DNA of 37,973 nucleotides from Candidatus Peribacteria bacterium (GTDB lineage Bacteria > Patescibacteriota > Gracilibacteria > UBA1369 > UBA12463): the NCBI GenBank assembly GCA_943349045.1, contig CALQZC010000005.1, forward strand, positions 1 through 37,973. Reading direction: 5' to 3'. Below, in pieces: positions 1 through 37,973 of the stretch (position 1 is the stretch's first letter; each line of letters begins with the position of its first letter). The notes under the pieces are model-generated. The model made no database searches, was not told where the DNA came from, and saw nothing but the letters and a program-made list of their open reading frames with translations. A program made the position numbers and the translations under genes.

Positions 1-2533
1 CAAGAACTTCATCCCCCGCCTTCTCATTAAGAGCGCTTACATAGTTGGTTGTTGCAACGATCTGATTGACGGTTGCGTCTGAGAGCATATTACTTGCGAG
101 CTGTCGGACTTCTTCCATTTTTGCGGTAACTTCAACGACGGCACGTTCGAGAACCTGAACGGTATTTTCAAGCTCTGCAATACGAGCCTTCAATCGTGCA
201 ATAGTTTCGTCAGAGAAGTCCTCACCAAGATCGAGCTTGTCGACCTGATTGCCTATAAACTCTTTCTGATTTACGAAGCCTTCATCACCGCCAAATACTC
301 GTTGGCCAATTTCGTCGAGTTCATACATCGCATCTTCTGCTGCGTCGAGGTTCCCTGCCTTACATGCTGCGAGACCAGCGGTAATAACCTTGAGAGCCTT
401 TGGAGCTTCTATCTTTGCCCGTGCAACGGCGGCAGCTGGCATGCCCTGCATTTCACCTCCAAGATCACCTGTCTTGAGGAACATGCTGATCTCTTGCTGA
501 CTTCTCTCGAGCTGGCTACAAATAGCGTCTTCTGCATGAGATTCGCGTGACATTTCTCGGCGATCCTGCATCTTGTATCTGATGTCTTCCAGTTTCTCAA
601 AGAGATCTCGTGGATCAGCATACTCAAGATCGATACCTGCGAGAGGATTTGCCTCAATTGCAACGATCTCTGCGAGTAAGGCTGCATCGCCGTCTCTCTC
701 TACTTCTTTCTTCAAACGTGATACTTCCTTCAAGAAGTGACCGATACCTTCACAGAAACCGAGCTGTGGCATGACATCCTGGAACTGACCATTGATAGTT
801 TCGCTGAAGTCGACATTTGGACCTCCGTGAACATACTCAAGTCGTGCCTGTGCTGCCTCAACCGTATCGGCTGTGACATTCTTTGTGGCATCAACAACGC
901 TCTTGTATGCATCGAGGAGTGACTGAGCCTTCACGATTGCAGGACATGCAAGTCCACCGCTCTTTCGTGAGAATCGCTCAACTTCCTTTGTACGCATGGT
1001 GAATTCTCGTTCGAGTTCCTTTGAACGTCGCTTGATATCCTGAAGCATCTGAGCCTTCATTCGTTCGTTCATCTGACCCTGTTGCATCTCTGGTGGCTGT
1101 CGCATCTGATTCATGTCGTCAAAGTTGAATCGATACTTGTCAAATCCCTGATCGCCATATGCTGAACAGAACGGATCGCCTGGAGGACATCCCTGATCAA
1201 ATGTTGGCTGCATGAATTGATAGTTGTTCTGCATCATTCCATCCTGACCCTGCGTGCCGTTCATATTGTTCATCATGCCTGGGAACTGGTATGGTATAGG
1301 CATCGGGTACGGCATTGGCATAGGCTTTGCGTCGTTGACACGAGCGCGCATTGCGGTACATTCCTTTCCTGCAAACGCAGGAGAAGAAGAATTCCAACAG
1401 TCACCAGACATGTTATTCTGGTTGTTAGTATTACACTCAGCCTGTGTTCTTGCGTATGGCATGCCTGAAGAAGTCCCAGATGGACACTGAATCATGCCTG
1501 CTGGAGGATTTGATGATGTTCCACAATCGAGCTGCTTGCTGACCATTCGGCCATCAGCACAACGGATCGTGTTCTGTGTGTTTGTGCTTGTAGCGGCACG
1601 AGCGGCCTTACATTCTGCTGATGAGTGTCGAGCCAAATTTGCCTCGTTCCAACAGTCAGCGGTTGGGTTAGTGGACATACCTCGAACACCCTGACATTCA
1701 GATGTGTTGTAGTCTGCGTGACCGGCTGTTGTACAGTTTGAACGTGGTGCACACGTCATACCTGGCATTTTAACATACTCGGTTGAGCTACAGTTTGGCA
1801 TCGTTCCACTGGTACATCGGTTGTTTACTGCATCCCAACCCATATTCATTGCTGCACAACTTGCTATGGTTGGAACGGTACCTGAAGTGGTTGTTCCTGT
1901 TCCTGGCATATTTGGCATCAAACAAGGAGGGCTGAAAGTCATACCTCTCCATACACCCTTGATTCCATTACTAGGAGGATTTTCACAAGCTGCCTTCATC
2001 TCAGCTTCTGTCATCATGCTGCTCGATTGCTGTCCTACGGTAGTACAAGGTGTACTATTTGGAACCATGACACCATTACACATGTATGTGCCTGTGCTGG
2101 TCGTTGAAGCAGCTGGACAAACATATCCTGCTGGATGCATCGGAGCTGTTTCTCCAGGACACTGGACGGTGTTTGTTGGCTGTGGACAAGCAGATCCTTG
2201 CGGAACCTGTGATCCATCTGGACAGGTCGTCATCTGCTGTGGAGCTACACAGTTTGGATAGACACCGGTTGAAGGTGGCTGACATTGCTGCTGTGACTGA
2301 GTTGTACCGCCGCTTGGTGCACCGGAACAGTTTGGTGGTGTGCCCGTTTCACCTGCAGGACAGGTTCCCTGAGCTACGAGTACTGAAGCCTTCAAATAGG
2401 CACCGACCGGAATCGATGCTACGAGGGCGACGAGAATTCCTGCGACCACGACGAGGTGGGGCAGGTGTGATCGATGAGCCTTTGAGGCCTTCGATGCTCG
2501 CTTTCGTCGAGCGAGTGTTGGACGTTTTCCCAT
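1..2533 (-). CDS. Very large Cys/Met-rich anchored surface protein (partial, C-terminus beyond left edge)
   Basis: The minus-strand frame is open from an ATG at 2533 to the window edge (844 complete codons, no stop). The N-terminus is strongly basic (about residues 1-25), followed by a hydrophobic segment at about 27-47 that fits a signal anchor. Residues 58-400 are rich in Cys, Pro, Thr and Asn, with recurring units such as CPDGSQVPQGSACP and MCNGVMVPNSTPC. A larger duplication of the form DCWN(x)nEC-x-A-x-RA occurs at about 293-312 and 378-397. Residues 404-445 are Met/Pro/Gln-rich. From about 480 onward the protein is acidic and helical with likely coiled coils. All Cys codons seen are TGT, and Lys is mostly AAG, Pro CCA and Ala GCA, unlike neighbouring genes, which suggests very high expression. 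A consensus-like promoter lies upstream. Inferred role: abundant extracellular structural or adhesin-like protein with disulfide-stabilised repeats. The family is not recognised. Confidence 0.8.
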   Translation of the reverse strand, partial: MGKRPTLARRKRASKASKAHRSHLPHLVVVAGILVALVASIPVGAYLKASVLVAQGTCPAGETGTPPNCSGAPSGGTTQSQQQCQPPSTGVYPNCVAPQQMTTCPDGSQVPQGSACPQPTNTVQCPGETAPMHPAGYVCPAASTTSTGTYMCNGVMVPNSTPCTTVGQQSSSMMTEAEMKAACENPPSNGIKGVWRGMTFSPPCLMPNMPGTGTTTSGTVPTIASCAAMNMGWDAVNNRCTSGTMPNCSSTEYVKMPGMTCAPRSNCTTAGHADYNTSECQGVRGMSTNPTADCWNEANLARHSSAECKAARAATSTNTQNTIRCADGRMVSKQLDCGTSSNPPAGMIQCPSGTSSGMPYARTQAECNTNNQNNMSGDCWNSSSPAFAGKECTAMRARVNDAKPMPMPYPMPIPYQFPGMMNNMNGTQGQDGMMQNNYQFMQPTFDQGCPPGDPFCSAYGDQGFDKYRFNFDDMNQMRQPPEMQQGQMNERMKAQMLQDIKRRSKELEREFTMRTKEVERFSRKSGGLACPAIVKAQSLLDAYKSVVDATKNVTADTVEAAQARLEYVHGGPNVDFSETINGQFQDVMPQLGFCEGIGHFLKEVSRLKKEVERDGDAALLAEIVAIEANPLAGIDLEYADPRDLFEKLEDIRYKMQDRREMSRESHAEDAICSQLERSQQEISMFLKTGDLGGEMQGMPAAAVARAKIEAPKALKVITAGLAACKAGNLDAAEDAMYELDEIGQRVFGGDEGFVNQKEFIGNQVDKLDLGEDFSDETIARLKARIAELENTVQVLERAVVEVTAKMEEVRQLASNMLSDATVNQIVATTNYVSALNEKAGDEVL

Positions 2534-2600
2534 ATGGAGAAAATAAAGAAATATTAGTTTTTGTTTGATGAACCAAGTGAAATTTTCAGTACATCAGAGT

Positions 2601-2629
2601 ATTATAGTACAAATTTCTTTCCGTGTAAA
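2601..2629 (-). promoter_or_regulatory. Sigma70-type promoter of the large surface protein
   Basis: Read on the minus strand: TTTACA (2624-2629), 17-nt spacer, TATAAT (2601-2606). The expected transcript start is near 2594, giving an AT-rich leader of about 60 nt before the ATG at 2533, unusually long for this window. No Shine-Dalgarno motif is visible in that leader. Confidence 0.6.
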
Positions 2630-2687
2630 TATGAATGTGTCGGGCTCGGGTGAGCCGCTTGAGTTTCTAAGCTGATTGTGCTTTACT

Positions 2688-3971
2688 ATGCCTGTTCATT
2701 TTTACTGTTTTACGCACCCCGTGGGCTTCTTTTCTCGTCGTATACGCCGGAAGGGTAACTTTTACCTCGCTCTCGACATCGGAACCGATGTTGTCAAGGC
2801 GCTGGTCTGTAGTGCCGAGGGAAATAAAGGACGTGTTATTGGCGTTGGACGGAAGGCACAGAAGGTCGGCGACATGCATAGTGGTGTCGTCACGGATATT
2901 GCGAGTGTGATTCGGAACTGCCAGGATGCGATTCGGGATGCCGAGCGTCAGGCGGGCGCTCATGCCGAGCAGATGGTGATTGGTATCGCCGGAGAACTCG
3001 TAAAAGGTGCGACGATTACAACGAGCTATACCCGACGTGATCCAGATACAAAGATTGATTTATCGGAGTTGAAAAACATTGTTCACAAAGTTCAGTGGAA
3101 GGCGTTTGAACAGGTTCGCTCCCAGCTGGCTGCGGAGACGGGCTACAATGAAATTGATGTAAAACTGGTGAATGCGGCGATTGTTGATGTGCGTATCGAT
3201 GGATATAAAGTGACGAATCCGATTGGTTTCCAGGGTCGCGAAGTGGTGATGAGTATTTTTAATGCGTTTGCACCACTGGTGCATTACGGCGCGCTGCAGA
3301 CGATTGCGGCGGAGCTCGATATTGAGCTGTTATCGGTTGCTGCTGAGCCGTATGCGGTGAGCCGCTGTCTCCGCGAAGAGGAGGGTGGTGGAAATGTGAA
3401 TGCGATCTTTATTGATATTGGAGGTGGTACGACCGATGTGGCGCTCGTCCAGAATGGACGTGTCGAGGGAACAAAAATGTTTACGCTCGGCGGGCGGACA
3501 TTCACGAAGCGACTCTGTCATAGTTTGAATATTTCTTTCGAAGAGGCCGAGATGATCAAGCTCACCTATAGTGCTGATCGACTTGAAAAACATTCCCAGA
3601 AAATCGTACGAGAGGCGATGAAGAGTGACTGTGATGTCTGGCTGAGTGGTATTATCCTTACGTTGAGTGAGTTCGAGGTGGAGAGTCTGCCGACCAAAAT
3701 TTATCTGTGCGGAGGCGGCTCGAAGTTACCGGAGATATTTGAGGTACTTGACTCACGAGATTGGGTCAAGACGCTCCCCTTTCCCAAGAAGCCACAGGTC
3801 AGCTTTCTCAGTCCAAAAATGGTGGCTAACATGTACGATGACACTCGCATGCTGAAAGAAGTTGAGGACGTCACGCCCATGGCGCTTGCCAATATGACGC
3901 TCGATTTTGTCGGTGAGGAGCATATCCTCTCAACCCTTTTGAAGAAAGTTGTTCGCCTTATGCAAATTTAA
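2688..3971 (+). CDS. ftsA: FtsA-like actin-family ATPase
   Basis: This 427-residue protein has the actin/Hsp70 fold signatures of FtsA: the phosphate-1 motif LALDIGTDVVKALV at about residues 27-40, an inserted SHS2-type region containing VTNPIGFQGREVVMSIF, the phosphate-2 motif FIDIGGGTTDVALV near 240, and an adenosine-type motif IYLCGGGSKLPE near 340. The C-terminus (ILSTLLKKVVRLMQI) looks like the amphipathic membrane-targeting helix by which FtsA tethers FtsZ filaments to the membrane. The ATG at 2688 is preferred over the upstream TTG at 2676. ftsZ is not in the window. The next gene starts 10 nt downstream, so the two are probably co-transcribed. PilM of type IV pili is a related alternative, but the SHS2 region and C-terminal helix favour FtsA. 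Confidence 0.8.
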   Translation: MPVHFYCFTHPVGFFSRRIRRKGNFYLALDIGTDVVKALVCSAEGNKGRVIGVGRKAQKVGDMHSGVVTDIASVIRNCQDAIRDAERQAGAHAEQMVIGIAGELVKGATITTSYTRRDPDTKIDLSELKNIVHKVQWKAFEQVRSQLAAETGYNEIDVKLVNAAIVDVRIDGYKVTNPIGFQGREVVMSIFNAFAPLVHYGALQTIAAELDIELLSVAAEPYAVSRCLREEEGGGNVNAIFIDIGGGTTDVALVQNGRVEGTKMFTLGGRTFTKRLCHSLNISFEEAEMIKLTYSADRLEKHSQKIVREAMKSDCDVWLSGIILTLSEFEVESLPTKIYLCGGGSKLPEIFEVLDSRDWVKTLPFPKKPQVSFLSPKMVANMYDDTRMLKEVEDVTPMALANMTLDFVGEEHILSTLLKKVVRLMQI

Positions 3972-3981
3972 TTTTTCCTGT

Positions 3982-5745
3982 ATGTCAGATATCAAAGAGC
4001 CATCATCGGAGACCAAAACCGTATCCTCACGAAAGATCTTTTACTGCGAGATCGATGACGAGGTGACGATGATCTTTGACCGGATCAAGGCGACAAAACT
4101 CAAGGATATCTACCTCGTCGTACCCCGTCAGGGAACTATTTTTCAGAGTCTCGTAAACTTAAAAATTCTTAAGCGAAAAATTGAGGAGTCGGGTAAAAAA
4201 ATTCATATCATTACCGATGATGTAAATGGCGTTCATTTGGCTCATCAAGCCGGTATTCCGGTGTATGAGCGACTTGAAACGCAGGGTGGATATGTCCCGA
4301 AACCCGAGGATGAAAAGATGAAAATTACCCCGTTGAAGGCGACGGTAAATGCGGTTGATGACGAAACGCCTACCCGACTTGCTGAGAAAAAATTGTCGAT
4401 CTCGGAGCTTCTCGGACGTGGACGAAAGCGGAAGATTCCGCTCCTGAGCAATGCGCTGAGTCTTTTTTCTTCGAAGGAAAAAAAAGATAAGGATATGAAA
4501 TTCGTGGTCGTCTCACCAAACCGACAGGCATTGATCGCGCTGATTACCATCAGTTTTTTACTGGTACTGATTATTTTCTATATCGCGCTGCCGGGTTCGA
4601 CCGTCTATCTGACACCGAAGTCGGGTGTGATTGAGCATTCTATCAATGTGACATTTGCTGACTACGAAGCCAATAAGGCAGAGTTGGATAATCACCCTCC
4701 AAAGATTCTTGGATCGCATCGAATCACGACGACTGTCCGACGAACGATTCTTCAGGGAACCTCGGGAAAGATCTTTGAGGGTCAAAATGCGAAGGGAAGA
4801 TTGACGGTTTACAATACTGAATCGAAACCGTGGCCACTCATTCCAAGTACCCGGTTTCAAAGTCCTGAAGGAATGATTTTTCGAATCAATCAGTTTGTGA
4901 CGGTGCCCGCCGCGCGCGGCGGGCAGCCAGGTTCCCTCGATGTCGACGTCATCGCTGATGAGGTAGATGCGTATAATCAGACGATTGGTGAACGGGGAAA
5001 TATTGGTCCGATGAAGTTCTTCCTTCCCGGTCTCAACGCAGATAATCAGAAAAAAGTTTATGCCGAGTCGAAGATTGCTTTCGTTGGAGGACAGACCCTG
5101 GTCAAGAAAAAGGTCTCAAAAGAAGATCTGGATGCTGCAACTAACAAGCTCAAAAAAGAGCTTCAGGATGCTGTCGAGGCCGAACTTGATCGCGCCATTC
5201 AGGAGAAAAATGTCGCCATGGCCGACCGTGCGAAGTTTACCCTTTTGAAAGGAAAACTCGCGTATGAGTTGAGTGAGCCACGCATCTCCCTTCCTGCCGG
5301 TATCGAGGGAACGCAGATGGATCAGTTCCAGGCCGTCGGTGAGATGGATGTGAGTGGCGTGTACTTTAATTTGAATGAGGTTCTGGAGATCATGAAGGCC
5401 GAGCTAAAGATTCGTAAGAGTCCAGATAAGCGCATCGTCAAGATCGATGACTCGTCCATCGCCTACCGTATCTTTGACGTCGATAAGAACTCGAAAAAAA
5501 TCAAGGTGACCGCGACCCTGAAGGGCTTGGAGGAGTATGATATCAACCCATCCCGAGAAAATGGCGAGCGACTTATCGAAAAAATCAAAGAGCACATCGT
5601 GGGTCGAAAGGTTCAGGATGCAAAAGATTACATTTTAAATCTCCCGGAAATCGCTGCGGTGGATATCAAAAACTGGCCGGTCTGGGCACCAACGGTTCCA
5701 AGCATTACTGATAACATCGATGTTGAGATTGTCCGACAGAATTAA
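3982..5745 (+). CDS. Membrane-anchored baseplate-J-like extracellular protein
   Basis: This 587-residue protein begins with an alpha/beta cytoplasmic domain (about residues 18-100, with IYLVVPRQG and IHIITDD strands). A basic linker follows, then one hydrophobic segment at about 183-203, then a long extracytoplasmic part. That part opens with GSTVYLTPKSG and contains TVPAARGGQPGSLDVDVIAD...YN, the arrangement seen in baseplate-J-like domains of anchored CPR proteins. A charged coiled-coil-like stretch (KEDLDAATNKLKKELQDAVEAEL) sits in the middle, and a mixed C-terminal domain ends in DIKNWPVWAPTVPS. The start at 3982 was chosen because the upstream TTG would overlap ftsA. A perfect 22-bp GC palindrome lies inside the gene. 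Inferred role: envelope or surface assembly linked to the FtsA-like protein; the specific function is unknown. Confidence 0.65.
   Translation: MSDIKEPSSETKTVSSRKIFYCEIDDEVTMIFDRIKATKLKDIYLVVPRQGTIFQSLVNLKILKRKIEESGKKIHIITDDVNGVHLAHQAGIPVYERLETQGGYVPKPEDEKMKITPLKATVNAVDDETPTRLAEKKLSISELLGRGRKRKIPLLSNALSLFSSKEKKDKDMKFVVVSPNRQALIALITISFLLVLIIFYIALPGSTVYLTPKSGVIEHSINVTFADYEANKAELDNHPPKILGSHRITTTVRRTILQGTSGKIFEGQNAKGRLTVYNTESKPWPLIPSTRFQSPEGMIFRINQFVTVPAARGGQPGSLDVDVIADEVDAYNQTIGERGNIGPMKFFLPGLNADNQKKVYAESKIAFVGGQTLVKKKVSKEDLDAATNKLKKELQDAVEAELDRAIQEKNVAMADRAKFTLLKGKLAYELSEPRISLPAGIEGTQMDQFQAVGEMDVSGVYFNLNEVLEIMKAELKIRKSPDKRIVKIDDSSIAYRIFDVDKNSKKIKVTATLKGLEEYDINPSRENGERLIEKIKEHIVGRKVQDAKDYILNLPEIAAVDIKNWPVWAPTVPSITDNIDVEIVRQN
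4904..4925. repeat. Perfect 22-bp GC palindrome inside a coding region
   Basis: TGCCCGCCGCG and CGCGGCGGGCA are exact reverse complements with no spacer. It encodes VPAARGGQ, residues 308-315 of the baseplate-J-like protein, and is much more GC-rich than its flanks. See the finding on GC-rich hairpins. Confidence 0.9.
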
Positions 5746-5757
5746 TTTCGTTATACT
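5729..5757 (+). promoter_or_regulatory. Promoter of the secreted protein at 5782
   Basis: TTGTCC (5729-5734), 17-nt spacer, TATACT (5752-5757). The -35 lies within the 3' end of the upstream gene. The predicted transcript starts near 5764, leaving a leader of about 18 nt that ends in CACCCCTCACTATG. Confidence 0.55.
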
Positions 5758-5781
5758 TTTCCCGTACCTTCACCCCTCACT

Positions 5782-6741
5782 ATGAAATCCTCACGAACAT
5801 CTTCACGATCCAATTCTCGATCTCAGTGGATCCTTGCTGGCACATTTACGATGAGTGTTGTTTTTGCCATCGGCACCAGCTCCTCCATCGCCGCTACGAA
5901 CCCTCCTTTCGCCAATCCACCATCCGGCAAAGTTATTCCGACCTTCACGACTGTGGAGTCGGTTGAGGATACGATTGTCGGAAAAGATGTTCGAGTTGGA
6001 AATTCTATTAAACCAAAGACGGGAACGAATCTGAAATTGGATGCAGAATTTGTAAATATTATCAAAAATCTGAGCACGGGAGGGAATGTGGACATACTGG
6101 GAAGTGCCTACTCTTCCACTCCTGAGCCTGCTAATTTTACGAGTATATTTCCAGGTAATTACCAAGACATAATTTCATTTCCTCAAGGAAAAGGACCCCT
6201 TGTTTTAGAAAATGCTCATATTAAAGGCGGATTAACGATTGATGGAGACGTTTCTCTCGCAAAAGATAGGGAGCTCAATACCGAACAATTCTTGTCTTAT
6301 TCTGCAGGTTGGGACAAGATAAATAATCCACCAAGACCTTCTGTTATCTTTCAGGGCGATGTTGGCGTTGCGAATGATATTTCAGCAAGTAAGATAACTG
6401 CAGGCCAAATAGGAAAATTTTTTGTTGAATCTAATACTTACAATATTGCCGCATCTCTCCTTGATCCAAAGAAAAATATTCGTCGATATATCGACCTTCC
6501 AGCCCCAAAATGCCCTGCTGGAACAGTTCTTGTTTCATGTAGTGGCCTTCTTGGATCTTCAGATTTTGAAGTAAATCCCGAGATGGATAAGTTTAGATTT
6601 ATCGGTGCAACTGTCTGGAAAGATCAGCCAGACATCTGCCGCGCTTCCGCTACCCAGGCTCAAAAAGTAACACTTCCACTTACAGGAGCCCTTGGCTTAA
6701 GTGTTCGAGCTACATGTTTTGATCCAAGTAGTGCAAATTAA
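5782..6741 (+). CDS. Secreted protein of unknown function
   Basis: This 319-residue product has a basic, Ser/Arg-rich N-terminus, then a hydrophobic stretch (WILAGTFTMSVVFAIGTSSSIAA, about residues 16-38) typical of a signal peptide with a plausible cleavage after AAT or SIAA. The mature part is rich in Gly, Val, Ile and Asn. It includes GGLTIDGDVSL and VIFQGDVGVAND, reminiscent of short beta-repeat strands as in beta-helical or bactofilin-like proteins. Four Cys occur in the C-terminal 100 residues. It has its own promoter and does not overlap its neighbours. No family is recognised; an exported surface or shell protein is the best inference. Confidence 0.7.
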   Translation: MKSSRTSSRSNSRSQWILAGTFTMSVVFAIGTSSSIAATNPPFANPPSGKVIPTFTTVESVEDTIVGKDVRVGNSIKPKTGTNLKLDAEFVNIIKNLSTGGNVDILGSAYSSTPEPANFTSIFPGNYQDIISFPQGKGPLVLENAHIKGGLTIDGDVSLAKDRELNTEQFLSYSAGWDKINNPPRPSVIFQGDVGVANDISASKITAGQIGKFFVESNTYNIAASLLDPKKNIRRYIDLPAPKCPAGTVLVSCSGLLGSSDFEVNPEMDKFRFIGATVWKDQPDICRASATQAQKVTLPLTGALGLSVRATCFDPSSAN

Positions 6742-6763
6742 ATTTTCGCATCTCTTATCTTAC

Positions 6764-7120
6764 TTACGGATTCAGTCGGTAGAAATTTGCACATGCCTCC
6801 TGCTCATTTTTCTCCTTGAGCGATTCGCAATCTTTCTTATTTCCTGATCCTTGTGCTTTAGCAAGAGCATCAAGACTGGCATCATTGTTCTCCACTCTGA
6901 TCTCTACCTTCTCTTCTTGGCTGTTTTTTAAATTGTTCATAACATCCTCTTTTGAATATGTACCGCCTGATATATCAACAGAGCTATTCGTTTTTTTTGC
7001 TTGAGCCTCGATTTGATTCTCTGAATTATTGCCTGCTTTTTTCACAGGGTTTATTAAAGAACATCCTCCTAAAACAAATGCTGCTGCAAGAAAAACTAAT
7101 GTGATTTTTTTTGACTTCAT
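6764..7120 (-). CDS. Small lipoprotein
   Basis: This 118-residue product starts MKSKKITLVFLAAAFVLGGCS, a signal peptide ending in a lipobox (VLGGC) with the lipidated Cys at residue 20. The mature part is short, charged and Lys/Asn/Glu-rich (QEEKVEIRVENNDAS) and ends with a two-Cys segment (DCESLKEKNEQEACANFYRL) that could form a disulfide. The ATG at 7120 is chosen because it gives the complete signal peptide; the open frame continues upstream to an ATG at 7312, but that part overlaps the neighbouring gene out of frame. The gene is 25 nt downstream of the Pro-rich protein gene and may share its transcript. Function unknown. Confidence 0.7.
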   Translation of the reverse strand: MKSKKITLVFLAAAFVLGGCSLINPVKKAGNNSENQIEAQAKKTNSSVDISGGTYSKEDVMNNLKNSQEEKVEIRVENNDASLDALAKAQGSGNKKDCESLKEKNEQEACANFYRLNP

Positions 7121-7145
7121 AGGGCGAGATAAGAAAATGAGTTTA

Positions 7146-8078
7146 TTACAGGCCGAGTTGTTTGCGGATTTCTTCGGCTTTTTGGGCGTCTTCGGAGGCT
7201 TTGTTTTGTTGTTCGAATTCGCCTTCGAGGTCCATCCATTCTTCGTAATGTTTTTGGGCGAGCTTTTCGAGCTGGTCGATGTGCTTCTTGGAAAGTTGGG
7301 CGAACTTTTCACGCTCTTCTTCGAAGATGCGGACGAGTTCGTCGATTTGGGACTGTTTTAACTTTGGAATCGACTCAACGATCTTTTTCTTCTCGTCACG
7401 GGTGAGCGAGATTGATCCGGCGAGGAGATGAAGAAAGTACTGCTCATCGAACTGGAGTTCATGTGGTGGAACCTTTACCTTGAGGACGGCCGGGAGCTTC
7501 TCGCCGATGCGGAAGTTTGCTGGTGTCTCGTCTTCTACTGGTGGTGGAGGTGGTTGGTAGCCACTTGGGGGTGGTTGCGGTGCATATCCACCGCCGTAAG
7601 CCTGTCCTTGTCCTTGCTGTTGTGCATATGGATCGCCTGGTGGAGCGTATCCTCCCATTGGGGGAGGTGGTGGTTGGTAGCCTCCTTGTGGTTGCGGAGG
7701 CATGTATCCACCCTGATATTGGGGTGGCATTGGAGGCATGGGTGCGCCAGCCTGAGGTGGATATGGAGCGTAGCCTGGCTGTGGCTGTGGTGGTTGCGGG
7801 GGGTAGTAGCCTTGCGGTGCAGATGGTGCGTACCCTTGCTGCGGCATGGCATATGGATCCTGTTGATACTGAGGCTGAGGAGGTTGCTGATAATATTGAG
7901 GCTGCGGTGGCTCTGGCTCCTGTACTGGAGGCATCGGCGGAACCGGAGGTTGCGGAGGTACCGGCGGGTTTGGCGGAGTAGGAGGCGTCGGCGGATTGCC
8001 GGCGTCGCCCCTCACGGGACTACCTGCTGGATCGCCTTGCGCTGTGGGATCGAATTGTGGGTCTTGTGGATCTGCCAT
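7146..8078 (-). CDS. Pro/Gln/Tyr/Gly-rich protein with helical C-terminal domain
   Basis: This is a 310-residue protein. Residues 1-185 are low complexity: PP and PQ runs followed by imperfect GGYxPPxPP and GYAPxxPP units, with no signal peptide or membrane segment. Residues from about 190 form a charged, helical domain (LLAGSISLTRDEKKKIVESIP, then IDELVRIFEEEREKF and HYEEWMDLEGEFE). That domain matches the C-terminal part of the protein encoded at 27913-28488 in order and spacing (LL-x-S-x-DE, IP, Q-x-L-x-I-x-ERE, KL-x-H-x-W-x-E). The upstream region has a promoter whose -10 box lies 7 nt before the ATG, so the mRNA is probably leaderless. The N-terminal composition resembles disordered or phase-separating tails. 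The function is not known. Confidence 0.75.
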   Translation of the reverse strand: MADPQDPQFDPTAQGDPAGSPVRGDAGNPPTPPTPPNPPVPPQPPVPPMPPVQEPEPPQPQYYQQPPQPQYQQDPYAMPQQGYAPSAPQGYYPPQPPQPQPGYAPYPPQAGAPMPPMPPQYQGGYMPPQPQGGYQPPPPPMGGYAPPGDPYAQQQGQGQAYGGGYAPQPPPSGYQPPPPPVEDETPANFRIGEKLPAVLKVKVPPHELQFDEQYFLHLLAGSISLTRDEKKKIVESIPKLKQSQIDELVRIFEEEREKFAQLSKKHIDQLEKLAQKHYEEWMDLEGEFEQQNKASEDAQKAEEIRKQLGL

Positions 8079-8085
8079 TGCGGGT

Positions 8086-8114
8086 ATTTTAGAAGGCTTA
8101 GGGGTTTATAGCAA
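8086..8114 (-). promoter_or_regulatory. Near-leaderless promoter of the Pro-rich protein
   Basis: Minus strand: TTGCTA (8109-8114), 17-nt spacer, TAAAAT (8086-8091), then 7 nt to the ATG at 8078. Confidence 0.55.
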
Positions 8115-8119
8115 GCCTT

Positions 8120-8725
8120 TTAGAACTCGCCCATCATCTCGTAGTTGCTCATATGCAGCTCCCATTTTGCACCAAAAACCCCCATGTGAAGGGCAATCAT
8201 GGATGCGAACATAATGATACCGATGGCGAGTGATGCGGTGATCACGTCAGTCTTGTACATCGTTGCAATTCCACGAAGGCACACTGCCATAACGGTAATC
8301 ATCGTGAGAAGAACGCCGAGGACGGCCAGACCGAGTCCAGCGACTGGTATGGCTCCAAGAATAATAATAAGAAGGAGGTAGACGCTTCCGATATAGGCGG
8401 TCGTGCTTGAAATTTTAAATGCATCCGAGTACGCACCCTTGTCCGTGAAAATTTTCATCACGATGTGGAGGAAGCATGCGCGTACAATATTTCCTACATA
8501 GATTCCTACGAGCAAGACGAGAAAGAGCTGGAGTGTATTCAGTTCCGCAAATACCGGCATCCATTTCATTGGGCCTTTTGTCATCATTTCTGAGTTCTGA
8601 AGCATCAGGGTAACGGCGAGGGCACCAAGTCCGGATGCGAGAAAGAGCATAATGGCAAAGGCTCGTGTTGATCCTTTTTTTATGGCGTCAATGGCGTCAA
8701 ACGGCTGTAAAAAAATATGGTACAT
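8120..8725 (-). CDS. YIP1-like multi-pass membrane protein
   Basis: This 201-residue protein starts MYHIFLQPFDAIDAIKKGS and has about five hydrophobic helices (near residues 22-42, 66-87, 110-130, 130-150 and 165-185). A cytoplasmic-looking amphipathic start precedes the first helix. The layout and the early P-F-D-A-I segment resemble YIP1/Yip1-domain membrane proteins, whose bacterial role is undefined. There are no catalytic motifs. The start codon follows a C/A-rich leader (TTACCCTCACCCTATG). It lies between doxX and the Pro-rich gene on the same strand, with gaps of about 40-50 nt. Confidence 0.55.
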   Translation of the reverse strand: MYHIFLQPFDAIDAIKKGSTRAFAIMLFLASGLGALAVTLMLQNSEMMTKGPMKWMPVFAELNTLQLFLVLLVGIYVGNIVRACFLHIVMKIFTDKGAYSDAFKISSTTAYIGSVYLLLIIILGAIPVAGLGLAVLGVLLTMITVMAVCLRGIATMYKTDVITASLAIGIIMFASMIALHMGVFGAKWELHMSNYEMMGEF

Positions 8726-8772
8726 AGGGTGAGGGTAAAAAATAAAGTGAGGTGTAGTGTATGTCTCTCGAT

Positions 8773-9189
8773 CTAGTAGAGACCGAATACGGTGTTATCG
8801 AGGGCAATCTTTCCAGCTCCGGCAATGGCGATTGTAATACAGGCGGCAAGAATAATGAGATCAAATTCCCATCCTGTCTTGTCGTGTGCCGTGAATGGCA
8901 TCTGCCACTTCCAGATCTTGAAATAGATGGCTCCAACCATAATAAGACTGAGGATAGCGGCGGTTGGCTGCGTCAAAATACCAGCGAGGAGTGCGAGAGC
9001 TCCAAAAAACTCAAGCCATCCTAGAAACGTGAAGAACCATCCGCTTCCCCCCATGCCTGATGCCTGCGCGACCTGTTTTCCGTTCTGGATTTTCCAAAGT
9101 CCATGTACGAGAAATATGAGTGCGATGGTGGCACGAAGAATAAAGAGACCTATATCGTTATACTGATGCAATATCGCAAGATTTTCCAT
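8773..9189 (-). CDS. DoxX family membrane protein
   Basis: The 138-residue product has four hydrophobic helices and the features of DoxX/SURF4-type small membrane proteins: a helix with IFLVHGLWKI (near 26-35), a GWLEFFGALALLAGILTQPTA segment at about 57-77, and a helix after the mid-protein KWQMPFTAH loop. DoxX proteins are associated with redox or thiol-stress membrane complexes, but their biochemical role here is unknown. A TATAAC -10-like box lies upstream, followed by the leader CATAACTCACTCCCATG. It appears to be an independent gene between ppi and the YIP1-like gene. Confidence 0.8.
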   Translation of the reverse strand: MENLAILHQYNDIGLFILRATIALIFLVHGLWKIQNGKQVAQASGMGGSGWFFTFLGWLEFFGALALLAGILTQPTAAILSLIMVGAIYFKIWKWQMPFTAHDKTGWEFDLIILAACITIAIAGAGKIALDNTVFGLY

Positions 9190-9245
9190 GGGAGTGAGTT
9201 ATGGAACAAGAGAGTTATACCGTGAATTTCTTATATTGGCAAGAT

Positions 9246-9866
9246 TTACCGATTTTCGACCTTCACTTCTTTCATGACATCGCCGGCACGGATTTTCTGA
9301 ACGGTGTCCATCCCTGATGTTACTTTTCCAAAGATGGTATAGCTCGGTGGCAGTGGTTTATCTTCAAGCATAATGAAGAACTGTGATCCGTTGGTATTTG
9401 GACCGCGGTTTGCCATGGCGACGATACCTGTCTTGTATGACTGTGTGACTTTTTCATCTTCGAAATCGTATCCTGGACCGCCCGTTCCATTTCCATCTGG
9501 ATCTCCACCCTGGATGACGAATCCTGGCTCATATCGGTGGAATGTCAGACAGTTATAGTAATTTTTCTCGGTGAGGTAGACGAAGTTGCTGACGGTTTTT
9601 GGTGCCTCTTTATTGAGGAGCTCGAAGACAATATCCCCTTTGTCAGTCTTGACCGTTACTTTTTTATTGGCAATTTTGTCATCTGGGAGTACCCCTGGGA
9701 AGGCGTATGTTTGATTTGGAGAAGCGGGGGTACATGCTGTGGTTGCGGTTTTTGTGTCTTCCATAGGTGTTTCTGAAGGTTTAAAGGATCGGGCCAAGGT
9801 GTAGATGAGCGCTATAATAGCAACTCCTGCGATAATGTACAGGACGGTCTTTTGGGTTTCTGACAT
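9246..9866 (-). CDS. Membrane-anchored cyclophilin-type peptidyl-prolyl isomerase
   Basis: This 206-residue protein starts MSETQKTV with one hydrophobic segment (VLYIIAGVAIIALIYTLA, about residues 8-25), so it is anchored with the enzyme outside the cytoplasm. The catalytic domain runs from about residue 67 and has cyclophilin hallmarks: VSNFVYLTEKNYYNCLTFHR, FVIQGGDPDGNGTGGPGY, IVAMANRGPNTNGSQFFIML, and FGKVTSGMDTVQKI. It catalyses proline cis-trans isomerisation and probably assists folding of exported proteins. The ATG at 9866 is preferred over the upstream ATG at 9911 because the latter overlaps a plausible extended -10 (TGCTATGAT). Confidence 0.88.
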   Translation of the reverse strand: MSETQKTVLYIIAGVAIIALIYTLARSFKPSETPMEDTKTATTACTPASPNQTYAFPGVLPDDKIANKKVTVKTDKGDIVFELLNKEAPKTVSNFVYLTEKNYYNCLTFHRYEPGFVIQGGDPDGNGTGGPGYDFEDEKVTQSYKTGIVAMANRGPNTNGSQFFIMLEDKPLPPSYTIFGKVTSGMDTVQKIRAGDVMKEVKVENR

Positions 9867-9915
9867 AATGAGGTAGGTAAAAAATGGATACGCTGTAAGC
9901 TGACTTATCATAGCA

Positions 9916-9944
9916 TTGACGATTGGCCGCTGCCATGCTAATTT
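9916..9944 (+). promoter_or_regulatory. Promoter of tRNA-Val
   Basis: TTGACG (9916-9921), 17-nt spacer, TAATTT (9939-9944) preceded by TGC as an extended -10. The predicted start near 9951 is about 30 nt upstream of the mature tRNA. Confidence 0.5.
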
Positions 9945-9982
9945 TTTTGGGCTTCGTTTATAGTTGGTTATAGCTATTTCTT

Positions 9983-10058
9983 GGACAGTTAGCTCAGTTG
10001 GTAGAGCGTCTCGTTGACGTCGAGAAGGTCAGAGGTTCGAATCCTCTACTGTCCACCA
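9983..10058 (+). tRNA. tRNA-Val (anticodon GAC)
   Basis: A complete cloverleaf can be drawn. The acceptor stem is GGACAGT/ACTGTCC (perfect 7 bp). The D arm is GCTC-AGTTGGTA-GAGC. The anticodon stem is TCTCG/CGAGA around the loop TTGACGT, which places GAC at positions 34-36. The T arm is AGAGG-TTCGAAT-CCTCT. The discriminator is A and the 3' CCA is encoded. Total length is 76 nt with no intron. Confidence 0.95.
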
Positions 10059-10125
10059 GTTTAATTTGATCGCCAGTTTATATTTTTGTTAGACGGTGGT
10101 TCATCGTTTTGTTAGGTTCGTGCGG

Positions 10126-10131
10126 TATGAT
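10126..10131 (+). promoter_or_regulatory. -10 box giving a leaderless comF mRNA
   Basis: TATGAT followed by exactly 6 nt and then the ATG at 10138. With normal -10 to start spacing, transcription begins at the A of the ATG. No good -35 element is seen. Confidence 0.5.
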
Positions 10132-10137
10132 TGCTGC

Positions 10138-10800
10138 ATGAAATTTTTTGATGTCTTATTTCCGCCCATGTGTGTGGGGTGTGGCTCCTCGGGAGAGCGC
10201 ATCTGCGATGAGTGCTGGTGGAATATCGAGGGTACGGTACTGCGCGAGAACCGGTTCACCGTTCTGAAGGATCCATACGGTGGCGAACAGCTCGATCTCC
10301 TGACGGTCTGTCGGCCAAGCCCGGTACTGCAAAAAATGGTCCATGAGTTCAAGTACACCTATACCGAGGAGTTTTGTGGGTTTTTAGGCGGCTTGATGAC
10401 CATGCGAATACGGGATTTTTGTGAGTCGATTTCTGATGATTTTTCTGGTGACAACGTCTGTCTGGTTCCGGTTCCACTTCATGATTCGCGAGAGAAGCTG
10501 CGTGGATTTAATCAGAGTTTACAACTGAGCCGGTCAATTTCTGAGCGGATGGGTTGGCGGGTGTGGAATGGTGTCGTTCGCATGCGTGAGACGGCACCTC
10601 AGGCGAGTCTGGATCGAAAAGGGAGACTCGAAAATATTCGAGATGCTTTTGGGGTGTGTGTTGCCTGTCCTGTTCCTGAGATTGTATTCCTGGTCGATGA
10701 TGTGGTGACGACGGGAGCGACGTTTTCTGAGTGTCGGCGAGTGCTTCAGGAGGCTGGGGTGCGAGAAATTTATGGCATCATGCTCTCGCATGGACTATAG
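10138..10800 (+). CDS. comF: ComF-family phosphoribosyltransferase-like protein
   Basis: This 220-residue protein has the ComF architecture: an N-terminal zinc-finger-like CVGCGSSGERICDECW (four Cys) after MKFFDVLFPP, then a type I phosphoribosyltransferase fold. Motifs are VPVPLHDSREKLRGFNQS near the middle and the PRPP-binding loop VFLVDDVVTTGATFSEC near 185-200. In competent bacteria ComF acts in single-strand DNA uptake or processing at the DNA translocation step. Many CPR encode comF with competence and pilus genes, but no other such gene is visible here. The glycosyltransferase gene starts 8 nt after the stop. Confidence 0.88.
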   Translation: MKFFDVLFPPMCVGCGSSGERICDECWWNIEGTVLRENRFTVLKDPYGGEQLDLLTVCRPSPVLQKMVHEFKYTYTEEFCGFLGGLMTMRIRDFCESISDDFSGDNVCLVPVPLHDSREKLRGFNQSLQLSRSISERMGWRVWNGVVRMRETAPQASLDRKGRLENIRDAFGVCVACPVPEIVFLVDDVVTTGATFSECRRVLQEAGVREIYGIMLSHGL

Positions 10801-10801
10801 T
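10796..10801 (+). promoter_or_regulatory. -10 box giving a leaderless glycosyltransferase mRNA
   Basis: TATAGT, 6 nt, ATG at 10808. The box overlaps the comF stop codon, so the glycosyltransferase could be transcribed from its own start as well as from comF. Confidence 0.45.
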
Positions 10802-10807
10802 GGGGAC

Positions 10808-11932
10808 ATGATTCTGGGCATTGATGCATCTCGGGCAGGTAAAGGGAATGGTACGGGTATTGAGGTCTACTCGACTGGTATTATTCGGGCGCTCTTGAAA
10901 GGGATTCATGATGCGAAGCACTCACCGTTTACGGAGGTGGTGTTGTACACTCCACGGCAGCTTTCTGATGAGGTTCTTGGAGGGCGGTATTCGTTTGTGG
11001 AACAGAAGGTGATGACGTTTCCGCGTTTGTGGACACAGGTGCGACTTTCCAGTGCCATGATCTCGGAGCCGCCGGATGTTTTATTTATCCCTTCGCATGT
11101 TTTACCGCTCATGCATCCGGGAAAGAGCGTGGTGACTATTCATGATGTGGCGTTTATGAAGTTCTCTCGTGCCTATGGATTGGCACAGCGTCTCTATCTG
11201 CGGTTTTCTACGTGGCTCGCGGTTCGGGAAGCAGCGAAGATTATTGTGCCGAGCGAGGCGGTGAAAGATGACCTCGTGCAACTTTTTTCGTGTCATACTG
11301 AGAAGATCGTGGTGGTGCCACATGGATATGATCGTTCGAATATTGGCGAGGGGGCGAGTTCTATCCATGCCGATTCCCTGCTTGAGAGTTTTGGGCTCGG
11401 CGCTGATACGCCTTTTATGTTGTATGTCGGTCGGCTTGAAGAGAAAAAAAATCTCGTTCGAACCGTGCAGGCGTTTTTGAAATTTCGAGCGGCGCACCCT
11501 GAGTGGAAGCTCGTGCTCGCCGGCATGCGTGGTCATAGATGTGAAGACATTTTTCGAGTCGTTGAGCAGGCGGATGCGTGGGACTGCGTCGTGATGCCGG
11601 GCTACGTGACAGATCAGGAACGAAGTGCTCTCTATGAGCGATGTCGATTCGTGACATTCGTGTCGCTTGATGAAGGCTTTGGATTTCCTATTCTCGAGGC
11701 GGCATCGTTTGGAAAAGCGGTACTGATGAGTGATATTCGAGTGATGAGAGAGGTTGCTGGCGAGGATGCTGGCGTGTTCGTTGATCCGTGTGATGTTGAG
11801 GCGATCGCTGACGGTATGCGTGAACTTGCGGCGTCTCGTCCTGATGTGGGGGCGCGGGCGCGGCTGTGCTCAAAGTATTCATGGGAACGGGCTGGCGAGG
11901 CGACTCTGCAAGTTCTGACGGATGTTATATAA
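10808..11932 (+). CDS. GT4-family glycosyltransferase
   Basis: This 374-residue protein has two Rossmann-like halves of the GT-B fold. The N-terminal acceptor half starts MILGIDASRAGKGNGTGIEVY and includes VVTIHDVAFMKF and IIVPSEAVKDDLV. The donor half includes FMLYVGRLEEKKNLVRTVQAF, LVLAGMRG, and the GT4 signature SLDEGFGFPILEAASFGKAVLMSD with its EX7E-type glutamates. It transfers a sugar from a nucleotide donor, probably onto an envelope glycan; the specificity cannot be read. The ATG at 10808 lies 8 nt after comF, and polX begins 7 nt after the stop. Confidence 0.88.
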   Translation: MILGIDASRAGKGNGTGIEVYSTGIIRALLKGIHDAKHSPFTEVVLYTPRQLSDEVLGGRYSFVEQKVMTFPRLWTQVRLSSAMISEPPDVLFIPSHVLPLMHPGKSVVTIHDVAFMKFSRAYGLAQRLYLRFSTWLAVREAAKIIVPSEAVKDDLVQLFSCHTEKIVVVPHGYDRSNIGEGASSIHADSLLESFGLGADTPFMLYVGRLEEKKNLVRTVQAFLKFRAAHPEWKLVLAGMRGHRCEDIFRVVEQADAWDCVVMPGYVTDQERSALYERCRFVTFVSLDEGFGFPILEAASFGKAVLMSDIRVMREVAGEDAGVFVDPCDVEAIADGMRELAASRPDVGARARLCSKYSWERAGEATLQVLTDVI

Positions 11933-11933
11933 T
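11928..11933 (+). promoter_or_regulatory. -10 box giving a leaderless polX mRNA
   Basis: TATAAT (perfect), 6 nt, ATG at 11940. The box overlaps the stop codon of the preceding glycosyltransferase gene. Confidence 0.5.
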
Positions 11934-11939
11934 GAGTGT

Positions 11940-13688
11940 ATGGATAATCAGAAGATTGCTACCGTGTTTGGAGAGATTGGAGACATGCTTGATATTCAGG
12001 GAGCGGATTTTTTTCGTGTGAATGCCTATCGACGATCGGCTCAAGTTATTGAGCATCTTCCTCATGATCTCCATGACAGCTATCTCCGAACGGGCGAGCT
12101 TGAAAAAATTCCCGGTATTGGCGTCGAGCTGACTAAGAAAATTATTGAGCTGATTACCCGTGGTCGTTGTGAGTTCCATGAGGAGCTCGTTGCGAGTTTT
12201 CCAAAGGGACTCCTGGAGATGCTTCACCTCCGAAGTGTCGGACCGAAAAAGGTGAAGTTATTTTTTGGAACCCTTGGAATTTCTAATCTTGATCAGTTGA
12301 AAAAAGCGGCAGCCACCGGGCAACTGCGCGATTTGCCAAAGATGGGCGAGAAGAGCGAGTCTGAAATTCTCAAGGCGATCGAGGAGTACGAGCAGATGCC
12401 TCATGGACGGCGACTTCTGCATGTTGGCATGACTGAGGCACAGAAAATTCTCGAATATTTACGAGGATGTCCTGAAATTTCTCTTATTCAATATGCTGGA
12501 AGTTTACGTCGTGGAGTCGAGACGATTGGCGATGTTGATATTTTGTGTGCGCCGAAAAAAATGAGTGATGCGGCGGTTGGAAATATCATGGATTTTTATG
12601 CGAAGTATGATGAAATTTCCATGATTATGAACCGAGGTGAAACGAAGTCGTCGGTACTTTTGAAGACGGGTTTACAGGTAGATTTGCGAGTGCTGGAGTC
12701 GAAGATTTTTGGAGCGGCTCTGCACTACTTTACCGGTTCAAAAGCCCATAATATCCGCATTCGAGATCGGGCGAAACATATGGGACTTAAGGTGAGTGAG
12801 TATGGCGTTTTCAAGGTTGCAGGCGAGGAAGAGACACTCGTGGCAGGTGCGACTGAGGAAGAAATTTTTCACTCGGTTGGTTTGCCCTATATTATTCCCG
12901 AGATGCGCGAAGATCGCGGTGAAATTGAGTATGGTTTACAATTTGGAACCATGCCGAGCGTGGTTGAGCATGATGACTTGCGGGCTGATCTTCATACACA
13001 CTCGCGGTGGAGCGATGGGTCTGAAGAGATCGAGGATCTTGCGAAGGCCTATAAGAAGGCGGGGTTTTCGCATATGGCGCTCACCGATCACTCGAAACTT
13101 ATGGGGGTGACGGCCGGACTTACCGATGAGCGAGCGACCGAACAGTGGGAAGAAATTGATGAGATCAATAAAGAGCTCGCTCCTTTCAGGATCCTCAAAG
13201 GCAGCGAGGTGGATATTTTGAAGGATGGTTCGCTGGATTTTTCAGAGAAGATTCTCAAAAAACTTGAGGTCGTGAATGCTTCTGCGCATCTCTACCACGG
13301 ACTTCCCGAAGATGAGCAGACGAGGCGAATGCTCAGTGCCGTGACATCGGGGTATGTGAAGATTCTCAGCCATCCGACCGGACGTCTCATCAATGAACGC
13401 AAACCTATTGCGTTTGATATGGAGGCGGTTTTCAAGGCCTGCGCTGACCATCATGTAGCACTCGAAATTAACTCGTCGCCCGATCGCATGGATCTGAACG
13501 ACACTCATGTGCGCCTCGCTAAAAGTCTCGGCTGCACGTTTGCGATCAACTCTGATGCGCATAACTCTTCCCACATGCACTATCTGACCTACGGCGTTCT
13601 GACAGCGCGTCGTGCGTGGCTCACAAAAGAAGACATCATTAACACGATGTCACTGAAGGAACTTCTCAAGTACTGGAAACTAAAATAA
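11940..13688 (+). CDS. polX: DNA polymerase X family protein with PHP domain
   Basis: This 582-residue protein has the standard bacterial PolX layout. It has an N-terminal helix-hairpin-helix lyase-like region (IPGIGVELTKKI, about 57-68; LHLRSVGPKKVK, about 95-106). The nucleotidyltransferase palm has GSLRRG (187-192) and the metal-binding DVD at 198-200, with LQVDLRVL supplying the third acidic residue. The C-terminal PHP metallo-hydrolase domain contains DLHTHSRWSDGS near residue 350, MALTDHSK, SAHLYHG, ILSHPTGR and INSDAHN. PolX enzymes fill short gaps in base-excision repair, and the PHP domain supplies 3'-5' exonuclease or related activity. The start is fixed by the -10 box six bases upstream. 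Confidence 0.92.
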   Translation: MDNQKIATVFGEIGDMLDIQGADFFRVNAYRRSAQVIEHLPHDLHDSYLRTGELEKIPGIGVELTKKIIELITRGRCEFHEELVASFPKGLLEMLHLRSVGPKKVKLFFGTLGISNLDQLKKAAATGQLRDLPKMGEKSESEILKAIEEYEQMPHGRRLLHVGMTEAQKILEYLRGCPEISLIQYAGSLRRGVETIGDVDILCAPKKMSDAAVGNIMDFYAKYDEISMIMNRGETKSSVLLKTGLQVDLRVLESKIFGAALHYFTGSKAHNIRIRDRAKHMGLKVSEYGVFKVAGEEETLVAGATEEEIFHSVGLPYIIPEMREDRGEIEYGLQFGTMPSVVEHDDLRADLHTHSRWSDGSEEIEDLAKAYKKAGFSHMALTDHSKLMGVTAGLTDERATEQWEEIDEINKELAPFRILKGSEVDILKDGSLDFSEKILKKLEVVNASAHLYHGLPEDEQTRRMLSAVTSGYVKILSHPTGRLINERKPIAFDMEAVFKACADHHVALEINSSPDRMDLNDTHVRLAKSLGCTFAINSDAHNSSHMHYLTYGVLTARRAWLTKEDIINTMSLKELLKYWKLK

Positions 13689-13715
13689 CTGAAATAGCGG
13701 GTTCCGAGTTGCCTA

Positions 13716-15077
13716 TTACGCCACCGCCCGTACACCTGCTGCATATGCTACGACCGCACTATCATAGCTCACGGCCCTTGCAGCAATATTCGCCGCGTAA
13801 CGAATGACCCCATTCGTACCTTCCGGTCCTGTCAGGGACCTATTTCTCTGAAACGATGCGACTGAGTATCTGTCTGCTGTCTCTTCGTCAGGAAACATTG
13901 GAATGTGATCAGGCTTTCCATTATCAGCCCACCATCGAATAAACTTTTTTACACCCGATGGTCCATCGTGATGCGCAATCGCCATAAAGGCCATACCAAG
14001 TTTATTTGGCTCTTTCAATGGGTCGAGCTCAGGAACAAGGGCATGAATCCTTCTCGCGTTATCTTTTACGAGGTGCACAAACATCGTTACCTGGAGTCGA
14101 GCATCCTGCCGCATTTTTTCCAGAAATTCTTCCGGATTTCTCGGCACATCACGACCCTCACCGAGGAGCGTCTTTTGCATACTGAGCGCGGTTGACTTCA
14201 GAAACTGGCCGATACCCGTAGCTGTTGAGTTTGGATTTTTTGCATCTGGATTCCAGCCCGACTCTGATTTTCCGAGCGAAAGCATGAACGACACGAGACT
14301 CTCAGACACCCCCTGAAGCTTACACTCTTCTAGAATTGAGGCACCGAATTTTTCCAAAATTCCCTCCGCTGTTTTTCCCTTTAATTTTCCATCTACGCGC
14401 TCTTTTTCTTTTACCTGTAGCTCCACGGGGAGATCTTCCATTTTTACTTTATAGTCTGGATTTCGTGTTCGAGTTTCTTCAAAAAATTTCTTCTGCGCTT
14501 CGAGCTGTCCCTCTCTATTTTCCTGCCACTTTTTGAAAATTTCATCGTCTACTGAGGTAATTTCCACCTCGTCGCCCGTGAAGATCGGCATGTAATTTCC
14601 ATTCGTATCATAGAATCCTCCGTCAGTTCTTGCACGCATTCCACTTTCTACTATCTCTTTCGTGCCATCTTTCTGGGTCTTTGTAATCTTCACGCTACGA
14701 ACATACGCTGGAAGCATGGATCCAAGCCCGATTTTCCAATAGGCCTCCTTGTTCCCCTTGAAATCGATCTTTATCTTCTGTCCTGCTTGGAATTTTTTGA
14801 GATTGGTATCTGCATACCTCTCTCCAAGCTCCGTCTGTGCGAACAGTGCGCACAATGAACCTGATTCTTTTTTTTCCGCTGCGAGGAGCTCGTCTTTTGT
14901 GAAGGTTTTGACCGTCTCACCGTCGATTTTTTTACCGTCGAAGGCCTGCTCAATTTTTGGTGCATCTTGCGGAGTGACCTCTAGGCGTTCGGTGGTTTTT
15001 CCGGCGTCAAGTTCGGGTGCTACTTTTTCCGCTGGATCTTCAACCTTATCGCTCGGATTTGGTACATTGATTGACAT
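13716..15077 (-). CDS. Lysozyme-like (SLT) predicted lytic transglycosylase with shared accessory domain
   Basis: This is a 453-residue protein. Residues 1-95 are charged and low in hydrophobicity, with no signal peptide or membrane segment. Residues about 97-180 (GQKIKIDFKGN ... GGFYDTNGNYMPIFTGDEVEI) match the corresponding part of the upstream gene product. A linker with KKFFEETRTRNP follows, also shared. Residues about 245-400 are a lysozyme-like SLT domain: LSLGKSESGWNPDAK with the likely catalytic Glu at 272, then STATGIGQFLKSTALSM, and later MAIAHHDGPSGVKKFI. The predicted reaction is cleavage of the MurNAc-GlcNAc bond of peptidoglycan. It starts 3 nt after the stop of the upstream gene, so translation is probably coupled. 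Confidence 0.75.
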   Translation of the reverse strand: MSINVPNPSDKVEDPAEKVAPELDAGKTTERLEVTPQDAPKIEQAFDGKKIDGETVKTFTKDELLAAEKKESGSLCALFAQTELGERYADTNLKKFQAGQKIKIDFKGNKEAYWKIGLGSMLPAYVRSVKITKTQKDGTKEIVESGMRARTDGGFYDTNGNYMPIFTGDEVEITSVDDEIFKKWQENREGQLEAQKKFFEETRTRNPDYKVKMEDLPVELQVKEKERVDGKLKGKTAEGILEKFGASILEECKLQGVSESLVSFMLSLGKSESGWNPDAKNPNSTATGIGQFLKSTALSMQKTLLGEGRDVPRNPEEFLEKMRQDARLQVTMFVHLVKDNARRIHALVPELDPLKEPNKLGMAFMAIAHHDGPSGVKKFIRWWADNGKPDHIPMFPDEETADRYSVASFQRNRSLTGPEGTNGVIRYAANIAARAVSYDSAVVAYAAGVRAVA

Positions 15078-15080
15078 AAA

Positions 15081-16406
15081 TTATACGGGTTTTACAATTC
15101 TAGTAACTGGTTTTTCTTTCAAGTTGGCCGTGTGAATTCTGATACCACGACCGACATATCCGCTGGCCATTTCTGCTTCTCCCGTTTCTTTATTAATCCA
15201 TCGAAGGAATATCGCGCTGTGAAGGCCCTTCCATCCTGGATTTTTATTATTATACCAAAGCCAGTCACCAGACTCTATCCTATCCATTTGCTCGGGCGTC
15301 GCGTGATGATCACCGCAGTCGAGTCCATCATAGTTTGTATCGCGGAATATCTGTCGCTGGCTTACACCCGCCCGTCGATAGATTCCGCCAGCGATCTGGC
15401 CACAGTTTCGACTCTCATCCTTTGGATTTTCGAGTTTTTCTTTTGCCTCAGTCTGTACCGCTTCGAGAACTTTTTTTGCGGTGCCTCGCGCTTCAATATC
15501 CCCCATCAGTGCATCAATTTCTTCCGTCGACATCTGCTTTCTTCGCTGTGCGTTTGGATTTTTTATGTAAAGCTCATCTAGAAATTTTTTGTCATTTTGC
15601 GCCTCGGGTGACTCACTATAACGTTTGTATGACTCTTCATTGAGAGGCCCTTGTAAACTTGCATCAACACCACTGATTTCCATCGTATCTCCGCTATGGA
15701 CAGCCATATATCCGTTGGCATCAAAAAACCCATTACCTGGCTGATTTCTGCCTTTCAAGCCAATACGGCGGAGACTTTTGCGTGCATTATTTGGATCGGC
15801 GTTCTCGTAGACCGTGATTCCGCGCACTGATGGAGACAAGAGATCGGCTGCACCAATACGCCCTTCTCCAGCACTATTTCCTCGGAAATCTACCTGCAAT
15901 TTCGTCCCAGGTTTTGGCTCTTTATACATGACACTCCAGCTTTTGAAATCAAGTTTCTCCTTATCTCCCGCAATGTCGGTAAATGCGTAGAGTAAAATTC
16001 CTTCATAGTGATCTTCGAGTTTTATCAGTGTCTCGGCATCCAGTGATCGTAGATCTTCCACTTTTTCGACGCCATTCAGAACGTCCTTGAGGCCCGGAAG
16101 GTTACTCATCTCCTGCTCAGCCTGCTTGCGATGAGCGAGATTATCGATGACATCGCCGAGATATGGCATACCTTCATTCTCGTCTTTTGCTAATGCCTTC
16201 TCCGTTGCTTCTCGTATCAACGATAGGTCACCGTGCGTCTTTAACTCTAGATCGAGCTTATTCTGAACCACCACTTTTTTGATGGCTTCGAGTTTTTCTT
16301 CTGGGTTTTTGCCAGATTTTTCTACGGTGTCGGTCACGACACTTTCGATGGTCTGCACCGGCAGCGATGGAGGTGGCGACTGTGGCTGAGGTTGAAGGTT
16401 GTCCAT
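15081..16406 (-). CDS. Predicted CHAP/NlpC-P60-like amidase or endopeptidase with shared accessory domain
   Basis: This 441-residue protein starts MDNLQPQPQSPPPSLP and has no signal peptide or membrane segment. Residues 20-150 are mainly charged helices. Residues about 166-250 (GTKLQVDFRGN ... NGFFDANGYMAVHSGDTMEI) are homologous by eye to residues 97-180 of the downstream gene product. The C-terminal about 110 residues contain NCGQIAGGIYRRAG (Cys335) and, after a 60-residue gap including SGDWLWYNN, GLHSAIFLRW (His396). This spacing fits papain-like cell-wall hydrolases (CHAP or NlpC/P60) that cut peptide cross-links. The exact family needs a profile search. The ATG at 16406 follows a promoter about 30 nt upstream. 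Confidence 0.65.
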   Translation of the reverse strand: MDNLQPQPQSPPPSLPVQTIESVVTDTVEKSGKNPEEKLEAIKKVVVQNKLDLELKTHGDLSLIREATEKALAKDENEGMPYLGDVIDNLAHRKQAEQEMSNLPGLKDVLNGVEKVEDLRSLDAETLIKLEDHYEGILLYAFTDIAGDKEKLDFKSWSVMYKEPKPGTKLQVDFRGNSAGEGRIGAADLLSPSVRGITVYENADPNNARKSLRRIGLKGRNQPGNGFFDANGYMAVHSGDTMEISGVDASLQGPLNEESYKRYSESPEAQNDKKFLDELYIKNPNAQRRKQMSTEEIDALMGDIEARGTAKKVLEAVQTEAKEKLENPKDESRNCGQIAGGIYRRAGVSQRQIFRDTNYDGLDCGDHHATPEQMDRIESGDWLWYNNKNPGWKGLHSAIFLRWINKETGEAEMASGYVGRGIRIHTANLKEKPVTRIVKPV

Positions 16407-16435
16407 GGAACGGTATTTTATTTTTGCTTCTTTGT

Positions 16436-16464
16436 ATTTTACCACAGATCAGCTTTATTGTCCA
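16436..16464 (-). promoter_or_regulatory. Promoter of the murein-hydrolase gene pair
   Basis: Minus strand: TGGACA (16459-16464), 17-nt spacer, TAAAAT (16436-16441) with TGG just upstream as an extended -10. It is back-to-back with the divergent glycosyltransferase promoter. Confidence 0.55.
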
Positions 16465-16494
16465 TTGTGAAAATGGGGTGGGGTGCTCTATACT
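16465..16494 (+). promoter_or_regulatory. Leaderless promoter of the GT4 gene at 16501
   Basis: TTGTGA (16465-16470), 18-nt spacer, TATACT (16489-16494), then exactly 6 nt to the ATG at 16501. Confidence 0.55.
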
Positions 16495-16500
16495 GACGGT

Positions 16501-17589
16501 ATGAAAATAGCTTTAGTTCATGATTTTTTACTGCGGTACGGGGGGGCTGAGCGGGTTTTGAAGGTTTTTAGCGAGATGTACCCTCAGGCGCCGATTTTTA
16601 CGTTGATGTTTGATGAGAAGGTGATGGGGAAGCATTTTGACGCGAGTCGGGTCGTGACGTCCTCTATGCAGAAGTGGGCGCGGTTTCCCGGTCGACTCTA
16701 TCGTTGGTTTTTTGGCGACATGCCGAAGGCGATCGAAGAGTTTGATTTTACCGGGTACGATATTGTGCTGAGTTCGAGTCACTCGTATGCACACGGCATT
16801 CTCACTCCGCAAAAAACAAAACATATTTCCTACTGCCACTCCCCTGCGCGATATTTGTGGGACTACACCCATCAGTACATGGAAGATCATGCGTACGCGG
16901 GTCTCAAGCGCTGGATCGTTCAGCGAAAGATGCAGTATGTTCGCGAGTGGGATCGGCTGGCTTCTGATCGGCCGGATTTTTATATTGCGAACTCTGGCGC
17001 GGTAGCGGCGCGGATTTCCAAGTACTATCAACGAGAGAGTGATGTGATCTATCCGCCGGTCGATGTTGATCGCTTCGAGGTGAGTGACGCGAGTGAAGAC
17101 TATTTCCTGATCGTCTCGCAGCTCAGTCCATACAAGCGTGTCGATCTTGCGGTGCAGTTGTTTTCCAAGTTAGGAAAGAAGCTCGTGATTATCGGGGCGG
17201 GTCCCCAGGAATCTTTTTTGCGTGAGATCGCGGCGCCGTGTGTGGAGATTCTTGGATTTAAAGATGATGCGGTCGTTGGTGAGTACATGAAGTACTGTCG
17301 TGGGCTGATTTTTCCGGGTGAAGATGATTTTGGAATTGTGCCGTTAGAGGCCATGGCCTGCGGAAAACCGGTTCTCGCATTTGCTGCTGGTGGCGCGCTC
17401 GAGACGGTGATACCGGGCGTGACGGGCGAGCTGTTTCGTGAGGCGACGGTTGATTCTATGGAAGCGGGCCTGGCAAGCATGCTCCTGAATATGCACCTGT
17501 ATCGACCAAAAAGAATACGGGAACATGCAGAACGCTTTTCGCGTTCTGTGTTCGAGAAGAAGATCCGGCAGTTTGTGAAGGGGTGCTAG
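16501..17589 (+). CDS. GT4-family glycosyltransferase, mannosyltransferase-like
   Basis: This 362-residue GT-B enzyme starts MKIALVHDFLLRYGGAERVL, a hallmark start of WbaZ-like GT4 enzymes. The acceptor half has ISYCHSPARYLWDYTHQYM and NSGAVAARISKYY. The donor half has VIYPPVDVDRF, LIVSQLSPYKRVDLAVQLF, LVIIGAGP and the conserved EDDFGIVPLEAMACGKPVLAF. It likely adds a hexose to a lipid-linked or surface polysaccharide. It is transcribed alone, divergently from the murein-hydrolase pair. A small perfect hairpin (17528-17548) lies near its 3' end. Confidence 0.88.
   Translation: MKIALVHDFLLRYGGAERVLKVFSEMYPQAPIFTLMFDEKVMGKHFDASRVVTSSMQKWARFPGRLYRWFFGDMPKAIEEFDFTGYDIVLSSSHSYAHGILTPQKTKHISYCHSPARYLWDYTHQYMEDHAYAGLKRWIVQRKMQYVREWDRLASDRPDFYIANSGAVAARISKYYQRESDVIYPPVDVDRFEVSDASEDYFLIVSQLSPYKRVDLAVQLFSKLGKKLVIIGAGPQESFLREIAAPCVEILGFKDDAVVGEYMKYCRGLIFPGEDDFGIVPLEAMACGKPVLAFAAGGALETVIPGVTGELFREATVDSMEAGLASMLLNMHLYRPKRIREHAERFSRSVFEKKIRQFVKGC
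17528..17548. repeat. 8-bp hairpin with TTTTC loop inside a gene end
   Basis: CAGAACGC (17528-17535) pairs perfectly with GCGTTCTG (17541-17548). It is in the coding region of the glycosyltransferase (residues around AERFSRS). Confidence 0.7.
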
Positions 17590-17604
17590 ACCAGCTTGGT
17601 CACC

Positions 17605-18321
17605 CTAGATAAACTTGATCGTGGCGATGATCTTTTTGAGCTTGGTAATCTGTTCGTCTGAGAGTCCGCATGCTGAGCCGAATTCGTAGTTGTATTTCTT
17701 GCCAATCACGGTCATTGCGGTTCCGGGGCACATACCATCGTAGCCGGTGTAAAGGACAGTAAAACCGTTGATGCTTAGAACTTCCTCTGTCAGCATGTCT
17801 GCACTTGCGCGAGCCTTCTTTTCTTCAGCGAGACTTTTAGCCGGTAAAAATGCGAGATTAAATTCCCTCCAAAGACATCCTGCACCTTCTCCGCATACCT
17901 CAATAAATCCAAAATTAATCCCGTTTTTTGTTGTCTCATACTGAGCTATTTTATGTGCTGATGTCCCCCAGAGTGGATTCCATGGGAGCACTAATTCTAT
18001 GCCTTTCTGCGCGTTGGTATAGGTGAAGTTCGTTGTTGCTGGCGAGGTGTTAAATTTTCCGAGGAAGGTATCAAGAATATACTGTTGCTCGTATTCTGTT
18101 GCTGACGATATCAGCTGTCGCTTGTCATCTGGTTGTACTGGAGTTTGAGCCTGGGCTGCCGGAGATGCTGGAGTAGTTTTTGTTATCGCTGCTGGTTGCT
18201 GTGGTTCATTTTTAGCCTTTTCATTTGGGTTATAAAAATATCCGCCTGCGATAAAGGCAAGCACAAGAAGAACAATGAGTCCGGCGCCGAGGAGAAAACC
18301 TTTTGTGGTGGAAGATTCCAT
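17605..18321 (-). CDS. Membrane-anchored hypothetical protein
   Basis: This 238-residue product begins MESSTTKGFLLGAGLIVLLVLAFIAGGYFY, a single N-terminal anchor (about residues 8-28) with an outside-facing remainder. A Pro/Ala/Gln/Thr linker (about 35-70) leads to a globular domain from about 75. That domain has four Cys (CGEGAGC near 160 and YDGMCPGTAM...SACGLSD near the end), suggesting disulfides. The ATG at 18321 is chosen because it directly precedes the anchor and follows a promoter and a CACCCCTCACTTATG leader. The frame extends upstream but that part does not look coding. Function unknown; convergent with the glycosyltransferase. Confidence 0.7.
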   Translation of the reverse strand: MESSTTKGFLLGAGLIVLLVLAFIAGGYFYNPNEKAKNEPQQPAAITKTTPASPAAQAQTPVQPDDKRQLISSATEYEQQYILDTFLGKFNTSPATTNFTYTNAQKGIELVLPWNPLWGTSAHKIAQYETTKNGINFGFIEVCGEGAGCLWREFNLAFLPAKSLAEEKKARASADMLTEEVLSINGFTVLYTGYDGMCPGTAMTVIGKKYNYEFGSACGLSDEQITKLKKIIATIKFI

Positions 18322-18348
18322 AAGTGAGGGGTGAGAGAAATTGTTTTC

Positions 18349-18377
18349 AGTGTACTCTTTTTTATTTTGTAATTCAA
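18349..18377 (-). promoter_or_regulatory. Promoter of the anchored protein at 18321
   Basis: Minus strand: TTGAAT (18372-18377), 17-nt spacer, TACACT (18349-18354). The leader is about 20 nt and ends in CTCTCACCCCTCACTTATG. Confidence 0.5.
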
Positions 18378-18521
18378 TTTTTCCCTCAAAGGGGGCTCCT
18401 GCTAGAGTCTGCACGTGCAAAGGTAAAAGGCCATGATTTATGAGGTATGGCAATGCGCGCGCGTCAGGCGCGAAAAGTAAAATATTCGCTCACCGACAAA
18501 ACTATGCTAGCATGAGGCCCC

Positions 18522-20024
18522 ATGAGTGACGTTTCGCTATACAGAAAATTCAGGCCGCAGACCTTCGCGAATCTGGTTGGGCAGGACCATGTCCGCGTCA
18601 CTTTGACGAACGCGCTCAAGAAGGGCCATTTGGCGCATGCATATCTGTTTACGGGGCCGCGTGGAACGGGAAAGACATCGACGGCACGTTTATTTGCGAA
18701 GGCGATTAACTGTTTGAATCTTGGGGAGAATGCCGAGCCATGCGAGGCGTGTGATATTTGTCAGGATATTACGATTGGCCGATTGATTGATGTGATTGAA
18801 ATTGATGCGGCGTCCAATACGGGTGTGGATGATATGCGTGAGCTGATCGATAAACTTCACTTCGCACCGACACGTGCGCGAAATAAGGTCTACATCGTGG
18901 ATGAAGTCCATATGCTCTCGAAGGGCGCGTTCAATGCGTTTCTCAAAACGCTCGAGGAGCCGCCGGCGAATGTCTACTTCATTCTTGCGACGACCGAGTC
19001 TCACAAAGTTCCGGAGACGATCATATCTCGATGTCAGCGATTTGATTTCAAGCGCATTGATGTGAAGACGGTCATGACCCGACTCTCATACATTGCGCAG
19101 ATGGAAGGTATCGCTGCCGAAGATGAGGCCCTTGAGATGATTGCGCGGCATGTGGATGGCGGACTGCGGGATGCGATTGGACTATTTGAACAACTGGTGG
19201 TGAATAATAAACTCACGAAAGAACATGTGCGCGTTATTCTCGGCGTTGCGGGAAGTAGTGCGATTGAGCATTTTTATGGTTTTCTGAGTGCGCGCGATGC
19301 GAACGGTGCATTGAAATTTATTCAGGAACTGTATGAAGAGGGTGTCGATTTTGTGCAGTTTACCAAGGAAATTCTTGAAAAAATGCGTGCTGAGATGCTG
19401 CATGCAGTTGAGTCAAAAAAAATGGATGAGGCTGGCGCGTTGATTGGCATGATTGAAATTTTCCAGAAGGCCTTTGATCAACTCAAGAATGCGATGATTG
19501 TACAGCTTCCTCTCGAAGTAGCGATCGTGAAGTATCTGAATCCGGGAGCGGTTCAGACGGCACCGCCTGTACCAACTGTGTTGATACCTGTTGCGGTAAA
19601 AGTTACTCCAACTCCGATAGCACCTCCTGAAACTCCTGCTCAGCTACAGCCTGAAAAAGTTATGGGTGGAAAAACTATTACCGTTGAGGACCTAAAAAAA
19701 GAGTGGCCACGCATCACTGAACGAATTAAAACTCCAAAGTTGCGCATCTCTCTTCGTGATGTTCGAAACTTTTCTGTGGTCGGGCATATTATTACGCTCG
19801 CCTTTACCGCCAAGTTTCATCAGGACTCCATTATGGAGAGTGCGTCGCGAAGCGAGCTGGAAAAAATTATTGAGGAGACCCTCGGCGTTAGCGTTAAAGT
19901 TGATTCGACGCTTGAGCGAGTTGAACTCCATAGTCCGATTGAGCACCATGAAGAAACGGCATCAGCTCCACCGGATTTTGCTGATGATGTGGCCGCGATG
20001 TTTGGAGGCGAGGTGGTGGATTAA
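18522..20024 (+). CDS. dnaX: DNA polymerase III subunit gamma/tau
   Basis: This 500-residue protein is the clamp-loader ATPase of the replisome. The N-terminal motif YRKFRPQTFANLVGQDHV is characteristic. Walker A is GPRGTGKT (45-52), and a zinc finger uses C64, C74, C77 and C80. Walker B and the following region read YIVDEVHMLSKGAFNAFLKTLEEPP, and sensor 1 is FILATTESHKVPETIISRCQRFDF. After about residue 340 a Pro/Thr/Val-rich linker leads to a C-terminal domain, so a tau-like form is likely. A TATGCT box sits 13 nt before the ATG. The small gene downstream converges on it with an 11-nt gap. Confidence 0.93.
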   Translation: MSDVSLYRKFRPQTFANLVGQDHVRVTLTNALKKGHLAHAYLFTGPRGTGKTSTARLFAKAINCLNLGENAEPCEACDICQDITIGRLIDVIEIDAASNTGVDDMRELIDKLHFAPTRARNKVYIVDEVHMLSKGAFNAFLKTLEEPPANVYFILATTESHKVPETIISRCQRFDFKRIDVKTVMTRLSYIAQMEGIAAEDEALEMIARHVDGGLRDAIGLFEQLVVNNKLTKEHVRVILGVAGSSAIEHFYGFLSARDANGALKFIQELYEEGVDFVQFTKEILEKMRAEMLHAVESKKMDEAGALIGMIEIFQKAFDQLKNAMIVQLPLEVAIVKYLNPGAVQTAPPVPTVLIPVAVKVTPTPIAPPETPAQLQPEKVMGGKTITVEDLKKEWPRITERIKTPKLRISLRDVRNFSVVGHIITLAFTAKFHQDSIMESASRSELEKIIEETLGVSVKVDSTLERVELHSPIEHHEETASAPPDFADDVAAMFGGEVVD

Positions 20025-20035
20025 CATAACGGGAC

Positions 20036-20440
20036 CTAATTTGTCGCTAGGCTCGTGAGTTGACGCACCGTCCTTTGAACGCCTTTTTGGCAGTTCCTTA
20101 TTCTCTGGGCAAATATATGCCCTCCATGTGCGCGAAGCCACTCCCTAAATTCAGCTATTTTTCTATTTGCGTCCTTGCAAAACTTCTCTTGCTCGTAAAA
20201 TGTCCTCGTGTCCCCGTTCGAGAGTTCGTTAATCATCATGCGAATTTCACCAATTATTGTATCAAATTTCTCCTTCGCCTCTTGTCTGAGGTAGGATGGC
20301 AATTGCTCAATTTGTGGTCCTAAATTGGCATGTGCATTGTTCAGAAGATCGAAAAATATTTCTTTTTGAGGTAATGATATTTTTTTATCATCGAGGGAAA
20401 AATTTTTAACTCCCTGTGGTCGTGCGAATGTAGGCTGCAT
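20036..20440 (-). CDS. Small charged helical protein, unknown function
   Basis: This 134-residue product starts MQPTFARPQGVKNFSLDDKK. It is predicted largely alpha-helical, with a Glu/Lys-rich middle (LRQEAKEKFDTIIGEIRMMINEL) and a basic C-terminus (FAQRIRNCQKGVQRTVRQL). It has no signal peptide, membrane segment or recognised motif. The ATG at 20440 is chosen because the frame upstream overlaps its promoter elements (TTTACA at 20501-20506, 16 nt, TAAAAT at 20479-20484 on the minus strand). The leader ends ATATCACTCTATG, resembling other C/A-rich leaders in the window. Confidence 0.55.
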   Translation of the reverse strand: MQPTFARPQGVKNFSLDDKKISLPQKEIFFDLLNNAHANLGPQIEQLPSYLRQEAKEKFDTIIGEIRMMINELSNGDTRTFYEQEKFCKDANRKIAEFREWLRAHGGHIFAQRIRNCQKGVQRTVRQLTSLATN

Positions 20441-20478
20441 AGAGTGATATGTAATGGTACATTTATTGAACGGATGAT

Positions 20479-20506
20479 ATTTTATCATGTATTCTCACTT
20501 TGTAAA
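20479..20506 (-). promoter_or_regulatory. Promoter of the small hypothetical gene
   Basis: Minus strand: TTTACA (20501-20506), 16-nt spacer, TAAAAT (20479-20484). Confidence 0.4.
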
Positions 20507-20513
20507 GGTATTC

Positions 20514-20543
20514 TTGACGAGATCCATCCTGATCCGCTATAGT
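20514..20543 (+). promoter_or_regulatory. Promoter reading into the argG leader
   Basis: TTGACG (20514-20519), 18-nt spacer, TATAGT (20538-20543), then 8 nt to an ATG at 20552. The position implies a nearly leaderless 36-codon ORF at the 5' end of the argGH transcript. Confidence 0.55.
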
Positions 20544-20551
20544 CGGTGTAC

Positions 20552-20662
20552 ATGACATCCTACTTTTCTCAATATTCAGCTTTGAATAGCAGATCGAGCT
20601 CCGATCTGGGAAGTGTTGTGTCTGCCAATCTTCAGGTTCGTCGTGCTACGCGTCGCGGGTAG
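20552..20662 (+). CDS. Candidate 36-residue arginine leader peptide upstream of argG
   Basis: The ORF runs from an ATG 8 nt after a TATAGT box to a TAG. The peptide is Ser-rich in its first half and ends VRRATRRG, with four Arg in the last six residues (codons CGT, CGT, CGT, CGC rather than the locally favoured CGA). A 7-bp hairpin (20590-20608) lies in the ORF. Two mutually exclusive hairpins cover the Arg codons and stop: GCTAC/GTAGC (20645-20649 with 20659-20663) and GCGGG/CCCGC (20655-20659 with 20663-20667). A run of eight T follows at 20698-20705, before argG at 20725. This resembles a transcription-attenuation leader sensing arginine. Chance is possible for so short an ORF. Confidence 0.4.
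   Translation: MTSYFSQYSALNSRSSSDLGSVVSANLQVRRATRRG
20590..20608 (+). promoter_or_regulatory. 7-bp hairpin in the argG leader
   Basis: CAGATCG (20590-20596) pairs with CGATCTG (20602-20608) around the loop AGCTC. It could act as a pausing hairpin in the leader transcript. Confidence 0.45.
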
Positions 20663-20667
20663 CCCGC
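20645..20667 (+). promoter_or_regulatory. Two competing hairpins over the leader-peptide Arg codons and stop
   Basis: GCTAC (20645-20649) with GTAGC (20659-20663), or GCGGG (20655-20659) with CCCGC (20663-20667) around the TAG stop. They share bases, so only one can form at a time. A weak CACG/CGTG stem (20676-20679 with 20694-20697) directly precedes T8 (20698-20705) and might be a terminator. Confidence 0.35.
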
Positions 20668-20724
20668 ACATACACCACGCCTTTTTCCATATTCGTGTTT
20701 TTTTTACTTTAACCTTATTTTTCT

Positions 20725-21945
20725 ATGAAAAAGAAGATTGTTCTCGCCTATTCAGGCGGTCTGGATACCTCAATTATTACCAAGTGGCTCGCTGATAAAG
20801 GCTATAGCGTGATCTGCTGTTTACTCGATCTTGGCCAGAAGGTCGAAGATATCGAGGTGCTCAAACGAAAGGCCCTCGCGTGTGGAGCTGAAAAAGCGCT
20901 TTCATTCGATGTGAAGGAGGAGTTTGTGAAGGAGTATGTTCTTCCTGCGCTGAAGTGGAACGCAAAATATGAAGGTGAATACTTGCTCGGAACGTCACTT
21001 GCACGACCACTCATTGCCAAGAAACAGATTGAGGTGGCGATTACCGAGGGGGCAGACTATGTGTCTCATGGAGCTACCGGAAAGGGCAATGACCAGGTAC
21101 GATTTGAGATGGCGTACTATGCGCTGAAACCGGATGTGAAGATTATTGCGCCGTGGAAAGATGACGAGTTTTTGAAAGAGTTTCCTGGACGACAGGAGAT
21201 GATCGCGTATGCAGAGAAACATGGGATTCCTGTGAAGGCGACGAAGGCTCAGCCGTGGTCCTCGGATGAAAATCTGCTCCATATTAGTTTCGAGGCGGGC
21301 ATGCTGGAAGATCCCTGGGTTAAGCCACTGCCTGAGATGTTTGAATTAAGTGTGGATCCGAAACAGGCACCGGATGTCGGCGTTACGGTAGAGGTCGATT
21401 TTGAAAAAGGGATGCCGGTTGCGGTGAACGGTGTCGCGATGTCCCCTGCTGAGATCTTGAGTGAGCTGAATGTGATCGGCGGTGCGCATGGTGTGGGAAG
21501 ACTCGATATGGTTGAGAATCGATTTGTTGGCATGAAGTCGAGAGGCGTGTATGAGACGCCGGGTGGAACGATTTTGTGGCAGGCACACAAGGCGGTTGAG
21601 AGTATTACGATGGACCGAGACACGATGCACCTGAGAGATAAACTGATGCCGGAGTTTGCGGAGATGACCTACTATGGCTTTTGGTTTTGTGACAAGATGA
21701 AGGCGATGCAGGCGTTTATCGATCAGACGCAGATCTATGTGACGGGCCGTGCGCGACTTGAGCTCTATAAGGGCAATGTTCTCACGACTGGACGAACGTC
21801 TCCGCACTCGCTGTACGATATGAGTATCGTCTCGATGGACGACGATCATGGCGCCTATAATCAGAAAGATGCGATTGGATTTATCCGTTTGCAGGCGCTT
21901 CCGCAGAGGGTTCAGGCGGTGAAACGAGGAGTGGGAGTTGTGTAA
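20725..21945 (+). CDS. argG: Argininosuccinate synthase
   Basis: This 406-residue enzyme joins citrulline and aspartate with ATP to give argininosuccinate, the penultimate step of arginine synthesis. The N-terminal PP-loop reads LAYSGGLDTSIITKWL (SGGLDTS at 10-16). Further conserved parts are DYVSHGATGKGNDQVRFE, the Ser/Glu-containing WSSDENLLHISFEAG, and GRLDMVENRFVGMKSRGVYETPGG. Length is normal for the family. argH follows after 36 nt, so the two form an operon. The other arginine genes (argB, C, D, E, F) are not in the window, so the cell may start from imported citrulline or ornithine. A possible leader peptide precedes it. Confidence 0.95.
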   Translation: MKKKIVLAYSGGLDTSIITKWLADKGYSVICCLLDLGQKVEDIEVLKRKALACGAEKALSFDVKEEFVKEYVLPALKWNAKYEGEYLLGTSLARPLIAKKQIEVAITEGADYVSHGATGKGNDQVRFEMAYYALKPDVKIIAPWKDDEFLKEFPGRQEMIAYAEKHGIPVKATKAQPWSSDENLLHISFEAGMLEDPWVKPLPEMFELSVDPKQAPDVGVTVEVDFEKGMPVAVNGVAMSPAEILSELNVIGGAHGVGRLDMVENRFVGMKSRGVYETPGGTILWQAHKAVESITMDRDTMHLRDKLMPEFAEMTYYGFWFCDKMKAMQAFIDQTQIYVTGRARLELYKGNVLTTGRTSPHSLYDMSIVSMDDDHGAYNQKDAIGFIRLQALPQRVQAVKRGVGVV

Positions 21946-21981
21946 GTTTGTGAAATTTTATTTTTACCTTATTCACTTTTT

Positions 21982-23187
21982 ATGAAAAAAAATTTGATGA
22001 AAAAAATCTGGCAGAAAGCTGGGGGTCAGCAAGTCGACCCCCTCGTGGAGTCGTACACGATTGGTAACGATTATCTTCTCGACATGGAGCTGATTCCTTT
22101 TGATGCGCGCGCTTCGCGCGCGCATGCCAAGATGCTCAAGAAGATCGGGATTTTATCGGCTTCGGAATTGGCAAAGCTCCTGAAGGGACTCGAACAGATC
22201 GAGTCCCTCTCGAGTGCTGGGAAGTTTCATGTCCGAAAGGATCAAGAAGATGGCCATACTGCGATCGAGGAGTTTCTTACTGAGACGTGCGGCGAGGTGG
22301 GTAAAAAAATCCACACGGGACGATCGAGAAATGATCAGGTCCTTGTCGCGATGCGACTCTTTTCGCTTGAGCGAGTTGATGGAATTTTGAAACTTGTAAA
22401 CGAACTTATTTCAGCGCTTAGTGCTGCGAAGAAAAAATATGCGCATGTTTTGATGCCGGGATACACCCACATGCAGCGTGCGATGCCGACGACGGTTGGC
22501 GCGTGGCTCGAGTCATATGCCGATAGTCTGCGTGATGATCTTATTCTTCTGAAAGCTGCTCGAGTCGTCCTGGATCAAAATCCACTCGGCTCTGCGGCTG
22601 GGTATGGCGAGTCTGTACTTGGGAATGACCGCGATTTTACCGCTTCCGAACTTGGTTTTTCGAAGATTCAGGACAATCCAATGTACTGTGCCATGTCTCG
22701 AGGAAAGTTCGAGGTGATTGTTTTACAGGCACTTTCTTTAGCGATGTTTACGGTTGGAAAATTTGCATCGGATCTGCTTTTATTCACGACGAAGGAGTTT
22801 GGATTTTTTGATCTTCCGGTGACGTTTAAAACTGGTTCAAGTATCATGCCTCAGAAAAAAAACTTCGATGTCCTCGAGCTGATGCGTGGTAATGTCGGTA
22901 TTTTTCAGGGATACCTATATCAAATTCAGAACGTGATTACCAATCTCCCCTTGGGATATAATCGAGATTTTCAACTCACGAAAGAGCCATATATGAAGGG
23001 CATCCAACTGGCGATGGATTCGATCTCGATCGCGACGCATGTGGCAAAAAATCTGATCGTGCACCACGAGGCTCTTACCGCTGCGTGTACCCCCGATCTC
23101 TACGCCACCGACGAAGCTCATCGACTCGTCAAAAAAGGCATGCCATTTCGAGAGGCGTATAGGGAGGTTGGGAAGAAGTATCGGTGA
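21982..23187 (+). CDS. argH: Argininosuccinate lyase, short C-terminus
   Basis: This 401-residue product cleaves argininosuccinate to arginine and fumarate. Family signatures are present: SRAHAKML near the N-terminus, HTGRSRNDQVLVAMRLF, the TxxQ-like PGYTHMQRAMPTTVGAWLESY, LGSAAGYGESV, and the flexible catalytic loop GSSIMPQKKNFDVLELMRG near residue 285. It ends at FREAYREVGKKYR, about 50 residues earlier than typical argininosuccinate lyases, so the last helices of the C-terminal domain are missing. The active-site parts are intact, so it is probably functional. A 23-nt perfect hairpin lies in the 5' third. Confidence 0.92.
   Translation: MKKNLMKKIWQKAGGQQVDPLVESYTIGNDYLLDMELIPFDARASRAHAKMLKKIGILSASELAKLLKGLEQIESLSSAGKFHVRKDQEDGHTAIEEFLTETCGEVGKKIHTGRSRNDQVLVAMRLFSLERVDGILKLVNELISALSAAKKKYAHVLMPGYTHMQRAMPTTVGAWLESYADSLRDDLILLKAARVVLDQNPLGSAAGYGESVLGNDRDFTASELGFSKIQDNPMYCAMSRGKFEVIVLQALSLAMFTVGKFASDLLLFTTKEFGFFDLPVTFKTGSSIMPQKKNFDVLELMRGNVGIFQGYLYQIQNVITNLPLGYNRDFQLTKEPYMKGIQLAMDSISIATHVAKNLIVHHEALTAACTPDLYATDEAHRLVKKGMPFREAYREVGKKYR
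22103..22125. repeat. Perfect 10-bp hairpin with TTC loop inside argH
   Basis: ATGCGCGCGC (22103-22112) pairs with GCGCGCGCAT (22116-22125) around TTC. It encodes the DARASRAHA stretch, which aligns with the family without an insertion. Confidence 0.9.
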
Positions 23188-23207
23188 TATATATGTGTGT
23201 GATGTAT

Positions 23208-24224
23208 TTATCCCCTATTTTTTATTCGCGATACTTCAAACGCCAGGTTCTCAACCAGCACTTTTGCTGATGGAAAATCATACTTTGGAATCAAGCCAAG
23301 TACCATTCGTCGAATAATTTCATCATCCCCCTTATGATCAAGGCCCTTTACGTTCAGCTTTACGAGCTCAACGAGCCATTGCAAGAAACGATCACTATCA
23401 TCTTTAACCATATCCATGACTCTCTCCAATTCTGAGGTGTTCCGTCCTTCATTTTTTTGCTTTTGCAGATCGACACGAAACAATCTTTCTAGCATATCAT
23501 TCGGATAGATTTGTGAAATATACCAGATATCAAATATATCTTTCATTCTCGATGTCTTTACCATATTGCTGGATTCTGAAAGCCGACGTAGAAAAGCATA
23601 CACCTTATCGCTATGAATTTTTCGAATATCCTCTACGACTATTGTTCCTAAATTTAATTCATCAGCATCGGGATAGACATGTAGTACCGGAACTTCTCGA
23701 GGAGAGGTCATCTGACTCTTCTGTCTTGTTACATTTGTTTCCAATTTCATTCGGATGTCCTGGTACTTGAAAATTTTTGGAAATCGAAGGTGGGCTCGAA
23801 GAGTACCCAACTGACCCACATTCCGTATATGTCGTCGTTCGACATCATATACTACGGGATCAAATGGCATTGCCGTTGATCCATAAACGCTATTCACCTT
23901 ATCTCTTGTGAGTGCTCCGATATCGCGAACTCTTGCTCCGTAGTATTCATCTTCCGCTTCTCCGTGCCTTTCGAAGAACTCTCTTCGGGCGCTATAGTCA
24001 ATATCGGTCGTATACCGTGGAAAATTTATAAAATATCCTTTTCGGAGAGCGATTCCACCAATAATAACTGGCACGTCGTCTGTTGAGCGAGTTTCACCTG
24101 TGAATACCTGATTACTTGCAGAGGCAGTTATGCCCATTAGATAGTCTCGAATAACTGGCTGGGACCCCACACCAGCTTCACGACTTTTTTCATCTAGACT
24201 CTGAATAATGTCCCTTTCTTTCAT
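23208..24224 (-). CDS. AbiEii/AbiGii-type nucleotidyltransferase, orphan
   Basis: This 338-residue protein carries the core of the DUF1814/AbiEii nucleotidyltransferase family: VPVIIGGIALRKGYF with the GG at 56-57, then RYTTDID (TDID 73-76) supplying the metal-binding acidic residues. Around residue 200 the pattern DIRKIHSDKVYAFLRRLSES...RMKDIFDIWYI gives the family's conserved Lys and KD-D segment. Members include the toxin of type IV abortive-infection systems, which act by tRNA or nucleotide modification. No AbiEi-type antitoxin gene adjoins it (neighbours are argH and an anchored hypothetical protein). It may be a stand-alone toxin, a remnant, or a housekeeping relative. Confidence 0.72.
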   Translation of the reverse strand: MKERDIIQSLDEKSREAGVGSQPVIRDYLMGITASASNQVFTGETRSTDDVPVIIGGIALRKGYFINFPRYTTDIDYSARREFFERHGEAEDEYYGARVRDIGALTRDKVNSVYGSTAMPFDPVVYDVERRHIRNVGQLGTLRAHLRFPKIFKYQDIRMKLETNVTRQKSQMTSPREVPVLHVYPDADELNLGTIVVEDIRKIHSDKVYAFLRRLSESSNMVKTSRMKDIFDIWYISQIYPNDMLERLFRVDLQKQKNEGRNTSELERVMDMVKDDSDRFLQWLVELVKLNVKGLDHKGDDEIIRRMVLGLIPKYDFPSAKVLVENLAFEVSRIKNRG

Positions 24225-24245
24225 GCTTGTTTTAGTGTTTTCTAT

Positions 24246-24274
24246 ACTGTAGCATTATTTTGTTTTTTTGTCTA
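24246..24274 (-). promoter_or_regulatory. Promoter of the AbiEii-like gene
   Basis: Minus strand: TAGACA (24269-24274), 17-nt spacer, TACAGT (24246-24251) with TGC in the extended -10 position. The leader is about 15 nt. Confidence 0.5.
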
Positions 24275-24317
24275 TCGTTTAAAGCTGGAAGCCAAATAGC
24301 CTGTTCACACTCCTCTC

Positions 24318-25676
24318 CTACTTACCCATTTCGGTAAACTGACCCTTCTCGATTGCCTCAAATACCATATAGGCAAATCGATAGAGCACTTCGCCCGCCT
24401 TTTTACTATGCTCCATGGTGTATGGCGGTGTAAACATGAGTGCTTTTAATTTTTCAAAGTTTATATTCCCGTTTGACTGGAATGTTGCTATGAGCTCCTG
24501 TTTTGCTGGAGAATCGGGGGCGGTCTGAAGTGTTACTAAAGGTAAAATTTTCCCCATCAATGCTTGCTCAGGGGGCATAGCGCTCAGGTCAATGAGGTAT
24601 GCTGCGTGCACATCTGGGGTAGGTTGATCTGAATTTGCAAGCTGCGATCCTATACCAGCGATAGCGTGAAACATGACTGGTGGATAAAATCCTGTAAGAT
24701 TTACATCATTACCATTTCCACCTTTTGCCGCTAGGGACATATGGAAACGTCTACCTTTTTCTAGTATTGTCGCTGCTTTAGGGAATTTCCTTGCAAGAAA
24801 AATAGCTGTTGCCTGATTTACAACGGTATCATGAAGGAATTCCTTCCGTGTTTCATCAAGTCCATCAATAAAGACATTCACTCCCGTGAGACTCTCATTG
24901 ATTGATGCAAAATTTTCAGAACTTGATCGGTATGATGGATGGCTTATGGCAGGTTTTCCGAGATACCGGACAGGAACTTCATGTGAAGCCGTGCCTTCTT
25001 TAACCGTTACCTTTCCTCTTTTTTGAATTGGCAAATAATTGAGATAGAGCTCTGCATTTTCAGTAACTCGAAAGTCGAAATACCAGCCACTTGGTTCGAG
25101 GTATTCATTTATGTGCGCCATGAGGGTTACTGGATTTGGATCCTGAAGCCATGCCTGATTGAAGTTCATCATTTCTTCGTGAGCCCTTGGATCTGCCATT
25201 TGAATTGCCTCGGCCGCCTGCTGTATCGTCTGACGAATGGCGTCCTGAAGAGTTTCTGGATGTTCTCTCAAGTGAGGGGCAAGACGTTCTTTTATATTCA
25301 CGGTTATCATACTCGCGATGCGATCCGAGATAATGACAAACTCCTCCTGAGTCACATGGAGGTTATTTGGAATTTTTGAAGGCGATGAGTCGGTCGTAAT
25401 CTCGAGCTGAGGAATTAGAATATCGGTATTTACTGGGAGCTCAGGGCTTTCTAATTTTTTCTGTGGTGGCTGCTGTGGTGGAAGTTCTTTTGTGACTGGT
25501 GTCGGAACTTTTTCTGAAATTTCTTTTGCGGTGTCTTCATTTTTTGTTGCAAGCATTACGGCTAATACTGCCGCACTGGCTGCAACGGACCCTAAGAGAA
25601 TTCTTCTCCCTTTTCCGCTTTTCGGTTCTTCCGGCTGTGGTCGTCCTGGGATGGTGAGCTGTGGTGGGGTTTTCAT
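24318..25676 (-). CDS. Membrane-anchored hypothetical protein
   Basis: This 452-residue product has a cytoplasmic Pro/Lys-rich start, a hydrophobic anchor (RILLGSVAASAAVLAVMLA, about residues 25-43), then a Pro/Glu/Lys linker to about residue 95. A large extracytoplasmic domain follows, with no Cys-rich region. It contains a segment on folding or substrate binding not recognised (FDFRVTENAELYLNYLPIQKRG), GVNVFIDGLDETRKEFLHDTVVNQATAIFLARKFPKA, and NGNDVNLTGFYPPVMFHAIAGIGSQLANS. The middle HDTVVNQATAIFLAR resembles a helix of metallohydrolases, but no HExxH is seen. It has the best-matching promoter of the window, and the mRNA is predicted leaderless. Function unknown. Confidence 0.65.
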   Translation of the reverse strand: MKTPPQLTIPGRPQPEEPKSGKGRRILLGSVAASAAVLAVMLATKNEDTAKEISEKVPTPVTKELPPQQPPQKKLESPELPVNTDILIPQLEITTDSSPSKIPNNLHVTQEEFVIISDRIASMITVNIKERLAPHLREHPETLQDAIRQTIQQAAEAIQMADPRAHEEMMNFNQAWLQDPNPVTLMAHINEYLEPSGWYFDFRVTENAELYLNYLPIQKRGKVTVKEGTASHEVPVRYLGKPAISHPSYRSSSENFASINESLTGVNVFIDGLDETRKEFLHDTVVNQATAIFLARKFPKAATILEKGRRFHMSLAAKGGNGNDVNLTGFYPPVMFHAIAGIGSQLANSDQPTPDVHAAYLIDLSAMPPEQALMGKILPLVTLQTAPDSPAKQELIATFQSNGNINFEKLKALMFTPPYTMEHSKKAGEVLYRFAYMVFEAIEKGQFTEMGK

Positions 25677-25684
25677 GGATTTTT

Positions 25685-25712
25685 ATTATATATATTTTTT
25701 GTTTTTTGTCAA
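25685..25712 (-). promoter_or_regulatory. Consensus sigma70 promoter, near-leaderless
   Basis: Minus strand: TTGACA (25707-25712, perfect), 16-nt spacer, TATAAT (25685-25690, perfect), then 8 nt to the ATG at 25676. The -35 lies just after the ligA stop. Confidence 0.65.
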
Positions 25713-25720
25713 TTTTAGCT

Positions 25721-27903
<2,183 letters not shown>

Positions 27904-27912
27904 TATCATGGC

Positions 27913-28488
27913 ATGAGTGATGACGGATCTACTATTGACCTCCGAAATATTCCGGCTACCGTTGCGGCTACTGGTACTGCGACAACCGCTACGGGTACCG
28001 CGTCTACGCCTGTGCCACCGCCTACGAGTGGTGGTGCGGTAGCAGTGACACCGCTTATCGACCCAAAGGTTGCTGAGGAGTTTGGACTTGATGCTGAAAA
28101 AATTACGGAGCTCGGACAGAAGTACTCGATTCCCGAGTCGGTCAAAGTCAAATTTCCGGATCTTGTGGCCCTTTTGGTCAAGACCGAATCCATGAATGAC
28201 GAGGAGCGGGATTACTGGTTCCAGGTTATTCCAATTATGAGCGAGGAGCAGACGGTGAAGTTGCGAACGATTCTCGTCAACGAGCGTGAGCAACTCAAAA
28301 AAATCGACGAAGAGTACGAAGGTGAGATGCAAAAGCTTGGCGATACCCACAAAAGTGACTGGAATGCGTTTGAGGCACAGCAGAAAAAGGCTGCCATTGC
28401 TCATGCCGAGTCACAGCACGAGGAGAATGAGGAACATCATGAGACCGATCTGCTGAAGAAGCTTGAGGATATCGATAAAGCGTCCTAG
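27913..28488 (+). CDS. Paralogue of the Pro-rich protein, with the same helical C-terminal domain
   Basis: This 191-residue protein has an N-terminal Thr/Ala/Pro-rich tail (about residues 10-45: TATTATGTASTPVPPP) and no signal peptide. Residues about 55-170 are helical and charged. The stretch LLVKTESMNDEERDYWFQVIP, then EQTVKLRTILVNEREQLKKI, then MQKLGDTHKSDWNAFEAQ, lines up with the C-terminal domain of the product of 7146-8078. The C-terminus has a His/Glu-rich patch (AHAESQHEENEEHHE), a possible metal-binding or disordered tail. Likely a soluble cytoplasmic structural or adaptor protein; function unknown. Confidence 0.7.
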   Translation: MSDDGSTIDLRNIPATVAATGTATTATGTASTPVPPPTSGGAVAVTPLIDPKVAEEFGLDAEKITELGQKYSIPESVKVKFPDLVALLVKTESMNDEERDYWFQVIPIMSEEQTVKLRTILVNEREQLKKIDEEYEGEMQKLGDTHKSDWNAFEAQQKKAAIAHAESQHEENEEHHETDLLKKLEDIDKAS

Positions 28489-28504
28489 TCTTTCGCTATT
28501 TTTT

Positions 28505-29332
28505 TTACGACTCTACTCGCAGAAGTTTCGCCTCGACGATGAGGCGTTTTAAATTTGTTCCGACGGGCGTACAGGTGATGAGCGTGAGTTTATTCTCCGT
28601 CGATGGTTTCAGGACATCGAGTTCCGATGGCCACACTTTTGTCAGCGTGGTGACCTCGTAGATATATCGCTTCTGATTATTATAGAGAAGAATCTGGTCC
28701 CCTTTTTTGAGATCATGGAGAACGGCGAAGACGTCTTTGAAGCGTCCTGGATCCCACGGAAAATATGAGCTGTGTCCCGTGATGACGACATTTCCCTGCT
28801 GTCCCGGACGAGCGGTTCCAGGATAGTGAATGACGCCAAACCGCAGTGCCTCCTGCATATCTCGCTCGAGCTTTGCCCAATCTTTTTTGATAATGCTCTC
28901 GGTACTGACATTAATGACTGGCACATTGCGATTGATCCGTGGAATGACGAGGCGCGTATCAGGTGGTGCCACCCGCATAGTAATTGCTGGAATAACTTTC
29001 TTTGATTCAGCGGTGGTGCGTGTGAGTGGAAGTGGTTGCTGTTTCACCTCGGCCTTCTCAACCAGCGTATAGAGCGGATTGATCGTGTCGGTGTTCTGGG
29101 TTATTTTCTGGTACTCCCAGGTGACGATCTGCGTAATAGCTCCCCAGTTCATGATCGCAAAAAAGAGCGCAAAGATCAGGACGGTTGCGAGCACCTGCCT
29201 GATGATGCTTCCGGCACGCCCAGATGAGATGGGACGATGCGGCGCATGAGTTAAGGAAAATAGCTTCGTTTTTAGCGAATCTTCGTGGTGAAGTGGCTTT
29301 AATTTACTATATGTTTGCGCGGTGATATGCAT
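28505..29332 (-). CDS. Sortase family transpeptidase (class D/E-like)
   Basis: This 275-residue protein has a cytoplasmic basic start, one anchor helix (IIRQVLATVLIFALFFAIMNWG, about 43-64) and an external sortase domain from about residue 125. The catalytic triad is visible: His187 in VVITGHSSY, Cys254 in LTLITCTPVG, and Arg263 in NLKRLIVEAKL. TLxTC sequences of this kind are typical of class D/E enzymes. Sortases cleave a C-terminal sorting signal and join the protein to a cell-wall or pilin amine. No sorting-signal protein is visible in the window, but the C-terminus of the large surface protein is off the edge. The ATG at 29332 matches the promoter spacing. Confidence 0.88.
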   Translation of the reverse strand: MHITAQTYSKLKPLHHEDSLKTKLFSLTHAPHRPISSGRAGSIIRQVLATVLIFALFFAIMNWGAITQIVTWEYQKITQNTDTINPLYTLVEKAEVKQQPLPLTRTTAESKKVIPAITMRVAPPDTRLVIPRINRNVPVINVSTESIIKKDWAKLERDMQEALRFGVIHYPGTARPGQQGNVVITGHSSYFPWDPGRFKDVFAVLHDLKKGDQILLYNNQKRYIYEVTTLTKVWPSELDVLKPSTENKLTLITCTPVGTNLKRLIVEAKLLRVES

Positions 29333-29349
29333 AGTTTTTGTTTCTCTCC

Positions 29350-29378
29350 ATTTTAGCATATAATCAGCCTTGGAGCAA
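29350..29378 (-). promoter_or_regulatory. Promoter of the sortase gene
   Basis: Minus strand: TTGCTC (29373-29378), 17-nt spacer, TAAAAT (29350-29355) with TGC as an extended -10. Confidence 0.45.
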
Positions 29379-29412
29379 TGCTGGTCTTTCTGGCTCCTTT
29401 ATAGCTGGATAT

Positions 29413-29441
29413 TTGACACGTTTAGCTTTGTGTGGGATTAT
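29413..29441 (+). promoter_or_regulatory. Promoter of rel
   Basis: TTGACA (29413-29418, perfect), 17-nt spacer, GATTAT (29436-29441). The predicted leader is about 20 nt with no ribosome-binding motif. Confidence 0.45.
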
Positions 29442-29467
29442 AAAGAAGCTTCAATTTTTCAATACTT

Positions 29468-31837
29468 ATGCCACAAGGAACACCATCAGGAGATCCTTTC
29501 CTTCCTGAAATTGAAGATATTATCGCAAAGGTGAAGCAACAGCTTCCCGGTTTTGACGAGGAACTTTTTATTGAGGCCTACCGCTTTGCGCGAGATGCCC
29601 ATGAGGGCCAGCAGCGAAAGGATGGAAGTCCTTATATTATTCATCCCGTTGCCACCGTACAAATTCTTTCGCAGTTGCGTGTGGATGAGGATACCCTTAT
29701 TGCGGCTCTGCTCCATGACGTTCCCGAAGACACGACGCGCACCGTCGCCGAGATTGAGGAAAAATTTGGTGATCGCGTTGCCTTTCTCGTGGAGGGCATT
29801 ACGAAGTTATCAAAGATGCACTACCAAAACGACATGGAGTCACGTCAGGTTGAGTCTTTGAAAAAACTTCTCATCCATACGGCCAAAGATCCGCGCGTTA
29901 TTTTGATCAAACTGGCTGATAGGCTTCACAATATGCGAACGCTGCACTTCATCGACAAGCCCGAAAAGCAGCGACGAGTCTCCCGAGAGACGCTGGAGAT
30001 TTATGTGCCGATGGCGAACCTCCTTGGTATTCAAGGTATCAAATCTGAACTGGAAGATTTATGTTTTAAGTATCTGTTTCCTGAGGAGTTCGAAGAGTAT
30101 GTAAAGGCGATTGGCCAGAGTGAAGAGAGAGTGGAACCGAAGGGACTTGAAACCATCTCCCGAGTGCAGGGTGTTCTCCATGATCACGGTATCGAGGCAG
30201 AGGTTTTTCAGCGAAAAAAAACTTTATTGAGTATCTTCAATAAAGTTCAGAGCGAACATAAAACAATTCACGATCTGAATGATCTCATTACGCTTCGTGT
30301 GCTCGTGCCGACGGCGGAGGATGCCTATCGTGCTCTTGGTATCATTCACACCATGTTTAAGCCACGTCCTGGCTTCTTCAAGGATTATATTGCGGTTCCA
30401 AAAATTAACGGCTATCGAAGTTTACACACGACTATTTTCGGCGTTGATGGAACCCTGACTGAGTTTCAGATTCGTACTTTCGAGATGGATAACGAGGCGG
30501 AGTATGGCATCACTACCTATTATTTTTTGGGATCTCGAAAAAAAGGTAAGGGCGCTGATGAGTGGCGTACGAAGTGGATGACGCAAATTCTTGAACTTGA
30601 GCAACAAGAAGTTAATAGTCGAACTTTCATGGAAAAAGTTAAGGCAGATATTTTTGAGGATAAGATTTTCGTGTTTACCCCAAAGGGCGAGGCGGTACAT
30701 CTTCCGAAAAGTGCGACGGTTCTGGATTTTGCCTATGCTATTCATAGTGATGTTGGAAATTATTCTGTGAGCGCTGATGTTAATGGCTATAATAAGCCAC
30801 TTTATGCGCCACTGAAAAGTGGTGACACCGTCAGTATTCATGCCGATGATCATGGCGCCGGTCCACAGCGAGATTGGCTGACATTCGTCAAAACGGGCAT
30901 TGCAAAGAACCGTATTCGTGAATTTTTAAATAAAGAACACTCGAGAAAAAAAATCATGGTTGGAAAGCAGCTCTTGCAGAAGGCCTTCTATCGTTCGGGT
31001 ATTGGGATGATTGACGATATTCCTTTCAAAAAAATGCAGTTGGCGCTCATGAAGCATCACTATCCTGAGTATGGAGATCTGAAATTACTTCTCATGGCGA
31101 TTGGCGATGGAACACTTGATGCGATTGATGTCATTCAGAGTCTGTATCCTGATCAGCGACTTTCTCATATTTCTCGAAATAGCCGGCGCTTTTCGCGTTT
31201 TCTCGATAGCGTGTCTTCAAATACCGAGCGAGAACGAATCACCTTGTCGTTTACGGTCGTAGATCGGCCCGGTCTTGTTGCCGAGATCGTGACGGTACTT
31301 TCCAAATTTTCGGTGAATATTATGGATCTCGCTGGTCATGGCAAAACCTGGTTTACCAAGCGGGGCTCGGTCAAAGTGACGTTTGATCTTGAGCGATATG
31401 ATACCCTGCAGTCGATCTTTTCTGAGGTGGAAAAAATTGATGGTGTCCTCTCGGTGGTTCGAGTCTTTCGGGCGCAAGAGACCGGATTTGCCCTGTTTCT
31501 CTGTTTTACTATTGGCTTTTGGTTTTTCCACCCTTTCCTCATTGAACATTTTACCCGTGTCTCAAATGATTCCCTCGTCTATATCGGGATGCTCCTTCTC
31601 TTTGTCATGGGCTTCTACTTGAGTCGATTCACACCGCGATATGTACAGCGTTTTCAGGAGGGACGCTCGATGATTGTGGCGACGGGATCCATTACGCTTT
31701 TTGCGCTCGCGACCCTCATCTGGGAGATCAGCTACTACGGTATCGTCCTGAACTTTGCGACGGTGGGTATTATGATTGCCGTGATTATGTATCTCGGATA
31801 CCAGTTCTGGGACTACAAAAAAAAGAAGCTGTTTTAA
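29468..31837 (+). CDS. rel: Rel/SpoT-type (p)ppGpp synthetase/hydrolase with C-terminal membrane domain
   Basis: This 789-residue protein shows the long RSH order. The HD hydrolase contains AHEGQQRKDGSPYIIHP (about 44-60), LLHDVPEDT near 81, and LIKLADRLHNMRTL. The synthetase contains LNDLITLRVLV near 268, GYRSLHTTIFG near 314, and EFQIRTFEMDNEAEYG. TGS lies at about 398-460 (VFTPKGEAVHLP) and ACT at about 588-668 (FTVVDRPGLVAEIVTVLSK). From about residue 672 to the end there are four hydrophobic helices not found in ordinary RSH proteins. The usual His of the MHxxAEyGxAAHW region is replaced (MDNEAEYGITTYY), so synthetase activity may differ. It makes and degrades the stringent-response alarmone. 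Monocistronic. Confidence 0.9.
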   Translation: MPQGTPSGDPFLPEIEDIIAKVKQQLPGFDEELFIEAYRFARDAHEGQQRKDGSPYIIHPVATVQILSQLRVDEDTLIAALLHDVPEDTTRTVAEIEEKFGDRVAFLVEGITKLSKMHYQNDMESRQVESLKKLLIHTAKDPRVILIKLADRLHNMRTLHFIDKPEKQRRVSRETLEIYVPMANLLGIQGIKSELEDLCFKYLFPEEFEEYVKAIGQSEERVEPKGLETISRVQGVLHDHGIEAEVFQRKKTLLSIFNKVQSEHKTIHDLNDLITLRVLVPTAEDAYRALGIIHTMFKPRPGFFKDYIAVPKINGYRSLHTTIFGVDGTLTEFQIRTFEMDNEAEYGITTYYFLGSRKKGKGADEWRTKWMTQILELEQQEVNSRTFMEKVKADIFEDKIFVFTPKGEAVHLPKSATVLDFAYAIHSDVGNYSVSADVNGYNKPLYAPLKSGDTVSIHADDHGAGPQRDWLTFVKTGIAKNRIREFLNKEHSRKKIMVGKQLLQKAFYRSGIGMIDDIPFKKMQLALMKHHYPEYGDLKLLLMAIGDGTLDAIDVIQSLYPDQRLSHISRNSRRFSRFLDSVSSNTERERITLSFTVVDRPGLVAEIVTVLSKFSVNIMDLAGHGKTWFTKRGSVKVTFDLERYDTLQSIFSEVEKIDGVLSVVRVFRAQETGFALFLCFTIGFWFFHPFLIEHFTRVSNDSLVYIGMLLLFVMGFYLSRFTPRYVQRFQEGRSMIVATGSITLFALATLIWEISYYGIVLNFATVGIMIAVIMYLGYQFWDYKKKKLF

Positions 31838-31859
31838 TTCGGGCCAAGCCACGAATTTG

Positions 31860-32954
31860 CTAATTCGCAAATCGGAAGTGCATGACGTCGCCGTCTTGGA
31901 CGACGTAGTCTTTTCCTTCGAGGCGCATCTTTCCTTTTTCCTTTGCGCCGGCTTCGCCGGCGCATTCGATGTAGTCATTGAAGGCGATAACTTCTGCACG
32001 AATAAAACCTTTTTCAAAGTCAGTGTGGATGACCCCGGCTGCCTGTGGCGCCACGGTTCCCCTTTCAATCGTCCAGGCGTGAACTTCCTTTGGACCTGAG
32101 GTGAAGTAGGTAATGAGATTGAGGGTTGCGTAGGCCTGTCGGATCATTTTATTGATACCTGACTCGGCGATGCCGAGATCTTTCATGAAAACCTCGAGAT
32201 CCTCTGGCGACATGTCGATCAGCTCCTCTTCGATCTTCGCGCAGATAGGAATGATAATAGAACTCGGTGGAAGGCCCCAGTCTGCAACTGCCTTTTTGGT
32301 GTCGAAGGTTGAAAGTTCAGACTCATCGACATTCGCGACGAAGAGAAATGGTTTTGCGGTGAGAAGATGAAGATCTTTGATGAGGAGTTTTTCTTCGTCG
32401 GTCATCTCAATATCTTTTGCGAGCGTTCCGGATCCAAATGCGGTATTCACCCGCTCAAAAAGATCGAGCGCTTTCTGGGCGCCAGGCTTATTCGCCTTGG
32501 CGTCGTTTCTGGCCTTTCCGAGACGTTTATCGAGGGACTGCATATCGGCGAGGAGGAGCTCGGCGTGGATCACTTCGATATCTTGTTTTGGATTGACGAT
32601 GCCGTGAACGTGAATGACATTGTCGTCTTTGAAGGCACGTACGACCTGCGCAATCGCGTCACACTCGCGGATGTGTGCGAGGAACTGGTTTCCGAGACCT
32701 TCACCGGTGGAGGCGCCTTTGACGAGACCGGCGATGTCGTGAAACTCCACCACGGCAGGAATGGTTTTTTGTGGACTTTCTACGGAGATGAGCTGCTTGA
32801 TTCGAGGATCCGGGACTTCGACGACGCCGACGTTTGGGTCGACGGTCGCAAAAGGGTAGTTCGCGGCGAGCGCGGCCTTCGATCTGACGAGTGCGTTAAA
32901 GAGGGTTGATTTTCCGACATTTGGCAGGCCGACGATACCGATGCTGAGACTCAT
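31860..32954 (-). CDS. ychF: Redox-regulated ATPase/GTPase YchF (OLA1 family)
   Basis: This 364-residue protein starts [22 protein letters not shown] (G1 loop GLPNVGKS). The effector region contains [19 protein letters not shown], with G3-like [20 protein letters not shown]. The atypical G4 segment is [10 protein letters not shown], consistent with ATP preference. The C-terminus has the TGS-like [15 protein letters not shown]. YchF binds ribosomes and is linked to stress and oxidant responses. A TATAAC box 9 nt before the ATG could give a nearly leaderless mRNA, and it also lies 10 nt after aroD. A TTC-loop hairpin falls in its 3' end. Confidence 0.93.
31944..31964. repeat. Perfect 9-bp hairpin with TTC loop inside ychF
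   Basis: TGCGCCGGC (31944-31952) pairs with GCCGGCGCA (31956-31964) around TTC. It encodes the CAGEAGA stretch, aligned in the family without an insertion. It has the same loop as the argH hairpin. Confidence 0.9.
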
Positions 32955-32964
32955 ATTTGGTGGG

Positions 32965-33621
32965 TTATAGCGCGCGTATTGTACGGTTCCAGTCATCAAT
33001 TGTCCACTGTCCTTTTGCCGTAGCGAGCTTTGGCTCAAGACAAAGATAGGTTATGGCTGAACCTCCAGCCGCCTGCAAAAGGCGACTTTCTCGGCTTTTT
33101 ACTCCGATTCCATGGAGGATGACTGGTCTTTTTTTGAAGAGTGCCAGGGTATGAAGGAGTGTGATGAGATTTTTTTCCTTCGTGATCGTGGTTACGACTT
33201 TTGGTATCGCCTTTAAGGTGTGCATGTGCTCTATTTTTTTTTGAATCAGAGAGATGGACGGGGTACTTTTCAGATGCGTCGAGAGAATCAGGCGCGCTTT
33301 CTTTTTTATTATTTTTTCAGTGAGCTGCTGGATATATTTCTTGGGAGAGCTCATGTCCACATCTATCCACTTCCATCCGGCGTCGAGGGCAGCTTCATAG
33401 ATCTGCACCGTCTCTTGTGTCAGCTTTTCACCGCGTGAGGCGAGCATCAGTGGATGCTTTGTTGCGTTGAACATATGCGCGACGGCGCTCTCCCATTCTG
33501 TTTTTTTCATCGAAGATATACCAATTTCTATGAGATCACATTCCCGTGATTTTATTTTTTTTACACGTGTTATGATCTGCGAGAGTGACTCATCTGGCAA
33601 GCAGAGGCAGCGAAGTGACAT
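32965..33621 (-). CDS. aroD: Type I 3-dehydroquinate dehydratase
   Basis: This 218-residue protein fits type I DHQ dehydratase, a Schiff-base enzyme of the shikimate pathway converting 3-dehydroquinate to 3-dehydroshikimate. The conserved acidic Glu sits in CDLIEIGIS (Glu32), the catalytic His in LILSTHLKST (His116), and the Schiff-base Lys in AIPKVVTTI (Lys141). The beta-strand pattern of a TIM barrel is clear, with WKWIDVDM near 83-90. It is slightly shorter than usual. The ATG at 33621 directly follows the ybbR stop, and ychF begins 10 nt after its end, so these belong to one operon. No other shikimate gene is seen. Confidence 0.85.
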   Translation of the reverse strand: MSLRCLCLPDESLSQIITRVKKIKSRECDLIEIGISSMKKTEWESAVAHMFNATKHPLMLASRGEKLTQETVQIYEAALDAGWKWIDVDMSSPKKYIQQLTEKIIKKKARLILSTHLKSTPSISLIQKKIEHMHTLKAIPKVVTTITKEKNLITLLHTLALFKKRPVILHGIGVKSRESRLLQAAGGSAITYLCLEPKLATAKGQWTIDDWNRTIRAL

Positions 33622-33622
33622 A

Positions 33623-34546
33623 TTATTTGAGCTCAATGATTTCAATTATAATCTCGGCCTTATTTCCCGTTAACGACTTCATGTCACGAGGCAGTTGAAG
33701 ATTCACCGGATAGGTTCCTGTTTTGGTAATTTTTTCCAGATCGATCGGCTCAGTTTCAACACTATTGATGCTTTCTAGAGCTTTTCCATCACCCTGAATC
33801 GTTATGACCGCAGGCTTCAAGGATAATTTGTTGAGGAAGCCATTTTTGAGACTGCTTGAAAATCGCGGCTTGATTGGTACGGTTTTTTCTTGAAGCGTTG
33901 AGGAAATTTCCATCTGTACTTCAATTTTTTCTGGCGTGAGCTTGAAGCCATCTAGTGGCTTACCGTCCTGATCGAGGAGGGTCGCGTTGCTGATCATGAA
34001 TGTTCGGGTTTCGTTTCCTGTGAGCGCGATGAGGACTTTTATTTTCTTGAGCGAAGCGAGTCGCGATGTGGCGCCAGAAATTTTTACTCGCACAGGCGCG
34101 ATCTCAATAGACTTGATCTGATATCCATCCTTTGCCTTTCCTACCACTTCGTGATCAATCGCGAGCTCTTTTTCTGCTTTTTTCTCGATATCGAGCGTGA
34201 CACTTTCCGGTGAGACGCTGACGATTACCACTTTCGGATTCTTCGAGGTGACGGCGACGAGACCGGTCGTCTTTCCTGGCACAGCGTCTTTCAGATCAAT
34301 ATAGACCTCGAAGTCTTCGGGGCGTAACTGCTTTTGCACCTCTTTATCGGCGCGGATTTTTACCTTTGCCAGTGGGAGTTTCCCCACCACCATGTACTGC
34401 TCTGAGAGATTAAATGGTTTGATCTCGAGCGGCGTCTCGAAGAGACGCGGCGCATCCTGTAGTCCAAGGATAATGAACCAGAAGCCGAGCGCTGATATCA
34501 GCGCGAGGAGTTTAAGTGAAAGATTTTTCAGTATGAGATTTTCCAT
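33623..34546 (-). CDS. cdaR: YbbR-repeat protein (CdaR-like)
   Basis: This 307-residue protein starts MENLILKNLSLKLLALISALGFWFIILGLQD, a single N-terminal anchor (about residues 10-27). The rest is outside and consists of three YbbR-type beta domains of about 80-90 residues, with recurring V-x-I-x-G-x-x-x-x-L and PxxVxI strand patterns (for example VGKLPLAKVKIRADKE and KPAVITIQGDGKAL). In Firmicutes CdaR binds CdaA and modulates c-di-AMP production. It starts 6 nt after the cdaA stop, which supports the assignment. Confidence 0.85.
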   Translation of the reverse strand: MENLILKNLSLKLLALISALGFWFIILGLQDAPRLFETPLEIKPFNLSEQYMVVGKLPLAKVKIRADKEVQKQLRPEDFEVYIDLKDAVPGKTTGLVAVTSKNPKVVIVSVSPESVTLDIEKKAEKELAIDHEVVGKAKDGYQIKSIEIAPVRVKISGATSRLASLKKIKVLIALTGNETRTFMISNATLLDQDGKPLDGFKLTPEKIEVQMEISSTLQEKTVPIKPRFSSSLKNGFLNKLSLKPAVITIQGDGKALESINSVETEPIDLEKITKTGTYPVNLQLPRDMKSLTGNKAEIIIEIIELK

Positions 34547-34552
34547 AGGACG

Positions 34553-35386
34553 TTATTTTTTAGTGGCAACTTTTGCCTTGGGTTTCAAAAAAGCGAGATA
34601 CTGCTCGAGCCGCTCTGATCCAATATTGCTATCCATTTTTCCTTTCTCAATCCACGAGATGCTTCCCTTCTCTTCTGATATCACGATGATCTTTGCGTCG
34701 GTCAACTCGGAGAGGGCGAGGGCTGCCTTGTGCCGGGTACCGTGGATGTTCCCGTAGTTTTTTAATGAGTGAGGAAGGAGGCTTGCGGCAGATTTGATCA
34801 GGCCATCCTGAACGATAATCGCGCCGTCGTGAAGTGGTGAGCCTTTTTGAAAAATTGAGACAATGAGATCTTTGGTGATCTTTCCGTTGATGACTACTCC
34901 TGACTCGATGTACTCGTTGAGCGAGAGAGCGTTTTCAAACACCATGAGGGCACCGTTGTGATGACTTTTGAGCTCTTCAGATGCTTCGACAATACTGCGA
35001 ATCATGAAGTCGGCCTCCATAACTTTCTGGGTGAGAAAGCGGCGTGTGCGCCCGAGTCGCTCGAGGCCTTCGCGAAGCTCTTGCTGGAAAATAATTGGAA
35101 TCGCCAGAAGGAGTGCGGTGAGTGACTTGTCGAGCAGCCAGTTGACTGCGGTGAGTGAGAGGAGCTTGCTTACCACGAATATGGCTCCAAGCACGATAAA
35201 TCCCTTCATCACCGTATAGGCACGAGTTTCTCGAATAAGAATGAAGAGGTAGTAAAATATGACCGCGATACATGCAATATCTACAAAAATTTGTAGCCAC
35301 GAGAGATCGAGCAACGTTACGTTTTCGTAGAAGTTATTGGCCAGTTGCGCCATTCGGCTGATGCCTGTTCCGATGAGAGTTTCCAT
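34553..35386 (-). CDS. cdaA: Diadenylate cyclase CdaA
   Basis: This 277-residue protein has three N-terminal membrane helices (about residues 32-51, 60-78 and 84-100) followed by a DAC domain. Motifs are LHDGAIIVQ (DGA 187-189) and GNIHGTRHKAALALSE, where the usual RHR is RHK (218-220). It condenses two ATP to cyclic di-AMP, which controls potassium and osmolyte homeostasis and wall integrity. The ATG at 35386 is chosen because the upstream extension overlaps the divergent glutaredoxin promoter. It heads the cdaA-cdaR-aroD-ychF cluster. Confidence 0.9.
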   Translation of the reverse strand: METLIGTGISRMAQLANNFYENVTLLDLSWLQIFVDIACIAVIFYYLFILIRETRAYTVMKGFIVLGAIFVVSKLLSLTAVNWLLDKSLTALLLAIPIIFQQELREGLERLGRTRRFLTQKVMEADFMIRSIVEASEELKSHHNGALMVFENALSLNEYIESGVVINGKITKDLIVSIFQKGSPLHDGAIIVQDGLIKSAASLLPHSLKNYGNIHGTRHKAALALSELTDAKIIVISEEKGSISWIEKGKMDSNIGSERLEQYLAFLKPKAKVATKK

Positions 35387-35435
35387 GTACCTGCATGCTA
35401 CCGAAAAATGTTGTCGGTCGCAAACGAACCTATGA

Positions 35436-35441
35436 TATACT
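35436..35441 (+). promoter_or_regulatory. -10 box giving a leaderless glutaredoxin mRNA
   Basis: TATACT, exactly 6 nt, ATG at 35448. A divergent TATATC-like box on the other strand may serve cdaA. Confidence 0.5.
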
Positions 35442-35447
35442 CGCCGC

Positions 35448-35732
35448 ATGAAAACGATCACGCTCTATACGATGCCCGTCTGTCCTTTTTCGCGACAACT
35501 CCGAGAGTTTCTTGTCGAACGGGGCATCGCCTTTACCGAACATAACGTCATTGATCAGCCCGAGCGTCTTTCTGAGATGCAGGCGCTTACTCGAGGATCG
35601 AGCACCGTACCAGTCATTGTGTTTAATAAAACTCTGCCTGATCAGGCAGTTTCAATTGGATTTGAGCCTTCTTCTCTCGAAAAAGTACTTTATGCCGACT
35701 CGAGCGACTCCATGGCTTCTACTGTTTCCTGA
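35448..35732 (+). CDS. Glutaredoxin-like thioredoxin-fold protein
   Basis: This 94-residue protein starts MKTITLYTMPVCPFSRQLREFL, with the active-site CPFS beginning at Cys12, a single-Cys (monothiol-like) variant of CPYC. It continues FTEHNVIDQPERLSEMQALTRGSSTVPVIVFN, where the TVP contains the cis-proline that contacts glutathione or the substrate thiol. It ends IGFEPSSLEKVL. It likely reduces or deglutathionylates proteins. Its 3' end overlaps the convergent hpf gene by 43 nt. Confidence 0.85.
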   Translation: MKTITLYTMPVCPFSRQLREFLVERGIAFTEHNVIDQPERLSEMQALTRGSSTVPVIVFNKTLPDQAVSIGFEPSSLEKVLYADSSDSMASTVS

Positions 35733-36124
35733 TCTGATTTTATGGTGAGCGATTTATGTTGTCTGCTCTCGACCAACTCTTTGATGTCTCGCTTCAGATT
35801 TGACCATTTCTTTCCCTTGTTCTTGAGGAGTTCGTCGTATCGGCGGAGCTGTTTTACGAGCCGATCTTTTGAGAGGTCGATGGCTTTTTCTATGGTATGA
35901 CTTGCCTCCATTCCGATCATATTTTTCGTAGGAATTTCGAGTGACATTTCTACTTGGTAGGCGTTATTTTTGTCAAAGCGCTCACTTCTGATGCTCAGAT
36001 TTGCTTCGTCATCATCCAGGTGACTCAGTAACTTCACAATACTCTCCATCTTCGACTGTGCGTACTCCTTTATACGTTGCTCCTCCCAGTGCTCGGTGTT
36101 CTTGAATGAAAACTGAATCTTCAT
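35690..36124 (-). CDS. hpf: Ribosome hibernation promoting factor (HPF/RaiA family)
   Basis: This 144-residue protein starts MKIQFSFKNTEHWEEQRIKEYAQSKMESIVKLL and follows the beta-alpha-beta-beta-beta-alpha fold of HPF. It has LSIRSERFDKNNAYQVEMSLEIP strands and a long helix IEKAIDLSKDRLVKQLRRYDELLKNKGKK. The C-terminus is short, as in the short HPF form. It binds the decoding centre of inactive ribosomes and stabilises dimers or stored 70S in stationary phase. The ATG at 36124 follows the leader AACCCTAACCCT. It fits with rel and cdaA in a stress-related block. Confidence 0.85.
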   Translation of the reverse strand: MKIQFSFKNTEHWEEQRIKEYAQSKMESIVKLLSHLDDDEANLSIRSERFDKNNAYQVEMSLEIPTKNMIGMEASHTIEKAIDLSKDRLVKQLRRYDELLKNKGKKWSNLKRDIKELVESRQHKSLTIKSDQETVEAMESLESA

Positions 36125-36152
36125 AGGGTTAGGGTTTATAATATAAGGTATT

Positions 36153-36181
36153 ATTGTACAATTTTTTGCCTTTTTTCTCAA
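36153..36181 (-). promoter_or_regulatory. Promoter of hpf
   Basis: Minus strand: TTGAGA (36176-36181), 17-nt spacer, TACAAT (36153-36158) with TTG just upstream as part of an extended -10. It lies in the 65-nt gap shared with the divergent sigma-factor gene. Confidence 0.5.
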
Positions 36182-36189
36182 CATTAATT

Positions 36190-36708
36190 ATGCTGTGTAT
36201 CGTGAAAGACCTATCCCAATTTCAAAAATATTATGAAGAGTATATGCCGAAGATTTTTCGCTATGTATACAGTAAGGTGAGCGACCGGGAGCTTGCCGAG
36301 GATCTCGTCTCAGAAATTTCCCTGAAGGCCCTTGAACACTTTGACTCCTACGATGAGTCGAAGCCTTTTGGCGGCTGGTTCTATGGCATTGCCCGTAACC
36401 ATGTGATTGATCACTATAAAAAATTCTCCCGTGAAAAACACTCCTCCCTTGATGAGCTCGAAAACCTCCTTCCTGACAAGAGTAACCCTGCTGCTGATGC
36501 CGAGCTGGCTATCAGTAATGACCGACTCAAAGCTGCCATGTCCAAACTCAGTGACGATAAAAAAGAACTTGTAACCCTTCGATACCTATCTGGGTATACG
36601 TATAAAGAAATAGGTGACATGATCGGAAAAGAGGAAAATACCGTGAAAGTGGCGACCCATCGTGCCGTCTGCGACCTTAAAAAAATGCTCCATTATTATG
36701 CCGATTAA
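36190..36708 (+). CDS. ECF-like sigma-70 family RNA polymerase sigma factor
   Basis: This 172-residue protein has sigma region 2 (FRYVYSKVSDRELAEDLVSEISLKALEHFDSY ... FGGWFYGIARNHVIDHYKK) and region 4 (LSDDKKELVTLRYLSGYTYKEIGDMIGKEENTVKVATHRAVCDLKKML), with no region 1 or 3. It would direct polymerase to a specific regulon, typically envelope or stress genes. The ATG at 36190 is preferred; the upstream start would overlap the divergent hpf promoter. The next gene overlaps or nearly touches its stop, suggesting regulation by that membrane protein. Confidence 0.9.
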   Translation: MLCIVKDLSQFQKYYEEYMPKIFRYVYSKVSDRELAEDLVSEISLKALEHFDSYDESKPFGGWFYGIARNHVIDHYKKFSREKHSSLDELENLLPDKSNPAADAELAISNDRLKAAMSKLSDDKKELVTLRYLSGYTYKEIGDMIGKEENTVKVATHRAVCDLKKMLHYYAD

Positions 36709-36718
36709 TCCCTCTACC

Positions 36719-37666
36719 ATGGATAACCAAGAGATTGAACATATTGAAGGGATGGAGCAGCGCCTCATCGGACTGCAAAAAGAGCTCTCGCCAAGCGCTG
36801 AGTTCAGCGAGCGGATGAAGAAGCGACTTGAGCGGCATTATGTGCTTATGCAGGAGCGCGGGCAGGCTGGAGCTGAAACTGGTCGTCATGGCCTCTTTTC
36901 ATTTTTTGCATCACGAGTGTATAGCACCGTGACAGCGTTTGTATTTGTCATATTCACTGGTGGCCTTTCTACCTTTGCCTATACGAGTGAGGGTGTCACA
37001 AATGGCTCACCGCTCTATCCTATCAAGCGTGGACTTGAGTCCATTGAGCAGGCGTTTGTCTCTTCAGGTCCTGAGGCTACGGCTGAATTTCATGTCAAAA
37101 TGCTGAGCCGACGACTGGCTGAGTCCCGTGTTCTCACCCTCCAGGGCGTGGTTGATGCATCAACGAATGAGGCGGTTGTAGTTTTTTCTAATAGTGGCAT
37201 CGAGGCTATCCAGTTGGTTGAGCACCTTGATCGTCGGGATCGACTACTGAATCATATCACGTCTCTTCTCCAGGAAGAGGAACGAAAAATGTACTCGACG
37301 ACCGGACTTACGGCGCCCGTTGCGGATGCTGTTATTGAGACGACTCCTGTTACTATGAGTGTTCCTGCTGTTCGTGATGAGCCGATCATAGTACCTCGAG
37401 TTGATGAACAAAAACCTCGAGCTGAACCTGAGAAGCGCTCGACGCATCCTCTCGATGCCACACCTCTCCAGACTCGTCCTTTTTCTGCTGAGGCCCGTAT
37501 AATGTCCGGTGAACTATTGCGAGCTGATCGCGATCGAGCACCCATTCAAAAAAATATTGTCGTTCCCTTGAGTGTCCCTACCCCAGTGATCGAGGCGGTC
37601 GAGAAAAATTCCCGTCAAATTCAAAAAATCGAGATCCGATTACAGGAAATGCGCCGAAGGCGATAA
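36719..37666 (+). CDS. DUF5667-type membrane protein, candidate anti-sigma partner
   Basis: The 315-residue form starts MDNQEIEHIEGMEQRL, 10 nt after the sigma-factor stop. An alternative ATG at 36698 would overlap that gene by 11 nt. Residues 1-60 are charged helices on the cytoplasmic side, the membrane segment is about 67-89, and immediately outside is NGSPLYPIKRGLESIEQAFVSSGPEATAEFHVKMLSRRLAESRVL, the DUF5667 signature. The C-terminal half is Pro/Val/Glu/Arg-rich and probably extended. Position and topology suggest it binds and restrains the sigma factor and responds to an envelope signal; this is inferred from context. Confidence 0.75.
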   Translation: MDNQEIEHIEGMEQRLIGLQKELSPSAEFSERMKKRLERHYVLMQERGQAGAETGRHGLFSFFASRVYSTVTAFVFVIFTGGLSTFAYTSEGVTNGSPLYPIKRGLESIEQAFVSSGPEATAEFHVKMLSRRLAESRVLTLQGVVDASTNEAVVVFSNSGIEAIQLVEHLDRRDRLLNHITSLLQEEERKMYSTTGLTAPVADAVIETTPVTMSVPAVRDEPIIVPRVDEQKPRAEPEKRSTHPLDATPLQTRPFSAEARIMSGELLRADRDRAPIQKNIVVPLSVPTPVIEAVEKNSRQIQKIEIRLQEMRRRR

Positions 37667-37775
37667 AAAATCTGGTGCTCCATCGTAGAGGATGTTGGAA
37701 CTTTTTCTACAGTGTATCAATCTTCTGTTTATATATCCTTGGCGCTATGATACCGTTTGCTTTTAATGTCTTGTT

Positions 37776-37973
37776 ATGAGTATCGCCGAGGAAGCATTGG
37801 AGTATATAAAACGACATAAACGTGAGCTTCTTGCTCAGTTTACGAATGATAAAATTTGTCCTTCGGAACAAAATCCTCTTTCTTTCTTCATGGCTGGATC
37901 TCCTGGTGCTGGAAAGACGGAATTTTCCCGGAATTTTCTCAAGAAAACACCACTTACGTCCGTAAGAATTGAC
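37776..37973 (+). CDS. Zeta-toxin-like P-loop kinase (partial, runs off right edge)
   Basis: Sixty-six residues are visible, from ATG at 37776. After a charged helix (IKRHKRELLAQF) comes SFFMAGSPGAGKTEFSRNF, a Walker A (GSPGAGKT, 41-48) in the context typical of zeta toxin or UDP-GlcNAc kinase-like proteins. In the family these phosphorylate UDP-N-acetylglucosamine or other small molecules; many CPR encode versions without an antitoxin. The catalytic remainder is outside the window. A TATGAT box lies at 37746-37751. Confidence 0.65.
   Translation, partial: MSIAEEALEYIKRHKRELLAQFTNDKICPSEQNPLSFFMAGSPGAGKTEFSRNFLKKTPLTSVRID

Follow-up and report, generated by a model that had tools for sequence, protein, structure and literature searches.

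Does the short open reading frame (ORF) in front of argG in a Candidatus Peribacteria bacterium encode a leader peptide through which argG and argH follow the supply of charged tRNA-Arg and, if so, at what step would control be exerted? The locus lies in a stretch of 37,973 nt, called the window here, from a genome (G000) of about 1.0 Mb in 54 contigs that is estimated to be 100% complete. The arginine repressor ArgR (PF01316) was not found in this genome, and 0/89 genomes of its order scored above the cut-off in a search that was positive for 8/14 control genomes. The gene for argininosuccinate synthase, argG (20725-21945, on the forward strand like all features below unless stated), is intact, as is argH (21982-23187), a short form of argininosuccinate lyase. 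Decay of the argGH operon was considered, since argH seemed short, and rejected, argH being of equal length in relatives. Convergent with argH, on the reverse strand at 23208-24224, lies a gene for an AbiEii-type nucleotidyltransferase (PF08843).

The leader region of the window

A sigma-70-like promoter, TTGACG-18-TATAGT (20514-20543, with TTGACG at 20514-20519 and TATAGT at 20538-20543), ends 8 nt before the ATG of the ORF at 20552, and from its position the argGH mRNA would have little or no 5' untranslated leader. The ORF (20552-20662) encodes 36 residues, MTSYFSQYSALNSRSSSDLGSVVSANLQVRRATRRG, followed by a stop codon, and Arg-cluster ORFs occupy the same place in many relatives, where most leaders are shorter (12-28 residues). 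Its product ends in VRRATRRG, with four Arg within six residues; the corresponding codons, CGT CGT GCT ACG CGT CGC (20639-20656), are the candidate regulatory codons, and the UAG stop at 20660 is separated from argG by 62 nt. Two short hairpins lie over these codons and the stop, hairpin A (GCTAC/GTAGC, 20645-20663, arms 20645-20649 and 20659-20663) and hairpin B (GCGGG-TAG-CCCGC, 20655-20667, arms 20655-20659 and 20663-20667), the latter with the stop codon in its loop, and because they overlap at 20659-20663 they are mutually exclusive. Within the ORF, CAGATCG/CGATCTG (20590-20608) may form a pause hairpin, and downstream of it a weak CACG-N14-CGTG stem is followed by a run of eight T (20676-20705; arms 20676-20679 and 20694-20697, T8 20698-20705). 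An initial annotation of this DNA had described the promoter, the 36-codon ORF near the transcript 5' end, the Arg-rich end encoded by CGT/CGC, the two mutually exclusive hairpins on the Arg codons and stop, and the T8 before argG, and all of these were confirmed.

The hairpins and the promoter are each within chance, and the case therefore depends on comparison with relatives: the promoter scan by itself gave 2 matches against 1.8 expected, and the folding of the leader gave z = -1.06 for a 75-nt region and z = -2.0 for the whole leader. The combination is more unusual, as a promoter with 9 of 12 matches stands 5-15 nt before just 22/762 control ATGs and an Arg-cluster ORF lies upstream of only about 3% of control genes. 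An Rfam search of the window returned one tRNA only, with no T-box (RF00230), and a permissive scan of the leader gave chance matches. No usable intrinsic terminator was found in the window either: the best hairpin before the T8 reaches -0.4 kcal/mol, and no other abuts the T run. The window shares with classical attenuators a short ORF at the likely transcript 5' end before a biosynthetic gene and a cluster of end-product codons; it lacks an intrinsic terminator between the ORF and the first gene and, having no terminator arm, the antiterminator pairing.

Arginine leaders before argG across the class

The comparison of argG upstream regions that the initial annotation had advised covered 66 argG loci of the class, oriented by tblastn, and looked for ORFs of 10-40 residues that begin with ATG, lie no more than 400 nt upstream and contain 3 or more Arg in a stretch of 4 residues, or 4 or more in 8. 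An Arg-cluster ORF was found in 30/66 class genomes, a count in which some are probably chance (L063, L049, L051, L075) and from which clear leaders below the cut-off or beyond 400 nt are missing (L008, L053, L056, L074); the controls gave 3/66 for the opposite strand, 1/29 for argS and 1/30 for hisS (Fisher P about 2e-8). When the 20 amino acids were compared, only Arg stood out, with 28/66; Leu came next with 8/66, yet it also reached 8/30 at hisS. Leaders of this kind include MNIWNLVSQLRRRRL, MQNTFLISIRRRRAI and MKNLNFVFTNRRRP, as well as MQINLTQISVANRRTRRSHTSVEFVVN, which precedes an argG 73% identical to that of the window; the identity of argG behind these leaders falls as low as 26%, so that the leader recurs before very different argG lineages. 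Comparable Arg-cluster leaders precede argF in G031, G006 and G427. Outside the class there is one clear case, L205, with MTTTHNVIRRRRSLAEG and a terminator, and 2/18 loci of other Patescibacteria satisfy the Arg-cluster thresholds. Promoters with at least 9 of 12 matches end 2-40 nt before the ATG in 24/32 leaders and before 51/762 control ATGs (P about 4e-20), and in 11 leaders, including that of the window, the ATG follows the -10 box by 5-10 nt, which would make translation leaderless or almost leaderless.

Terminators and antiterminators were analysed in 26 leaders, all from correctly oriented loci. An intrinsic terminator (hairpin and T-run) follows the ORF in 24/26, mostly 16-46 nt past the stop and mostly at -8 to -25 kcal/mol, the hairpin picked being in a few genomes (e.g., G673, G674) a second one further downstream and in some cases weak (G425 and the second leader of G028); besides the window, just G007, of the same family, has none. 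The region of the Arg codons and stop pairs with the 5' arm of its own terminator at a mean of -9.4 kcal/mol, compared with -6.4 kcal/mol for the arms of other genomes, and 0/20,000 permutations were as good. The clearest antiterminator is that of G013, where the leader segment CCTCAGAAGT matches the terminator arm ACTTCTGAGG. Arg leader ORFs stand in tandem before argG in G028 (L010), G019 (L014) and G652 (L061), in L014 with one terminator each. Judged by their sequences, the leaders of relatives are classical attenuators, some in tandem and one behind an Arg T-box. The window copy, because its terminator is missing, is classed instead as a probable Arg leader ORF. The initial annotation, which had proposed an arginine-sensing leader with an attenuator and had itself flagged the 4-bp terminator stem as its weak point, is thus supported, as regards the leader, by the relatives and by the absence of ArgR; its doubt about the stem was justified, and at -0.4 kcal/mol the terminator switch finds no support in the window.

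Arg T-boxes and the closest relatives

A second kind of leader, the Arg T-box, precedes argG in the same-genus G001, G002 and G003 and also in G018 and G013; in G001 and G013 the Rfam E is about 1e-16, slightly below the gathering score, and in the other genomes the call is from the conserved T-box core. In G001, G002, G003 and G013 the specifier, as read from sequences and alignments, appears to be CGC (Arg). Arg T-box leaders (RF00230) share with the window leader the gene, argG, and would share the signal, uncharged tRNA-Arg, but they bind the tRNA directly and need no ORF. That three same-genus relatives with argG carry an Arg T-box in place of the leader counts against the leader model, as does the nearest argG relative, L026 (79%), where, in the segment 2028-4248, argG comes directly after rplJ-rplL without a leader. 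The missing terminator of the window and the length of its ORF, above that of most leaders, weigh on the same side. T-box and leader peptide are known to replace each other in front of hisS (PMC2965389).

Two further observations concern these loci. The argG behind the Arg T-box in L022, L019 and L021 (G001, G003 and G002, respectively) belongs to another lineage, about 30% identical. In L023 (G013), positions 300-760 hold an Arg T-box and then an Arg leader peptide, MHNLFSRRNRRRRKKPQKFR, which ends at a stop codon and has its own terminator, the two being in series before argG.

Proposed control of argGH and its alternatives

In our view the ORF at 20552-20662 probably encodes a leader peptide through which argGH is adjusted to the level of charged tRNA-Arg. 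The mRNA would start almost at the AUG, with the ribosome trailing RNA polymerase. When Arg-tRNA is scarce, the ribosome would stall on CGT CGT/CGT CGC and, at the first Arg pair, would block hairpin A and leave hairpin B free; when arginine is plentiful, it would reach the UAG at 20660, cover both hairpins and depart. The RNA conformation would in this way report arginine, and stalling should increase argGH expression. For many relatives the output would be a standard intrinsic terminator; as the window has none, stalling probably acts here by altering the stability of the mRNA, pausing at the U8 run or expression further downstream, for which Salmonella orf34-speF offers a parallel. For the source genome we infer that ribosomes stall, in which direction argGH is controlled and through which step the signal takes effect.

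The main rival holds that argGH was inherited or acquired with its Arg leader, that the terminator has since decayed and that argGH is now constitutive. The promoter, the leader and GCGGG at the stop are indeed present as in G673 (GCGGGTAA) while the terminator is missing, and G007 likewise has an Arg-cluster ORF and no terminator; with the ORF, its Arg cluster, argG and argH all still intact, we nevertheless regard such a vestige as unlikely. It is quite unlikely that the argG promoter is real and the frame after it has its four Arg codons by accident. In favour of this are the GC-rich CGT/CGC repeats, which can encode Arg in several frames, the presence of such ORFs at about 3% of control genes and a structural z of only -1 to -2; against it, Arg clusters recur at argG class-wide and the spacing of promoter and ATG falls in the commonest range.

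Two alternatives keep transcription termination as the output. Classical attenuation, with termination at the CACG/CGTG stem and T8 when arginine is plentiful, would agree with the position of the T8, which at 36 nt past the stop is where a terminator is expected from relatives. With 4 bp closing a loop of 14 nt, the stem is nonetheless far weaker than theirs, and no leader segment was found that competes for it as in relatives, which makes this decidedly improbable. Rho-dependent attenuation would use the C-rich, G-poor stretch past the stop (18 C and 4 G in 62 nt) as a rut site exposed once the ribosome finishes, an explanation tentatively given for the terminator-less leaders of mycobacterial cys operons (PMC1262725). 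No rho gene was found in the source genome, complete as it is estimated to be, the single hit being the ATP synthase beta subunit; a Rho-based output was rejected for that reason and is very hard to credit. What we put forward instead, tentatively and as one possible account, is that this bacterium, which lacks both Rho and ArgR, controls argGH with a terminator-less Arg leader peptide at the start of an almost leaderless mRNA, that the effect is exerted on mRNA stability, on pausing or on translation downstream, and that the leader belongs to a class-wide family that interchanges and combines with Arg T-boxes.

The window leader resembles the trp, his, leu, thr, phe and ilv attenuators in its short ORF behind a promoter, its end-product codons near the stop and its alternative hairpins, and the Arg leaders of relatives also share with them the antiterminator and intrinsic terminator; the differences are that the amino acid is arginine and that the window copy has no terminator. 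The nearest tested precedent for stalling at Arg codons without an intrinsic terminator is Salmonella orf34-speF, in which Arg-dependent ribosome pausing selects between mRNA structures and no intrinsic terminator is reported in the leader (PMC6386406). It too has consecutive Arg codons in a leader ORF, of 34 codons, but it is gammaproteobacterial, its target is an ornithine decarboxylase, Rho and RNase G take part in the control and an SD sequence is present (PMC6386406). The mycobacterial cys leader ORFs are similar in that several end-product codons follow one another close to the stop and no terminator hairpin was found, and differ in responding to cysteine and in the presence of Rho (PMC1262725). 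The same survey of Actinobacteria noted no conserved RNA structures before arginine operons and mentioned arginine T-box control elsewhere (PMC1262725).

No earlier description of a leader-peptide attenuator for bacterial arginine biosynthesis was found in the open-licence literature, and the class-wide family of Arg leader peptides appears to be new, the window adding an unexplained terminator-less form. These leaders point to a possible control of arginine synthesis without ArgR in an uncultured class, in which tRNA-Arg charging would be read by leader peptides, in some genomes perhaps by Arg T-boxes, and by the two in series in G013 at least. Classical attenuators would thereby be known for the biosynthetic genes of one more amino acid, arginine, and from the candidate phyla radiation as well, including TGA-as-sense genomes. 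Leader genes this short would usually be missed by annotation. In the TGA-as-sense genomes G562 and G534 (L093 and L094, with 14 and 21 TGA inside argG, respectively), the Arg leader ORFs use AGA/AGG.
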